Shown here: positions 1-49,612 of the stretch, piece by piece
How the letters are laid out: every line of letters starts with the position of its first letter
How positions within the stretch are numbered: position 1 is the stretch's first letter
Origin: a virus
Length of the DNA stretch: 49,612 nt
IMG/VR virus record: IMGVR_UViG_3300007735_000748
Location: 1-49,612 of that record
Strand: one strand, 5' to 3'
Position numbers and translations under genes: made by a program
The notes under the pieces: generated by a model
What the model saw: only the letters and a program-made list of their open reading frames with translations
Told to the model about the DNA's origin: nothing
Database searches by the model: none

Positions 1-127
1 CCGTTGCCAAGTCCATGGAGAGGCTTGGCATCAGTGCTGCGGATGAAGATGTTGTTCGGCAGGCCGCTGAAGGGCTCAAGCAGAACATTGACAAGACGAC
101 GTACACGGTTCCGTCCGATGCGATGCA
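1..127. repeat. Terminal direct repeat, left copy
   Basis: These 127 bases are identical to the last 127 bases of the window (49486-49612). An exact repeat of 127 bases is what a de Bruijn assembler leaves when a circular contig closes at k=127, so it most likely marks a complete circular (or circularly permuted) genome of 49,485 bp rather than a biological terminal repeat. It lies inside the reading frame of a virion protein that continues unbroken across the join. Confidence 0.9.
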
Positions 128-560
128 GGATGTTCAGCGTGCATCGCAAATCAACGATTACGTGCGCGGCTTGAAGTCGCTGCACGATCAGGGCGGGCCT
201 GCGGCGGAAATCGCCAAGGCCAAGGCAAGGCGTCTTGCAAGCATGTTCGCTGGCGAGATCACCGGACAGCGAGCCAGCGGCGAGCGAGTGTTCAGCAACA
301 TCGGTTCTGCAACGGCTACTGGTGCTGGCATTGGTGCTGGTGCGGGAGCAGTCGTTGGAATTCCCGGCGGTCCTGTTGGTGTGGGTACTCTTGCCGCAGC
401 TGGTGCTGGCCTCGTTGGAACAATCGGCTTGGTCGCCGGAACCGTCACGTCGGCTGTCGATATGGTCGCTCAGCGAATCGGCATGACTAGTGCAGAAGTC
501 GAGGCGGTCAAGTCCAAAACCAACGAAGCCCTGCGCATGCTTCAAGAGATTGCTCAGTAA
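1..560 (+). CDS. 3' part of 787-aa internal virion / tape-measure-like protein (crosses the circle join)
   Basis: This is the C-terminal end of the gene that starts at 47682; the in-frame ATG at 15 is residue 607 of that protein, not a start. The segment carries a long Gly/Ala/Val-rich hydrophobic stretch at about residues 704-755, able to form one or two membrane-spanning segments, followed by a short amphipathic helix ending LQEIAQ. The stop at 558-560 is followed 9 bases later by the ATG of the 2,196-aa protein. Coiled coil plus a membrane-active Gly/Ala segment suits a tape-measure or ejected internal virion protein; which of these it is cannot be settled from sequence. Confidence 0.75.
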   Translation, partial: VAKSMERLGISAADEDVVRQAAEGLKQNIDKTTYTVPSDAMQDVQRASQINDYVRGLKSLHDQGGPAAEIAKAKARRLASMFAGEITGQRASGERVFSNIGSATATGAGIGAGAGAVVGIPGGPVGVGTLAAAGAGLVGTIGLVAGTVTSAVDMVAQRIGMTSAEVEAVKSKTNEALRMLQEIAQ

Positions 561-569
561 GGACACCCC

Positions 570-3500
570 ATGACAACGATGATGCTCGACAATCCGCTCG
601 TGGATTTCTCACGGGCGGACTTCTCGTCCTTTGCGGTGCCCAGCCCTGTCCGTGCCGCCGTCACCGACTCCTACATCGAGGAGAACCGGCGAAGCACGCC
701 GCAGTCGGCCATCAACCAACGCCGCACCGAACGTCTCACCGTGTCGGAACTCAACGACATGGACATGGACGAGATCGTCAAGCGGGCGTACATGGTGCCC
801 ATCGACACCCGTGGCCCCGTCACGCGGTTCCTCGACCTCATCGACCTTCCCCGCAACGCCCTGTTCAACCTGGCTGCCGGTGACACGGCACGCCGCAAGC
901 AGGGCATGGGCGACACCGCCGCCCTCGGCCTGCCCCGCGTCAACACCAGCGACGTGCTTGAGTCGCTTGGCGTGAGGCCAGGACTTGTCACGGGCATCGT
1001 TGGGTTTGTCGGCGACGTGGCTCTTGATCCGCTCACGTACGTCGGGCCTGCGGGCTGGGCAACGCAACTGACCGGCAAGGGAGGCAGGACCGCATCGCTT
1101 GTCGCCAAGGGCGGCAAGGTGCTCAACAAGACCGTTGATGAGATCAAGGCTGGTGCCAATATCAGCGACAATCTCGTCCGCGACTACCTTGAGAAGTCCG
1201 GGTACACGGCTGAGAAACTTGCAACGGCGACCAACAAGGAAGAGTTGGCGAGGGAGATCGGCGAGGTTCTCAGCCGTGGCGAACAAGGCAAAATCAACAA
1301 GCTCTTGTCTTGGATTGGCGGCGATGTCGAGTACAAGCCGGTCCTTGGCCGTGGTGAACTTCCCAAAGACATTGCCGGTCCCGTCATCCAACGCAACTCG
1401 CTTGCGGACGACATCACGGGCTACATCGCTCCCGACGCGGACGACGTGACCAAAGCGCGAATCACGGCGGCCAAGGAGTTCTACAAGGCGTACGGCAGGC
1501 CGTTCTCGCCTGGTGTTCGCGTTGTCAAAGACCCCGCCAGCAAGATTGGATTCTCGTTCACCACGAGCAAGAGTGCCCCCAAGGAATCGGCAATCTTCCA
1601 TGTGCCGTTCACGTCGTACGAACTGTCGGTCCCGGCGTTCACCCCGGCGGCACTCCAGCAGGCCAAGGTCGCCGGTCTTGTCAAGAACGCCATGGCTTCT
1701 GGCGAGTACTTCTCGTCGCCGGAAATGAAGCGGGTGATTGATGCGGATGACATCATCAGCGATGCGTTTCGCACCTATCAAGACATCGTGTCGGGAACGT
1801 CCAAGCCACCCGAGGCTTCGGTTGTTGACGTTGCGGGAACGACAAGGCCAATCGACGAAACGGTCAGTGACGTTGCCCCGGAAGTCGTTGATGAAGTCAC
1901 CCGTGCCGAAGCGTTGAACAACCTCAGGGGCACGATCCGAAGCACGCTTGAGGACGTGAAAAGCACGATCGAGAAGATTCAGGCCGACCCCAACGCCAGC
2001 TACGCCGATCTTCTGTACGCCCAAGACATGGCAAGAAAGTCGGAATCGCAGGCACTCGTCATCGAGAAGCAGGAAAAGAACCTGCGAAGGACGATCAAGC
2101 AAGGCCAGGAATTCTCAACCCAGATTCGGCTTGACGCAAAGAAGAAGGTCACGAACAAACTGGAAGAGTTGCGGGTTGCCGCCAAGGAAGAAAACGTCGT
2201 TCGTCAAGAACGCCTTGAGCGTCTTCGCACCAAAGAGCAGGAACTCATCAAGGCACAGGAACTCGCCGACCAGGAAGCGGCACGCACCAACCCTGCTTCT
2301 CCGTTGCCGCCCGACAATCCGTTGTCGGCTGTCAAGGCAAGATACGAAAAGCAGAAGTTGTCTCTTGCCGTCACGCCTGACAACGCAGACCCCGCCAAGA
2401 ACTCGGAAGTCGCCAACCGCAACGATTGGTACGAGTACCGCACGGCTGCACCTGGGTCGGAGAAACGCCAGCAGGCCGTCGCCAAGATCGCCACCAAGGA
2501 AGTCGTCGAGCAAGATCCAAACATCGTCAACCAGATCGAGCCGCTTCCTGAGATTGTCACCGACGAACAGTTTGAGGCGTGGTCCAACGCCATGAAGTCG
2601 GCGGAAACCCGTCGCGTCGTTGCGATGGACGAAGCCGAGTCGATGGCGATGCTTGCAGAGAAAGACTCGCAAGCGTTCACCTACTTCCAGCAAACCGCCT
2701 ATCACTCGGGGGCGGCTCGCGGCAATCTTGAACAGATTGACTTGAACAAGGTCAATGTCGGCGATCGCTGGCAACTTGGCAACCCGGACTTCATTCACGA
2801 AACGCCGCTTCAGATCGAGGTTGTCGGCATCACCGAAGACGGTCTGATTCAGGTCAAGGTCGAGATGCCGCGTCTTCGCCAGAAGAAAACCAAGTGGTTT
2901 GAACGAACGACCAAGGCCGAACAGGAGCGAATGTTCGCCGAAATGCGGGGCAAGCCAACCGAGTACTACCTGCTCGACCCCAATCAGGCGTTCGCGGTCG
3001 CAACCAAGCGAAAGGGCAACCAGCCAACCGTCGTGCGAATGATCGAGACGGAAGGTGCCCAGGCGTTCACCGGCAACATCTCGGAACTCAGGAACACCCC
3101 GAAGTTCTCGTCCAAGGTTGACAAGGTTCGACTTGCCGAGAATGTTCGCAACAACATCCTTGAGAAGTTCAACGCGGGAAAGATCTCCAAGGAAGTGCGG
3201 GATTCATCGCTTCAGAAAAATGGCGATCGGATTGAGGCGTCCATCACTTCGATGGCAAAGCAGATCCACCGCATGACGCGAGACGACGTTCCCGACATTG
3301 ATGTCAACCAGATCAGGGATGTCATCGTCGATGTCGTCAACAACCACCGCGACATCTCAAAGCTGACCGACGACGACATCATCGGTGCCGTCCGCGTCAA
3401 CCTGTTCGCCGAACCAGTCCCGCCAAAGTTCAGGCAGGAAGCGTTCGGTCGAAAGCTGATGAACAAGGCCGACATTCGCACCGAGGCGATGCGGCAGTTG

Positions 3501-6500
3501 AGGATCGCTCCTGAAGATCTCGGCGGCGTCAAGGTCGGCGACAACACCGAGTTTGCCGGAATGACCGAATCGCAGATTCGTCAAACGGTTGCCCAGCGTG
3601 ACATCGACGAGTCGATGCGTCAGATTCGATTCCAGAAGCATCGTGACGTTGAAAGCGCGTACAACGCGGAAATGGGCGCGATCGAGTCCACGTACGAGGC
3701 AAACGTCAAGCAGCAGCAGGAACTCGCTGCGGAAGTTGACAAGCAGCTCCAACGTCGCCTTGCACGCAAGATCAACGAGATCGAGAACGAGTCTGCAAAG
3801 AAGTTGGCCGATGTCGGCATGGACAGGAACGCCGTCGAAGCCGAGCGTGCCGCACGCCAGCAGCGTCTCGACCAGGCGGAAGGCGAAGCCGTCAAGGAGA
3901 TCCTGCGCGACCTCGGAGCAAGCGAAGACGCGCTCGATCCCATTCAGGTCGGCAAGGGTACCGAGTACGAGGGCATGTCGATCGACGACATTCGCAACGA
4001 GGTGTTCAAGAAGCACTCGCTTGAGCACGACAAGAAGTTCGGCATGACCGATCTTCCCAAGTACTACACGGAACAGGAAATCGAAGAGCTGACGGCTCGG
4101 GCCGACTATCTCAACGCCAAGGCCACTGCTGCCGCCGAAGTATCCAACGCCAGCGGAAAGCCGCTTCTTGCGGCAGCAGGAAGCGATGTCGAAGAGGCGT
4201 TCACCAACGCCCGTGTCGCCATGGGACTTGGTGCGGACGACATGGGTTCCGGCGTTATGGCTTCTCTTTCGACCATGACCGAGAAGTTCGCCAGCCGTGG
4301 CAAGGCCGGTGCCGCCATCCACCACGCCGCACGCAATCTTGAACGCACGTTCGTCAACCGGCTCGGTCTGGCACCCGGCATGGCAAACGATGTCATCAAG
4401 CGGTACATCAGGGCACAAGACATCTCGCAAACGGCAGCGTTTCGCCTGTCGATGCAGGACATGATTCAGGCCATCGCCAATTCGGACATCAGGCCCGACC
4501 AGCACAACGAGGCCGCCCAACTCGCCCTTGCTCTCATGTTCGTCGGGGACAAGACCATCGACGAGATGACGAAGATGGCCGGAAGGGACAGGGCGTACAA
4601 GATCGTCATCGACGCCATGAAGGGCGGACTGCTCGACCCAACCGTCAATCCCAACGGCAGCAAGACCATCCGAGAGCTCTCGGCCAAGTACAAGCAGATC
4701 CTCGACAACCTTGATGTCCAAAGCGGCATCTCCGACTACGTTCCCAATGTCCTGACTCCACAGGCACAGAACTTCATCAACTTCCAGCGAGCCAACCAGG
4801 CCAACCTGATCTCGTCCAAGAAGGCCGTTGCCAAAAACGAAGTGGAGTCGGCGGCTGCAAAGTTCATCGAGAGCTTTCAGAAGCCGCGATCCACGATCGA
4901 GCACGCATGGTCCGATTCGGTCGGCAACCAATACACGCTGATGGAATCGGAGATGGCGTACAAGGATTACGGCGGGGAATACATCCAACAGCTCAAGATG
5001 TCAAAGAACGAGGACGAGCGCAGGCTTGGCGAGTACATCGAAAGAGTGCAGAACAAAATCAACGCTTGGGAAAGTCTGACTGAGGTGCAACGCCAAGGAG
5101 CGGACACCTACTACCTGTCGCCGCACGAGATCAACCGTCGCGTCAAGGAAGACGGCATGTTCGGCACCTTGACCAACAAGGCGTTGAACGGCAAGGATTT
5201 CATGTACGCCGATATCGTCAACGCCGTCTCGATGCGTCTTGGCGGCGAAGAGCGAATGCAGGCACAGAAACTCCTTCAGCAGTACGTCGCCCCCTACGAA
5301 CTTCGCGTCAACAGCGTCAATCTTCAGGGTTCCGGCTTGGCCGGTGGCGGCAAAAAGACGTTCACGACAACGAACGGAACGCAAGTCGAACTTGTCAACG
5401 ACAAGGGCGAGTACGTCATCTACATCGGCAACACGCGATACCGTCAGCCCAAGATCAGCGTTTCGGATGAGTTCTCGATTGCCAATGCTCTTTATCGCAC
5501 CAGCGACGGAACGCTGATGAACAACGCCTTCTACCCCGAAAAGATCGCTGACATCATCGAGGATGCGGCAGGATTCTTCGGCAAGCCAAAGGAAGGCAGC
5601 GGATTCGCCAAGGCGTTCGGAATCAACTCCAGTGCCGAAGACAACATCACCGGCATTGTCAAGGCGGCGGAAAAGATCTCGGGATACTGGAAGATCTTTA
5701 CGCTTCTGCACCCGTCATGGACAATCAACGACATCGTTGGCAACCTGTTCCTCATCGCCAACATGGGAATCAATCCCATGCGAATCGTTCGCAAGGCAAA
5801 GGACACCTTCCAATTCACGCAAGCGGTCGCCAGAGGCGATGTCGAAGCCCTCAAGGAAATGACCATTGAAGGCAAGACTGGCCTTGAGCACCTGGCCTCC
5901 CAGCTTGGTTCGATCATCGACACAGCCGGTCACGCGGAAACGTCACGCCAACTTCGCAACACCGGCGAATACGTGGACCCGTACGCCTACTCGATGATTC
6001 GGGCAATGAAGAAACTCGCCAAGGGCGACGTTCAAGGTGCTCGTGCCGAGATGGCCGGGGCGTATCAGGAAACCGTCGCAGCGGCAAGGCAGAGCGTTGC
6101 GGAAACCAAGGCCGTGTCGCCCGAAATGACCGGCGAAAAAGCCAGGGTCGTCATCGACGCGGCGTTCGACAAGACGCTTGTGCGACGAGTGTGGCAGGGC
6201 TGGGCGCACGTCAACGGATTGGCGAACAACTGGCTCAAGGTGTCGGCGTACTTCTGCCTTCTGGAAGACGGCTACGACGCGGCCTCGGCGGCACGCATGA
6301 TCGGCGAGAAGATGCTCGACATGACCGCCGTGACGAGCACCGACCGCAACCTTCGCCGCATGATGCCATTCTACAACTGGATGAAGCACAGCGGCGTGCT
6401 TGGCGTGAGGGAGTTCTTCCGCAACCCCAAGTTCTTTGCCGTCGCCCCCAAGGTCAAGCAGGCGTTGGAGGAGTCGTTCAACGGAGAGGAAAACCTGCCC

Positions 6501-7160
6501 GAAAACGCACGCCCGTCGTGGATTCGTGACCAGCTTGCCTTCCAGATCGGCACGGACCCGGACACGAGGCGTGCCCTGACGCTTACGTCGTCCCTGCCCA
6601 CCGAAGCAGCCACCTACGCGATTTCGTTCCTGGCTTCGCCTTTCCTTGGCTGGGGAGCGTTCCAAGACTCGCTTGCCTACGTCACCAACGCTCTCAACCC
6701 CGTGCCCAAGTCGATCTTGGAGCTCGGAGCACGCAAGGAATTCTTCACCAAGCGAACGATCAGCAGCGAAGGCGGCGACATCACGCCGACCGAATACTTG
6801 CTCAGTCAGGTCCGCCCGTTCCGCGAGCTCGGCATCGGATCGTTGCGTGGTGGTCCGCTCATCCGTGCGTTTGAGGACGATCCTGTTCTCGGCCTCAGCC
6901 GCCTTGCGATTGGCGGACGCTTGCAGCCGTTCGAGGAAGAACGTCGTGTGCAGAACTTGCAGCGGGAATACGACGAGCGCGTGGATGCGTTGCGACGACG
7001 CATTGGCATCGCCGAACGCGAGAGCCAGAAGGACGAGTCGCTTCGCAAGCGAATCGAACTGCTGCGGCTCTTCAATCAGATGGAAGGACTGGGCCTGACC
7101 GTGCCCAAGTGGGCGAGCAGGCAGATCGAGCAGGTGAACCAGGCACAGGCCGCACCCTGA
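570..7160 (+). CDS. Giant (2,196-aa) virion-associated protein, large polyvalent / internal core type
   Basis: The start at 570 has an AAGGA site just upstream. Long charged coiled-coil stretches lie around residues 450-600 and 1050-1190. A hydrophobic motif (HPSWTINDIVGNLFL, about residue 1713) and a second one (PFYNWMKHSGVLGVREFF, about residue 1933) match, from memory, the very large structural proteins of many environmental phages whose C-terminal part carries an NPSYH-like and a PFYTW-like box. An internal repeat with a shared core (VG..TE, then GM and IR) occurs near residues 984 and 1125. The gene is the last late gene before the convergent leftward operon. Family knowledge points to ejection with the DNA or to an inner core role, but no catalytic motif was seen, so the function stays inferred. 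Confidence 0.8.
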   Translation: MTTMMLDNPLVDFSRADFSSFAVPSPVRAAVTDSYIEENRRSTPQSAINQRRTERLTVSELNDMDMDEIVKRAYMVPIDTRGPVTRFLDLIDLPRNALFNLAAGDTARRKQGMGDTAALGLPRVNTSDVLESLGVRPGLVTGIVGFVGDVALDPLTYVGPAGWATQLTGKGGRTASLVAKGGKVLNKTVDEIKAGANISDNLVRDYLEKSGYTAEKLATATNKEELAREIGEVLSRGEQGKINKLLSWIGGDVEYKPVLGRGELPKDIAGPVIQRNSLADDITGYIAPDADDVTKARITAAKEFYKAYGRPFSPGVRVVKDPASKIGFSFTTSKSAPKESAIFHVPFTSYELSVPAFTPAALQQAKVAGLVKNAMASGEYFSSPEMKRVIDADDIISDAFRTYQDIVSGTSKPPEASVVDVAGTTRPIDETVSDVAPEVVDEVTRAEALNNLRGTIRSTLEDVKSTIEKIQADPNASYADLLYAQDMARKSESQALVIEKQEKNLRRTIKQGQEFSTQIRLDAKKKVTNKLEELRVAAKEENVVRQERLERLRTKEQELIKAQELADQEAARTNPASPLPPDNPLSAVKARYEKQKLSLAVTPDNADPAKNSEVANRNDWYEYRTAAPGSEKRQQAVAKIATKEVVEQDPNIVNQIEPLPEIVTDEQFEAWSNAMKSAETRRVVAMDEAESMAMLAEKDSQAFTYFQQTAYHSGAARGNLEQIDLNKVNVGDRWQLGNPDFIHETPLQIEVVGITEDGLIQVKVEMPRLRQKKTKWFERTTKAEQERMFAEMRGKPTEYYLLDPNQAFAVATKRKGNQPTVVRMIETEGAQAFTGNISELRNTPKFSSKVDKVRLAENVRNNILEKFNAGKISKEVRDSSLQKNGDRIEASITSMAKQIHRMTRDDVPDIDVNQIRDVIVDVVNNHRDISKLTDDDIIGAVRVNLFAEPVPPKFRQEAFGRKLMNKADIRTEAMRQLRIAPEDLGGVKVGDNTEFAGMTESQIRQTVAQRDIDESMRQIRFQKHRDVESAYNAEMGAIESTYEANVKQQQELAAEVDKQLQRRLARKINEIENESAKKLADVGMDRNAVEAERAARQQRLDQAEGEAVKEILRDLGASEDALDPIQVGKGTEYEGMSIDDIRNEVFKKHSLEHDKKFGMTDLPKYYTEQEIEELTARADYLNAKATAAAEVSNASGKPLLAAAGSDVEEAFTNARVAMGLGADDMGSGVMASLSTMTEKFASRGKAGAAIHHAARNLERTFVNRLGLAPGMANDVIKRYIRAQDISQTAAFRLSMQDMIQAIANSDIRPDQHNEAAQLALALMFVGDKTIDEMTKMAGRDRAYKIVIDAMKGGLLDPTVNPNGSKTIRELSAKYKQILDNLDVQSGISDYVPNVLTPQAQNFINFQRANQANLISSKKAVAKNEVESAAAKFIESFQKPRSTIEHAWSDSVGNQYTLMESEMAYKDYGGEYIQQLKMSKNEDERRLGEYIERVQNKINAWESLTEVQRQGADTYYLSPHEINRRVKEDGMFGTLTNKALNGKDFMYADIVNAVSMRLGGEERMQAQKLLQQYVAPYELRVNSVNLQGSGLAGGGKKTFTTTNGTQVELVNDKGEYVIYIGNTRYRQPKISVSDEFSIANALYRTSDGTLMNNAFYPEKIADIIEDAAGFFGKPKEGSGFAKAFGINSSAEDNITGIVKAAEKISGYWKIFTLLHPSWTINDIVGNLFLIANMGINPMRIVRKAKDTFQFTQAVARGDVEALKEMTIEGKTGLEHLASQLGSIIDTAGHAETSRQLRNTGEYVDPYAYSMIRAMKKLAKGDVQGARAEMAGAYQETVAAARQSVAETKAVSPEMTGEKARVVIDAAFDKTLVRRVWQGWAHVNGLANNWLKVSAYFCLLEDGYDAASAARMIGEKMLDMTAVTSTDRNLRRMMPFYNWMKHSGVLGVREFFRNPKFFAVAPKVKQALEESFNGEENLPENARPSWIRDQLAFQIGTDPDTRRALTLTSSLPTEAATYAISFLASPFLGWGAFQDSLAYVTNALNPVPKSILELGARKEFFTKRTISSEGGDITPTEYLLSQVRPFRELGIGSLRGGPLIRAFEDDPVLGLSRLAIGGRLQPFEEERRVQNLQREYDERVDALRRRIGIAERESQKDESLRKRIELLRLFNQMEGLGLTVPKWASRQIEQVNQAQAAP

Positions 7161-7295
7161 TCACTTCTTCTTGCCCCAGCCCTTCTTCATCTGCTGGTAG
7201 GTCTTCTCGTCGATCGTCGTCTTCGACTTCGGGCGAGACGTACCGGCTTCCTTGCGCTTGTTGATGTTGTGATACAGACCTTGCTTCTTTGCCAT
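7161..7295 (-). CDS. Small basic phage protein (44 aa)
   Basis: The protein begins MAKKQGLYHNINKRKEAG and ends in a Lys/Gly-rich tail (KKGWGKKK). From memory, this short Lys-rich type recurs in many environmental phages; its role is unknown. The stop abuts the stop of the giant late gene on the other strand with no spare base. The start at 7295 fits the operon because it lies 1 base from the stop of the upstream gene; a longer frame starting at 7364 would overlap that gene heavily. It is the last gene of the leftward operon. Confidence 0.75.
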   Translation of the reverse strand: MAKKQGLYHNINKRKEAGTSRPKSKTTIDEKTYQQMKKGWGKKK

Positions 7296-7296
7296 G

Positions 7297-7533
7297 TTAC
7301 TTGCACCCCCAACGCTTGCGTGCGGCCTTGCCACGCTCGCCAGCCCATTGCTGACTGCGGGCACAGAATGACTTGTGACGCGGGTTCTCGGGATCCTTGG
7401 TCGGCGGCTTGAGGTTCGATCCAGTCTCGCGGTTGTGCTTGTCCCGGCCCTTCTGGGTCAGGCCAGCACCCTGCGACACCGGCAACTTCTCGCCGCGACC
7501 AACGCTCAGGTTCACCTGCTTCTTCTTCGCCAT
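7297..7533 (-). CDS. DUF6321-like small basic phage protein (78 aa)
   Basis: The start at 7533 has an AAGGAG site (minus strand) seven bases upstream. The central GLTQKGRDKHNRETGSNLKP and the downstream KSFCARS block match, from memory, the phage family with a GLSAKGRAKYNRATGSNLKPP signature followed by RRKSFCARM (DUF6321). The protein is rich in Lys/Arg, with Cys in the FCAR motif and near the C-terminus. No function is established. It is translated in series with the genes on either side. Confidence 0.75.
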   Translation of the reverse strand: MAKKKQVNLSVGRGEKLPVSQGAGLTQKGRDKHNRETGSNLKPPTKDPENPRHKSFCARSQQWAGERGKAARKRWGCK

Positions 7534-7543
7534 GGCTGACTCC

Positions 7544-7783
7544 TTAGTCGGCACCCTCGCCCTTGTTGTTGCAGTCCGTGCATGACGGCACGGATGGCGA
7601 GTACACCTTGTTGCACCTCGGGCACGACCAGCCCTTCGGCATCTGCTCACTAGGGTATGTCTTGGTCGAGTGGCAGTAGTCGCAGATGTACGTCGCACAC
7701 TTGTAGTGCGGCATCTCGACCATCCACCCGGTCCCGCACGACTTGCACACCCGACGCGGCTTGATGCTGTAGTCGTCGCTCAT
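7544..7783 (-). CDS. Double zinc-ribbon protein (79 aa)
   Basis: Eight cysteines are arranged as four CxxC knuckles: CKSC, CDYC, CPRC and CTDC. The C-terminal part (WSCPRCNKVYSPSVPSC) resembles the rubredoxin-like zinc ribbons common in phage genomes. The start at 7783 has a GGAGGAAGA site and overlaps the upstream stop as ATGA. It probably binds two zinc ions and could bind nucleic acid or protein; nothing in the sequence shows the partner. Confidence 0.75.
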   Translation of the reverse strand: MSDDYSIKPRRVCKSCGTGWMVEMPHYKCATYICDYCHSTKTYPSEQMPKGWSCPRCNKVYSPSVPSCTDCNNKGEGAD

Positions 7784-8043
7784 TCTTCCTCCGACAATGA
7801 TTCCAACATTTCATTGAGTGTCATGGACGTGAAGAACGCTGGCATCGTCGCGTCAACCTCGTCCGAAAGACTGCCGAGCACATTGTAATCAAAGTACTCG
7901 ACGGCATCCTCGTGAGTCATGCCGTCCCGCTCCATCAGGATCTCGATGCACTTCGCCTGGTCGTACACCGCACACCGGTTCCCGTTGCAAACCGCCACGC
8001 CAATGAACGCATCTTCAAACCCGTCAGCCAACAGCATGTTCAT
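7780..8043 (-). CDS. Conserved small phage protein (87 aa)
   Basis: The core LLADGFEDAFIGVAVCNGNRCAVYDQAKCIEIL, here split over the N-terminal half, and the following EDAVEYFDYNVLGS block match, from memory, a widespread phage and prophage family of 70-90 aa with the pattern GFEDAFIG...AVYD..KCIEIL...EAVEYFEFNV. No function is known. The start at 8043 overlaps the upstream gene's stop as ATGA; an ATG at 8073 in the same frame would overlap it by more. The C-terminus is acidic (LESLSEEE). Confidence 0.75.
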   Translation of the reverse strand: MNMLLADGFEDAFIGVAVCNGNRCAVYDQAKCIEILMERDGMTHEDAVEYFDYNVLGSLSDEVDATMPAFFTSMTLNEMLESLSEEE

Positions 8044-8300
8044 TGCTTCTGCTCCCTGAGTTTGAGATCGCACCTGATGTTCAGGATCACCGATTCCTCA
8101 CGGTGACACTCCACGGGCACAAGATCATGCTTGCCGACGTACCGCATCCCCAACTTCCCGTTCGACAACAACACCGCGACCTTCACCCGTTTCTCGGTGA
8201 TTGCCACGATCACGCACGGCACAAGCCCGACGTAGTGATTCTCGTTGCACTTCCACACCGCCGCCCCATTGACTACCAGTTCCAAGCTCACCTCCATCAT
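8040..8300 (-). CDS. Hypothetical protein (86 aa)
   Basis: The protein alternates short beta-like stretches (VVNGAAVWKC, LVPCVIVAITEKRVKVAVLL) and has no motif I can name. The ATG at 8300 overlaps the PAPS-reductase-like gene's stop as ATGA. A GGAGG lies just inside the frame, so a TTG at 8285 is a possible alternative start. Coupling to both neighbours supports it as a real gene. Confidence 0.6.
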   Translation of the reverse strand: MMEVSLELVVNGAAVWKCNENHYVGLVPCVIVAITEKRVKVAVLLSNGKLGMRYVGKHDLVPVECHREESVILNIRCDLKLREQKQ

Positions 8301-9028
8301 TCATCCATGCAGGCACACGGCAGATCGTTGGCGGCATCGGCAAACAACTGACCACCGTCACGCCATTCCCGAGCCGTCTTGTTTCCCCACTGATTCAAGC
8401 GTTGACCACGAACTTCTGCCGCCTTGTCCTCAAGCCGAACAATGCGCTCAAACTTGCATGGAGCAGAAATCGAAAGTGTAATGACTTCTTTGACTCGCAT
8501 AAACGGGCAATGCCAACACCCGGACTTGACCGGCAAAGGCAGTCCAGCAGCAATGATTGCCTCACGACATTCTTCTGGTCCCCAACCAAGTTCAATCAGC
8601 GGCCATCGCTTTTCGTCTTTATCTTGCTGACCTTGCCGAGCACGATGCTGCTCATCGGCATGAATGCCAAGCAGTTGAATCACCTTGAGGTCCTTGTGCG
8701 TGTGCGCCTTGATGTGCTTGCCGATCGGAACAATCTTTGCATGATCGGTGCAGGCACGATTGATGCGACTTCCAGTCACGTTCAAGCGTTCCCATCGTTC
8801 AAGCACGCCTTCTTGTCCACGACATACCTCAATCGTCACGCCATGCTTGCGAGCGTACGGCATGGCATGTTGGTACAGGTATTCGTACGTTTCCTCGCGT
8901 TCGTCTTGGGTGTCGCTGAACACCACGCGAAACGGGTGTGCGTCGATCTTTTTCTCGATCAACGCCACCAGCAACGCCGTCGAGTTGACGCCAGCACCGT
9001 ACGACAGCCAATGCATCAAATTGCTCAT
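8297..9028 (-). CDS. PAPS-reductase-family PP-loop protein (243 aa)
   Basis: The N-terminus carries a PP-loop variant, SYGAGVNSTALL at residues 9-20, the nucleotide-binding loop of the adenine-alpha-hydrolase fold shared by PAPS reductases, DndC and other phage sulfurtransferase-like proteins. Paired cysteines occur at C171 and C174 (GCWHCPF), with others at C69 and C93, as in family members that bind a metal or Fe-S cluster. The start at 9028 has a GGAG site. The usual SGGKDS is changed to YGAGVNS, typical of phage versions. Substrate unknown: sulfate assimilation, phosphorothioation or tRNA thiolation are all possible. Its base composition looks more AT-rich than that of the neighbours. Confidence 0.75.
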   Translation of the reverse strand: MSNLMHWLSYGAGVNSTALLVALIEKKIDAHPFRVVFSDTQDEREETYEYLYQHAMPYARKHGVTIEVCRGQEGVLERWERLNVTGSRINRACTDHAKIVPIGKHIKAHTHKDLKVIQLLGIHADEQHRARQGQQDKDEKRWPLIELGWGPEECREAIIAAGLPLPVKSGCWHCPFMRVKEVITLSISAPCKFERIVRLEDKAAEVRGQRLNQWGNKTAREWRDGGQLFADAANDLPCACMDE

Positions 9029-9030
9029 GA

Positions 9031-9561
9031 TTATCTCCAGTACGTTTCCCGGTTCCGCCTGTACCCGACCTTGTGCGGGTCGGCGTCAGACTTGATGAAG
9101 TGACTGTCGAAGAACCGGCACTTGTTGTTCTCAAGCAGGGTGTACGGCCCATCGTTCAGGCAGATCAGATTGAGCGGCTTGTGCTCCGCAGACACCTTCG
9201 CAAACCCGTCCACCCAGTCCACGACCAGACCCGTGTGCCGCCCACCAACCCCATCCAAGTGAAAGCACGCAACCTCCAGACCCTCAAGGTAGGGCATTAG
9301 AGTCACCGTGAGGCGTTCTCCCATCGCCCCCCACGGACATGCCTCGTCAGCCGAGCAGAACGTCTCCGTGTCACTAATGCCGTGCAGCGGCATGCCTGAC
9401 CACTGTGCCCCGGTTTCCAGCATCAGGTGACACATGACCACCTGACCAGGGTGCGAGTGAATCCCGTGCCACAGGGCACGGGTCGTGCCGTTGTCGGCCA
9501 AGCCGAGAAGCCGGTTCTTGACGTTGACGTAGATCGGGAAAGGCAGGGGTGCGTGGTTCAT
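9031..9561 (-). CDS. Hypothetical protein (176 aa)
   Basis: Rich in His, Trp and Cys (HSHPGQVVMCHLMLETGAQW; CPWGAMGERLTVTL). No named family is recognised. The even spread of aromatic residues and the C-terminal RRNRETYWR suggest a folded globular domain. The start at 9561 overlaps the upstream stop as ATGA and the stop lies 3 bases before the start of the PP-loop gene, so it is translated in the same operon. Confidence 0.6.
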   Translation of the reverse strand: MNHAPLPFPIYVNVKNRLLGLADNGTTRALWHGIHSHPGQVVMCHLMLETGAQWSGMPLHGISDTETFCSADEACPWGAMGERLTVTLMPYLEGLEVACFHLDGVGGRHTGLVVDWVDGFAKVSAEHKPLNLICLNDGPYTLLENNKCRFFDSHFIKSDADPHKVGYRRNRETYWR

Positions 9562-9728
9562 TTGTTCTCCAGTGCCCCGGCGGCGTCGGTGGCGATCACC
9601 GCCTTGATGATGGCCTGTGCCTTATCCCACGGCAGTTGTTCTTCATCTCTTGATTCATCGGCATCCCGCCACGCCTTCACCTCGGCACGCAGCACGGCGA
9701 TGATCTTGTCCTTGTCGGTGTCGGTCAC
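9558..9728 (-). CDS. Small helical protein (56 aa), truncated paralogue of the 10051-10248 gene
   Basis: The GTG start at 9728 overlaps the upstream stop as GTGA and follows GGAGGTGCGAC. The first 16 residues (VTDTDKDKIIAVLRAE) are nearly identical to the start of the gene at 10248, and the DNA matches over 51 bases with one difference. The rest is unrelated, so this is a partial duplication that captured a new 3' end. Function unknown. Too short to stand out by length alone; the SD, the overlaps and the paralogy carry the call. Confidence 0.65.
   Translation of the reverse strand: MTDTDKDKIIAVLRAEVKAWRDADESRDEEQLPWDKAQAIIKAVIATDAAGALENK
9678..9728. repeat. Direct repeat, 51 bp, copy 1
   Basis: It matches 10198-10248 with a single mismatch (g at 9724 against c at 10244). 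It covers the start codon and first 16-17 codons of a small leftward gene. Both copies sit at the head of a gene and are followed on the same strand by a different 3' part, which points to a local duplication about 520 bp apart. Confidence 0.9.
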
Positions 9729-10051
9729 GTCGCACCTCCAAACTTCTGATCCATCCGCACCATCACCGATGACGCATCCATGCTCTTGCTCACCGCCGTC
9801 GCCGCACGCTTCACGCGGGAAGCCATCTTCTTGTATTGACGCACGCTGATCTTGTCGTCATCATCCGCCAGATAGAACGCACGCAACGACGATGCAAACT
9901 CGCCGATGAGTTCGATGGTCGCGTCCTTCTCTTTCAACTTGGCATCACGCACGTCCAACGCCGTGTTGATGAGAAACAGGTAGTGCTTCCGCAACTGCTG
10001 CCACTGAATCGGAGTAGGGCATTCTTCGCAAATCGTTGTTTCAAACGCCAT
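9725..10051 (-). CDS. Hypothetical helical protein (108 aa)
   Basis: It starts MAFETTICEECPTPIQW with a single CxxC-like pair (CEEC) and then becomes a mainly helical, charged protein (LRKHYLFLINTALDVRDAKLKEKD; QYKKMASRVKRAATAVSK). The start at 10051 overlaps the upstream TGA as TGATG with GGAGGTG upstream. Its last residues, KFGGAT, are encoded by the SD of the next gene. It resembles coiled-coil accessory proteins of phages; no function is assigned. Confidence 0.65.
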   Translation of the reverse strand: MAFETTICEECPTPIQWQQLRKHYLFLINTALDVRDAKLKEKDATIELIGEFASSLRAFYLADDDDKISVRQYKKMASRVKRAATAVSKSMDASSVMVRMDQKFGGAT

Positions 10052-10248
10052 CACGCACCTCCAAACTTCGCCGCGTCGAGGGCGTGCGTGCGGTCGGTTT
10101 CCAACGTCGCCGCATCGAGAGCTTTGCAAGCGTGCCAATGGTCCAGTGACGATGCGTTGTCGTCGCACTTCGTCCGCTGCCACTCCCGATACGCAAGCAC
10201 CTCGGCACGCAGCACGGCGATGATCTTGTCCTTGTCGGTGTCGCTCAC
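10051..10248 (-). CDS. Small protein (65 aa), paralogue of the 9558-9728 gene
   Basis: The GTG start at 10248 overlaps the upstream TGA as GTGA and is preceded by GGAGGACAA. The N-terminus SDTDKDKIIAVLRAEV is shared with the gene at 9728. The C-terminal half is His/Asp/Ala-rich (DHWHACKALDAATLE) and unrelated to the shorter copy. The final KFGGA arises from the SD of the following gene. Function unknown. Confidence 0.65.
   Translation of the reverse strand: MSDTDKDKIIAVLRAEVLAYREWQRTKCDDNASSLDHWHACKALDAATLETDRTHALDAAKFGGA
10198..10248. repeat. Direct repeat, 51 bp, copy 2
   Basis: Second copy of the repeat at 9678-9728, with one mismatch. It forms the start of the 65-aa gene. The two copies are in the same orientation, so recombination between them would remove the 108-aa gene lying between. 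Confidence 0.9.
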
Positions 10249-10520
10249 TTGTCCTCCTTCCTCGCCGCAAGCATCGCGTCAGCAATCTTGTAGCACAGGC
10301 AAGCCACCTGCTCAGGCATCGCCGTTATATCGTCGTCGAACGTAGCGATGATGCCCTGCATCGCCTTCGCCGCGAAGTAGTCGCGGAGGGTCATGCCAGT
10401 CACGGTGCGCTCCTGCAATGTGTTTGATCCCGGAACCATGTGCCACGAATCAGGTTCCGCATTGTGTACGCCTCGCAATGTTGCCGGAAACGCTGGTCCG
10501 CCGGTCTTGTCGTTGTTCAC
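10245..10520 (-). CDS. Conserved small phage protein with GMTLRDYFAAKAMQ motif (91 aa)
   Basis: The motif GMTLRDYFAAKAMQGI is, from memory, one of the commonest signatures of short phage and prophage proteins of unknown function, usually beginning with a GGPAFP-like stretch as here (TGGPAFPATL). I place the start at the GTG at 10520: it follows GGAGG by five bases and overlaps the upstream TGA as GTGA. An ATG at 10532 lies just before that SD and is less likely. The C-terminal part is helical and contains CLCYKIADAM. Confidence 0.75.
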   Translation of the reverse strand: MNNDKTGGPAFPATLRGVHNAEPDSWHMVPGSNTLQERTVTGMTLRDYFAAKAMQGIIATFDDDITAMPEQVACLCYKIADAMLAARKEDK

Positions 10521-10792
10521 TTGTGCCTCCATTTCTGAAGATCTTTGATCGCCTTGTCAACCAGACGCATGACGCACGCTTCAGCCCTGGCCTTTGCCTT
10601 GTCGAGATCGCGGCACTTGCCCTGCTTGAGCGGCATCCAAGTCCCGTCACGCAAGGTCACCGCGACGTTCCAAACCCAATCCTCGCCCTCGATGACATCG
10701 ACCTCGTAGTGAACACCATCGGTCAGCTTCACGCTGGCGACTTCGCACCGCTGATGGTCATCTTCCTGAACCTTCCACTTCAACTTCTTCAC
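10517..10792 (-). CDS. Hypothetical protein (91 aa)
   Basis: The GTG start at 10792 overlaps the upstream TGA as GTGA and follows GGAGG by four bases; the longer frame from 10837 would overlap the previous gene deeply. The protein (KKLKWKVQEDDHQRCEVASVKL, then VWNVAVTLRDGTW) looks like a small beta sheet followed by a helix (DKAKARAEACVMRLVDKAIKDL). No family is recognised. Confidence 0.65.
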   Translation of the reverse strand: MKKLKWKVQEDDHQRCEVASVKLTDGVHYEVDVIEGEDWVWNVAVTLRDGTWMPLKQGKCRDLDKAKARAEACVMRLVDKAIKDLQKWRHK

Positions 10793-10977
10793 GCAACCTC
10801 CTTCACGCTCCACCTGATCTTTCGGCCCACCACGCACTCAGCGTACTTCGCGTCCTGGTAGCCAAGCACGAACTCGGCGACCGCCTTGCCGGGCAAAGAC
10901 TCGCCCGCAAGGTACGCCCTCCAGCCCGCCGTGTACGCCATCTCCTGCACGATCGTCTTGCACGGTTCGTTGGTCAT
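10789..10977 (-). CDS. Hypothetical protein (62 aa)
   Basis: The start at 10977 has an AAGGAGAAGCA site and overlaps the upstream TGA as ATGA. The central GWRAYLAGESLPGKAVAEFVLGYQDA is helical and resembles short GW..Y..G boxes of small phage proteins, but I cannot name a family. Both ends are coupled to neighbours. Confidence 0.6.
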   Translation of the reverse strand: MTNEPCKTIVQEMAYTAGWRAYLAGESLPGKAVAEFVLGYQDAKYAECVVGRKIRWSVKEVA

Positions 10978-11222
10978 TGCTTCTCCTTCCCGCTCTGAAT
11001 CCAGGTCACGATCAACAGCATCAGCATCTCAACCAGCTCCCAGTCCTGATCCTCAAACTTGGTCTGGTTCACCATCAAGGACACCGCCTTCTTGAGCGAG
11101 TACCCCTCAGCAAAGAACTCCCGAAAGACCTTCCGGCCCTCCTCATCCATCTCGCTCAACTTTCCGTGACCAATGTACCAGTGCGGCTCCGCACTCTCAT
11201 CCGAACGCACGTCTAGATTCAT
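10974..11222 (-). CDS. First gene of the leftward operon, hypothetical (82 aa)
   Basis: I choose the ATG at 11222 (MNLDVRSDESAEPHW). A longer frame from 11294 would run over the palindromic operator at 11258-11275 and the promoter-like boxes. No SD precedes 11222, and the predicted transcript start lies close to it, so translation could be leaderless; the start is uncertain. The C-terminal half is helical and hydrophobic (DWELVEMLMLLIVTWIQSG), possibly a membrane-associated helix. Function unknown. Confidence 0.5.
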   Translation of the reverse strand: MNLDVRSDESAEPHWYIGHGKLSEMDEEGRKVFREFFAEGYSLKKAVSLMVNQTKFEDQDWELVEMLMLLIVTWIQSGKEKQ

Positions 11223-11228
11223 GGACAG

Positions 11229-11257
11229 AGCGTAGTCATGTCCACCAACGTAGTCAA
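11229..11257 (-). promoter_or_regulatory. Candidate leftward promoter
   Basis: On the minus strand, TTGACT (11257-11252) is followed after 17 bases by TACGCT (11234-11229). The palindrome at 11258-11275 ends directly at the -35 box. It would start transcription at about 11222, right at the first leftward start codon. Box matches are fair, not perfect. Confidence 0.45.
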
Positions 11258-11275
11258 CTCTACAAAATTGTAGAG
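11258..11275. promoter_or_regulatory. Palindromic operator candidate
   Basis: CTCTACAAAATTGTAGAG has perfect 8-base arms around a 2-base centre. It touches the -35 box of the candidate leftward promoter. A related half (TACAATTTTG) recurs at 14068-14077 and 24426-24435, each time with a TTGTCTA or TAGACAA word nearby, which suggests a shared DNA-binding protein. Confidence 0.6.
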
Positions 11276-11289
11276 TCACGCTAACAACA

Positions 11290-11309
11290 ACCAAACGACA
11301 TTGTTTGGT
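11290..11309. promoter_or_regulatory. Inverted repeat ACCAAAC / GTTTGGT
   Basis: Seven-base perfect arms (11290-11296 and 11303-11309) around a 6-base spacer, followed by a third GTTTGGT four bases later. Likely a protein-binding site in the control region. The strand of action is not clear. Confidence 0.5.
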
Positions 11310-11539
11310 GAGTGTTTGGTTTTGTCTAGTTGTGTGGACGACCTATGGGCGCACCGCGAGTTTATCCGGTGACTCCGGCCCCGTCCTATTGATAGTATCT
11401 AGTACCATCATAGGGAGAACCCGAACCAGACCCTTACACATTACCCGATAGCGGTTTGCCAAACTATTTGTCACCGGCCAGGTCGCTCTCCAGCGTTGCC
11501 TGGATTTTCATCGCTATTGATGGGTAGAGACGAGGGGTC

Positions 11540-11600
11540 GTGCACCGATGCATGCGGTAAGCATCGTCCGGTTAGTCCTACAAGCAGCCAGCTTGTAAGC
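11540..11600 (+). other. Cluster of short perfect hairpins (possible structured RNA)
   Basis: CGATGC (11546-11551) pairs with GCATCG (11561-11566), and TACAAGC (11579-11585) pairs with GCTTGTA (11591-11597). Just upstream, TCCAG and CTGGA arms enclose six bases. Consecutive perfect stems in a gene-free stretch suggest a small RNA or a structured leader. No tRNA cloverleaf can be drawn. Confidence 0.35.
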
Positions 11601-11732
11601 TCTCTTGTGCGTCATCTACGTTTGCGTGTTTTTCGCCTGAGTAAACTACTTCGGCAGGGCAAAGGATCGCAACCCAAACCCCGGTTCGGATTCTTTGATT
11701 GTCAATGAACAGGAACATTGTAAGGGCAACTT

Positions 11733-11756
11733 CCAAAAAATGCAATGGAATTTTGG
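11733..11756. other. AT-rich hairpin CCAAAA / TTTTGG
   Basis: Perfect 6-base arms separated by 12 bases containing ATGGA. It sits at the end of the AT-richer part of the control region. It could be a weak terminator or a protein site; there is no U-tract long enough to call a terminator. Confidence 0.3.
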
Positions 11757-12073
11757 GAGGGGACAATAAGAAAGGTGCGAGTGGGGGGTATGTGGGGGTG
11801 GGTGCGGCGTGACCCGGACCGGCCGAACATCTTCCCGGTCGAATCCCGAACCAACGGCCCGCCCCCCCCCACCCCACCCGATCCACCTAGAGCGGCACGC
11901 CGCAACCCGTTGCACCCCCTTGCCACAGTCTGACGTAGACTCTGGCACCGTCGGCGGGGCGATTCGCTGGGGGTGAAGCTGTGCCTGGTCGTCGATGGAC
12001 GATGGACCGGACCCTTGCGAAGGGTTCAACCGTCCACCCACGTTGCCACTTCCCCCCGTACCATTAAAGGGTA

Positions 12074-12310
12074 GTGGCCGATCGAACCCTATACCTACCT
12101 GTCCGCCTGACCGACGCAACCCTAAGAGAAGCTCGGGAGCTCTCCGCCCTGTGGCGTCGCCTCTCCCCTCTCCGCCTGGATCATCTATATCGACGAATGA
12201 TTCGCGCCGAACGTCGACGCCTGGAACGCGAGGCCCGCCGCCGGGGCATCGTCATCGAACCACCCCGATCGACCGCCCCGGACCGCCGCCCACCTAGAAG
12301 GTACGAGTAG
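12074..12310 (+). CDS. Possible small DNA-binding protein, ribbon-helix-helix-like (78 aa)
   Basis: GTG start at 12074 with AAAGGG just upstream. The start RTLYLPVRLTDATLREARELSAL looks like the beta strand and first helix of a ribbon-helix-helix repressor, and the remainder is an Arg-rich helix (RRMIRAERRRLEREARRRG). The frame is short, in a GC-rich stretch where chance frames are common, so this is tentative. If real, it is the first rightward gene and its position suits a regulator of the divergent switch. Confidence 0.4.
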   Translation: MADRTLYLPVRLTDATLREARELSALWRRLSPLRLDHLYRRMIRAERRRLEREARRRGIVIEPPRSTAPDRRPPRRYE

Positions 12311-12319
12311 CGTTCAAGC

Positions 12320-12348
12320 TTGACGGGGTCGCGGCCCGATGCTACTGT
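12320..12348 (+). promoter_or_regulatory. Candidate rightward sigma70-type promoter
   Basis: TTGACG (12320-12325), a 17-base spacer and TACTGT (12343-12348). The predicted start falls inside the palindrome at 12347-12362, and the first SD-bearing gene follows at 12408. Good spacing; the -10 matches TATAAT at four of six positions. Confidence 0.5.
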
Positions 12349-12362
12349 CTACTTCAGTAGAC
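12347..12362. promoter_or_regulatory. Palindromic operator GTCTACT-TC-AGTAGAC
   Basis: Perfect 7-base arms around a 2-base centre, overlapping the -10 box and start of the candidate promoter. Halves of this site recur at 14083-14091 (TTGTCTACT) and 24404-24412 (AGTAGACAA). Binding here would block initiation. Confidence 0.6.
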
Positions 12363-12407
12363 GGGCGCCGGCCCCGTAGGTCGGCCCCAACCCAAGGAAA
12401 GGAACCA

Positions 12408-12767
12408 ATGAAACTTTCGCTCCCGACCATAGATGCACTGCGAACCATTCTTGACTCGTCACGTTCGGACCTGGAATCGGGTTGGAGCATCCATGACGAC
12501 ATGGAAGCGATCGATGCCGCCCGCGTCGCTGTGGTCCCCGACATGATTCGGGCAGCTACTCCCGAATCGGTCGCGACATCGGCCGACATCGTCTCTGAAT
12601 TGTGGCATTGGGTGGACTTGCAGGCCGCGGCCCGTGACGAGTCCGACACCGATGCACGGCATGCCCGCGCGATGATTCGTGATCTTCGGCGCATTGTCGC
12701 TGCCATGGACCCCGCCGCCCGATCCATGATTCGCGTTCCGTTCCTTGCCCGCACTTTCAATATTTGA
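12408..12767 (+). CDS. Hypothetical protein (119 aa)
   Basis: The start at 12408 follows AAGGAAAGGAACCA, the strong SD form shared by the small-gene series; an in-frame ATG at 12339 precedes the promoter and is rejected. The protein is helical and acidic (SRSDLESGWSIHDDMEAIDAARVAV) with an Asp/Arg-rich stretch (ARDESDTDARHARAMIRDL). No family is recognised. It is the first gene behind the 12320 promoter and operator. Confidence 0.6.
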   Translation: MKLSLPTIDALRTILDSSRSDLESGWSIHDDMEAIDAARVAVVPDMIRAATPESVATSADIVSELWHWVDLQAAARDESDTDARHARAMIRDLRRIVAAMDPAARSMIRVPFLARTFNI

Positions 12768-12779
12768 GGAGATTCGATC

Positions 12780-12950
12780 ATGAATCGCACCCGCCCCCAT
12801 ATCGATCAATTCCTGCTGTCCGACCCCTTCGACGGCCTGGGCCCCGCAGATATCGGGACCGACCGCCCGACCATCGACCCCGAAGCTCAGGACGCAGCAG
12901 AGCGCAACGCCCGCGCCACGGACGAAGCCGCCCGCACCGATTCGAAGTAA
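12780..12950 (+). CDS. Small acidic protein (56 aa)
   Basis: ATG at 12780 with GAGGAG seven bases upstream and 12 bases after the previous stop. The sequence MNRTRPHIDQFLLSDPFDGL continues as an Asp/Ala-rich tail ending RTDSK. It is probably translated from the same transcript as the gene before it. No function can be given. Confidence 0.55.
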   Translation: MNRTRPHIDQFLLSDPFDGLGPADIGTDRPTIDPEAQDAAERNARATDEAARTDSK

Positions 12951-12967
12951 ACCCCCCGACCCCCCGT

Positions 12968-13042
12968 CCGCGCCCCTTGAATGGGTCGCGGCCGATTCAC
13001 CCTTGGAACGTCCAAGGGTCCGCCCCCTATGGAAAGGATCCG
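12968..13042 (+). promoter_or_regulatory. Double-hairpin leader module 1
   Basis: Hairpin A: CCGCG (12968-12972) with CGCGG (12987-12991), plus CCC/GGG inside. Hairpin B: a perfect 9-base stem (12999-13007 with 13011-13019) and loop acg. Then ATGGAAAGG (13029-13037) as SD before the ATG at 13043. Same order as at seven other small genes. Confidence 0.7.
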
Positions 13043-13528
13043 ATGAAACGGAACAAAGAGCGACGCCCAGACCTATCCGACTTCACGAATGACAAGACGG
13101 AAATCGCACGGATCGAAGGTACGCGAGACGGAACGATTTACGTTTGGGATTCGCGCGCCGAACACTTGAGCGACATCAGCTCTACCTATCCCGATCAGTC
13201 GGCTAGGGTAAAGGTAATCGGCAACAAGGCGAGAGACATTCTCTATTCCCCTTCCCTCATGGAGGCGCGCCTGTTCGTCGCATTCGCGGCCGATTGTTTC
13301 GACCCGCCCGCATTTTTCATCCTGGCCGACTCATGGGAAGAAGCGTACGAAACGGCCGAAGACGACATGCCAACGATTCAGCTTGACACCAACGACCCGC
13401 ACATTGTCAAAGACTACGGGATCGACACGGACAGCCCTACGTGCGGGTTCAATTCGCACGGCCGCCCGATCGACACCGAGGCCCTCCAGGTCTGGGAAGT
13501 GAAGCTCACACGCCTTGAAACGGCTTGA
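13043..13528 (+). CDS. Hypothetical protein (161 aa)
   Basis: The start at 13043 lies five bases after GGAAAGGA of leader 1; a longer frame upstream would read through the hairpins and the preceding gene, so it is rejected. The protein begins MKRNKERRPDLSDFTNDKTE and has a central hydrophobic block (LMEARLFVAFAADCFDPPAFFILADSWEEAYE) and an acidic C-terminal half. From memory it is reminiscent of host- and phage-encoded small early proteins, but no family can be named. Confidence 0.65.
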   Translation: MKRNKERRPDLSDFTNDKTEIARIEGTRDGTIYVWDSRAEHLSDISSTYPDQSARVKVIGNKARDILYSPSLMEARLFVAFAADCFDPPAFFILADSWEEAYETAEDDMPTIQLDTNDPHIVKDYGIDTDSPTCGFNSHGRPIDTEALQVWEVKLTRLETA

Positions 13529-13566
13529 CCGACCCCCCCGCCCCCACCCCTTGCCCGAACCCTACC

Positions 13567-13631
13567 GGATTCTGGCAGGATTCACCCCTTGGAACGTCCA
13601 AGGGTTCGCCCCCTACGGAAAGGAATTAGCG
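13567..13631 (+). promoter_or_regulatory. Double-hairpin leader module 2
   Basis: Hairpin A here is weak (a CCTaCC/GGcAGG pairing near 13561-13579). Hairpin B is strong: an 8-base stem (13586-13593 with 13597-13604) and loop acg, the same sequence as B of module 1. The SD ACGGAAAGGA follows, then the ATG at 13632. Confidence 0.65.
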
Positions 13632-13871
13632 ATGAAAGTACGTGCACGGGTCGCCGATCTTTGGCGAGACGAATTCGGATGGAGCGAAAACGCGTCCTGG
13701 GCGCGCGTCATCGAGCTTGAATTCCCCGACGGCACTTCCGACGCCATCATTGTTCGGCGCATCAAGTCAGCCCTGGGCATTGTTGGCATGAAGGCCGATT
13801 CGTGGTGCACGTCCGACTTTGGCCCTTGGCGTGACGGAAGCATCGGGGCGTACGCCGACGTGATCGACTGA
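13632..13871 (+). CDS. Hypothetical protein (79 aa)
   Basis: Begins MKVRARVADLWRDEFGWSEN at an ATG placed correctly after the leader SD. Trp-rich, with an apparent alpha/beta pattern (WARVIELEFPDGTSDAIIVRRIKSALGI) and a Cys/Trp segment (DSWCTSDFGPWRDGS). Function unknown. The next 294 bases hold no gene. Confidence 0.6.
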   Translation: MKVRARVADLWRDEFGWSENASWARVIELEFPDGTSDAIIVRRIKSALGIVGMKADSWCTSDFGPWRDGSIGAYADVID

Positions 13872-14165
13872 CTTCCCCACCCCCACCCACCCCCATCGGC
13901 CGAACCCTAGCGGGTTCGCCCGATATTATCATCCCCCGAACGAACGCCCACCTAACCCGTAGTTAGGTAGACGTTCGCCCGCCCGCGTCGGCCCCCCGTA
14001 CGTAGGTGCAAGGGGGGCGCATCGTCGATGCAAGGGGGGACGATTCAATACCCCCGCGTCCGCATTCTACAATTTTGTGTGTTTGTCTACTGGACTTGAC
14101 AATAGGGGGGCGTACACTCTCTCAATAGCTCACCCCGGAACGGTGGGCGGAAAGGACGGATACCT
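13872..14165 (+). promoter_or_regulatory. Second control region, hairpins and operator-like words
   Basis: No gene is seen in these 294 bases. There is a two-part hairpin (CGAACG and ACCTAAC arms pairing with GTTAGGT and CGTTCG, about 13941-13977) and a GCCCCCC/GGGGGGC hairpin (13991-13997 with 14012-14018). GCATCG-T-CGATGC lies at 14019-14031. The shared words TACAATTTTG (14068) and TTGTCTACT (14083) follow, with a TTGACA at 14096. A partial hairpin with loop CCGGAAC (14131-14145) and SD GGAAAGGA precede the ArdC-like gene. Confidence 0.6.
14068..14091 (+). promoter_or_regulatory. Paired operator words TACAATTTTG and TTGTCTACT
   Basis: TACAATTTTG (14068-14077) equals one half of the palindrome at 11258-11275 in reverse orientation, and TTGTCTACT (14083-14091) equals a half of the palindrome at 12347-12362. 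Their joint presence at three loci suggests a common regulator. Confidence 0.5.
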
Positions 14166-14573
14166 ATGAAGCGTAAACGGTACACCCCAGAAGAGCGGCG
14201 AGCGTTCGCCCTGGAAGCTCTTGGGCGTGCTACGTCGCGGTTGGCGTCGAATAACGACGGCGTAGTTATCGCCGCGTTCGCCGAACGCGGCATCGACGCC
14301 ACCCCCCGCGTAGACGTATTCACCTACGCCGCGTGGCAAGCTCTTGGGCGGCAAGTCCGCCGGGGCGAGAAGAGCGTAACGGTAACCACGTGGATCCCCC
14401 TTGCCGCGAAGGAAGGGGATCCGAAGCGTACCGGCGGCATGATCCCGCGACGCGCCTACGTCTTCCACGTGTCCCAAACGGACCCGATCCCGGGGGCCGT
14501 GGACCGATCGGGCGGAATGGCCGAACGCCGTGCCGAGCTGGAAGCGTTCGCCGCCGAGCTGGGCACCCCGTGA
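14166..14573 (+). CDS. Stand-alone ArdC N-terminal-like ssDNA-binding protein (135 aa)
   Basis: The stretch FTYAAWQALGRQVRRGEKSVTVTTWIPL (residues 52-79 or so) followed by RRAYVFHVSQTDP matches the ArdC-type N-terminal domain, in which a TYLQWKALG.QVRKGEK segment precedes a strand ending in a VFDVSQT-like box. ArdC is an antirestriction protein that binds ssDNA; its metalloprotease part is absent here, so only the binding domain is present. The start at 14166 lies behind GGAAAGGACGGATACCT. Likely early role: protecting entering DNA or binding replication intermediates. Confidence 0.7.
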   Translation: MKRKRYTPEERRAFALEALGRATSRLASNNDGVVIAAFAERGIDATPRVDVFTYAAWQALGRQVRRGEKSVTVTTWIPLAAKEGDPKRTGGMIPRRAYVFHVSQTDPIPGAVDRSGGMAERRAELEAFAAELGTP

Positions 14574-14579
14574 CTACAC

Positions 14580-14682
14580 CCCCCGCCGCCCACCAGCGAC
14601 GCGGGGGTATTCTCTCTCTTTCTTTCTCTCTCTCTCTCTCTCAATAGCCCACCCTGGAGGGTGGGCGGAAAGGATGGAACCG
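14580..14682 (+). promoter_or_regulatory. Double-hairpin leader module 3, with pyrimidine tract
   Basis: Hairpin A: CCCCCGC (14580-14586) with GCGGGGG (14601-14607), then TATT. An unbroken 33-base pyrimidine tract follows (14610-14642). Hairpin B: CCCACCC (14648-14654) with GGGTGGG (14659-14665), loop TGGA. SD GGAAAGGA, then the ATG at 14683. The 13 bases CTCTCTCAATAGC before B are shared with the ArdC-like gene's leader (14117-14129). Confidence 0.7.
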
Positions 14683-14955
14683 ATGAAGATTCGTACTGAT
14701 TCGTGCCGCGTTGCTATCGTGACGCGGTACCTCCCCCCCACGAATTACAAGGGGGCCCGCGTCGTGGCGACATGCAACGGCTACCGGGTTGTCGCGGACT
14801 ACAACCACGACGAAAGCGGCCCGGCGGCCCACGTTCCCGCCGTGGAGAAGCTTATCGGCGTGCTCGGGTGGGACAAGTACTATCCCGAAGCTGAGCTCTT
14901 CGCGTCGGCCATCGACGGCGGCCGCTACGCCTGGTCATTCATTCCCCGCGCCTAA
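14683..14955 (+). CDS. Conserved small phage protein (90 aa)
   Basis: The opening TRYLPPTNYKGARVVATCNGYRVVADYNHD resembles, from memory, a short family widespread in phages whose members start TKYLGPTNTRGSRYKA and continue with a strand, then a His/Ala-rich helix (AAHVPAVEKLIGVLGW here). Its function is unknown. I prefer the ATG at 14683, eight bases after GGAAAGGA; an ATG at 14674 sits too close to that site. Confidence 0.65.
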   Translation: MKIRTDSCRVAIVTRYLPPTNYKGARVVATCNGYRVVADYNHDESGPAAHVPAVEKLIGVLGWDKYYPEAELFASAIDGGRYAWSFIPRA

Positions 14956-14958
14956 CCC

Positions 14959-15041
14959 CGTCGCGGCACGGGGGAACCCGGCCGCGACGATTCACCCCCT
15001 GCAACGTGCGGGGGTTCGCACCCTATGGAAAGGGGCTAATC
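14959..15041 (+). promoter_or_regulatory. Double-hairpin leader module 4
   Basis: Hairpin A: CGTCGCGG (14959-14966) with CCGCGACG (14982-14989), a perfect 8-base stem. Hairpin B: ACCCCC and GCA (14994-15003, one bulged T) with TGC and GGGGGT (15007-15015), loop acg. SD ATGGAAAGGGG, then a GTG start at 15042. Confidence 0.7.
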
Positions 15042-15638
15042 GTGTGCAAGTCTTCTAAGGTGGGCCGCTGGTTCTACCGGTGCGCCGATTGTTTGTCAGT
15101 GTCCGCAACGCCCGAGCGGTTGCCGCTCACCCGTACCGTAAGGGGGGCCGCTCCCCTTATAAGGGGGGCAATGACGTGGGGCACGTGCGGCACGTGCGGC
15201 GGCGACGTTGAAGAGCTGGGGCAAGTGAAAGGTACCTCCCTGATTCAACCAGGGGAGCGTTGCCCGTGTGACGAGCGGTGTACGTCGGCGACCGGCCCGA
15301 ATTGCAATTGTGTTTGTGGTGGGGAGAACCACGGAACGAACCGTATCGCCGTGGTCGATATCGTGGTCGGCGACCACGTGCCCCGCGTCACGCCCCCCGA
15401 CGACGGCGGCAAGGCGGCCGCACGTGCGGCCGAGTACCGGGCGGCCGCCGCCGCCCTGGTCGAAACGGTGCAACGCCTACGCGAACGCAAGGCGGGCGGT
15501 TGGCTTGACGGTGCAACCTACAATCTACTCCGCGAACGTGCCGCCCTGCTCGGCAAGGTCCGCGCGTGCCGCGTTCACTCTTCGCGTATGAAGATGCTTG
15601 CCGAGTATAACGCGGCACGGGGGTACGCGAACGCCTAA
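15042..15638 (+). CDS. Cys-rich zinc-ribbon protein with C-terminal helices (198 aa)
   Basis: The GTG at 15042 (CKSSKVGRWFYRCADC) fits the leader spacing; earlier in-frame codons lie within hairpin B. N-terminal cysteine pairs CADC and CGTC are followed by CPCDERCTSATGPNCNCVCGG, which resembles, from memory, a CxCxxxCxxAxGxxCxCxCGGxNHG motif found in many phage proteins that bind zinc. The C-terminal 80 residues are helical (RAAAAALVETVQRLRERK; YNLLRERAALLGKVRAC). Two RG pairs are written with the unusual AGG-GGG codons (15141 and 15162). Role unknown, perhaps nucleic-acid binding. Confidence 0.65.
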   Translation: MCKSSKVGRWFYRCADCLSVSATPERLPLTRTVRGAAPLIRGAMTWGTCGTCGGDVEELGQVKGTSLIQPGERCPCDERCTSATGPNCNCVCGGENHGTNRIAVVDIVVGDHVPRVTPPDDGGKAAARAAEYRAAAAALVETVQRLRERKAGGWLDGATYNLLRERAALLGKVRACRVHSSRMKMLAEYNAARGYANA

Positions 15639-15654
15639 ACGTACACTCACGCCG

Positions 15655-15725
15655 CCGCCGCCCCGTAACCGGGACGGCGGACGCTTTCCCCCTTGCATGG
15701 TGCAAGGGGGCCGAGGAGTAGCATC
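15655..15725 (+). promoter_or_regulatory. Double-hairpin leader module 5
   Basis: Hairpin A: CCGCC (15655-15659) with GGCGG (15676-15680) and CCC/GGG inside around gtaacc. Hairpin B: a perfect 10-base stem (15688-15697 with 15701-15710), loop tgg. SD GAGGAG, then the ATG at 15726. Confidence 0.7.
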
Positions 15726-15869
15726 ATGAAGACGCTGACCGAATCGCAGAAGGTGGAGCTTTACCGTGCCGGAAAGTACCGCTTTCCGCCCCCGCCCGTC
15801 AATCACGTTTATTGGGATGAAGCGGCCTGGATTCGTTACGTTGACCGGTTCGGCACTTGGATCGTGTAA
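15726..15869 (+). CDS. Small protein (47 aa)
   Basis: ATG at 15726 behind GAGGAGTAGCATC. The sequence MKTLTESQKVELYRAGKYRF is followed by PPPPVNHVYWDEAAWIRYVD. It has its own leader module and a following one, so it is likely a true gene in spite of its length. Function unknown. Confidence 0.55.
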   Translation: MKTLTESQKVELYRAGKYRFPPPPVNHVYWDEAAWIRYVDRFGTWIV

Positions 15870-15875
15870 GCGTCA

Positions 15876-15949
15876 CGCCCCCGCCCCGTAACCGGGACGG
15901 GGGGCGATTCACCCCTTGCATGGTGCAAGGTGGGGCTATGGAGATCATA
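15876..15949 (+). promoter_or_regulatory. Double-hairpin leader module 6
   Basis: Hairpin A: CGCCCCCG (15876-15883) with CGGGGGGCG (15898-15906, one extra G), inner CCC/GGG and the loop gtaacc, as in module 5. Hairpin B: CCTTGCA with TGCAAGG, loop tgg, extended by CC/GG past a bulged t. SD ATGGAG at 15938, start ATG at 15950. Confidence 0.7.
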
Positions 15950-16177
15950 ATGGGCGTTACCCGAAGCTTGAATTGCAATTGTTGCGGCGGTCGCGCCGGA
16001 CGCCACAAACAGCATTGGAACCAAGATACCGGCTATGGAATTTGTCGGCCGTGCGTGCTCAAGTGGTACCGTGGCAAAGCACACACGGATGCCGATATTG
16101 AACAGCTGTTTGGCAAAGAGGGCGTGAGCTGGGCCAACGCCGAACAGTGGGCAAAGTTTGAGGCCGAGAACGCATAA
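15950..16177 (+). CDS. Small zinc-finger-like protein (75 aa)
   Basis: CNCC near the N-terminus and CRPC about 20 residues later (LNCNCCGGRAGRHKQHWNQD; YGICRPCVLKWY) suggest a treble-clef or zinc-ribbon fold. I set the start at 15950, because by comparison with module 7 the ATG at 15938 is part of the SD (ctATGGAG). The C-terminal half is a helix. Role unknown. Confidence 0.6.
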   Translation: MGVTRSLNCNCCGGRAGRHKQHWNQDTGYGICRPCVLKWYRGKAHTDADIEQLFGKEGVSWANAEQWAKFEAENA

Positions 16178-16180
16178 TCA

Positions 16181-16254
16181 CGCCCCCGCCCCTTGAATGG
16201 GACGGGGGGCGTTTATCGGTGGCATGGGGCCGCCGTGCTATGGAGAAGCATCGA
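16181..16254 (+). promoter_or_regulatory. Double-hairpin leader module 7
   Basis: Hairpin A: CGCCCCCG (16181-16188) with CGGGGGGCG (16203-16211), inner CCC/GGG around ttgaat, then TTTA: terminator-like. Hairpin B: CGGTGGC (16217-16223) with GCCGCCG (16229-16235), one U-G pair, loop atggg. SD ATGGAGAAG, then the ATG at 16255. Confidence 0.7.
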
Positions 16255-16515
16255 ATGACAACCCTGCTCGTGTGGGCTAACGCGGCCCATGATGATCGTT
16301 GCACGGCGTCACACGTCCAAACGTATTACGTTCACCACGGCGTGCCCGCGACGTTGGCCCGCGATATCGACCGCCGGGGGTATCTCGCGGTCGCCGACTT
16401 GATCGAGGGGGGATTCATTCTCCCCGGTTTCATCGCCCGCGACACCCTCGCCGCCCGTGGTCACGGCGTCCTGGTGAAGTACGCGAACGGCCGCACGCGA
16501 ATCGTTCGCGCCTGA
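16255..16515 (+). CDS. Hypothetical protein (86 aa)
   Basis: Begins MTTLLVWANAAHDDRCTASH. A helix-turn-helix-like rhythm can be read around HVQTYYVHHGVPATLARDID, and the C-terminus is strand-rich (GHGVLVKYANGRTRIVRA). No family is recognised. Placed just before the integrase, where excisionases often lie, but that role is only a positional guess. Confidence 0.55.
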   Translation: MTTLLVWANAAHDDRCTASHVQTYYVHHGVPATLARDIDRRGYLAVADLIEGGFILPGFIARDTLAARGHGVLVKYANGRTRIVRA

Positions 16516-16533
16516 ATCATCGTCCCCCTTCCA

Positions 16534-16564
16534 CCCCCGCCATGCCTACCGGCATGCACGGGGG
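16534..16564 (+). terminator. GC-rich hairpin ending in GGGGG-TTT, fused to the integrase SD
   Basis: CCCCCG and CATGCC (16534-16546) pair with GGCATG and CGGGGG (16551-16564) around loop tacc, with a small internal loop; TTT follows. The 3' G-run is also the only SD-like sequence for the ATG at 16568. The stop of the previous gene is at 16515. Confidence 0.6.
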
Positions 16565-16567
16565 TTT

Positions 16568-17401
16568 ATGCTGTTATCTCGATTCATCGCCGAGTACAAG
16601 CGGCCCGAGCTTCGCCGGTCCACGGTCGCCGGGCACCTGGTGTCCCTTGGGATGCTCGCCGCCACCATGCCCCCCACGGCCACGGTCGCCGCCGTCAAGC
16701 GTGCGAACGTGCTCCGCATGATTGAGGGGGGCGCGGCCAAGGGACTGACGCGGGCGACGCTGGCGAAGCACGGAAGGTACATCGGGGCCGCCATGGAATA
16801 CGCGGTGCGGTTGGGGATCATCGCGGAGAACCCCGCCCGCAACCTGGGCGTGAAGCACAACGCCCGCCCGAAGGACTGGGAGTACGTCACCGCCGCCAGC
16901 GTCGAGGCCGTGCTCGCCGGGGTCGAGTGCGAGCATCTAAGGGGGGCGATCGCCGTTGCAAGGTGGGCGGGTTGCCGCGTCAACGAAGTGCTCCGTCTCC
17001 AGTGGGACGATGTTGACTTGCAAGGGGGGACGATCGTGATTCACCCCACGCCCGACGATTGGGGCCGGTGCGAGGAGGGCACAAAGGGACGCCGCCGCGT
17101 CGTTCCCCTCGATCCTCGCGTGCGAATGTACCTTCCGACAAGGGGGGACGACAAGTACGTCTGCGGGTCGTTACGGTACCGTCAATACGGTCGCCTGCTC
17201 AAGAGGGTGGCGACGTGGGACGGGGCACCCTGGCACACGCTGCGGAAGAGCTGCGGCATGGACTGGGCGGATCTCGTGCCGATCAGCACCGTCGCGGACT
17301 GGATGGGGCACACGGTCGCGGTCGCATCGCAGTACTACCTTCGCCCGCACGCAAAGCACTTCGCCGCAATCACGTCCCAAAATCCTGTCAACATGGGTTG
17401 A
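16568..17401 (+). CDS. int: Tyrosine recombinase / phage integrase (277 aa)
   Basis: Catalytic residues are readable in order: R137 (GCRVNEVLRLQWDDVD), K173 (GTKGRRRVVPL), H223 and R226 (PWHTLRKSCG), H248 (WMGHTV) and Y257 as nucleophile, nine residues after H248 as in XerD. The N-terminal 100 residues form the usual helical core-binding domain; an arm-binding domain is missing, which makes this a short integrase. The start at 16568 sits three bases from the hairpin G-run. Expected reaction: site-specific integration and excision. No attP core could be identified without a host sequence; the next 100 bases are the likeliest place. Confidence 0.9.
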   Translation: MLLSRFIAEYKRPELRRSTVAGHLVSLGMLAATMPPTATVAAVKRANVLRMIEGGAAKGLTRATLAKHGRYIGAAMEYAVRLGIIAENPARNLGVKHNARPKDWEYVTAASVEAVLAGVECEHLRGAIAVARWAGCRVNEVLRLQWDDVDLQGGTIVIHPTPDDWGRCEEGTKGRRRVVPLDPRVRMYLPTRGDDKYVCGSLRYRQYGRLLKRVATWDGAPWHTLRKSCGMDWADLVPISTVADWMGHTVAVASQYYLRPHAKHFAAITSQNPVNMG

Positions 17402-17426
17402 CACGAGAGGGGCGTTCAGGTACACT
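17398..17426 (+). promoter_or_regulatory. Strong sigma70-type promoter for the replication module
   Basis: TTGACA (17398-17403, perfect -35), 17-base spacer, TACACT (17421-17426). The -35 overlaps the integrase stop codon. Transcription would start at about 17433 and drive the DUF5856-like, csrA-like and recombination genes. Confidence 0.7.
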
Positions 17427-17452
17427 CAACCGAAGCTCCTGCAAGTGGTGGT

Positions 17453-17481
17453 CCCCGACATCCCGAGAGGGATGTTCGGGG
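17453..17481 (+). promoter_or_regulatory. Leader hairpin before the DUF5856-like gene
   Basis: A 12-base stem (CCCCGACATCCC with its complement, one bulged T) and a gaga tetraloop. It lies in the transcript leader of the 17398 promoter. The G-run at its 3' end is the only SD-like stretch before the ATG at 17500, so it may control translation. A TATAAT at 17489 lacks a matching -35. Confidence 0.6.
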
Positions 17482-17499
17482 GATTGAATATAATCGGCC

Positions 17500-17859
17500 A
17501 TGACAAAGTTCCTCTCAATCCTGAACCAGATCCGCGTCTTTCACTGGCAGACCAAGAGCTTCGCCGAGCACGAGGCGTTGGGCAAGTTGTATGAATCGCT
17601 CGACGGCCTGGTCGATGAGTTCGTCGAGGTCTTCAGTGGTCGCTACGGCGAGGTGCCGAAGGCCAACGAGGTCTTCGACGCGAAGGCCAGGAACTACGTG
17701 AGCAACGCCGACACGAAGGCGTATCTCGACGAGATCGCCGACTACCTTGGCGGCGAGGTCAACGATTTCCTTGAGGAGGAGGACACGGAGCTTGCCAACA
17801 TCCGCGACGAGATGCTGGCCGCCGTGAACCGCACGAAGTACCTGCTCGGCCTGTCCTGA
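17500..17859 (+). CDS. DUF5856-like phage protein (119 aa)
   Basis: The opening NQIRVFHWQTKSFAEHEALG, then LYESLDGLVDEFVEVFSGRYG, matches from memory the short phage family DUF5856, found in T4-like and marine phages and predicted to be a ferritin-like helical bundle. The HW..KS.A.H pattern recalls Dps proteins, but a full ferroxidase site is not evident. Function unknown. First gene behind the 17398 promoter and followed by a terminator-type hairpin. Confidence 0.7.
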   Translation: MTKFLSILNQIRVFHWQTKSFAEHEALGKLYESLDGLVDEFVEVFSGRYGEVPKANEVFDAKARNYVSNADTKAYLDEIADYLGGEVNDFLEEEDTELANIRDEMLAAVNRTKYLLGLS

Positions 17860-17870
17860 TTCAACCCCCA

Positions 17871-17966
17871 CCCCCGGCACGGTGCGTAGCCGTGATCGGG
17901 GGTTTACGCAACGGATTGCCCGCACGCATCGCGTCGATGCTCGCGTGCATGACATGGAGAAGTCCA
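17871..17966 (+). promoter_or_regulatory. Double-hairpin leader module 8, of the csrA-like gene
   Basis: Hairpin A: CCCCCG and CACGG (17871-17882) with CCGTG and CGGGGG (17890-17902), then TTTA. Hairpin B: GCATCG (17926-17931) with CGATGC (17935-17940), 3-base loop, framed by GCAC and GTGC. SD ATGGAGAAG (17954-17962) and ATG at 17967: the same SD word as module 7. Confidence 0.7.
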
Positions 17967-18161
17967 ATGCTGTTTCTCGCCATCAAGGCGGGCGAACACG
18001 TCACCATCACCGACAACAAAGAGACGATCGAGGTTCACAACATGGATGCCCATGGCATCCGCATCGCCATCAAGGCACCTCGAAGCTGGGCGATCGTTCG
18101 CTCGGACGCCAAGAACAAGAACAGAAGGGAGGAAGACAATGGAACTGCCGCAGTTTCCTGA
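17967..18161 (+). CDS. csrA: CsrA/RsmA-family RNA-binding translational regulator (64 aa)
   Basis: MLFLAIKAGEHVTI followed by IEVHNMDAHGIRIAIKAPRSWAIV-R aligns along its length with CsrA: the ML.L....GE..xI start, the G..VRIGI.AP core and an Arg at R45 equivalent to E. coli R44; L4 is kept too. CsrA dimers bind GGA in RNA hairpin loops, often at the SD, and block or stabilise the message. The start at 17967 follows ATGGAGAAG; longer frames begin within the hairpin. The last 23 bases overlap the nuclease gene. The tail after residue 50 is longer and more charged than in E. coli. Phage-borne copies could act on host or phage leaders. Confidence 0.85.
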   Translation: MLFLAIKAGEHVTITDNKETIEVHNMDAHGIRIAIKAPRSWAIVRSDAKNKNRREEDNGTAAVS

Positions 18162-19146
18162 CGCACACCGGCTGACGAACAGCCAGATCGCCACGTTCCG
18201 CACCTGCCAACGCAAGGAGTACTACTCGTATCGCGTCGGCGTGCGGCCTGAGCAGCAGGGTCGCGCCTTGCGGTTCGGTTCGATGATGCACTACGGCATC
18301 GAGATGGTCGCCAAGGGGCACACGCCGAGCGAGGCGTGCCGAGCCGTCAGCGACTACTACGAAGGCATCCAGTGGTCCGGGGTCGGCAACCCCCGCGACA
18401 TCGAGATCGAGCACATGCAGGTGGTCGCCCTGCTCAACGGCTACTTCGACACCTGGATCAACAAGGGGCCGGATCACCTTCGCGTGGTCGAGAACATCGA
18501 GGTCGAGCGTCAGTTTGAGCTCAAGATCCCGTATCAGAAGCGGGTCTTTGCGGGCAAGATCGACGGCATCGTGAAGCTGGCGAACGGGCAGGTCGCGGTC
18601 AGGGAAACCAAGACCGCGAGCGACGACATCGCCGCCGACAGCGACTACGTTCGCCGCCTCCGCATCGACAACCAGATCAGCGGCTACGTCATCGCCGCGA
18701 AGTCGATGGGGTTCAGCATCGACACGGTGCTCTACGACATCATCAAGAAGCCGGGCATCAAGCCGTATTCGGCGACGCCCGAGGAGTCGCGGAAGTACAC
18801 GAAGGAAGGGAAGCTCTACGCGAACCAACGCGAAGAGGACGAGTCGGCGGCGGACTACTACGACCGCCTCTACACCGACATTCAGCTCAACCCCGACAAG
18901 TACTTCGCAAGGTACAATATCCCCCGCCTCGACTCCGACTTGCAGGAGTGGAGGGACGGAATCATCGACAGCATGAAGGAGATGCAGCAGGCGTACGAAC
19001 ACGACCGCAAGGCCCGCAACACGGCGGCCTGCCTTGCCTACGGTCGATGCGCCTACCTCGACGTGTGCCACAGCGGAATCAGCGCAGGCGACAGCGTTCC
19101 GCCAGGATTCAAGCAGGTCGCCAAGATCCATGAGGAGCTCGAATGA
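18139..19146 (+). CDS. Cas4/RecB-type PD-(D/E)XK nuclease with Fe-S cysteines (335 aa)
   Basis: The start at 18139 has a GGGAGGAAG site and overlaps the csrA-like gene by 23 bases. SQIATFRTCQRKEYYSYRVG supplies C23, H51 lies in GSMMHYG, and D142 (GKIDGIV) with E156 and K158 (AVRETKTA) form the nuclease core. C298, C304 and C310 near the C-terminus complete a likely 4Fe-4S cluster with C23, as in Cas4 and AddB. Such phage nucleases resect DNA ends for recombination. The next gene is a Sak4-like recombinase, overlapping as ATGA, so they probably work together. Confidence 0.85.
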   Translation: MELPQFPDAHRLTNSQIATFRTCQRKEYYSYRVGVRPEQQGRALRFGSMMHYGIEMVAKGHTPSEACRAVSDYYEGIQWSGVGNPRDIEIEHMQVVALLNGYFDTWINKGPDHLRVVENIEVERQFELKIPYQKRVFAGKIDGIVKLANGQVAVRETKTASDDIAADSDYVRRLRIDNQISGYVIAAKSMGFSIDTVLYDIIKKPGIKPYSATPEESRKYTKEGKLYANQREEDESAADYYDRLYTDIQLNPDKYFARYNIPRLDSDLQEWRDGIIDSMKEMQQAYEHDRKARNTAACLAYGRCAYLDVCHSGISAGDSVPPGFKQVAKIHEELE

Positions 19147-19988
19147 CACCCCCCAAGCCACCCGCCCCGCCGTTCCAGCCGACCGGCAACATCAAGCCGG
19201 TCAAGATGCTGGACCTCACGCCCCGCAAGCCCAGCACGCCCTGCCCCCGAATCGTGTACTACGCGGTCGAGGGGTTCGGCAAGACGACGTTCGGCATGGG
19301 GGCACCGAACCCCGTGGTCCTCGCCGCCCGTGACGAGAAGGGCACGCAGCGGCTCCTCGACGCGGGCCTGGTCGATCCCGCCCCGGTCATCGACATCGGG
19401 TCGTGGCCCGAGTTCCTCGACACGCTCGATGCGTTGGCGATTCAGGGTCACGACCGCAAGACGATCGTGATCGACTCGCTCTCGGCCTACGAGCGTCTGT
19501 GCCACGAGGAAGTCATCAAGCGTGACTTCCGTGGCGATCCGGGCGACGGCGGTTTCCTCGGGTTCGGTCGCGGACCCAAGGTCGCCCTGACCGAGTGGAC
19601 CCGCATGCTTCAGAAGCTCGACGTGCTCAACGCGAAGGGCATGATGATCGTGCTGCTCGGTCACTCCTACATCGAGAAGTTCAAGAACCCGACCGGCACG
19701 GACTTCGATCGGTTCTCGTGCAAGATCGACCCGCTCGCTTGGTCGATGGTGAAGGCGTGGGCCGATTGCGTGTGGTTCGGCAACTTCTTGACCGTCACGC
19801 AGCAGGTCAACAAGTTGGCGAAAGCCAAGGGCATCGGCGGCACTGATCGCGTGGTGTACACTCAACGTCGTGACAGTCACGACGCGAAGCCGGGGTACGA
19901 CATGCCTCCGGAGATCGTTCTCGGCGACGACCCACGCAAGGTCTACGGCGAGATCATGCAGCATGTCTTCAAGGAAAGGAACCAGTGA
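19143..19988 (+). CDS. Sak4-like RecA-fold ATPase (281 aa)
   Basis: Walker A at residues 44-48 (EGFGKTTF) and Walker B at 107-111 (TIVIDSL) with a downstream VLLGHSYIE strand match the phage nucleotide-binding proteins of the Sak4/AAA_24 group, single-strand annealing or strand-exchange proteins usually paired with an SSB, as here. A Pro-rich N-terminal tail of 20 residues precedes the domain. ATGA overlap with the nuclease and TGATG overlap with the next gene show translational coupling. Confidence 0.85.
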   Translation: MTPPKPPAPPFQPTGNIKPVKMLDLTPRKPSTPCPRIVYYAVEGFGKTTFGMGAPNPVVLAARDEKGTQRLLDAGLVDPAPVIDIGSWPEFLDTLDALAIQGHDRKTIVIDSLSAYERLCHEEVIKRDFRGDPGDGGFLGFGRGPKVALTEWTRMLQKLDVLNAKGMMIVLLGHSYIEKFKNPTGTDFDRFSCKIDPLAWSMVKAWADCVWFGNFLTVTQQVNKLAKAKGIGGTDRVVYTQRRDSHDAKPGYDMPPEIVLGDDPRKVYGEIMQHVFKERNQ

Positions 19989-20611
19989 TGGCGAACAGCA
20001 GGGATCAGCTTTGGAACGAGAGCAACGAGTGGAGGGGCGTGCCCGACAGCGTGGCGTTCAAGGAGACGAGCAAGGGCACGCCGTTCATGGAGGTCGGGTT
20101 CAAGGTCGAGGGCCACACCAAGTACGCGAAGATGTGGCTCACCGAGAAGACCGAGGCGACCACGATGCAGCGGCTCAAGGATCTTGGGTTCAACAACGAC
20201 TGGGAGAACCCGAGGTTGACCCGCACCGAGCCGGTGCGGCTGACGTGCAAGCACACCGAGTACCAGGGCAAGTGGTACGAGGAGTGGACGTACTGGGGCG
20301 AGCGTCAGTCCGCCCCGGTTGACAAGTCCAAGGCGTTGCGGTTCGCCGCAGCGTACCGGAACGTCGCTGGCGTGTCGGCGATCCCGGCCGCTAAGCCCCC
20401 GGCTCCGACCCCGCCCAAGCCCGTGGCTCCGGTTCCCAAGAACGAGAACACCGTCGCCCACGACGAGAACTCGGCATGGGAATACTGGTGCAAGAAGACC
20501 ACGGACGAGCAGCTTCGCAACGAGGGCTGGCTCAACACCGTGCAGGAGATCCAGCCCAAGACCGCAGCGGACTGGAACCGTGTCGCCCTGGCGGTTGACA
20601 TTCCGTTCTGA
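19988..20611 (+). CDS. Probable single-stranded-DNA-binding protein (207 aa)
   Basis: The first 110 residues alternate strands (DSVAFKETSKGTPFMEVGFKVEG; YAKMWLTE; RLTCKHTEYQGKWYEEWTYWG) as in OB-fold phage SSBs, followed by a Pro/Ala linker and an acidic C-terminal part. Position directly after a Sak4-like gene is typical of phage SSBs. The start at 19988 overlaps the previous stop by one base. The assignment rests on fold pattern and context; sequence identity to a known SSB was not seen. Confidence 0.6.
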   Translation: MANSRDQLWNESNEWRGVPDSVAFKETSKGTPFMEVGFKVEGHTKYAKMWLTEKTEATTMQRLKDLGFNNDWENPRLTRTEPVRLTCKHTEYQGKWYEEWTYWGERQSAPVDKSKALRFAAAYRNVAGVSAIPAAKPPAPTPPKPVAPVPKNENTVAHDENSAWEYWCKKTTDEQLRNEGWLNTVQEIQPKTAADWNRVALAVDIPF

Positions 20612-20627
20612 TCGTGTCTCTCCTCTA

Positions 20628-20659
20628 CCCTCGCCGCACCCTTGACCGGGGCGGCAGGG
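20628..20659 (+). terminator. Terminator-like hairpin fused to the SD of the ParB-like gene
   Basis: CCCT and GCCGC (20628-20637, one bulged C) pair with GCGGC and AGGG (20651-20659); TTT follows and the ATG is at 20663. The 3' arm is the only SD, so termination and translation of the next gene compete for one sequence. Confidence 0.55.
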
Positions 20660-20662
20660 TTT

Positions 20663-21514
20663 ATGACTCTTCAGTTTCATCACTTGTGTCTGCTCGCTCC
20701 CCCGATGAGCGAGGACGAATATCGGCAGTTGGTCGAATCCATGCGAGAGAGCGGGTTCGACGAAACCTACCCGATCGTGCTCTACGAGGGGCAGATCATC
20801 GACGGTCGGCACCGCTATCAGGCGGCGTTGGAGGCCGGGGTTGATCCGATCTTCGTCGAGTGGTCCCCCAAGGACGGTGACACGCCCGAGCGGTTCGCCA
20901 TGCGGAGCAACGTGCGGCGGCACATGACCGTCTCGCAGCGTGCGGCCTACACCGTCGCCATGATGGGCGACAAGGCCACGATCAAGGAGATGTCCGAGGT
21001 CGCCAACGTCAGCCCCACGACGATCAGCAAAGCGAAGATGGTGGCCGAGGAGCGGCCCGAGATGATCCACGAGATCATCGAGGGCGAGGTGACGATGGAG
21101 GAGGCGATCCGCGAGATCGTTCCGCCCAAGCGTCAGCCGACGCCCGAGCCGATGCCCGATCCGGTCGATGACGACCAGGGCGAGATCGACGCTCCGATCC
21201 TCACCGACGACGAGCGTGACATCGAGGAGCGTCTGCGTGCGGCGTTCAAGATCGGGGCTGAGTTCAAGAGTCTGTGCAAGTCGATCAACATGATCGCCGC
21301 ACGCCTTGAGGAGATCAGCAAGACCGATGAGGGTCACGCCCTGAAGATGTCGCCGATCAAGGTCGATCTCAAGAACGTGCGGGACGCGATCAAGTGGGCC
21401 ATCCCGTTTAAGAAGTGTCCGTACCCGAGCCACAAGGGGTGCAAGGCGTGCAAGGGCAAGGGTTGGGTGATCGAGAACGTCTACAACAACATCCCCGAGG
21501 AGATCAGGAAGTGA
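20663..21514 (+). CDS. ParB/Srx-like domain protein with C-terminal zinc knuckle (283 aa)
   Basis: MSEDEYRQLVESMRESGFDE then GQIIDGRHRYQAALEAGV (GRHR at residues 48-51) is the ParB N-terminal nuclease-like/CTPase core; a helix-turn-helix follows (KEMSEVANVSPTTISKAKM). The C-terminus has CPYPSHKGCKACKGKGW (C252, C260, C263), a partial zinc knuckle. No ParA is present, so partition is unlikely; phage ParB-like proteins more often regulate transcription or act near methyltransferases. A methyltransferase lies 230 bases downstream. Confidence 0.75.
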   Translation: MTLQFHHLCLLAPPMSEDEYRQLVESMRESGFDETYPIVLYEGQIIDGRHRYQAALEAGVDPIFVEWSPKDGDTPERFAMRSNVRRHMTVSQRAAYTVAMMGDKATIKEMSEVANVSPTTISKAKMVAEERPEMIHEIIEGEVTMEEAIREIVPPKRQPTPEPMPDPVDDDQGEIDAPILTDDERDIEERLRAAFKIGAEFKSLCKSINMIAARLEEISKTDEGHALKMSPIKVDLKNVRDAIKWAIPFKKCPYPSHKGCKACKGKGWVIENVYNNIPEEIRK

Positions 21515-21735
21515 TTGTCAAGAAGATCGGAAGGCGCAACCCGCCGAAGCGGCTGATCCAGAAGTACGTCATCGAGCAGTTCAGGAAGTCGGGCATGGAT
21601 CGCGTCGAGCTGGCGAAGAGCTTGCCGACGCTCAGCCGCACATACCTGTACGAGTACCTGAAGGGCAACAAGACGCGGTTCTTCCGCGAACGCCAGATCG
21701 AGTGGATTCTGTCGGTCATCAATGGTCGTCGATGA
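21511..21735 (+). CDS. Small helix-turn-helix-like protein (74 aa)
   Basis: The GTG start at 21511 overlaps the ParB-like stop as GTGA, with AGGAA upstream. The core RVELAKSLPTLSRTYLYEYLKGNKTRFFRERQIEWIL reads as an XRE-like helix-turn-helix, with basic N-terminal residues. Could be a regulator or an accessory to the ParB-like protein. Confidence 0.6.
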   Translation: MIVKKIGRRNPPKRLIQKYVIEQFRKSGMDRVELAKSLPTLSRTYLYEYLKGNKTRFFRERQIEWILSVINGRR

Positions 21736-21747
21736 GGAGAGCATGGA

Positions 21748-22776
21748 ATGGCGTATCTCATCATGCAAGGTGACTGCATTGAGTCAATGCGTTCGATCCC
21801 CGATGAAAGCGTGCAATGCTGTGTGACGAGCCCGCCGTATTGGGGACTGCGTGACTACGGCGTGCCCGGACAGATCGGCTTGGAGCCGTCACCGGACGAG
21901 TACGTTGCCCGCATGGTTGAGGTGTTCCGCGAGGTGCGTCGGTGCTTGCGTGACGATGGGACGCTGTGGTTGAACTTGGGGGACAGTTACGCGAATACCC
22001 CTGTAGGATCGTTCAATGGAGGCGGGTTCAAGGATGGAAGCAACCGAGACATGAGCGGAGTTGCAAACGGGTCGAAGATGAATCGCCTTTCATCGTCCGG
22101 CCTCAAGCCCAAAGACCTCTGCATGATCCCTTGGCGTGTCGCGTTGGCATTGCAAGCCGATGGGTGGTGGCTCCGCAGCGTGATCGTTTGGGCGAAGAAG
22201 TCGCCGATGCCGGAGAGCGTGACCGACCGGCCTACGTCGAGTTGGGAGCCGATTTTCCTGCTGGCGAAGAGCGAGCGGTACTACTACGACGCGGAAGCGG
22301 TGAAGGAACCGTGTGGCGAGTTTCACGCTGGCGGCAAAAACAACGGTCTTGACAGCCCAAAGGTTCCTGATTCACGCAAGAAGCAGGATGCTCTTGGGAA
22401 GCAGACGTACACGGGGTTCAACAAACGATGGTCAGACAATCCGGTTGCCACCCGCAACCAACGCAACGTCTGGCACCTCGGCCCAGAGCCATACGCCGAA
22501 GCACACTTTGCCACGTTCCCGACTGAGATCCCGAGGCGTGCGATCATGGCCGGGAGCAGACCGGGCGACACGATCCTCGACCCGTTCAACGGCAGCGGCA
22601 CGACCGGGGCCGTGGCGTTGCAACTGGATCGAAAGTACATTGGATGCGAACTCAATCCCGACTATATTCGCATGTCTCACGACCGGATTGGAAAGGCAAC
22701 GCGACCAGCAACGTATCAAAGCAGCAAGGTTGTTGATGCGCCGTTGTTTATGTCAAACATGGAGAGCATGGAATGA
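21748..22776 (+). CDS. Beta-class DNA methyltransferase, N4-cytosine or N6-adenine (342 aa)
   Basis: Motif IV TSPPYW at residues 27-32 precedes motif I DPFNGSGTTG at residue 278 onward, the beta-class order. TSPPYW is commonest in N4-cytosine enzymes, though N6-adenine phage enzymes share it. A target-recognition region of about 150 residues lies between. No restriction endonuclease is nearby, so it is likely an orphan phage enzyme that shields DNA from host restriction. SD GGAGAGCATGGA; the end overlaps the helicase as ATGA. Confidence 0.85.
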   Translation: MAYLIMQGDCIESMRSIPDESVQCCVTSPPYWGLRDYGVPGQIGLEPSPDEYVARMVEVFREVRRCLRDDGTLWLNLGDSYANTPVGSFNGGGFKDGSNRDMSGVANGSKMNRLSSSGLKPKDLCMIPWRVALALQADGWWLRSVIVWAKKSPMPESVTDRPTSSWEPIFLLAKSERYYYDAEAVKEPCGEFHAGGKNNGLDSPKVPDSRKKQDALGKQTYTGFNKRWSDNPVATRNQRNVWHLGPEPYAEAHFATFPTEIPRRAIMAGSRPGDTILDPFNGSGTTGAVALQLDRKYIGCELNPDYIRMSHDRIGKATRPATYQSSKVVDAPLFMSNMESME

Positions 22777-24404
22777 AGCTCCGTCCCTACCAGCAGCAGG
22801 TCGTCGATAACGTGATCGACGAGCTCAAGAACAGCCGGTCAACCCTCGTGGTCCTTCCCACGGGCGGCGGCAAGACCGTCTGCTTCGCCCACCTTGCGAA
22901 GCACTACATGCAGCAAGGCCGCGTCATGGTGATCGCCCACCGCGAGGAACTGATCCGCCAGGCGGCGAACAAGATCGAGGCGATCACGGGCTACCGACCG
23001 GCGATCGAGATGGCGATCGAGCGGTCGGACGAGGAAGGATTTGAGAAGCCCAAGATCGTCGCCGCCAGCGTCCAGACCCTCGTGACCGGCAGGGTCACGC
23101 GGTTCAAGCCCGAGGAGTTCTCGCTCGTCATCACGGATGAGGCGCATCACTGTTGTGCCGAATCGTACAAGAAGGTGTACGAGCACATGATCCGTGGCAA
23201 GGTCAAGCACCTTGGCGTGACGGCCACCCCCGACCGTGCCGATGAGCAGGCGTTGGGTCAGATCTTTGAGACGGTGGCGTTCGACTACGAACTGCCCCAG
23301 ATCATCGAGGACGGTTGGTTGGTCCCGATCCGGCAGAAGTTGGTGGTGATCGAGGGCCTGGACTACAGCCACGCCAAGACCACGGCGGGCGACCTGAACC
23401 AAGCCGATGTCGCCAAGGCACAGGCGAACGAGGAGATCCTGCACTCGATGATCGCACCGATCATCGAGCTTGCGGGCACCCGAAAGACGATCGTCTTCGC
23501 CACCCCCGGCAGCAAGAAGACCGAGGACAACGAGGACGACTTCCACATCGCCCAGCGGATGACCGAGATCCTGAACCGCTACCGGCCCGATTCGGCCCGG
23601 CGTGTGTCGCAGGAGACGCCCAAGGTCGAGCGGCGGCAGTTGTTGCAGGACTTCGCCGAGGGTCGGTTCCAGTTCCTCGTCAACGTCGGCGTGCTCACCG
23701 AGGGGTTCGACGACCCGAGCATCGAGATCGTGGCGATCACCCGCCCGACCAAGAGCCGCAGTCTCTACGCCCAGATGATCGGTCGGGGAACGCGACCGTT
23801 GCCGGGCACGGTGGACGGGTACGACACCCCGCACGAACGTCGCCACGCGATCTCCACGTCGGCCAAGAGCCACGTCGAGATCCTGGACTTCGTGGGCAAC
23901 AGTGGTCGCCACAAGCTCGTCACGACGGCCGAGGTTCTGGGTGGCAAGTACAGCGACGAAGTGGTGGAGCGGGCGAAGAAGAAGGCGGCTGAGTCGGACG
24001 AAGCCGTTGACATGGGTGATATGCTGGAGGAGGCGGTCGTCGAGGTCAAGGAAGAACAGCGTGCCAAGCTGCGTGCCGCCGTGCTCGCCAAGGCCAAGTA
24101 CACCGCTCACGATGTCGATCCCTTCGACGTGTTCGACCTGCACCCCGAGCGTGAACGGGAATGGAACCGTGGTCGAGTCCCGACCGTCGCCCAGTTGCAG
24201 GCGTTGGCGAGAGCGGGCATTCCGACCAAGAACGTCACTTCCCGCAGTCAAGCCAGTGCCCTGCTCCAAGAGGAGTACCGTCGCCGGGACGAGGGCCTGG
24301 TCGGCTTCAGGCACCTCGCCGCCGGGGCCGACAAGAACATGACGCTCAAGGAGCTGAACCAAGACCGTTTCAAGAACTGGTCCCGGAAGTTCGCGTCCGC
24401 ATAA
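22773..24404 (+). CDS. DEAH-box SF2 helicase (543 aa)
   Basis: LRPYQQQVVDNV at the N-terminus, Walker A PTGGGKT (29-35), DEAH at 122-125, TATP-like motif III and QMIGRGTRP (motif VI, near 334-342) define a RecQ/SSL2-type SF2 helicase such as T4 UvsW. The C-terminal 150 residues are helical and may load DNA. Such helicases serve branch migration and recombination-dependent replication. Coupled to the methyltransferase; a control-motif pair follows directly after the stop. Confidence 0.85.
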   Translation: MKLRPYQQQVVDNVIDELKNSRSTLVVLPTGGGKTVCFAHLAKHYMQQGRVMVIAHREELIRQAANKIEAITGYRPAIEMAIERSDEEGFEKPKIVAASVQTLVTGRVTRFKPEEFSLVITDEAHHCCAESYKKVYEHMIRGKVKHLGVTATPDRADEQALGQIFETVAFDYELPQIIEDGWLVPIRQKLVVIEGLDYSHAKTTAGDLNQADVAKAQANEEILHSMIAPIIELAGTRKTIVFATPGSKKTEDNEDDFHIAQRMTEILNRYRPDSARRVSQETPKVERRQLLQDFAEGRFQFLVNVGVLTEGFDDPSIEIVAITRPTKSRSLYAQMIGRGTRPLPGTVDGYDTPHERRHAISTSAKSHVEILDFVGNSGRHKLVTTAEVLGGKYSDEVVERAKKKAAESDEAVDMGDMLEEAVVEVKEEQRAKLRAAVLAKAKYTAHDVDPFDVFDLHPEREREWNRGRVPTVAQLQALARAGIPTKNVTSRSQASALLQEEYRRRDEGLVGFRHLAAGADKNMTLKELNQDRFKNWSRKFASA

Positions 24405-24435
24405 GTAGACAATCGGTTTGCACCTTACAATTTTG
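24404..24435 (+). promoter_or_regulatory. Paired operator words AGTAGACAA and TACAATTTTG
   Basis: AGTAGACAA (24404-24412) and TACAATTTTG (24426-24435) lie between the helicase stop and the next gene. The same two words occur at 14068-14091 and in the control region at 11.26-11.33 kb. TACAAT could serve as a -10, but no good -35 stands 16-18 bases before it. Confidence 0.5.
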
Positions 24436-24444
24436 GAGAGTCCC

Positions 24445-24651
24445 ATGAACACGTCGGAATCGGAAGCGTTCTCGATGCGGACACGGATCGCACAGATGGA
24501 GAGGGACTTGCAGATTTTGGCGAAAGAGGTGCGTGCATGGCGTACGTTCTGGTATGCTGAGCAGGACGACGACGAGTCGTTGCAGCGTCGTGTCGAAGAG
24601 GCCGAATCCGTTACGAACGAGATGAATGTGCTCAACAGGATCAGCGAGTAG
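24445..24651 (+). CDS. Small coiled-coil protein (68 aa)
   Basis: ATG at 24445 behind GGAGAGTCCC. The sequence EAFSMRTRIAQMERDLQILAKEVRAW and the following acidic helix (QDDDESLQRRVEEAESVTNEM) suggest a short coiled coil. First gene after the shared operator words. Function unknown. Confidence 0.55.
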   Translation: MNTSESEAFSMRTRIAQMERDLQILAKEVRAWRTFWYAEQDDDESLQRRVEEAESVTNEMNVLNRISE

Positions 24652-24673
24652 GGAGTGATCTTGGAGCGGGGCA

Positions 24674-24844
24674 ATGAGGCCGAGACTTGAAGCGTGTGCA
24701 GGATGCGGACGCGACGTTTGGACGACAGTGAAGCCGCCGAAAGAGCCGTATTGCAACCGGTGCATCGGCCACGAATCGCACGCGGACACTGAACCGAGAA
24801 AGCCTGAGTGGGATTGCGATGACGATGACGATGACGATGATTGA
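24674..24844 (+). CDS. Small zinc-ribbon protein with poly-Asp tail (56 aa)
   Basis: CAGC and CNRC pairs (ACAGCGRDVW; YCNRCIGHE) form a four-cysteine zinc ribbon, and the last eight residues are all Asp, encoded by repeated GATGAC. ATG at 24674 follows GGAGCGGGGCA. The 3' end overlaps the next frame, which reads the same repeat as Met-Thr. A real gene is supported by the SD and the cysteine spacing. Confidence 0.6.
   Translation: MRPRLEACAGCGRDVWTTVKPPKEPYCNRCIGHESHADTEPRKPEWDCDDDDDDDD
24817..24841. repeat. (GATGAC)n microsatellite in two coding frames
   Basis: A run of alternating GAT/GAC codons gives poly-Asp in the 24674 gene and, shifted by one base, Met-Thr repeats and a series of ATG starts (24819, 24825, 24831, 24837) for the next gene. 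Slippage would change tail length and start position together. Confidence 0.7.
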
Positions 24845-25037
24845 GTTGATCGTCAACCGCAAGCCCAAACGACCGAAGTTCTACGCTCGATGCAGCGTGG
24901 ATGGTGAGTTGTTCACTGGGTACGGAGAGAACGAGTGGATTGCATTGAACGAGGCGACCAGGAAAGCGTTGGATCGGATGAAAGAGCCAAGATCATCATG
25001 CGAGGTTCCGAAGCAGTTGACGCTATTCTCCGACTGA
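24837..25037 (+). CDS. Hypothetical protein (66 aa)
   Basis: Four in-frame ATGs lie in the GATGAC repeat; I give the last (24837), but 24819 is equally possible and adds MTMTMT. The body (ELIVNRKPKRPKFYARCSVDGELFTGYGENEWIALNEATRKAL) looks like a small beta sheet with one helix. It overlaps the previous gene's stop and the next gene's start. No clear SD, so expression may depend on coupling. Confidence 0.5.
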   Translation: MIELIVNRKPKRPKFYARCSVDGELFTGYGENEWIALNEATRKALDRMKEPRSSCEVPKQLTLFSD

Positions 25038-25141
25038 CGAACGTGGCGACGATCGACAACCGGCGATGGATCAAGTCTCACGCCGAGGATGTCGCCGACA
25101 GGGTTCGGGCACTTGAGAAGGCGATCGAACACCTGCTATGA
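24998..25141 (+). CDS. Hypothetical helical protein (47 aa)
   Basis: MRGSEAVDAILRLTNVATID continues as a charged helix (DVADRVRALEKAIEHLL). It overlaps the preceding frame by 40 bases and the following gene as ATGA (25138-25141). SD is weak. The amphipathic pattern and the coupled stop favour a real, small gene. Confidence 0.45.
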   Translation: MRGSEAVDAILRLTNVATIDNRRWIKSHAEDVADRVRALEKAIEHLL

Positions 25142-25464
25142 ACCGCCCGATCAAGAACGGTGACGTGGCGTACATTCGCGTCCGCGTCGTCAGGCGAACC
25201 GGCAGCGACGGGTTCGGCGACTTTGAGGTCGTGCCGGTCAACACGTTGAGGCAGGAGATCCGTCCGGGCCGGTACCTGTATGCGTTCCGTGACGAGATGG
25301 TGACGGTCGAGGAAGCGAGGGCATTGCATGAGGCCGCAAGGATTCATCAGGGTCAGCAAGAGCAAGCCGTGCCCGGTGTGCGGCAAGCCGGATTGGTGCC
25401 TGGTGGCGAAGGACGGAACGGCGGCAATTTGCCCCCGCGTCCCAAGCCACCGACTCGTCAGTGA
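25138..25464 (+). CDS. Hypothetical protein with a long out-of-frame tail over the primase-like gene (108 aa)
   Basis: The first 63 residues (IKNGDVAYIRVRVVRRTGSD, then EVVPVNTLRQEI and FRDEMVTVEEARALHEA) look like a normal small domain. The last 45 residues are read from the other frame of the TOPRIM gene and are Gly/Pro/Arg-rich. Overlap is 137 bases. The ATG is coupled as ATGA to the previous stop. The tail may be non-functional read-through. Confidence 0.55.
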   Translation: MNRPIKNGDVAYIRVRVVRRTGSDGFGDFEVVPVNTLRQEIRPGRYLYAFRDEMVTVEEARALHEAARIHQGQQEQAVPGVRQAGLVPGGEGRNGGNLPPRPKPPTRQ

Positions 25465-26197
25465 AGAGGCAGGGTTCCTGCACAAGCTGGCCGAGACATG
25501 CTCGCACCATGTTTCGTGGTCGCCCACCCAGCCGCCACCGATCGACGCCACGTCGATCATGCAAAGGTATTGGGACGCCATGGCCGAGAGCGACTACCAG
25601 TCCTGCGCCAATGAGCTCGGCGTGAGCGTCGATGCCCTACTGGCCCTGTCAACGGGCCGGGCAGATCAATACTGCGAAGGCACCTACGCATGGCCGATGC
25701 GGAACGAGCACGACCAGATTATCGGCGTGCGTCTCAGGAACCGCGAGGGCCACAAGTGGTCGGTGTACGGGTCGAAAACAGGACTGTTCTATGGGTCAAT
25801 CAAGGCTGACGAAGTGATCTACGTCTGCGAGGGACCGACCGACGCTGCCGCTCTCATCAGCCTCGGCAAGACCGCCATCGGCAAGCCGTCGTGCTCGGGC
25901 GGCAACAACATGCTGCTCGCCATGATCCGGCGAATCAAGCCGCCCATGGTCGTGATCGTCGCGGACATGGACGCCAAGTCCGGCAGGTGCGACTTCTGCG
26001 ATGACGAGTTCTGCCAGCATTGTCGCCCCGGCCAGTTCGGGGCCGAGAAGACCGCTCGCACCCTGGCCCCGCTCGGCGTTCCGATCAAGATCATCGAGCC
26101 GGTCGATGCCAAGGACATCCGCCAGTGGTACAAGCAGGGCGGCACGAAACGCGGCCTGCAACGATTGGTCGAATGTGCACTTCTGTGGACGCGATGA
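25328..26197 (+). CDS. TOPRIM primase-like protein with two zinc motifs (289 aa)
   Basis: An N-terminal zinc ribbon (C15, C18 and C24 in CPVCGKPDWC, with C35) precedes a TOPRIM core: E168 (CEGPTD) and D213/D215 (VADMDAK). A second zinc cluster (C221, C224, C229, C232) is inserted right after the DxD motif. There is no helicase domain, as in phage primase fragments; the DEAH helicase upstream may complement it. Start at 25328 must lie near here to keep the zinc ribbon. Confidence 0.75.
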   Translation: MRPQGFIRVSKSKPCPVCGKPDWCLVAKDGTAAICPRVPSHRLVSEEAGFLHKLAETCSHHVSWSPTQPPPIDATSIMQRYWDAMAESDYQSCANELGVSVDALLALSTGRADQYCEGTYAWPMRNEHDQIIGVRLRNREGHKWSVYGSKTGLFYGSIKADEVIYVCEGPTDAAALISLGKTAIGKPSCSGGNNMLLAMIRRIKPPMVVIVADMDAKSGRCDFCDDEFCQHCRPGQFGAEKTARTLAPLGVPIKIIEPVDAKDIRQWYKQGGTKRGLQRLVECALLWTR

Positions 26198-26210
26198 CTA
26201 CAATACCGGC

Positions 26211-26408
26211 ATGAACTTGGACGAATACGTCGGTCGGCATGAAGCCGCCCGCATCAAGAAGGTTTCTGTTAGGACGATTGACCGATGGCTCAAAGGCGGA
26301 ATCTTGCCGTACATCTGGTTTCGTTCGCTGGTGATGATCGAACGAAGGCACATCGTCGAGATGAAGACTCCGCGTCAGGTACGGAGATCATTGACATTGG
26401 GCAGTTGA
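26211..26408 (+). CDS. Helix-turn-helix protein, excisionase-like (65 aa)
   Basis: MNLDEYVGRHEAARIKKVSV and RTIDRWLKGGILPYIWFRS form the MerR/excisionase winged-helix pattern (HTH_17): helix, VSxRTIxRWxxxG, then a wing. The start at 26211 gives the right length for such a domain. A directionality factor or small regulator is plausible; its distance from the integrase (9 kb) makes excisionase uncertain. Confidence 0.6.
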   Translation: MNLDEYVGRHEAARIKKVSVRTIDRWLKGGILPYIWFRSLVMIERRHIVEMKTPRQVRRSLTLGS

Positions 26409-26410
26409 CC

Positions 26411-26737
26411 ATGCGACCACGAGGACGAGCAAGAGGTCGGGTCAAGCACGATCCTGGCCGCATGAACAAGCTGGAGGCCGAGTACTCGGCGTTCCTGTGC
26501 GGCGTCTTCCACCGGTTTGAGTCCGTCAAGTTCCGGCTCGCCGACAAGACGTTCTACACCCCGGACTTCATGGTCATGCAGAGCGACGGGACGATTGAGT
26601 TCCACGAGGTCAAGGGATTCTGGGAGGACGACGCGAGGGTCAAGGTCAAGGTCTTCGCCGAGATGTACCCCGAGTTCGTCGTCAAGGCGATCACCAAGAC
26701 CAAGGGACAGTGGAACGTCGAGGTTATCAGCAGTTGA
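26411..26737 (+). CDS. PD-(D/E)XK resolvase-like nuclease (108 aa)
   Basis: Conserved blocks NKLEAEYSAFL (E22 or E24), YTPDF (P51-D52) and EFHEVKG (E66-V-K68) make a PD-(D/E)XK core of the DUF1064 / T7 endonuclease I-like kind, at a usual length of about 110 aa. It probably cuts branched DNA or Holliday junctions. N-terminal RPRGRARGR is basic. An ATG at 26462 is a second possible start, but loses only the basic tail. Confidence 0.75.
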   Translation: MRPRGRARGRVKHDPGRMNKLEAEYSAFLCGVFHRFESVKFRLADKTFYTPDFMVMQSDGTIEFHEVKGFWEDDARVKVKVFAEMYPEFVVKAITKTKGQWNVEVISS

Positions 26738-26750
26738 CTACGATTGTCGC

Positions 26751-27398
26751 ATGACGAGCACTTCCTCCTCAGCGGCGGCGATGGCTTGCACGGGCCTCGC
26801 CGCCGCCTTTTTCCTTGCCGGGTGCGAGCCCAAGGTTCCGTCGCCGCGAAACCCTGACATCAAGGTTCCGGCATCGACGGCGATCCTTGAGGCCGATCGG
26901 CTTGCCAAGGAGCAGGAACAGGAAGCTCGCTCAGCCGACATCAAGTTCAAGGCAGCGGCAACCAGGATTCAGGCCGAGGCCGAGATTGATCTTGCGGAAC
27001 TGACCGCCGCTCACGACGAGGTGGTCGAGAAGGCCAGGGCACAGGCGACGGCGTTGCGTGAGGCGACCGCCGAGGCGATCAGGCAGGCCGAGGAGCGTCA
27101 GGCCGCATGGCTCAACAACGCGGCTCAGATCGGCCAGATCGCCCAGCAAACCGGCATCCCCGGCGTCGCCACCTTCGGCGGCCTGCTGACCGGCGTGATC
27201 GGGCTGGCGGCGGCGTGGCGGAACAAGAAGAAGGCCGACAACACCGAGCAGATCGCGGCCCGCATCGTCGATTCGATCGACGTGCTGAAGACGATCTCGC
27301 CCGATGTCGCCAAGGCCATCAAGGACAACGGCAAGACCATCGCCGAATGGCAGGGTCCGCAGGCCGTCAGCTTCATCAACAAGGTCCAGAATTTGTGA
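26751..27398 (+). CDS. Lipoprotein with coiled coil and a membrane segment (215 aa)
   Basis: Signal peptide with lipobox LAGC at residues 22-25; cleavage before C25 would give a lipid anchor. A charged coiled coil (about 45-115) is followed by a hydrophobic segment (GVATFGGLLTGVIGLAAAW, about 140-160) ending in RNKKK, and then a helix. Lipid anchor plus coiled coil plus a transmembrane segment is the plan of some unimolecular spanins, though the C-terminal helix is extra. Lies next to another membrane protein, so a lysis role is possible. Confidence 0.55.
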   Translation: MTSTSSSAAAMACTGLAAAFFLAGCEPKVPSPRNPDIKVPASTAILEADRLAKEQEQEARSADIKFKAAATRIQAEAEIDLAELTAAHDEVVEKARAQATALREATAEAIRQAEERQAAWLNNAAQIGQIAQQTGIPGVATFGGLLTGVIGLAAAWRNKKKADNTEQIAARIVDSIDVLKTISPDVAKAIKDNGKTIAEWQGPQAVSFINKVQNL

Positions 27399-27407
27399 GG
27401 TTCCGCC

Positions 27408-27704
27408 ATGGATGTTGAAACGGGTCTTTCGGGTATTGCAAGGGAAAGCATTGTCCTCTTCACGGTCGTCGCCGTCGTGGTCGTGGCGGGACTGGCGTGG
27501 GGCAAGATCGTCAAACCCTTCATGGACGTTCAATCGGAGATGGCGACGAAGATGGCCGACGCGCTTCGCTCGATCCAGCAGACGAGCGAAGCGGTGAACC
27601 GCGTGGCCGAGTCGCAGACCATCATCGCAAAGCACCTGGTCGAGACATCCGAGAACCTTGTCGAAGTGTCTCGGTATCTCGCAACCCAGAACATGAAGGC
27701 ATAA
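27408..27704 (+). CDS. Membrane protein with coiled coil (98 aa), holin/spanin-like
   Basis: One transmembrane segment (SIVLFTVVAVVVVAGLAWG, about 14-32) then a helical coil (MATKMADALRSIQQTSEAVNRVAESQ). SD-like GAGGTTCC upstream. Single N-terminal segment and periplasmic or cytoplasmic coil suit an inner-membrane spanin or a holin, but no diagnostic motif exists. Follows the lipoprotein directly. Confidence 0.5.
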   Translation: MDVETGLSGIARESIVLFTVVAVVVVAGLAWGKIVKPFMDVQSEMATKMADALRSIQQTSEAVNRVAESQTIIAKHLVETSENLVEVSRYLATQNMKA

Positions 27705-27713
27705 GGAGAAGCC

Positions 27714-28208
27714 ATGGCAGGGTACGTATTTTCATTCACCGCCGCAAGCAGCGACATCGGCAACACCACCGCCGGTAGCGTGTGGCAAGAGATCGTTCTC
27801 AGCGACACCGAAGGTTCATATGTCAATCCGGCGGTGGGCCATCAGGCAATTGACATCAGCGTCATTGCGTCTGCGACCGGCACCGCTCACACGCTGACTT
27901 TGGCGTGGGTCGATTGCGACACCAACAAGACCGCGATCGGTCTTGGCGTGACCAAGATCGACACGATCACCGCCACGCCGGGAACCAGGCGAACCAATCT
28001 CGCCAACAACGCTGATGGATACGTCTGTGCGGTGTCGGCGGCGTCGAGCAGCAGCAGCATCGTCCGCACCATCGGCATCGGCTCGATGATCGACCTTCGT
28101 TCCTCGCCCGTCAACCTGCCGAAGCGTCGTCTGTTCATCGGCCTGACCACGCTTGGCGGCGGCGGCGGCACCGTCACCGTGATCGTCACCCCGACCAGAA
28201 TTCTGTGA
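27714..28208 (+). CDS. Beta-rich protein, first of two tandem paralogues (164 aa)
   Basis: Strands with Thr/Ser/Gly dominate (AGYVFSFTAASSDIGNTTAG; TVTVIVTPTRIL). LAWVDCDTNKTAIGLGVTK and GIGSMIDLRSSP recur in the next gene. SD AAGGAGAAGCC. Likely a virion surface or decoration-type protein; position between lysis-like and terminase genes is unusual for one. Confidence 0.55.
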   Translation: MAGYVFSFTAASSDIGNTTAGSVWQEIVLSDTEGSYVNPAVGHQAIDISVIASATGTAHTLTLAWVDCDTNKTAIGLGVTKIDTITATPGTRRTNLANNADGYVCAVSAASSSSSIVRTIGIGSMIDLRSSPVNLPKRRLFIGLTTLGGGGGTVTVIVTPTRIL

Positions 28209-28209
28209 T

Positions 28210-28683
28210 ATGGCTTCGTATGTCATCGAACTCCTTTCGGTATCCGACAATCTTGCCTCGTGGCAAATGTTGACACTTGATCCGACCGACGCCGGATTCG
28301 CCAATGCGGCTGGAGGTCATCACGCATTTTCAATGTCGGGCAGCGATTTTCAAGGCGGAAACCTTGTGACCGTTGGTGTCGCGTGGGTCGATTGCGACGT
28401 GAACAAGTCGAACGCGATCATCGGTGTTACCAAGTATATCACGATTGAAATGAGTTCTGGATTTAGGAGAACGGCACTGAACAATGGCGGGGGTCGATAT
28501 GTTTATGACTCGATCACCGTCACCGGTGCGTCAAATCCCATCAAGACTCTTGGCATCGGACCAATGATCGACTTGCGATCATCACCAAGGACCGGCATTG
28601 TCCGCAAAATCATGGTTGGTCTTGTGGCACAGGATCTTCCGGGCAGCTCACAACTCATCATCACGCCTTCACGAATCATCTGA
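28210..28683 (+). CDS. Beta-rich protein, second tandem paralogue (157 aa)
   Basis: Shares with the previous gene VAWVDCDVNKSNAIIGVTK and GIGPMIDLRSSP at matching places, with less similarity elsewhere, so an old duplication. Begins one base after the previous stop, and its stop overlaps the terminase ATG by one base (TGATG). More AT-rich at wobble positions than its partner. Confidence 0.55.
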   Translation: MASYVIELLSVSDNLASWQMLTLDPTDAGFANAAGGHHAFSMSGSDFQGGNLVTVGVAWVDCDVNKSNAIIGVTKYITIEMSSGFRRTALNNGGGRYVYDSITVTGASNPIKTLGIGPMIDLRSSPRTGIVRKIMVGLVAQDLPGSSQLIITPSRII

Positions 28684-30941
28684 TGGCAAAGAAGTCGCAG
28701 GATCTACCGGATGACATGCAGGCCGATTGGGTCGTCGCACTCAATCTGCCCGACATCCCGCCGTCCAAGATCGGCGGCAAAGTCAACCCCGAGCACTACC
28801 GCATCCGGCTCGCCCACATCAACCTGGTGGCCGAGGCGGCGGTCAAGCGTGGCGGTGCCATCCCGTTCAACGTCGAATCGTTGACGAAGATGATCGAGCG
28901 TGAGGCGTCGATGGCCGGGCTCGACGCGGCCAGCATCGCCGACGCCCGCAGCGAAGGCGACAAGATGGTCGCCGCCGTGAATCGGCTTCTCGACGAAGGC
29001 GACAAGGACTCGATCTTTGAGCACACCGACGAAGAGCTCGACATCATGCTCAAGGCGATCGAGGAGTTCGTCGAGGGCGATGTCAGCGCGATTCACTTGA
29101 TCGAGGATCGCATCGCAGCCAGCGCGAGGGAGAAGATAGAGCGGGGAAAAAAGTGGCTCAACCGCCTGCGTCGGGTCAAGCGGTTGAGGGAATACGCGAA
29201 GCACCCGATTCCCCCGAGCATCAAGAAGAAGATCAGTGACTCCCCAAAACTGCAAGCGGCGTGGGAGTCCACGCACATCCTTCGCTACATGATCTACGTC
29301 GGTCGGTCCTCGACGCTCTCGCACAAGACCGACAAGGGACTCAAGACCAACATCTATCGGTTCGGCAAGCACCACCTCCGCTTCGCCGTCGATACCTGGG
29401 AGGCCCGCACGGGGTGCGACTACTACGAGGGTCACATCCACCTTCGCGGTCGCCGACCCAACAAGGGCGTGATCCTCATCGCCCCGCCCGGCCACGGCAA
29501 GAGCGAGTTCGCCTCGCACTACCTCGCTCTTGAGATCAACCTCAACCCGAACACGCAGGCGTTGTACATCCACGCCATCGCGGACAAGGCGCAGGAGCAG
29601 AAGGCTCACGTCGCCCGGTTGTTTGAGCGTGACACGTCTGCGGGCCGCCGCAACCTGTCGCTGTGGCACCACGTCCTCGACAAGAGCGACAACAACAAGA
29701 CGAAGATGCGTCTCAAGTTGCCGGAACGAACCAAGTCGCCCACGGTGACGGCGACCGGCATCATGTCGGCCCAGCTCGGTGCCGACACCAACATCCAGAT
29801 CCTCGACGACATCGTGCCCCAGTCCGACGTGGATCAGCCCACGGAACGCGACCGCCGGTTCAAGATCCTGTCGGGCACCTTCGGCACCCGCCAGCGTGGT
29901 CAGGACACGTTCAGGATCGTCATCGGCACGTTCTGGCACCACGACGACGCCCTGTCCCGGCTGTGGAAGACAAGCGACCGCAGCGACCTGTACCTGTGCA
30001 GCAAGCAGTACACGGGCGGGCCTTCGTCGTCGCCGCCGTTCTTCCCCCTGTGGCCCGAGGTCTTCCCCGCCAGCGAACTGCGTCGTCGATTCCAGGAGAT
30101 GAACTGCAACATCTCCCTGTGGTCGGCGAACTACATGGGCAACCCGATCACCGAGGAAGCCCGCCTCATCAAGAAGCTGGCGTACTACGACCCGGACGAT
30201 CCGGTGCATCAGGACTTCATGGCTTCCGCGACGTACCACGTCACGGTTGACCCGACCGCGACCAACAAGGAAACCAGCGACAAGGCAGGCTTGTTGTACG
30301 TCGCCGTGGGCGAAGTGCCGACCGTCACCGTGAAGGACGGCGAGGCGAAGTTCGGGTACGTGTACAAGGCGAGGATCATCGACTACAAGGAGATCCGCGT
30401 CAACCAGGTCGAGCTCGCCGACACGGTGGCCCGCTACGCCTCGACCCACCCGGTCTATCAGGTCCACATCGAGACGCGATCGGGGTTCTCGGCGACCGCC
30501 GACATCCTCCAGAACAAATGGGGAATCGAGGCGGTGCGGCACGACCCTGGCCCCAAGAACAAGGAGCAGCGGCTCAAGCAATGTGCGGGCGTGATCGACA
30601 ACTCGCTTCAGGGGTTGGCGGCGTTGGTGGAGTTCCCCGGCGTGCTCATGTCCGATGGCAAGGTCGGGCAGGACGAGAAGCACAAGCCGTTCTACCAGCA
30701 GTTCCTCGATTTCGGATATGCAGCCGACGACCATTGCGTCGATGCGCTCACACAACTGGTCAATCATCTCCTACGATCAGGCACGCTTGTCGCGGGTGGA
30801 GAGGCCACGGTGTCGATGGGCGTGTTTCATCAGGTCCGCAACCAACGCATGACGAGCGAGCTTGAGCAGTACGAGAAGCCGCCGGTCGGAGAGAAGGAAG
30901 CGGAGGACTGGAAGTGGTTTGGCGAAAGGAGTCTGGATTGA
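28683..30941 (+). CDS. terL: Terminase large subunit (752 aa)
   Basis: Walker A APPGHGKS (267-274), Walker B LDD with D375/D376, and an RNase H-type nuclease with D523 (HVTVDPTATNKE) and the C-terminal D682/D683/D687 cluster (YAADDHCVDAL). The N-terminal 250 residues are longer than usual and largely helical, so the ATPase begins late. It cuts and pumps DNA into the prohead. No separate small subunit was recognised; the long N-terminus might replace it. Ends overlapping the next gene as TTGA. Confidence 0.9.
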   Translation: MAKKSQDLPDDMQADWVVALNLPDIPPSKIGGKVNPEHYRIRLAHINLVAEAAVKRGGAIPFNVESLTKMIEREASMAGLDAASIADARSEGDKMVAAVNRLLDEGDKDSIFEHTDEELDIMLKAIEEFVEGDVSAIHLIEDRIAASAREKIERGKKWLNRLRRVKRLREYAKHPIPPSIKKKISDSPKLQAAWESTHILRYMIYVGRSSTLSHKTDKGLKTNIYRFGKHHLRFAVDTWEARTGCDYYEGHIHLRGRRPNKGVILIAPPGHGKSEFASHYLALEINLNPNTQALYIHAIADKAQEQKAHVARLFERDTSAGRRNLSLWHHVLDKSDNNKTKMRLKLPERTKSPTVTATGIMSAQLGADTNIQILDDIVPQSDVDQPTERDRRFKILSGTFGTRQRGQDTFRIVIGTFWHHDDALSRLWKTSDRSDLYLCSKQYTGGPSSSPPFFPLWPEVFPASELRRRFQEMNCNISLWSANYMGNPITEEARLIKKLAYYDPDDPVHQDFMASATYHVTVDPTATNKETSDKAGLLYVAVGEVPTVTVKDGEAKFGYVYKARIIDYKEIRVNQVELADTVARYASTHPVYQVHIETRSGFSATADILQNKWGIEAVRHDPGPKNKEQRLKQCAGVIDNSLQGLAALVEFPGVLMSDGKVGQDEKHKPFYQQFLDFGYAADDHCVDALTQLVNHLLRSGTLVAGGEATVSMGVFHQVRNQRMTSELEQYEKPPVGEKEAEDWKWFGERSLD

Positions 30942-31279
30942 GCGAGTTCATCGTTGCGACCGTCATCATCACCGCCAGCATCGTCGTGCTTGTCGGCGGG
31001 GCCATCATCATGTTCGTGATGAACAAGATGGTGAACGCCATCAACGAGATGTCGGAGCGTCACTCGATCACCATGAAGTCGCTCACCAGCATGTTCGCGG
31101 AATCGTCGCTCGCCATCAGCGACACGAACCGAGAGCTGATCCATCGCAAGTACGACATCCAACAGGCGATGCCGGTCGTCAAGAACCCGGTGATTCCGCC
31201 CCCGATCGAGGACACGTACGACATCAACGCGATCATCGAGGCCGGTCCCCCGCCGCACGGCGGCGACCCGAACAAGTGA
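30938..31279 (+). CDS. Membrane protein with N-terminal anchor (113 aa)
   Basis: TTG start at 30938 overlaps the terminase stop as TTGA and follows AAAGGAG. A long hydrophobic helix (FIVATVIITASIVVLVGGAI) opens the protein; the rest is a charged helix and a Pro-rich tail ending GGDPNK. Between terminase and portal; role unknown. Could be holin or spanin as well. Confidence 0.65.
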   Translation: MSEFIVATVIITASIVVLVGGAIIMFVMNKMVNAINEMSERHSITMKSLTSMFAESSLAISDTNRELIHRKYDIQQAMPVVKNPVIPPPIEDTYDINAIIEAGPPPHGGDPNK

Positions 31280-31288
31280 GAGTGAAAC

Positions 31289-33304
31289 ATGCCTCCCATC
31301 CAGACGAAGCAGGAACTTCACGCCTTCATCGACACGGTGTCGTCAGCCGCGTACGGGTACCGCACGCAACTTGCCCAGATCGTCGGCAAGTGCGAGTGCT
31401 ACTTTGAGGGCATCCAGTACATCCAGTCGATCGGCTTCGACCGCTTCGTCAACACGACGACCGGACGGCTTCTTGCGCGTTGGAACCCCGACCTTCCCTC
31501 GCTGAGAGTGACGCACAACCATGTCACCGAGAAAGTCACCGTCGCTTCGGCGGCAACATACCCGACTGCACTGGACGCCCAGGTCGAGCCGCCCGTGCGA
31601 GATCATGGCGTGGGCGCGGCTGTCGTCGCACAGACGCTTGAAGACACGATCTCGGCGACGGTGAAGCACAGCAACCTGCTTGAAGTCGCCCAAGACGCAA
31701 ACCTTCGCCGGTGCATCGCTGGCGTGTACGGTATCGGTTTGGGTATCCGGCAAACGACGCGACCGGTCACGATGGGCGGACAGACGGTGCAGGTGCCGAG
31801 CAAGGAGATCTTCGCGTACGACGTGCATCCCGTGCGGTTCATCCTCGACCCGTACATCACGTCGCGTGATCTTCGGCAGCACCAGTACGTGATCTACTAC
31901 GACGTGTGGACGATCGACAAGCTCAGGTCCGTGTACCCGCAGGTCAAATGGGACGCGGAAAACATGAGCACGGTCGGGCAGTTGACCCCGTACGAGCAGT
32001 CGATCAGCACGCTCAGCAACGCCCGCCTGTTTGAGAAGTACCGCACCTACTCGACCACCAAGGGTGCGATCGTCTATCAGATCCACCGCAAGGACGAGAC
32101 GGGCCGATTCGGCGAGTACTACATCGCGGTCAAGACGAAGGACAAGGAGATCACCTGGATCAATGAAGGCGACACGTCTAGTCCGTTTGGCGGTGACGGT
32201 TTGCCGTTTGTGCTACTCCATGGCAACCGCCGTGCGAATAGCCTGTGGTCGATCAGCGATGTCTCGATGATCATGGACAGTCAGGACATGCTGAACCTGA
32301 CGTACACCATGATCTTCCGGCACTTGCAGAAGTTCGTCTCGCCGCAGTTCGTGGTTGACAGTCGTTGGTTCGGCGTCAAGGGCAGCAAGGAAGACTGGCG
32401 GACGCAGTTCACGAACCAGGTCGGCGGCCTGATCGTCGGTCAGCCGTCGAGCATGGACAAGTCGATCATGCCGCCGCAGCTTGTTCAGGGTTCGGCCCCG
32501 CAGCCGTCCTTGTTTGAGCTCGCCGACCGCTCGGCGATGAAGATGCGGAACGACACGTTCCGTACCGAGATGAACGTCGGCAGCGGCTCCAAGAGCCACG
32601 TTCCCTTCCAGACCACCAGCCTGCTCCTCAACGAAGGCGACCGAGTTCTTGGCATTCGCACGACCGAGGACATCAAGGCGTACGAGCAGATCCTCGGCGT
32701 CGCTCTCGGCACGCAGATCAAGCACGTTCAGGAGCAGTCGGCTGGCACGCTGGCGATGCTCAGTTCCGAGGGATTCGACGAGCAGGACTTGATGATCCTG
32801 CTGCAAGCCGACCCGACCGAACCCGTGGCCCGCGTCAGCCTCGACGAGGCCAGCGTCCGCTACACCAGCAGCAACGAGCGGCGTGCAACTTTGACGGCGG
32901 CGTTGACCGCACAGGCGATCACCCCGGCGACGTACGCCCGTGGCATGGCCGAGCTCGATCAGGCCCTCACGCCCGAAGACAAGTACATGCGGCAGGAGAT
33001 CGAGAAGGCCGTCAACAGGTGCGTCATGGGCGAGGAGTGGATGCCCATGCCCCTCGGCCAATACAACGCCTGGTGCCTCAGCGTCCTGATCCGTGCCCAG
33101 TTCGATCGCCGGATCGCCTTCGACCCCGAAGCCAAGATGCGACTCTCGCAGGCGGTTCAGGCCCAGCAGCAGATGGAAGTGCAGGAGAAGCTGGCGGCTG
33201 ACCCGGCTTTCCAAGTCCAGCAGATGCAAGCCCAGCAGCAGGCACAGATGCAGCAGGAGCAGCCGCAACTCACCTTGGCTGACGTTATCTCGGGTGCGGC
33301 CTGA
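31289..33304 (+). CDS. Portal protein (671 aa)
   Basis: Size, place between terminase and scaffold, and blocks such as LPFVLLHGNRRANSLWSISD with DSQDMLNLTYTMIFRHLQKF match podovirus-type portals in which a Gln-Asp-hinge helix follows a wing domain. The C-terminal 70 residues are Gln/Met-rich and helical. It forms the dodecameric ring through which DNA passes and to which the adaptor binds. Confidence 0.75.
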   Translation: MPPIQTKQELHAFIDTVSSAAYGYRTQLAQIVGKCECYFEGIQYIQSIGFDRFVNTTTGRLLARWNPDLPSLRVTHNHVTEKVTVASAATYPTALDAQVEPPVRDHGVGAAVVAQTLEDTISATVKHSNLLEVAQDANLRRCIAGVYGIGLGIRQTTRPVTMGGQTVQVPSKEIFAYDVHPVRFILDPYITSRDLRQHQYVIYYDVWTIDKLRSVYPQVKWDAENMSTVGQLTPYEQSISTLSNARLFEKYRTYSTTKGAIVYQIHRKDETGRFGEYYIAVKTKDKEITWINEGDTSSPFGGDGLPFVLLHGNRRANSLWSISDVSMIMDSQDMLNLTYTMIFRHLQKFVSPQFVVDSRWFGVKGSKEDWRTQFTNQVGGLIVGQPSSMDKSIMPPQLVQGSAPQPSLFELADRSAMKMRNDTFRTEMNVGSGSKSHVPFQTTSLLLNEGDRVLGIRTTEDIKAYEQILGVALGTQIKHVQEQSAGTLAMLSSEGFDEQDLMILLQADPTEPVARVSLDEASVRYTSSNERRATLTAALTAQAITPATYARGMAELDQALTPEDKYMRQEIEKAVNRCVMGEEWMPMPLGQYNAWCLSVLIRAQFDRRIAFDPEAKMRLSQAVQAQQQMEVQEKLAADPAFQVQQMQAQQQAQMQQEQPQLTLADVISGAA

Positions 33305-33361
33305 TGCCTAAGATTACCCGACCACAACCCGCAATAATGCGGCCGGTCAGGGAATGGTTAC
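33305..33361 (+). promoter_or_regulatory. Intergenic hairpin before the scaffold gene
   Basis: CCGC aataat GCGG forms an inner stem, within CCCGACC and GGTCAGGG arms (one bulge). It lies between portal and scaffold, possibly an mRNA processing or stability element that sets a higher level of scaffold and capsid messages. No promoter is seen. Confidence 0.4.
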
Positions 33362-34177
33362 ATGTCAGAGTTTGGCAATGCGGCTCGGCAACCCGGTAAC
33401 ACGGCCCCGCAACCCGCGATGCAGCAGAGTCCTTCACCGCAGATTGACCAGAACGAGTTTGCCCGCTTGCAACGGGAAGCGTCCCGTGCAAAGGGCATGC
33501 AGGGCTACTTCGATGCCGGTAATCAGTACGGCATCAAGACCCCTGAACAACTCAAGGAGGTCGGCGAACTGTACCAGACGATGAGCTCGCAGGGCATCAA
33601 GCCCACTCAGCTTGCTCAGATGTTCGGATCGCAGGTCGCCGCCCAGTCGGGCGGTTCCCCCGAGAACCTGACCAAGGCGGATATCGAGGCGATTGTCGGA
33701 GAGCGTTTGTCGAAGGCCCAAGCCGACATGATTCGGAACGCGGCCCAACGCGAGCATGATGCTGCGATCGACGGCGAGTACGAACAGTTCGTCCCCGAGA
33801 AGCTGAAGTCCGCGATCGGAGAGAACGCGAACGAGGCCATGCTTGAGTTGGCTCGGTATGCCGCGATTGGCAAGTACAGCGAGGTCCGCAACCAGTACGG
33901 CGAGGACCATCCCCTCAAGGGCATGTGGGGACCGGCTGGCAAGGACGGCATCAATCAGATCATGTCTTGGCTGAAGGACTCCGCGACGAAGTTGCAAGCA
34001 AGTCAGTCTCTCGCCCTCGGTGCGGCGGCTCGCAAGACCCCCGCATCAACCCCTGGTGGCAATGGAGCCAATCAGGGTCAACCCAGTCAAACGTCAGGCC
34101 GCCCCGGCGGCCTCCCCTCGCGTGAGCAGGTTGAGGCGTTCGCCGCCCAACTCCGTGCCAAGCGTGGGGTTCAGTAA
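33362..34177 (+). CDS. Capsid scaffolding protein (271 aa)
   Basis: Charged, helical and Gln/Pro-rich, with an N-terminal low-complexity stretch (PGNTAPQPAMQQSPSPQ) and a Lys/Arg-rich C-terminus (LPSREQVEAFAAQLRAKR), placed directly before the major capsid gene. Phage scaffolds have this pattern and a basic end that binds capsid protein. Assignment rests on context; no conserved motif. Confidence 0.65.
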   Translation: MSEFGNAARQPGNTAPQPAMQQSPSPQIDQNEFARLQREASRAKGMQGYFDAGNQYGIKTPEQLKEVGELYQTMSSQGIKPTQLAQMFGSQVAAQSGGSPENLTKADIEAIVGERLSKAQADMIRNAAQREHDAAIDGEYEQFVPEKLKSAIGENANEAMLELARYAAIGKYSEVRNQYGEDHPLKGMWGPAGKDGINQIMSWLKDSATKLQASQSLALGAAARKTPASTPGGNGANQGQPSQTSGRPGGLPSREQVEAFAAQLRAKRGVQ

Positions 34178-34190
34178 GGAGTAGCCAGTC

Positions 34191-35618
34191 ATGGCAGAAC
34201 CGTATGATTCCGCATGGTTGCTGGAAGATGTCTCGGCCATCATCCAGCAGCAGTATTTCCCCGAGTTCACCGAAGAGGCCCCCGGTCGTTTCGGTGCGGT
34301 GGTGAACAAGTACTTCAAGCCCTCGATGGACGCCATCACGGGCGACGGCAAGACGATGCAGGTCGAGATCGCTCCGGGCGACACCGTTCGCTTCGGCAGC
34401 GACCCGCTCGGCCCATTCGCGTCTCCCGACGTGTTCCAGGCCGGTTCCCTCAAGGTCCGGTTCAACAAGCAGACTCCCGCGAACAGCGACTTCAGCCACA
34501 TCTCGGCCTCGTGCCAGACCAACGACATCGACCTTGAGGTCGCCGGTCGCGGCTCGATCATCGACTTCGTGGAGCGCATGTTCAAGCAGATCATGCCCGA
34601 GTACGACGAGAAGCTGGCGATCCACCGCCACCTTTCCCGCACGGCTTCGGTCGGCACCCTGACGGACACGCCGAAGCAGAACAACACCTTCAACTACGAC
34701 CAGGCCGCCGCCACGCCGACCTCGGCTACGGGTGCTCGCGTCAAGGTGACTGGCGGAAGCATCTCCTACTTCCGTCCCGGCACTCGCATTGACGTGTACA
34801 ACGGTGCTACGCCGGTTCTCACGAACCTCCGCGTGACTGACAGCAACCCTGCCGACAACAGCATCGGTCTGGAGTATGTTGCTGGCGGTTCGGGCAGCAA
34901 CTCCGTCCGCAACAGTGGTCCTTCTGCGGCAGCATTTGTTGGCGCGAACCTCGCCAGCGGGTACGTCCTGTACTACAGCGGCGAGAAGGATGCGGGCATG
35001 TACTCGCTCGGCGCGTACTTCTCCGCTCCGACCACCACCGACTCGTTCATCGGTGGCGTGAACCGTGCGTCCATCACCAACGGCAACTACCGCTGGATGG
35101 TGCCCGTCACGACTCGCGCCGGTGCGACCTCGGCCACCCTGACGAAGAGCATGGTCGATGACCTTGCGATCTCGATGGGGTACCGTGACGAGAGCGAGCA
35201 GGGCGTGGTCATCACGACCTCCCCCGACCTGCACCAGAAGCTCCGTAACGAGTACACGGAAGCGTCGTTCCTGAACATCCCCGATGGCGACAACCGCCTC
35301 AAGCGTTTCGCCAACTTCGGTACGATGGGCCTGAACTACCAGCACCCCGTGTTCGGCTTGGTGAAGGTCATCAGCGACGTGCTGCACGTTCCCAACACCG
35401 TCCGCGTCATCGTTCCCGAGACGTGGCGGTCGCTCTACTACGGGTTCCGTGGCCTCAAGATGATGCCCGGCACCAAGGGCGGCTGGTACCGCGTGACGGA
35501 GACGACTCCGAACACCGGCCTCAGCAAGATCTGGAAGTGCGACTGGTACGCCCTCCAGACGGACTGGTGCAGCCAGCCGTGGAAGAACGGCCAGATCCTC
35601 AACGTCTCGGCCACCTGA
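34191..35618 (+). CDS. Major capsid protein, probable HK97 fold (475 aa)
   Basis: Starts AEPYDSAWLLEDVSAIIQQQ and holds Gly/Ser/Thr-rich strands followed by VITTSPDLHQKLRN, a pattern of the P-domain helix, and RVIVPETWRSLYY near the C-terminus. It follows the scaffold gene, has SD AAGGAG, and is followed by a strong terminator hairpin. A 475-aa length suits podo-type capsids. The fold call is inference from order and size. Confidence 0.75.
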   Translation: MAEPYDSAWLLEDVSAIIQQQYFPEFTEEAPGRFGAVVNKYFKPSMDAITGDGKTMQVEIAPGDTVRFGSDPLGPFASPDVFQAGSLKVRFNKQTPANSDFSHISASCQTNDIDLEVAGRGSIIDFVERMFKQIMPEYDEKLAIHRHLSRTASVGTLTDTPKQNNTFNYDQAAATPTSATGARVKVTGGSISYFRPGTRIDVYNGATPVLTNLRVTDSNPADNSIGLEYVAGGSGSNSVRNSGPSAAAFVGANLASGYVLYYSGEKDAGMYSLGAYFSAPTTTDSFIGGVNRASITNGNYRWMVPVTTRAGATSATLTKSMVDDLAISMGYRDESEQGVVITTSPDLHQKLRNEYTEASFLNIPDGDNRLKRFANFGTMGLNYQHPVFGLVKVISDVLHVPNTVRVIVPETWRSLYYGFRGLKMMPGTKGGWYRVTETTPNTGLSKIWKCDWYALQTDWCSQPWKNGQILNVSAT

Positions 35619-35640
35619 TCTCGGCATCCCTCCTTTTCTC

Positions 35641-35674
35641 CCCCTCCACTCGGCGACGGCCTGTGGAGGGGTTT
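35641..35674 (+). terminator. Terminator-like hairpin after the capsid gene, 3' arm serving as SD
   Basis: CCCCTCCAC (35641-35649) pairs perfectly with GTGGAGGGG (35663-35671), loop 13 bases, then TTTC. GGAGGGG lies five bases before the ATG at 35676, so the same arm would be the ribosome site of the next gene. Confidence 0.6.
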
Positions 35675-35675
35675 C

Positions 35676-36119
35676 ATGCTCGACAACCGATTCCCCTGGA
35701 TGTGCCGCATCGAGGACGCACCCGTCTGTCCAACGGACAAGAAGCGTGCCCTTCGATTCGTTCGTGCCGTCAGTGCCCGCACTGGCGTCAATGCCTGCTT
35801 CAACCGAAGGACGGGCGGGCTGTTCATGTACTACGGGGCGACGCCCGACCACGGCCCGTGCGAGATTCCCTTCGCCACCGACAACGGTTGGGCGTTGGAC
35901 AGCAACGACATCGACAACACTGTCAGGGCGTTGCAGTACGGACACCGCAGCCGTGTCGAGAAGGAGCGACAGTCCGAAAGGAAGGAACGCGAGGACGCAT
36001 ACAATCGCAACATCGAGGAGCAGAAGTTCCTCGACGACAATCGCAAGGGTGCGATCGAGATGGCGGGTTTCCTCGACAGGAAACGCCGGGGCGTAGGCAA
36101 GGTTTCGGCAACGATTTGA
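35676..36119 (+). CDS. Hypothetical protein (147 aa)
   Basis: N-terminal half has Cys/Trp (FPWMCRIEDAPVCP; GVNACFNRRTGGLFM) and looks globular; the C-terminal half is a charged helix (GHRSRVEKERQSERKERED). No family is recognised. It lies after the capsid terminator-type hairpin, with its start on the 3' arm. Confidence 0.6.
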   Translation: MLDNRFPWMCRIEDAPVCPTDKKRALRFVRAVSARTGVNACFNRRTGGLFMYYGATPDHGPCEIPFATDNGWALDSNDIDNTVRALQYGHRSRVEKERQSERKEREDAYNRNIEEQKFLDDNRKGAIEMAGFLDRKRRGVGKVSATI

Positions 36120-36131
36120 CAAGGAGTTCCC

Positions 36132-36515
36132 ATGAGCGTTCAAGCGAGAGTCAATCACCTGTTTGGCGGGGCTGATGCGCCCGTGACCGCTTCCCCGGTC
36201 GCGGTCGGCAGCAACAATCTCATCAACATCCCCGCCGTTGGTTCGTGGATCAACCTCACCGCGTCGGCTGTCACGACGCTCGGTGCGAACGGCGTGGTCT
36301 TCAACATGCCGTCGTTCTCTCGCGGTCGCCTGTTGTTCCTGTACAACAACGGCAGCAACGCGATCACGTTCACGAACACCGACAACACCACGACTGCCGG
36401 TTACATGGATCTTGGCGGCAGCAACCGGGCACTTGACAACAGCGATATTCTGTGCGTCTTTGTGCGTCCTGATGGCTCTGCCATTCGCGTGTTCAGCACT
36501 GTTGATAACACCTAA
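36132..36515 (+). CDS. Beta-rich virion protein (127 aa)
   Basis: Almost wholly Ser/Thr/Asn/Val strands (NLINIPAVGSWINLTASAVT; GRLLFLYNNGSNAITFTN). Such short proteins after a capsid gene often decorate heads or form fibre domains. No sequence signature decides. SD AAGGAG. Confidence 0.55.
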   Translation: MSVQARVNHLFGGADAPVTASPVAVGSNNLINIPAVGSWINLTASAVTTLGANGVVFNMPSFSRGRLLFLYNNGSNAITFTNTDNTTTAGYMDLGGSNRALDNSDILCVFVRPDGSAIRVFSTVDNT

Positions 36516-36516
36516 T

Positions 36517-36533
36517 CCGCTCACGTCGAGCGG
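36517..36533 (+). terminator. Perfect hairpin CCGCTC / GAGCGG
   Basis: Six-base stem with 5-base loop, two bases after the stop at 36515, followed by TAAACAC and not by a T-tract. Possibly a transcript-end or stability element; intrinsic termination is not assured. Confidence 0.4.
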
Positions 36534-36578
36534 TAAACACGGTGGCACCCCGTAAATAGTGTGCCAGGAGATTCACGC

Positions 36579-37214
36579 ATGTCTGTTCGCAACATCACCA
36601 CGAATCAGCTCGTCAACGGCTACATCAGCAACGGCTGGTACAACGGTCGCAAGTCCACGACCGTTCGCCAGCGGTGCAACCTGGTCCACGGCTCCGCTTT
36701 CTTCGCCCTCAACACCCAGCTTCCTCCACGAGCCCGTCTCGTGTGGGCCGAGGTGCTGACCGTTCCCGCCGCCAGCAACAACGGCACCAACGGAACGGTT
36801 GTTGCTACCGGAAACGATGCAACCAACACCGCCAATTGCTATGCGTTGATGGTTCACCCCACGACCGGCACGCAGCCGCTCACTCAGCCGCAAACCGCGA
36901 CTGTTTCCAACCCTGCTGGCGGCACCAACGGATACATGGCTCTCATCACTCCGGGCCTGACTACCGATGCCACCAACCAGGCTCGCGGCATTCCGCTCAA
37001 CTTTGGTACTTCTGCAACCAACTTTGTTCAGAATACCAACACGGTTGCGGCTCTCATTACGCTTCAGCCCGCTTTCACAAATAGCAACCGCGTGTATGCC
37101 AGCGGCACCAGCGGATTTGTGTTTGGCACCAGCACCGGCGCGTCAACCAACACCGCCGGTCTTGTGGACGTGACCCTCTACATCGAGGATTACGACCAGG
37201 CTCCCTATGCCTAA
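36579..37214 (+). CDS. Beta-rich virion protein (211 aa)
   Basis: Thr/Asn/Ala-rich strands (TNGTVVATGNDATNTANC; PQTATVSNPAGGTNGYM), as in fibre or decoration proteins. CCAGGAGATTCACGC supports the ATG at 36579 rather than 36561. Slight similarity in style to the 36132 protein. Overlaps the next frame if that starts at 37207. Confidence 0.55.
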   Translation: MSVRNITTNQLVNGYISNGWYNGRKSTTVRQRCNLVHGSAFFALNTQLPPRARLVWAEVLTVPAASNNGTNGTVVATGNDATNTANCYALMVHPTTGTQPLTQPQTATVSNPAGGTNGYMALITPGLTTDATNQARGIPLNFGTSATNFVQNTNTVAALITLQPAFTNSNRVYASGTSGFVFGTSTGASTNTAGLVDVTLYIEDYDQAPYA

Positions 37215-38523
37215 CCAAGTGGACAGGGTATTATCCTGTCCAATGAAGCAGACATCAGACGATCACACGGGAAGGGGCGATTCCAGCGATGGGGTCGCCC
37301 TTTCTGTTCCGCTCAAGCTCAACATCGGTGCTGGCAACATCAAGATTGATGGATACACGCCAATCGACATCAAGGATGGGATTGACGCAATCAAACTGCC
37401 ATATCCAGATGAAAGCGTTGACGAGGTGTATGCCTCACACGTCCTTGAGCATTTTCCGTACGAGAAGACTTCTCAAGTTCTCGGCGAATGGGCAAGAGTT
37501 CTGAAGCCCAACGGAATCATGCGAATCGGCGTTCCAGACATGGCGAAGATCGTTGGATCGTGGGGCGAAGCCAGCAAGAAGAACCTGTCTCGGTATCTCC
37601 TTGGAGGACACATCGACAAGGATGATGTTCACGGAGCCGTGTTTGATGAAGACATCCTTCGCATTGCCATGCAACAAGTTGGCATTGGATGGGTTGAACA
37701 TTTTGAGCCATTTGCGGAAGACACGACAAAGCATCCCATCAGCTTGAACATGCAGGGAAAGAAGCGTCACTGGGCCAAGATTGAAAACCCTCGCGTCACC
37801 CTTGTTCTTTCTCAGCCACGACTTTCGTTCACCGATCATTGCGAGCGTTTGATTGCGCTTGCTCAACACATGAAATTCGGGATCATTCGTGCTTCCGGGG
37901 CTTTCTGGGATAGGGATATCGAGATCGCCACGCAAGGGGCAATCCAATCTGACAACCCCGATTTCTTGTTGTACAGCGACTACGACAGCGTGTTCAACCC
38001 GGACGACGTGACCAAGCTCATTGAAACGATCAACAACAATCCGACGATGGCGGCAATTGGTGCGGTGCAAATGAGTAGGCATGACGACAAGCCGCTCGTG
38101 TTTGAGTATCACCGCGATTATCGAGAGGCGATCACTAGGGTTGATTACCAGCACTTCGGATTGATGGTCATTCGCAGACAAGTGTTTGAGGAAATGCCTA
38201 CTCCGTGGTTCTGGTCTACGCCTGGCATGGACGCAAATGGCAATGTCGGATGGAGCAATGGAATTCGGAGCGACGGAGACATCACGTTCTGGCGGATCAT
38301 GCGAGAACATGGTTTCAAGGTCTACCAGCACAACGAGGTCGTGATCGGCCACATGGTGCTGTGCGTCAAGTGGCCCAAGGATTCCGGCTACGGCGTGCAG
38401 CTCCAGCCCATCGAGAACTACAACCGGCACGGCAAGCCGAGCAATGCTAAAATTGACCAGGACATCTACCGCAAGCGGATGGAAGAGGAAGCCAAGAAAC
38501 GGCAAGGAATGACCAATGGCTGA
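37207..38523 (+). CDS. Fused SAM-dependent methyltransferase and GT-A glycosyltransferase (438 aa)
   Basis: Residues 36-110 form a class I methyltransferase: LNIGAG (38-43), VLEHF (79-83) and LKPNG (99-103). Residues 195-390 read as a GT-A glycosyltransferase with D258-Y-D260 (LYSDYDSVF) and a metal-type setting. Such fusions modify surface glycans or glycosylate virion proteins. Start at 37207 or 37243 (36 bases downstream, just behind a hairpin) cannot be resolved. Visibly more AT-rich than the neighbours, so perhaps acquired. Confidence 0.75.
   Translation: MPNQVDRVLSCPMKQTSDDHTGRGDSSDGVALSVPLKLNIGAGNIKIDGYTPIDIKDGIDAIKLPYPDESVDEVYASHVLEHFPYEKTSQVLGEWARVLKPNGIMRIGVPDMAKIVGSWGEASKKNLSRYLLGGHIDKDDVHGAVFDEDILRIAMQQVGIGWVEHFEPFAEDTTKHPISLNMQGKKRHWAKIENPRVTLVLSQPRLSFTDHCERLIALAQHMKFGIIRASGAFWDRDIEIATQGAIQSDNPDFLLYSDYDSVFNPDDVTKLIETINNNPTMAAIGAVQMSRHDDKPLVFEYHRDYREAITRVDYQHFGLMVIRRQVFEEMPTPWFWSTPGMDANGNVGWSNGIRSDGDITFWRIMREHGFKVYQHNEVVIGHMVLCVKWPKDSGYGVQLQPIENYNRHGKPSNAKIDQDIYRKRMEEEAKKRQGMTNG
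37221..37241 (+). promoter_or_regulatory. Perfect hairpin GGACAGG / CCTGTCC at a start codon
   Basis: A 7-base stem with loop gtattat ends one base before the ATG at 37243. If that ATG is used, the hairpin would cover the ribosome site. If the start is 37207, it is inside the coding sequence. Confidence 0.4.
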
Positions 38524-39631
38524 TCTGGCATACAGCGTCGATATCCAGAACCAGATCGCGTACGCCTTGTTCGGCGGGGCATACTCGTCGTTGACAACGG
38601 ATCAGAAGACCGCCTTGGACGGCAATCTCGCCACGTCGCCACCCACTAAGGGGTTTGCCCTCTTGGCGTGGCAGCAGGTCGGTCAGATCGCCCAGTGGTG
38701 GTACCAGGGCGGGGCAGGGGTCAGCCCTGACGTGTGGCAGCATTGGTTCGTCGCTAGGGCGTGCAAGCTCATGGCGGTGCAGTACCGGCCCGACCGCTAC
38801 CCCCTGTTCAAGGAGATGGACGAGGCGGCTCAGGCAACGGCCATCAAGTCCTTCCAGAAGGACAATGCCGGTGCCACGGGGCCGACCACCCAAGCGGCCT
38901 CCACAAACCTGCAAACGATCCGATACGAGACGATGCAGGTCACGATCAACCGCACCCCGGCGATCTTCCTGTCGCCCTCGGAGATCGACTCGGCGGCACT
39001 TCGGTGCGTTCGCATCCTGTGGAACCAGGCCGACTGGCTGTTCCGCCGCCGAGAGGTCGTGATGACCCTCAACACGAACGGGACGGTGACGTTCGACCCG
39101 GCCATCGCTTTCGACTCGTTCGTCTCAACCCGCCTGACGTACACCGACTCCAGCGGGTACGGCATCCACCTGTTCTGGGCCGACCCCGACAAGTTTGCCG
39201 ACGTGGCGACCCTGAACTCGGAGCAGACCGGCAGGCCGATGTTCTTTCGTGCAACGCAGCCAACGCCCACCACGTTCACTTGGCAGTTCGCCCCCATGCC
39301 GGATCAGGCGTACACCGTGCGTGCTCTGGTGAACATCCAAGGCCCGGCAGACCCCACCTCCGCGACCGACACCGCCCCGTTCGACCTCTTCCCCGTCGAG
39401 TTCCACCAGATCATCAGGGATTGGGTTCTGGGCGAGTGTCTGGCGAAGCGTGACGGGCAGGCAAGGGCGGACGGCAACGAGCTCCGCAAGCGGTGCCAGG
39501 ACGAGCTGGAGCGGCTGGCGACCAAGTTCGCCGACATCGGCAACGTCACCAAGGACGCAGGTTCGATCCGCGACGTATACAATGACACCCAGTACTTCGG
39601 CAACTACAACATGCTCGGAGGCGCGATGTGA
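38516..39631 (+). CDS. Head-tail adaptor-like protein (371 aa)
   Basis: Begins ADLAYSVDIQNQIAYALFGG and ends with a helical part, FPVEFHQIIRDWVLGECLAKRDG then ELRKRCQDELERL, which resembles the gp11-type adaptors of podoviruses. It overlaps the previous stop by 8 bases and follows CAAGGAATGACC. Middle region is beta-rich. Role inferred from helices, length and place after capsid genes. Confidence 0.55.
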   Translation: MADLAYSVDIQNQIAYALFGGAYSSLTTDQKTALDGNLATSPPTKGFALLAWQQVGQIAQWWYQGGAGVSPDVWQHWFVARACKLMAVQYRPDRYPLFKEMDEAAQATAIKSFQKDNAGATGPTTQAASTNLQTIRYETMQVTINRTPAIFLSPSEIDSAALRCVRILWNQADWLFRRREVVMTLNTNGTVTFDPAIAFDSFVSTRLTYTDSSGYGIHLFWADPDKFADVATLNSEQTGRPMFFRATQPTPTTFTWQFAPMPDQAYTVRALVNIQGPADPTSATDTAPFDLFPVEFHQIIRDWVLGECLAKRDGQARADGNELRKRCQDELERLATKFADIGNVTKDAGSIRDVYNDTQYFGNYNMLGGAM

Positions 39632-39828
39632 CCGAGGCAATCATGGACCTGTTTCGTCAGTACGCTGAACGCAAGAAGCAGGAGCTCATGGAGAAGGCGG
39701 CGGAAAAGTTGGGCGGCAAGATCGAGGACGGAAAGGTCGTCCTCCCCGGCAATGCGATGGACAGGGAATACGGTGGTAGACCGTATATTTCCCAAACGCT
39801 AGGCAACGTGGGAATCAAGCCCCGATGA
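39628..39828 (+). CDS. Small helical protein (66 aa)
   Basis: GTG start at 39628 overlaps the adaptor stop as GTGA with GGAGG six bases upstream. Opening TEAIMDLFRQYAERKKQEL is a strong amphipathic helix, followed by a short strand region. Unknown role, perhaps assembly chaperone. Confidence 0.6.
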   Translation: MTEAIMDLFRQYAERKKQELMEKAAEKLGGKIEDGKVVLPGNAMDREYGGRPYISQTLGNVGIKPR

Positions 39829-40289
39829 GTGCGGAATCAGAGATCATCTCCGCGATCCTGGCCGTCGTTGCCGCCGACACCGGCGCGGATGGCTTTGCCA
39901 ACACGTCGTCCAACGCTTACTGCCGAACGATCTACCGCTACGACGACCCGGACGGCGATCGCACCCTGAGCAACTGGCCCCAACTCTACGTCGAGGTTCC
40001 CAACATCTCGGCGATGGATCCGTTCGGAGGAGCCACCGGGCCGACCTCGCAGACCGGGGCGTACATGTGCGAGATTCGGTTTCACGTCAAGACGGACCAG
40101 GACACGAACTTCACGAATCACGATGCGATCATCGACCGCATCAGATTCAAGTTTCACCGGCAAGAGCTGACGGGATCGACGTACGGTTTCTCGACCACAC
40201 GCATCACCAGCGTCCAACGGTTGCCGCAGATCAACAACAAGGAACTGTACACCGTCGTCAACGCACGACTCGTAGCAAGGATCAATTGA
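39825..40289 (+). CDS. Tail-terminator-like or connector protein (154 aa)
   Basis: ESEIISAILAVVAADTGADG then an alpha/beta body (YRYDDPDGDRTLSNWPQLYV; AYMCEIRFHVKTD) resembles the tail completion proteins that cap long tails or connect to the head. Overlaps the previous gene as ATGA. Assignment is structural intuition and position. Confidence 0.45.
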   Translation: MSAESEIISAILAVVAADTGADGFANTSSNAYCRTIYRYDDPDGDRTLSNWPQLYVEVPNISAMDPFGGATGPTSQTGAYMCEIRFHVKTDQDTNFTNHDAIIDRIRFKFHRQELTGSTYGFSTTRITSVQRLPQINNKELYTVVNARLVARIN

Positions 40290-40290
40290 C

Positions 40291-40692
40291 ATGCCGCAGT
40301 ACATCACAGGCGACAAGGGTTCAGTGACTTTCTCGGGTGCGGAAGGCGTTGTTGTCGCCGACCTTGGTGCGTGGCAAGCCACGATCAGCCGCAACGTCTA
40401 TCCGACCACGCCGTTCGGGTATCTGATCAATCGCGTGACTCTCGGTCGCAACACGATTCAAGGATCGTTTGTCGGCTTCTTCAATGGCACGACCACGCCA
40501 CCGATTCCCGCCAACGGCACGAATGCCGGAACGCTGACCCTTCAGATCAACACTGGAAAGACATACCAGTTCCCCGCCCGCATCTTCTCGCTTGGCATCG
40601 GGGCAAACAGCATCGAAGGCGGTCCCGTCCAACAACAATACGGTTTCGTGAGTTGCGGAGAATCCGTTTCTGACAACATCACGGTCACCTAA
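40291..40692 (+). CDS. Beta-rich tail protein (133 aa)
   Basis: Strand-rich with Thr/Gly (QYITGDKGSVTFSGAEGVVV; TLTLQINTGKTYQFPARI), a composition seen in tail tube proteins. One base after the previous gene and overlapping the next as TAATG. Tube or neck function is unproved. Confidence 0.5.
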   Translation: MPQYITGDKGSVTFSGAEGVVVADLGAWQATISRNVYPTTPFGYLINRVTLGRNTIQGSFVGFFNGTTTPPIPANGTNAGTLTLQINTGKTYQFPARIFSLGIGANSIEGGPVQQQYGFVSCGESVSDNITVT

Positions 40693-41126
40693 TGAACGAA
40701 GACAAGACCAAGCCCGGCGAATCGAGCAGGCCGTCGCACGAGGCGGCAAAGGTCGTCATTCCGTTCGACATCGACATCTCGGGAATCGAGTCGAAGCTCG
40801 CCGAGATCGAACGTCGGGTATCCGTCATCACTTCGTCAAGGCAGCCGCAAGAATCACAGCAAGATCCTTCGCGGCAGAAGACGCCTGACGACGTTCAGGA
40901 GTTGAAGCAGCCAGAGTCGCAGCGATACGACATGCCCGACTGGAGAAACCAGCCGATGTCGTACACGCCGCCATCTCGCAGCGATTCATTGAGTCCGCTG
41001 GAAGACAATGAGAACCAGGCAGTCATGCTCGCCACGATGGTTCGCATGACCGACCTGTTGCGACAAATCAACGACACCGTGATTCTTATGTACAGCCAAC
41101 TGATGTCAGGCCGTAACAATGCCTAG
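40692..41126 (+). CDS. Charged hypothetical protein (144 aa)
   Basis: N-terminal KVVIPFDIDISGIESKLAEI and a coil (AEIERRVSVITSSR), a Gln/Pro/Ser-rich low-complexity middle, and a C-terminal hydrophobic helix (QAVMLATMVRMTDLLRQIND). Coupled at both ends. Virion assembly role is possible. Confidence 0.5.
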   Translation: MNEDKTKPGESSRPSHEAAKVVIPFDIDISGIESKLAEIERRVSVITSSRQPQESQQDPSRQKTPDDVQELKQPESQRYDMPDWRNQPMSYTPPSRSDSLSPLEDNENQAVMLATMVRMTDLLRQINDTVILMYSQLMSGRNNA

Positions 41127-41913
41127 TGCAGAACGCATCGAGAACTCGTATCGCTTTGCGGACGGCGTGACCGGCGGCTATGCCTCGGAATCGTGGCTCG
41201 TCAAAGGCGTTGACAACACCAGGGCGTTGAGCGACGAAGTGCCACAACTCCCCAAGGTCAACGATCCGCACCCGCTTGCGCCGGGGCTGATCGTCCGAGA
41301 GCGGATCATCGAGACGATCATCGACAAGCAAACCACCCTGGTTCGCGTCGATTACCGACCAGCCAGCTTCGACATCGGAACGCTGTATTCCACTTCATCC
41401 GAGTTCGCCAAGGAAGTGCGGCTTCGCTTGCTGTGGACCGAGGACAACATCGCGGGATCTCGCGGCCTGACCCTTCGCGGCGGCAAGGACGAACCGCAGT
41501 TCGACTTCGTGCTGTTCCCGACAACTCGCAAGTTCACGGTTCGTGCTGGCGGCGACATCAATGACGTGATGAACCGCATCATTCGCAACAAGAATCACTA
41601 CTACACGTCGCTTGAGATCCCGATCGGACCCAACGACCCGCCGTACCTGTTCGTTGACGGCAACGTGAGACAGTTGAAGAACGGACAGGTCATCGCCGAG
41701 TACACGTTCTGGACCCATTATGGATTGCGTGGACCGGCGGAAAACGGAAGTTTCCCGCTTGGCACCTACCCGAATCAGGCGTTTGCCATTCCGTTTGTTC
41801 CGCCGATGGCGTCGATCTACACGACAAAAGACATGGTGGAATCCGGCTCTCCCTATCGCATCAAGACGGTCCAAGAGTTGTACCCGCGAGGCAAGGAATT
41901 GACGGGACTGTGA
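41119..41913 (+). CDS. Tail or baseplate-like protein (264 aa)
   Basis: Beta-rich throughout (TTLVRVDYRPASFDIGTLYS; EVRLRLLWTEDNIAGS; SLEIPIGPNDPPYLFVDGNV), overlaps the previous gene by 8 bases. No family is recognised. Its place before the fibre genes suggests a tail hub or sheath-like component. Confidence 0.45.
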   Translation: MPSAERIENSYRFADGVTGGYASESWLVKGVDNTRALSDEVPQLPKVNDPHPLAPGLIVRERIIETIIDKQTTLVRVDYRPASFDIGTLYSTSSEFAKEVRLRLLWTEDNIAGSRGLTLRGGKDEPQFDFVLFPTTRKFTVRAGGDINDVMNRIIRNKNHYYTSLEIPIGPNDPPYLFVDGNVRQLKNGQVIAEYTFWTHYGLRGPAENGSFPLGTYPNQAFAIPFVPPMASIYTTKDMVESGSPYRIKTVQELYPRGKELTGL

Positions 41914-41914
41914 C

Positions 41915-42271
41915 ATGGCGATCATCAACGACACCATCAAGTTCTACTTCGGGGTCGTGACCGGCGTGTCTGGCGAACGAACCGCCGCGTCCCTGTCGTA
42001 CAGCTACGTCGCCGACAACATCAACGATCACAACAACCGCATCATCTCGACCCAACCGGCCAAGCCACGGCGACCGTTCGACGGCGAGATTGAGATTGAG
42101 GAACCGCTTGCGATCGGTGCGGCGATTATGGTCTTTGAGCGAAACCGAGATCGCACGCTCATCCTGATCGACCAAGAAAAGTACGCCGTGACCGAGTGCG
42201 GCGAGCCCGGCCCCGGCGGCAGACCGCTCGGACTGGCGAGGAACATGATGCGAGGAGCAACGATCCGATGA
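41915..42271 (+). CDS. Hypothetical protein (118 aa)
   Basis: Beta-rich ([37 protein letters not shown]), one base after the previous stop and overlapping the adhesin gene as ATGA. Function unknown; likely a tail part. Confidence 0.5.
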
Positions 42272-44559
42272 GCACTCCCGTCCCGTCCATTGAAACGGGT
42301 TTGACCAACAACGAGCTCAGCACGACGAACCGTGCCTGGTACTCGTTTGACGTGTCGGCGTACACGTCGATCGCCATCCAGACGTTCGCCGCACCCGGAA
42401 CGACGTGGCCGACCGGCGTGAGCCTCGACGTTGAGACATCGCTTGACGGCGGCAAGAACTGGTCGTCCCTGATCGAACCACGGCTGTACTACGCAGCCAA
42501 GGTTCACCCCCGGATCGACGTTCACGACCTCAAGAAGATCCGCGTCCGCATCTCGACCACCGGATCGTCGGCGAACATCCGCGTCGTCGTCTACGGCGAT
42601 GCGTCCGACGTTCTTCAGGTCGCCAACCCCGTCGAGACGAACGGCAACTATGGCGTGTTCTGCTCGACCACCGACCAGACTGTCGGCAATGCCACGGCCA
42701 CGCCAATCACGTTCGACACAACCGAGGAAGCGTCAGGCGTTCAGATCGACACGTCGGTCACGAGCAGGATCGTCGTGCTCAAGGGCGGCGTCTACAACTT
42801 CCAGTTTAGTGCCCAGTTACGGCACACGACGGGTGGCACCGAGCATGTGAGCGTGTGGTTCCGAATCAATGGAACCGATGTTCCACGGAGCAACACCGAC
42901 TACGCCATTCAGGGGAACAACGCCGCCGAGGTCATGGCGTGGAACTACGTGGCAACTCTTGCCGACAACGACTACTTTGAGATCGTCATGTCCGCCACGG
43001 ACAGCGACATCAGCTTGGACTACATGGCGGCGGCGACGAGCCCGACGCGACCGGTCACGCCTAGCGTGATCTTGACCGTCACCCAGGTTCCGTTCCAAGG
43101 TGCGGATGGTCCTACTGGACCCGCAGGATCGACCGGAGCGACCGGTGCCACTGGCCCGACCGGCGCGACCGGCCCCGCCGGCGCGACCGGCCCGGCTGGT
43201 GCCACGGGACCGACCGGGGCAACGGGACCGCAAGGCCCCGGCTTCGTGTGGCAAGGCACATGGTCATCGCTGCTGACATACGACGTTGATGACACGGTGT
43301 ACTACAACGGCTCGTCGTACATCTGCATCTTGAGCAGTACGAACAACATTCCGTCGTCGTCGCCGACGTACTGGTCATTGGTCGCACAGCAGGGCGACAC
43401 CGGGGCAACGGGTCCGGCGGGCGCGACTGGTCCCGCAGGAGCGACAGGACCGACAGGCGCGACTGGTCCAACGGGTGCAACCGGCCCGGCCGGAGCGACT
43501 GGACCCACTGGGGCGACGGGGCCAACAGGGGCATCCACGTTCCTCGCCCTGACCGATACGCCATCGTCGTACAGCGGCCAAGCGTTCGAGTTCACGCGAG
43601 TCAACAGCGGCGAGACGGCGTTGGAGTTTGCCAACCCGCTAGGCAATCTGGTTTACGGCGACGGCTCGGACGGCGCGGCCACGATCACCACGACCGTCAC
43701 GCTGACCGAAAACAAGAACTACACCGACCTTACGATCAACGGCGGCGGCCAAATCAACGCAGCATATCGAATCAACTGCACCGGAACGCTCACCATCGGC
43801 GATGCCGGTGGTGGTGGTGCCGGAACCATTCGACGCAACGGGACCAACGGTGGCAACGGTGCCGCGACAACGACGGGCGGAACCGCGGGCACTGCTTACA
43901 GTTCAGCCATCGCGGTATATGGCAGTGGTGCCGGTACTGCTGGCGGTGCTGGCGGCACAGCCGCAGGAACGCAGGCAACGGCACCTTCGGCCGTGTCGGC
44001 GTGGATAAGCAATGCGACCGGAACCGGCGGTGCTGGTGGTGCCGGTTCAGGCGGTGCTGGCGGTGCAAGCCGCGCCGGTGCTGGCCTTGCTTCCATTCGT
44101 GCCAACCACAACATTGCAATTCACTTCGCCCTTGGCTATACGAGCCTGGCGGCAACGGCTTCGGGTGGTGGCGGTGGCGGTGGCGGAGGTGGCGACGGAA
44201 CCGCTGGCGGTGGTGGTGGCGGTGGCGGCGGTGGCGGCGGTCACGTTGCCATCAACGCCAAGAACATCGTGCTTCACGCCAATGGAACGATACAAGCATT
44301 GGGCGGCAACGGCGGCAACGGAGGCTCGCCAACCGCTGGCAACCGTGGCGGAGGCGGTGGTGGTGGTGGCGGCGGTGGCGGCCTCATCTCGCTCATCTAC
44401 GACACCTTCACGAACAACGGCGGCACTATCAGTCAAGCAGGCGGAACGGGTGGTACGGCAGGCACCGGATTCGGCACTGGCGTCGCCGGTACGAACGGTG
44501 CGGCTGGTGCTAGCGGCCCGGTTTACAAGTACAACATGCTGAAGGGAACCTTCGAATGA
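42268..44559 (+). CDS. Adhesin/fibre with collagen repeats, a carbohydrate-binding-like insert and polyglycine region (763 aa)
   Basis: The N-terminal 270 residues are beta-rich. Two Gly-X-Y blocks (about 278-325 and 376-420, [13 protein letters not shown] type) flank an insert with [20 protein letters not shown], then SSYICIL, resembling CBM5/12 chitin-binding modules. From about residue 510 there are Gly-rich runs up to a dozen long, like the polyglycine tips of T4-like gp38 adhesins. Predicted receptor binder. SD GAGGAGCAACGATCCG. Confidence 0.8.
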
Positions 44560-44960
44560 TCCACGACCTTCGCTGTCAGGTCACCGGCGTCGTGGTCGGC
44601 ACCCTGGAATTGCCCGATGACATGCCTGCCGATGAAGTGCTGCGGCGGACATACACCGAGTCCGGCGTGGTGGCCGAGGGCGTGCCTGTCGCAGACCCGG
44701 TGCCAGACGCCGCCTCGCCCGCGACCATCCGCGTGGCCCTGCGGCGGCTGCACGGCATCACGAACGCCGCGCTCGACGCCACCGTGCAGGCCGTGCTTGC
44801 GGGCATTGCCGATCCCGGCGAACGCGACGACGCCGAGACCCTGTGGATGTACTCCGTCTCGATCCGCCGCGACCATCCGCTAGTGGCCGCCGTGGCCGTG
44901 GCCTTCAACCTGACCGATGCCCAAGCAGACGACGTGTTCAGACTCGCTGCGACGATCTAA
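44556..44960 (+). CDS. Fibre-associated protein (134 aa)
   Basis: Two parts: strand-rich start ([20 protein letters not shown]) and helical end ([22 protein letters not shown]). ATGA overlap with the adhesin suggests joint production, as with fibre assembly chaperones. No motif found. Confidence 0.5.
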
Positions 44961-44996
44961 GGAATACAATCTCTCGCCCCACAGAAGGACAAACAC

Positions 44997-45833
44997 ATGG
45001 CAACGGTGACTTTTACTGGAACGACAAGCGGCGACATGACCGTCGCCACCAACTACGCCGGTGGCGTTGCCCCCGTTAGTGGAGACAGCGTGATCTTCAA
45101 CACCGGCAGCCGCAACGTCACGGTCGGACCCGGCAGCACGGTTGATCTTGTTGACGTGACTTGCACCTCGGGCTGGTCCGGGTCGTTTGGAACACCTGGA
45201 TCGCCCATCACGTTCCAGTCTGTCAGCGGTACGTTCACTTGGGCCGGTAGTGGCGACGGGTGCTACATCTCGGTCGCCAGCGGCAAGACCATCGCCAACT
45301 TTGTCGCCCAGCGTGGCTTTGGGGCGATCTCGGGAGCTGGCACGGTCACGTCGTTCTACAACGAGACGGCTGACTTCAACCTGACCCTAACTCGACTCGA
45401 TGCCTACTACGGCATGACCCCCACCAGCCGCATCACGATCGGTACGTCGGCCACCGCCGTCGCCAACGAGTCGTTCTCGTACGGCACCGTGACCGTCACT
45501 GACCGCACCGTGACGACCGCTCGCATCATCGGCAAGAATGGACGCATGTACATGAACGGAACGACGGCCCAGACCACGACGTTGCATGTCAACGAAGGTG
45601 CGATCTACAACAGTCTGAGCAGCGGCACGATCACGACCGCGAACGTGAGCGGCATGAACTCGCTCATCACCCCAGTCAACTCGCCGTACACCTCGGCGAC
45701 GATTTCAAACCTCAACCAGTTCTCGGGCGGCAAGTACGTGCAGTACGCGAACGGCTCCAACTTCGCCATCACGAGCCTCAAGTCGTACGGATCGCAGACG
45801 GCCTCGATGCCCGCTGGTGGCTTTGAATCGTGA
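44997..45833 (+). CDS. Beta-helix-like fibre protein (278 aa)
   Basis: Repeated short strands with Thr/Ser/Gly turns (VTFTGTTSGDMTVATNYAGG; VTVTDRTVTTARIIG) run through most of the protein, as in right-handed beta-helices of tail fibres. AGAAGGAC precedes the ATG. No catalytic residues of a depolymerase were identified. Confidence 0.55.
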   Translation: MATVTFTGTTSGDMTVATNYAGGVAPVSGDSVIFNTGSRNVTVGPGSTVDLVDVTCTSGWSGSFGTPGSPITFQSVSGTFTWAGSGDGCYISVASGKTIANFVAQRGFGAISGAGTVTSFYNETADFNLTLTRLDAYYGMTPTSRITIGTSATAVANESFSYGTVTVTDRTVTTARIIGKNGRMYMNGTTAQTTTLHVNEGAIYNSLSSGTITTANVSGMNSLITPVNSPYTSATISNLNQFSGGKYVQYANGSNFAITSLKSYGSQTASMPAGGFES

Positions 45834-47248
45834 AACTCTCGCTGAAGGCAGTCAATGGCAAGCTTCGACTTCTCGCCCAGCGTGTCGGGCAGGGGTTGAA
45901 GTTTGTTCTTGATTGCTGCTGTGAGACGCAGGGCGAACCGGATCTTCACTTGTTTTATGAGTGCTGTGATCCGGTGCCTAGGTTTGCCATTACCAATCAA
46001 GCGTACAACGCACTGACTTCTCGGTGTCCACAAGTAGATCCTCCGCAATTAATGCTTGTCAAGTTTCGCGGTGCAGAAAACAACATCTGTTATCGAGAAG
46101 GAGACTTAGGCAACGGGCGAATTTCACGAGAAGAAGCGGTGCGACTCGGATACACAATCTACGAAACGCCTGCAACTTTTGATTGCAGCCGTGGAGATGG
46201 AACCAGGGACAACAGATGCGGATGGAGCGGTTGTAGGCAATGCTACCCAAATCAATGCTGTTTGACACAGTTGTATGATAAAGAGTGTTCATTGTCTCTG
46301 TTGATTCCCAACAGCGTTCCTAAAAAAAACGTGTGCTGCAACTATGGCCGAGTGCTTAGGCGACGGGCTTCTTATTCACAGACAATCCAACACTTTCGAC
46401 GAACATTTCTCAATCAAGGCGTGTCAGATTCGTTTTGTGCCGCAGGGTGCTACGCACCGCTCAACAGAGATCGTGAATACGAACAGCTTGTTTACAACAT
46501 TGAAGACGAATTCACCAAATGCTTTGACAACGGCGATCCCGTTGGCTCCGATGGATCATGGCTTCAAAGGAATTTGAGAAACGATCGGTATTATCGAGTT
46601 GAGAGGATTCGCACGGTGTACGGATTTGATGGCGATCCAAATCTTCCGACATGCTTGTCGTCGAGAGACGAAGTGTTGTCTGACTTGACGATCAACGACA
46701 ACAACGTCCCCAACAACAACACGATCTTTCCGTTCTTTTGGCCTAACCGACTTCAACGGATAAATTCTCAGCCACTTCCACCAAGAGACAATTGCTTTGG
46801 CTTTTGGTTCTTGCCGTTTTACCCGGCAATTCTCAACACTCCAAACACATACTTTCCGTTTGGAGAAGCACAAATTCAATGCGATGATGTGTATGGTCAC
46901 GTTTACGAGTGCATCATTGCATACGGAACATACCGTCTAAAAATCATCACCGACAGGTACACCCACAGCGCGTCGTGCAATCAAGGGCAATATTCGCTTG
47001 CCTACGCAGTTGAGGTGTATTCTCACAGGCCTCAAGGATGGCCCGAGAACGAGCCGCTTTGCCCACCCGAAAACACGCTTCTTGAACGATTCAGGATTGA
47101 CGTGTCTTGCACTTATTTTATTGAAACGCTGTCTAGAACCAACTGCGACCCACAGACGTGCAATGGGTACGCAAAAACGGGAAACATGACTCCGGTTCCG
47201 TTTCCCCTGCTTCCCCAGCCCATCCAAGGTGCCCTCAACCTGCTATGA
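45830..47248 (+). CDS. Cysteine-rich extracellular-type protein (472 aa)
   Basis: GTG start at 45830 overlaps the previous stop as GTGA. About 36 cysteines, often clustered (FVLDCCCETQG; NRCGWSGCRQCYPNQCC), implies many disulfides or metal sites. Pro/Asn/Tyr-rich between them. Base composition is visibly lower in GC than the genome. In a fibre cluster; a receptor-binding or wall-crossing role can only be guessed. No signal peptide. Confidence 0.65.
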   Translation: MKLSLKAVNGKLRLLAQRVGQGLKFVLDCCCETQGEPDLHLFYECCDPVPRFAITNQAYNALTSRCPQVDPPQLMLVKFRGAENNICYREGDLGNGRISREEAVRLGYTIYETPATFDCSRGDGTRDNRCGWSGCRQCYPNQCCLTQLYDKECSLSLLIPNSVPKKNVCCNYGRVLRRRASYSQTIQHFRRTFLNQGVSDSFCAAGCYAPLNRDREYEQLVYNIEDEFTKCFDNGDPVGSDGSWLQRNLRNDRYYRVERIRTVYGFDGDPNLPTCLSSRDEVLSDLTINDNNVPNNNTIFPFFWPNRLQRINSQPLPPRDNCFGFWFLPFYPAILNTPNTYFPFGEAQIQCDDVYGHVYECIIAYGTYRLKIITDRYTHSASCNQGQYSLAYAVEVYSHRPQGWPENEPLCPPENTLLERFRIDVSCTYFIETLSRTNCDPQTCNGYAKTGNMTPVPFPLLPQPIQGALNLL

Positions 47249-47658
47249 CCTGCGGCTGCACCACACCCCCCACCTCGGCCTCGACCCGTGCCGCCATGTG
47301 CCAGACATGCCCGCACGCCGTCAAGGAACGCGGCTCGGCCATCCAATGCACCGTCAACGGGTCCGCCGTGATGACCATCGCCATGACGACCGATCCCTGC
47401 CCCGCAGGACGCTTCGACGGCACCAGGGTGCGTTGGGCGGGGGTCGAGTGGCTGGGCGTCCCTGAGCCCCTTCGCTGGCTGCTGACGTGGCAACTCAAGC
47501 GAGAGCCCCGCAACCTCGACGGATGCGGGTGCATCAAGACCGTCAAGGAGTCTCAGATCGGCCCGTGGATCGAAACGTGGTTTGAGGGAATCACCCTGTT
47601 GCGTAAGCGTTTTGGCGAGTTCCTAACGGAATTTCAGGTCGCCATGCGTGGCGTATAA
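47245..47658 (+). CDS. Small Cys-rich protein (137 aa)
   Basis: The N-terminal half has C3, C5, then MCQTCPHAVKERGSAIQC and TTDPCPAGRFDG, a zinc-finger or disulfide pattern; the remainder is Trp-rich (RWAGVEWLGVPEPLRWLLTW). ATGA overlap with the 472-aa Cys-rich gene links the two. GC content returns to the genome level. Function unknown. Confidence 0.55.
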   Translation: MTCGCTTPPTSASTRAAMCQTCPHAVKERGSAIQCTVNGSAVMTIAMTTDPCPAGRFDGTRVRWAGVEWLGVPEPLRWLLTWQLKREPRNLDGCGCIKTVKESQIGPWIETWFEGITLLRKRFGEFLTEFQVAMRGV

Positions 47659-47659
47659 T
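47654..47659 (+). promoter_or_regulatory. Isolated TATAAT box before the 787-aa gene
   Basis: A perfect -10 box overlaps the stop of the previous gene 23 bases before the ATG at 47682. No good -35 exists at 16-18 bases, so a promoter is uncertain. Confidence 0.25.
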
Positions 47660-47681
47660 GCACCAACCCTGGAGTTGACCA

Positions 47682-49612
47682 ATGGCCTACGACCCTCAGA
47701 ACCCGCTCGACGCGATCACTGGCGAACGTGCCAAGCGTGGCAAGAAGAACCAGTCCACGTTTGAGGATCGCAACAAGATCACGGTCACGGGGCCTGACGG
47801 AAAGCCAATGAAGGTGCAGGGAAGCCGTGGCCCCGGCGGCCTGATGGCAGTATCGCCTGAAGACCTTGCCAACGCGGCAATCCAGCGTCGAGCGGCTACC
47901 GGCCAAGTTGAACGTCCGCAAAGCGGCATGGGTGACGTTCGCATGGCCGAACGCAATCCCGACCCTGTGCAGCCGCGAGGATTGTTTGGCCGACTTGCTA
48001 ACGTCCCACCCCAACCAGCTCGCGGCGGAATCCCTGCTTCTTCGCCACCGGCAGCTGAAACCGCTTCGCAAACCATCCGGCCCAAGGGAGTGTTTGGTCG
48101 CATGGTTGGCGGTGAAGTGCGTGAAGCAACTCAGCCTCGGGTTGGCATGGGCGACGTGCGGATGCGTGAACGTGAAGTTGAGCAGCCGGTTGCGACACAG
48201 CCAGCCGCCAAGCAACCTGTTCCTCAAGTTGGTCCGCCGCCTGCACGTCCTCGCATGGACATTTCCGACGCCATGTTCGGCGACACCGGACTTCAAACGA
48301 TCGGTCAAGCCATGCGTCAGGCACCGCCACCCGAGCGAGGGTTGACGCGAGAGATGAACGAACAGATCTTGCGTGATGTGTTGGCTGGTGAAGCACAACG
48401 TCTTCGCGGAATCAAGCGTGAAGATGATGCGTTGTCTCGCGCCTTCCCCGACGTTTCGTTCCGTCCCAAACAGCAATCTGTCGATCAGCCTGCTCAACAG
48501 CCGCAAGGGTTTGTTGGCCCCGACCGCCAGTCCAATATCGCCCGAGCCGACCAGCTCCGTGCCCAGATCGCATCCGAGCAGCAAGCCATGCTTGCGGCTC
48601 GCCGTGCCCGTGGCGGCTCGTTCCGCGAGGACACCGCCCCGCTTGAACGCATCGCCGGTATGCGTCAGGAGCTCGCCCAGTACGAGCGTGCGGCAACGCC
48701 TAGTCAACCGATTCGCGTCAAGACTCCCGAGGAGAACTTGGCGACCGAGCAGAGCCTTGCACGCCAGGCGTCCGACATCATGTCGAAGGACGTTGCGGAT
48801 CTTCGTGCTCAGGTCGCCTCGATGCCCGCCGGTCCCGAGCGTGACGCACAGGCTGAACGTCTGCGTTCGCTTGAGTTCCAACAGCAGCAGCAGGGTGCCC
48901 GTGCTGGTGCTTTGCCCGCCGGTGCAGTCGGTCCTCAGCCGATGGGTGCATCGGTTGGCCTGTCTGAGCAGATGCTCGGCGAAGCCCGTGCCCGCACCGA
49001 ACGTCAGCGTGAAGCTGCTCCCCGTGTCGCCGCCCGCCAGCAGGAACTTGCCGACGTTGCCATGCGTGAAGGCGAACGGCTCACGGGCAAGCGACAGGAC
49101 GCTGAACAGCAGAGAGCTGATCTTGCCCGTGCAACGCGAGAGGCGACACTTGCCGGGTTGTCCGCACCTGAACGAATGCGTCAGGAAGCGATCGCTACGG
49201 AGCAGGCCAAACGCGCGGCACTCACCACCAAGACCGGCATCGAAACCGAAGAGTCCAAGGCTCGTGTTGCCAAGATCATGTCTGAAATTGGCGTTGAAGA
49301 ATCAAAGGCACGCATGGTCGAAAACCAACTGCGTGAGTTCTACGACGACAAGCAAATACGCCGTCGTGCCCAAGAACTTGACTTTGAATCCAAGTCGCTT
49401 GACAACGAACTCAAGCGTGCTCAGGTTGAAATGCAGAAGAAGGGCATGGCCTTCAACCCTGAAATGGCCGCAATGCAAGACGCTGCCGTTGCCAAGTCCA
49501 TGGAGAGGCTTGGCATCAGTGCTGCGGATGAAGATGTTGTTCGGCAGGCCGCTGAAGGGCTCAAGCAGAACATTGACAAGACGACGTACACGGTTCCGTC
49601 CGATGCGATGCA
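47682..49612 (+). CDS. 5' part of 787-aa internal virion / tape-measure-like protein (runs into position 1)
   Basis: ATG at 47682 follows GGAGTTGACCA. The frame is open to the end of the window and continues, across the 127-bp overlap, to the stop at 560. N-terminal 220 residues carry two imperfect repeats: GMGDVRM at 82-88 and 155-161, and a G(L/V)FGR box at 100-104 and 136-140. After that comes Gln/Ala/Arg-rich coiled coil, then the Gly/Ala hydrophobic region near residue 704. 787 aa of helix could measure a tail of about 115-120 nm, or serve as an ejected core protein. Confidence 0.75.
   Translation, partial: MAYDPQNPLDAITGERAKRGKKNQSTFEDRNKITVTGPDGKPMKVQGSRGPGGLMAVSPEDLANAAIQRRAATGQVERPQSGMGDVRMAERNPDPVQPRGLFGRLANVPPQPARGGIPASSPPAAETASQTIRPKGVFGRMVGGEVREATQPRVGMGDVRMREREVEQPVATQPAAKQPVPQVGPPPARPRMDISDAMFGDTGLQTIGQAMRQAPPPERGLTREMNEQILRDVLAGEAQRLRGIKREDDALSRAFPDVSFRPKQQSVDQPAQQPQGFVGPDRQSNIARADQLRAQIASEQQAMLAARRARGGSFREDTAPLERIAGMRQELAQYERAATPSQPIRVKTPEENLATEQSLARQASDIMSKDVADLRAQVASMPAGPERDAQAERLRSLEFQQQQQGARAGALPAGAVGPQPMGASVGLSEQMLGEARARTERQREAAPRVAARQQELADVAMREGERLTGKRQDAEQQRADLARATREATLAGLSAPERMRQEAIATEQAKRAALTTKTGIETEESKARVAKIMSEIGVEESKARMVENQLREFYDDKQIRRRAQELDFESKSLDNELKRAQVEMQKKGMAFNPEMAAMQDAAVAKSMERLGISAADEDVVRQAAEGLKQNIDKTTYTVPSDAM
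49486..49612. repeat. Terminal direct repeat, right copy
   Basis: Exact copy of positions 1-127. Joining the two copies restores one uninterrupted reading frame (47682 to the end, then on to 560), which supports circular closure over chance similarity. Confidence 0.9.

Follow-up and report, generated by a model that had tools for sequence, protein, structure and literature searches.

Does a CsrA-like protein that is carried by a phage act on the messages of that phage, on those of its host, or on both? The question is raised by an open reading frame at positions 17967-18161 (+ strand) of the window, the whole 49,612-nucleotide stretch of viral DNA that was analysed, which specifies a protein of 64 amino acids, MLFLAIKAGEHVTITDNKETIEVHNMDAHGIRIAIKAPRSWAIVRSDAKNKNRREEDNGTAAVS. 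The window is probably a complete genome of approximately 49.5 kb, circularly permuted or circular, because it has a direct terminal repeat of 127 nt (1-127 is the same as 49486-49612). We give even odds (a probability of about 0.5) to the reading in which the product is a divergent translational regulator of the CsrA/RsmA type that represses its own synthesis, dampens that of an overlapping exonuclease and has host mRNAs as most of its targets. Its family, the predicted fold of its subunit, the synteny of its gene with that of a sister phage, the overlap with the start of the exonuclease gene and a consensus-like site at its own Shine-Dalgarno (SD) sequence in both phages are directly supported.

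By sequence and by structure prediction, the csrA product is a genuine phage-encoded member of the CsrA family. It scores 38.5 bits against the Pfam CsrA model PF02599, for which the cut-off is 27, and the genome gave no other match to CsrA. With 30.2 bits for the equivalog model TIGR00202, far below the cut-off of 70.1, it is a divergent member of the family, not to be named a CsrA orthologue. Residues M1, L2, L4, G9, E10, I14, R32, P38 and R45 align in register with CsrA, R45 being the equivalent of CsrA R44 shifted by a one-residue insertion. L4 and R44 are critical to RNA binding by CsrA (PMC7652899) and the window protein keeps both. A profile made from the csrA product and two relatives matches RsmE/CsrA structure chains over residues 1-46. 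The AlphaFold2 monomer predicted from an alignment of eight phage-contig CsrA proteins shows the central strands as well as a helix at the C terminus, with a moderate mean pLDDT of 67; a structure search with this model returned only Csr/Rsm proteins among the top 15 matches, the first 14 with a probability of 1.00, and the best of them (2mfc, 2jpp and 5z38) gave TM values of 0.60-0.65. An earlier AlphaFold2 model from three sequences gave no match to CsrA structures. The predictions were of monomers only, and in the eight-sequence model strands 1 and 5 lack pairing partners, in line with what a swapped dimer would give. The Pfam score, the residue alignment and the subunit fold bear out the proposal, made in an earlier sequence-only reading of this DNA, that the phage encodes a CsrA with L4 and R45, and the fold comparison that it called for gives a match to RsmE/CsrA subunits at the level of the monomer.

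The setting of the gene is shared with a single sister phage in IMG/VR, IMGVR_UViG_3300032233_001718, whose portal protein is 85% identical to that of the window phage; the phage collection contained no relative of this portal, and when the terminase and the ATPase were used to look for the host among 84,980 genomes, nothing matched. In both phages csrA is preceded by the gene for a DUF5856 protein (17500..17859, + strand; Pfam PF19174; 67% identical in the sister) and followed by those for a PD-(D/E)XK exonuclease (18139..19146, + strand; Pfam PDDEXK_1, PHROG 1218) and a Sak4-like AAA_24 recombination ATPase (19143..19988, + strand; Pfam AAA_24, PHROG 124; 78% identical). The start codon of the exonuclease gene lies 23 nt inside csrA in the window phage, and the corresponding overlap of reading frames in the sister is 4 nt. 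An integrase gene is found upstream of csrA in the window phage. A sigma-70-type sequence, TTGACA-17-TACACT (17398..17426, + strand; 10/12 in a consensus scan), is a candidate promoter for the DUF5856-csrA-exonuclease unit, although such a score is by itself no evidence of function. The sister homologue of CsrA is also 64 amino acids long and has the family-invariant residues M1, L2, G9, E10, I14, R32, P38, I43 and R45; it has V4 in place of L4, keeps an arginine at the position equivalent to R44 and scores 24.2 bits against PF02599, just under the cut-off of 27. Identity between the two CsrA proteins is only about 34-40%, compared with 66-78% for the neighbouring proteins. Elsewhere in these genomes, the open reading frame at 570-7160 of the window (approximately 2,196 amino acids) had no convincing PHROG match and Rfam gave no match in the window. 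Positions 7345-7473 of the sister resembled tRNA-Sec at 30.4 bits, below the gathering threshold of 47; this element was set aside, ARAGORN having found no tRNA there.

Two predicted hairpins followed by ATGGAGAAG do lie upstream of csrA, as the sequence-only reading had described. Hairpin A (17870..17903, + strand; sequence and fold) is directly 3' of the DUF5856 stop codon and is terminator-like, with a GC stem and then TTTA. Because it follows a stop codon and its 3' end is GGGGGTTTA, it seems to close the transcript that comes from upstream rather than to form part of the csrA leader. Hairpin B (17917..17949, + strand; RNA fold) has the loop CGU, which is without GGA. ATGGAGAAG, at 17954, is downstream of both hairpins and has a second copy within a coding region at 39688.

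It is at the SD sequence itself that a candidate CsrA site is found. RsmE and CsrA recognise ANGGAX in a small loop that is closed by a C-G and then an A-U pair (PMC4005645, PMC7652899), and we derived the search pattern W-C-ANGGAX(0-2)-G-W from this literature. The csrA SD fits it at 17952..17963 (+ strand) with ACATGGAGAAGT, of the form AC-ANGGAG-AA-GU (in RNA, ACAUGGAGAAGU). The consensus is matched by AC-AUGGAGAA-GU in the window phage and by AC-AGGGAG-GU in the sister, where the same place reads AAAC-AGGGAG-GUUU. With csrA included, the window has the pattern at 3 of approximately 66 gene starts and the sister at 1 of 37, and the product of these frequencies gives a chance of about 0.001 for its presence at csrA in both, a figure that is optimistic because the motif partly coincides with any SD and because the phages are related. 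The sequence pattern for a small ANGGA loop closed by C-G and A-U is present over the SD of csrA in both phages, but in the window a competing stem is stronger: the GGA-loop form has -0.6 kcal/mol and the UGGA-GAAG-UCCA stem -2.8, and in the ensemble of the window leader the SD GGA is looped with a probability of 0.01. Autoregulation of csrA, coupled to the exonuclease, is plausible because csrA has in both sister phages an SD that agrees with the consensus for CsrA/RsmE, and this shared site suggests that the protein may have at least one target in the phage. Because the motif is absent from the SD of 11 further csrA genes in the phage collection, almost all of them of the proteobacterial type, this form of autoregulation, if real, would be a trait of the present lineage and not of phage csrA genes generally.

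Is csrA then one member of a larger set of phage messages under common control? The sequence-only reading had placed it behind the same type of leader as its possible targets, and at the level of sequence this does not hold. Between 12951 and 16254 a family of intergenic leaders precedes at least six small early genes; its members have a hairpin after the stop codon, a second hairpin and a purine-rich SD. The leaders of genes 13043, 13632, 15042, 15726, 15950 and 16255 are related to one another, and those of genes 14166 and 14683 form a second related pair. The csrA leader has no significant similarity to the leader of gene 16255, the earlier 'module 7' (p = 0.39), or to the early leaders beyond C-rich sequence, and is missing from the repeat families of the genome; it shares with them only the layout (GC hairpin after the upstream stop, second hairpin, SD) and the 9-mer ATGGAGAAG. 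The pattern of the early leaders did not occur in the viral contigs searched.

The GGA loops to which the same reading had pointed, at 14135-14141 and 14655-14658, do exist, and both hairpins are predicted with a probability near 1. Its emphasis on GGA in the SD carries no information, because 66 GGAs are present in the SD zones of approximately 66 called genes and the feature is ordinary. GGA is found in the loops of 4.8% of strong hairpins in the genome, so that one or more among ten leaders has p of about 0.39, and both cases belong to a single leader that is present in two copies. In the leaders of genes 13043, 13632 and 15042 a compensatory change from GGAACGUCC to GCAACGUGC keeps the pairing and loses the GGA, a comparison which argues that the upstream hairpin may be conserved for a reason other than GGA. 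A search for CsrB-like clusters of GGA hairpins found none above 3 sites in 150 nt.

The best candidate for a two-site target is the leader of gene 14166 (14128..14165, + strand; sequence and fold), with a hairpin that has CCGGAAC in its loop and an SD in the form AGG-ACGGAUA-CCU; the loop GGA (14137-14139) and the SD GGA (14158-14160) are 21 nt apart. The paralogous leader of gene 14683 (14647..14681, + strand; sequence and fold) has a UGGA-loop hairpin and the SD GG-AUGGAA-CC, with GGA at 14656-14658 and 14676-14678, 20 nt apart. This geometry is like that of flaA in Campylobacter (PMC4894983). Gene 14166 (14166-14573) resembles the N-terminal domain of the antirestriction protein ArdC (PF08401, 25.7 bits; cut-off 22.6). 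Mini-hairpins at the SD, all on the + strand, are weak candidate sites before gene 13043 (CCU-AUGGAA-AGG, 13026..13037) and gene 13632 (CCU-ACGGAA-AGG, 13612..13623; 0.88 of the ensemble) and candidate sites before gene 15042 (CCCU-AUGGAA-AGGG, 15021..15034; 0.99 of the ensemble) and gene 16255 (GUGCU-AUGGAGA-AGCAU, 16235..16251; 0.02 in the whole-leader ensemble). Closure of ANGGA by three or more pairs is seen at 6 of 13 early starts and 3 of 52 others (Fisher p = 0.001), a test that was devised post hoc and in which related leaders are not independent; when these are counted once, p is approximately 0.02. The folding ensembles, in contrast, contain no excess of looped GGA in the early leaders, either at the SD (p = 0.22) or upstream of it (p = 0.48), and the two tests of the regulon idea disagree.

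What remains of the proposal that the phage runs a regulon of its own is this post hoc excess and the loop GGA of one leader pair. Were CsrA to bind SD GGAs in small hairpins throughout 12.9-16.3 kb, the early hypothetical genes there would be switched together, in keeping with the closed ANGGA motifs at their starts and with the flaA-like spacing before genes 14166 and 14683. The choice of the motif after the event, its reduced significance by leader family, the failure of the ensembles to show an excess, the pairing that outlives GGA before genes 13043, 13632 and 15042 and the unrelated leader of csrA all tell against this, and we judge such a phage leader regulon to be a weak possibility and distinctly unlikely. 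The same low likelihood attaches to an internal switch in which CsrA would repress itself, the overlapping exonuclease and early genes such as the ArdC-like one by way of two-site leaders; if true, one small protein would time the expression of early phage genes. The early hairpin leaders may instead be unconnected with CsrA and serve as general expression elements, such as 5' stabilisers or enhancers of processing or of translation initiation, and to this we assign a chance a little short of even. Their restriction to early genes and the conservation of pairing but not of the loop are in agreement with it, as is the precedent of the cluster K mycobacteriophages, in which repeated SD sequences with an upstream inverted repeat (SAS/ESAS), of unknown function, precede many early or non-structural genes (PMC3203893) in a layout like that of the window. 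The SAS/ESAS consensus, GGGATAGGAGCCC, had no matches in the window at two or fewer mismatches, so the likeness is one of analogy and not of homology, and general elements of this kind would leave the site at csrA itself unaddressed.

That site also bears on the rather doubtful alternative that the protein acts on the host alone, mimicking or competing with host CsrA at host mRNAs, at CsrB-like small RNAs and possibly at the mRNAs of CRISPR-Cas or other defences, with no phage leader among its targets. Plasmid pQBR103 encodes RsmQ, which altered hundreds of proteins of the host and, among 733 of the plasmid, only 16 (PMC9928087); RsmA of Serratia represses CRISPR-Cas and the presence of csrA in phages correlates with that of csrA in their hosts (PMC8450108); looped GGA, moreover, is not enriched in the early leaders. 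The consensus at the SD of csrA in both sister phages nevertheless suggests at least one phage target, and the window protein diverges from CsrA of the host type, with an identity of 23-40%. The reading that we prefer combines the two: the csrA product would serve an integrase-carrying phage at its early stage, that of recombination, would form the usual swapped dimer and would bind ANGGA RNA through L4 and R45. It would repress its own translation and, by translational overlap, dampen that of the exonuclease. Beyond autoregulation it would act mostly on host mRNAs, as RsmQ does, and some early phage leaders, above all the pair before genes 14166 and 14683, may be further targets. With a CsrA that changes fast and a consensus site that is kept at its start, the sister pair offers a concrete and testable case of autoregulation tied to a recombination gene.

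Compared with bacterial CsrA/RsmA proteins (RsmE of Pseudomonas fluorescens, 2jpp, and CsrA of E. coli), the window protein has the same Pfam family, length, subunit fold, L4 and R44-equivalent, but its identity to the E. coli protein is only 23%, and other residues stand in place of R6 and H43, which belong to the classic RNA-binding strands. RsmQ is likewise a CsrA of a mobile element and binds AnGGA in hairpin loops; its action mainly on host proteins was shown experimentally (PMC9928087). Among phages, csrA was described in 30 by Sobrero and Valverde in 2020 (PMC7366521) and in many records of GenBank and IMG/VR by Campa in 2021 (PMC8450108); one phage CsrA is possibly present in virions (PMC9144972), and knockdown of csrA (gp28) in PTXU04 results in smaller plaques (PMC11879866). 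The GenBank phage collection held 85 records with csrA, not all of them surely phage, at least one being a large Salmonella contig. Two records named 'Bacteriophage sp.', MT837916.1 and MT837633.1, were considered as phage relatives with triple GGA hairpins and were excluded as apparently bacterial, MT837916 because the open reading frame after csrA begins much as a flagellin does. Three ANGGA sites are present in the csrA leader of MT837916: two lie within hairpins of 6 bp (AAACGG-AUGGAGUA-CCGUUU and GUAUUU-AUGGAA-AAAUAC) and the third covers the SD (AC-AUGGAG-GU). The csrA leader of MT837633 retains the SD site. Phage csrA genes are repeatedly found beside or overlapping an exonuclease or PD-(D/E)XK nuclease gene, for example at 2001-2213 of VvAW1. 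Those of Pseudomonas phage F116, Vibrio phage VvAW1, Burkholderia phages JC1 and DC1 and PTXU04 belong, like that of the window, to early or recombination regions, often with an exonuclease gene close by. F116, VvAW1 and the other phage csrA genes that we examined are without AC-ANGGAG-GU at their own SD and encode proteins close to proteobacterial CsrA, whereas the window protein is much more divergent. Phage-borne csrA was already known, and the window gene adds a divergent member.

Follow-up and report, generated by a model that had tools for sequence, protein, structure and literature searches.

A cysteine-rich gene pair behind a phage fibre gene is a candidate exchangeable host-recognition cassette

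Receptor-binding proteins of Klebsiella phages are described as modular, an N-terminal anchor being joined to a C-terminal part that confers specificity and can be exchanged (PMC8262889). The unrelated Alteromonas phages A5 and V22 are reported to have in common a host-recognition module composed of a tail fibre and its cognate chaperone (PMC10579305), and in lambda gpL and related tail-tip proteins four cysteines are described as holding an Fe-S cluster (PMC10721106, PMC10276861). Here we describe two adjacent cysteine-rich genes in the fibre locus of IMG/VR virus record IMGVR_UViG_3300007735_000748 (the window: the whole stretch analysed, 49,612 nucleotides). The pair is real and conserved, matched no family in the libraries searched, and shows strong signs, at the level of sequence, of being an exchangeable host-recognition cassette. 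We put the probability at roughly 0.6 that the larger protein is an exchangeable host-recognition protein of the distal tail or fibre tip, made up of a short handle and a cysteine-framed body and served by a small partner.

With identical 127-base ends (bases 1-127 and 49486-49612), the record represents a complete-looking genome that is circular or terminally redundant. The phage may be temperate, to judge from an integrase-family gene at 16568-17401, and a search for tRNA genes as a hint to the host found none in the record. Terminase and P22-like portal genes lie farther upstream of the fibre genes. The fibre locus, on the plus strand, begins with a collagen-like tail fibre gene (42196-44559, start codon uncertain; Pfam Collagen 3.4e-11, several PHROG tail fiber families, best 4.6e-33), followed by the gene for a small conserved fibre-locus protein (44556-44960; phrog_6034, E 3.2e-12) whose counterparts are 81% identical in relative L013 and 67-68% identical in L003/L004. 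Directly upstream of the cysteine-rich open reading frame (ORF), a cysteine-poor fibre-like protein of 278 aa (44997-45833) is 24-29% identical to the product of the fibre gene at the same place in the seven relatives compared. The cysteine-rich ORF (45830-47248, plus strand) starts with a GTG inside the stop of this gene (GTGA, stop at 45831-45833), and ends in an overlap with the start codon of the partner gene, the ATG at 47245 (ATGA). The partner (47245-47658, plus strand) has 137 aa and eight cysteines in CxC, CxxC and GCGC motifs, which bears out the original prediction, made from the sequence alone, of a cysteine-rich protein in the fibre region paired with a second one.

Elsewhere in the record, a 2196-residue protein with one cysteine is encoded at 570-7160 (nothing in Pfam at E up to 0.01, only a weak PHROG match), and a PAPS-reductase-domain protein at 8297-9028 on the minus strand (Pfam 3.7e-7). 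Between 12940 and 16215, short repeated leaders precede small ORFs: the leader consists of the hairpin CCTTGGAACGTCCAAGG and then CGCCCCCTAYGGAAAGGA at 13000 and 13586, with a variant at 14996 (three copies, zero expected), and a related C-rich repeat family occurs at 15650, 15873 and 16178, with hairpins CCTTGCATGGTGCAAGG at 15691 and 15914. Amid the structural genes, a low-GC gene (37207-38523, 52%) combines a methyltransferase part with a glycosyltransferase-like part; in L002, a counterpart exists only for the residues from about 195 on. L002, found through the capsid gene, ends within the collagen-like fibre gene and was left out of the comparisons below.

As single-protein queries against viral contigs, neither the cysteine-rich body nor the product of the next gene (47682-49610) returned a relative. 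The partner as query found relatives and led to a homologous body, 30% identical, on two contigs, the phrog_6034 neighbour brought L013, and the fibre gene brought 11 loci. The whole cysteine-rich gene is present in nine of the 11 IMG/VR loci fetched, all nine of which also hold the small cysteine-rich partner; in the remaining two, the contig stops too early (L021 after 130 residues, L026 in the fibre gene). The gene order fibre, cysteine-rich, small cysteine-rich recurs in all loci long enough (9/9). Loci L003, L004, L009, L010, L014 and L015 duplicate the two contigs of L023 and L024 and were not recounted. In L025, a 181-residue ORF (L025:9813-10358) without Pfam or PADLOC match is inserted between the cysteine-rich gene and the partner.

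The homology search proposed as a check on the original prediction thus succeeded in IMG/VR but not among named phages or cellular genomes. By tblastn, named phages and plasmids gave no match beyond those of E 0.6 or worse to the type II partner and to the handle (both defined below), and neither of two scans with both family alignments, through 84,980 genomes of bacteria and archaea, returned a relative or pointed to a host. The suggested planctomycete host with a proteinaceous wall finds no evidence in these scans, and a survey of the literature at the level of titles brought up neither support for the wall link nor a recognisable account of a comparable phage tail protein. For the cysteine-rich protein and its relatives, nothing usable came from Pfam, PHROGs, NCBIfam, PADLOC or PDB sequences. 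Likeness of the partner to DUF6171, which we take to be a family of small CGC proteins, was considered and rejected, as Pfam gave nothing at E up to 10 for three partners, two of type I and one of type II.

The bodies fall into two types. Type I bodies have 441-472 aa and 27-29 cysteines (window, L019, L020, L022, L023, L024), and type II bodies have 301-314 aa and 11-15 cysteines (L013, L017, L018, L025). Profile-profile comparison joins the two types (Prob 95.9, E 6e-9), and the match is confined to columns 1-45, just past a CCC motif. The sole part common to both is an N-terminal handle of about 30 residues ending in CCC, which in the window comprises residues 1-31 (45830-45922, plus strand). 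The type of the partner tracks that of the body in 10/10 loci, window included, a match that is suggestive but not proof, being statistically weak because only about six lineages (3 vs 3) can be distinguished. The window partner is 51-52% identical to the partners of five relatives. AlphaFold models of the body (three-row alignment; pLDDT 29.7, pTM 0.21) and of the partner (six rows; pLDDT 50.4) were too poor to use.

Among three type I lineages with pairwise identities of 27-35% (window, L023, L019), 25 of 28 cysteines are invariant, compared with 50 of 444 other residues (Fisher 5e-19; a separate three-row realignment gave 52 invariant non-cysteine residues). No other residue with five or more occurrences is more than 27% invariant, and none of the five histidines is. 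Because aligners favour Cys-Cys matches, we made 60 control alignments with shuffled alignment partners, which contained on average 3.9 and at most nine invariant cysteine columns. Chance does not explain the conservation of 25 of 28 cysteines across lineages this divergent. Type II bodies keep 10 of 15 cysteines (L013, L017, L025), and in each of the two partner types all eight are invariant (four rows counted for the window partner), the CxxC and CGC motifs included.

The chief rival reading, if on balance an unlikely one, is a tail-tip protein in which the cysteines coordinate metal (Fe-S or Zn) and the fold is held by clusters instead of disulfides. Such proteins, with four cysteines around an Fe-S cluster, are known in lambda and in roseophage R4C (PMC10721106, PMC10276861), the invariant type I cysteines include the tight groups CCC, CC, CxxC and CC, and the CxC, CxxC and CGC motifs of the partner would suit a metal site. 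However, the 25 invariant cysteines are spread over 416 residues with a single CxxC spacing and no invariant histidine, and a profile search of PDB chains, Fe-S proteins included, gave zero matches at E up to 10. For the role of the cysteines we favour disulfides, because the spacing is wide, CxxC occurs only once and no histidine is invariant. They would most likely pair after the virion has left the reducing cytoplasm. That cytoplasm counts against disulfides, and we noticed no thiol oxidase in the set of genes scanned; moreover, 25 is an odd number, so not all invariant cysteines can pair within one chain.

Closely related loci indicate how the pair evolves. L017 and L018 have two exact blocks in common, one of 3,264 bp with its end close to the fibre gene's 3' end, the other of 862 bp starting behind the partner. 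Between these flanks, their bodies are 58% and their partners 73% identical, and L018 carries extra sequence behind the partner inside the exchanged stretch. Between L019 and L023, identity is 88% for the fibre, 32% for the body and 71% for the partner. Between L013 and L018, synonymous divergence is alike in the fibre and cysteine-rich genes (dS 0.15 and 0.16), dN is 0.013 and 0.050, respectively, and the partner is unchanged at the protein level; the codon changes (28 synonymous, 24 nonsynonymous) vary in kind, and no bias to adenine positions, as in targets of a diversity-generating retroelement, was seen by eye. As a counter-example, the cysteine-rich gene is conserved between L019 and both L022 and L020 (dN 0.004-0.005). 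Divergence of the cassette would also fit any fast-evolving locus. Of the features that characterise receptor-binding modules, the locus displays a conserved N-terminus joined to an exchangeable body, exchange of the body in otherwise identical phages and a matched downstream partner. The exchange between near-identical relatives supports the host-surface role originally proposed for the protein, which we consider likely.

L023 and L024, which have the cysteine-rich gene in common, diverge where the collagen-like fibre gene ends (L023:6475-7300), between flanks that match at 92-98%, so the fibre locus holds a second exchange point there.

Another reading makes the protein a late non-virion accessory (for cell-surface modification, superinfection exclusion or as a lysis aid) that evolves fast through arms races and sits in the fibre operon by chance. 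Accessory genes do occur between structural genes, and a PADLOC scan gave nothing either way. We nevertheless find this explanation doubtful, given the constant place of the gene, next after the fibre gene in every relative whose contig reaches that far, the handle common to proteins with exchangeable bodies, and the lack of any hydrophobic or membrane segment seen by eye. The short conserved handle, the exchangeable and fast-changing bodies, the place behind the fibre and the matched small gene are as expected of a host-recognition cassette.

The composition of the gene in the window speaks to its origin. The cysteine-rich ORF encodes 28 cysteines in 472 aa (5.9%), so the length originally given was right and the count of about 36 too high; as had also been stated, no signal peptide is apparent, in that no hydrophobic signal-like N-terminus was seen by eye. 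Its GC of 48.6% and GC3 of 51.2% stand against means of 60.2% (sd 3.5) and 78.1% (sd 8.0) in a hand-picked set of 31 other coding sequences (z ~ -3.3 and -3.4). Both values are the lowest of the 32, in agreement with the earlier observation that the gene is more AT-rich than the genome; equal GC with its neighbours, named in advance as counting against that view, was not what we found. Among all 1419-bp windows of the record (50-bp steps), those lowest in GC start at 45,701-45,851. Sliding GC is 0.57-0.60 before the tract coding for the exchangeable body (about 45,900-47,180, taken as 45905-47180, plus strand), 0.43-0.55 within it and 0.65-0.71 just after it, the last range holding across most of the partner gene.

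Low GC is a property of the window allele and not of the gene, because the homologous gene in relatives has 63-68% GC, about four points or less from its own locus. It is highly improbable that the gene, for all that its GC and GC3 are the lowest of the set, is a foreign one that this phage alone has gained, recently and with no earlier past at the locus, as relatives of normal GC carry the same cysteine framework and partner at the same place. The recent gain originally proposed does not hold for the gene, the pair being established in every relative long enough; at most the body allele was replaced, which is possible. Since only the body is low in GC, it probably derives from a source of lower GC or took shape in one, and because the partner is normal in GC and the body AT-rich, the two do not seem to have arrived together in the window.

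We infer from sequence comparison the virion location of the protein, docking by its handle, receptor binding, the disulfides and the role of the partner. As a host-recognition protein, it would dock through the first 30 or so residues to the tail, or to the fibre encoded by the preceding gene, and the rest would serve as a scaffold in which some 25 fixed cysteines hold fast-changing surface loops. The small downstream gene would supply a matched assembly partner, either a chaperone or a thiol or metal maturation factor, and body and partner would be inherited in one cassette. Specificity would change by recombination of the cassette, or of the body alone, through the conserved upstream fibre and downstream genes. 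A bolder version, which we hold to be quite unlikely as a whole, takes its lead from the invariant CxxC and CGC motifs of the partner: this would be a dedicated thiol-disulfide or metal-loading factor for a hyper-cysteine adhesin, which would fold or stay unlocked in the reducing cytoplasm until a disulfide cage locks on the virion. Hypervariable host-binding loops would have in this cage a scaffold of general use, exchanged with them as a cassette.

Phage adhesins are usually described as beta-rich trimers in which cysteines play little part. If the host-recognition reading is true, an adhesin with a cysteine framework and a matched cysteine-rich partner would be an unfamiliar architecture, one that raises the question of its route of oxidation or metallation, and the pair L017 and L018 would offer a ready natural experiment on cassette versus host.

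Set against the systems described, the locus shares with lambda gpL functional cysteines and, as we would place it, a tail-tip location; it differs in having about 25 invariant cysteines where four are described for gpL, and no sequence match was found (PMC10721106, PMC10276861). With the module of A5 and V22, it shares a specificity gene followed by a small cognate gene, the two moved as a unit in matching versions, whereas the word cysteine is absent from the main text of that report and the partner here is cysteine-rich, with a putative chaperone role (PMC10579305). Compared with the modular receptor-binding proteins described in Klebsiella phages, the bodies here are cysteine-framed and without a match to any known family, the handle has only about 30 residues and the function is putative, but the conserved N-terminus, the exchangeable body and the swaps between similar phages are the same (PMC8262889).
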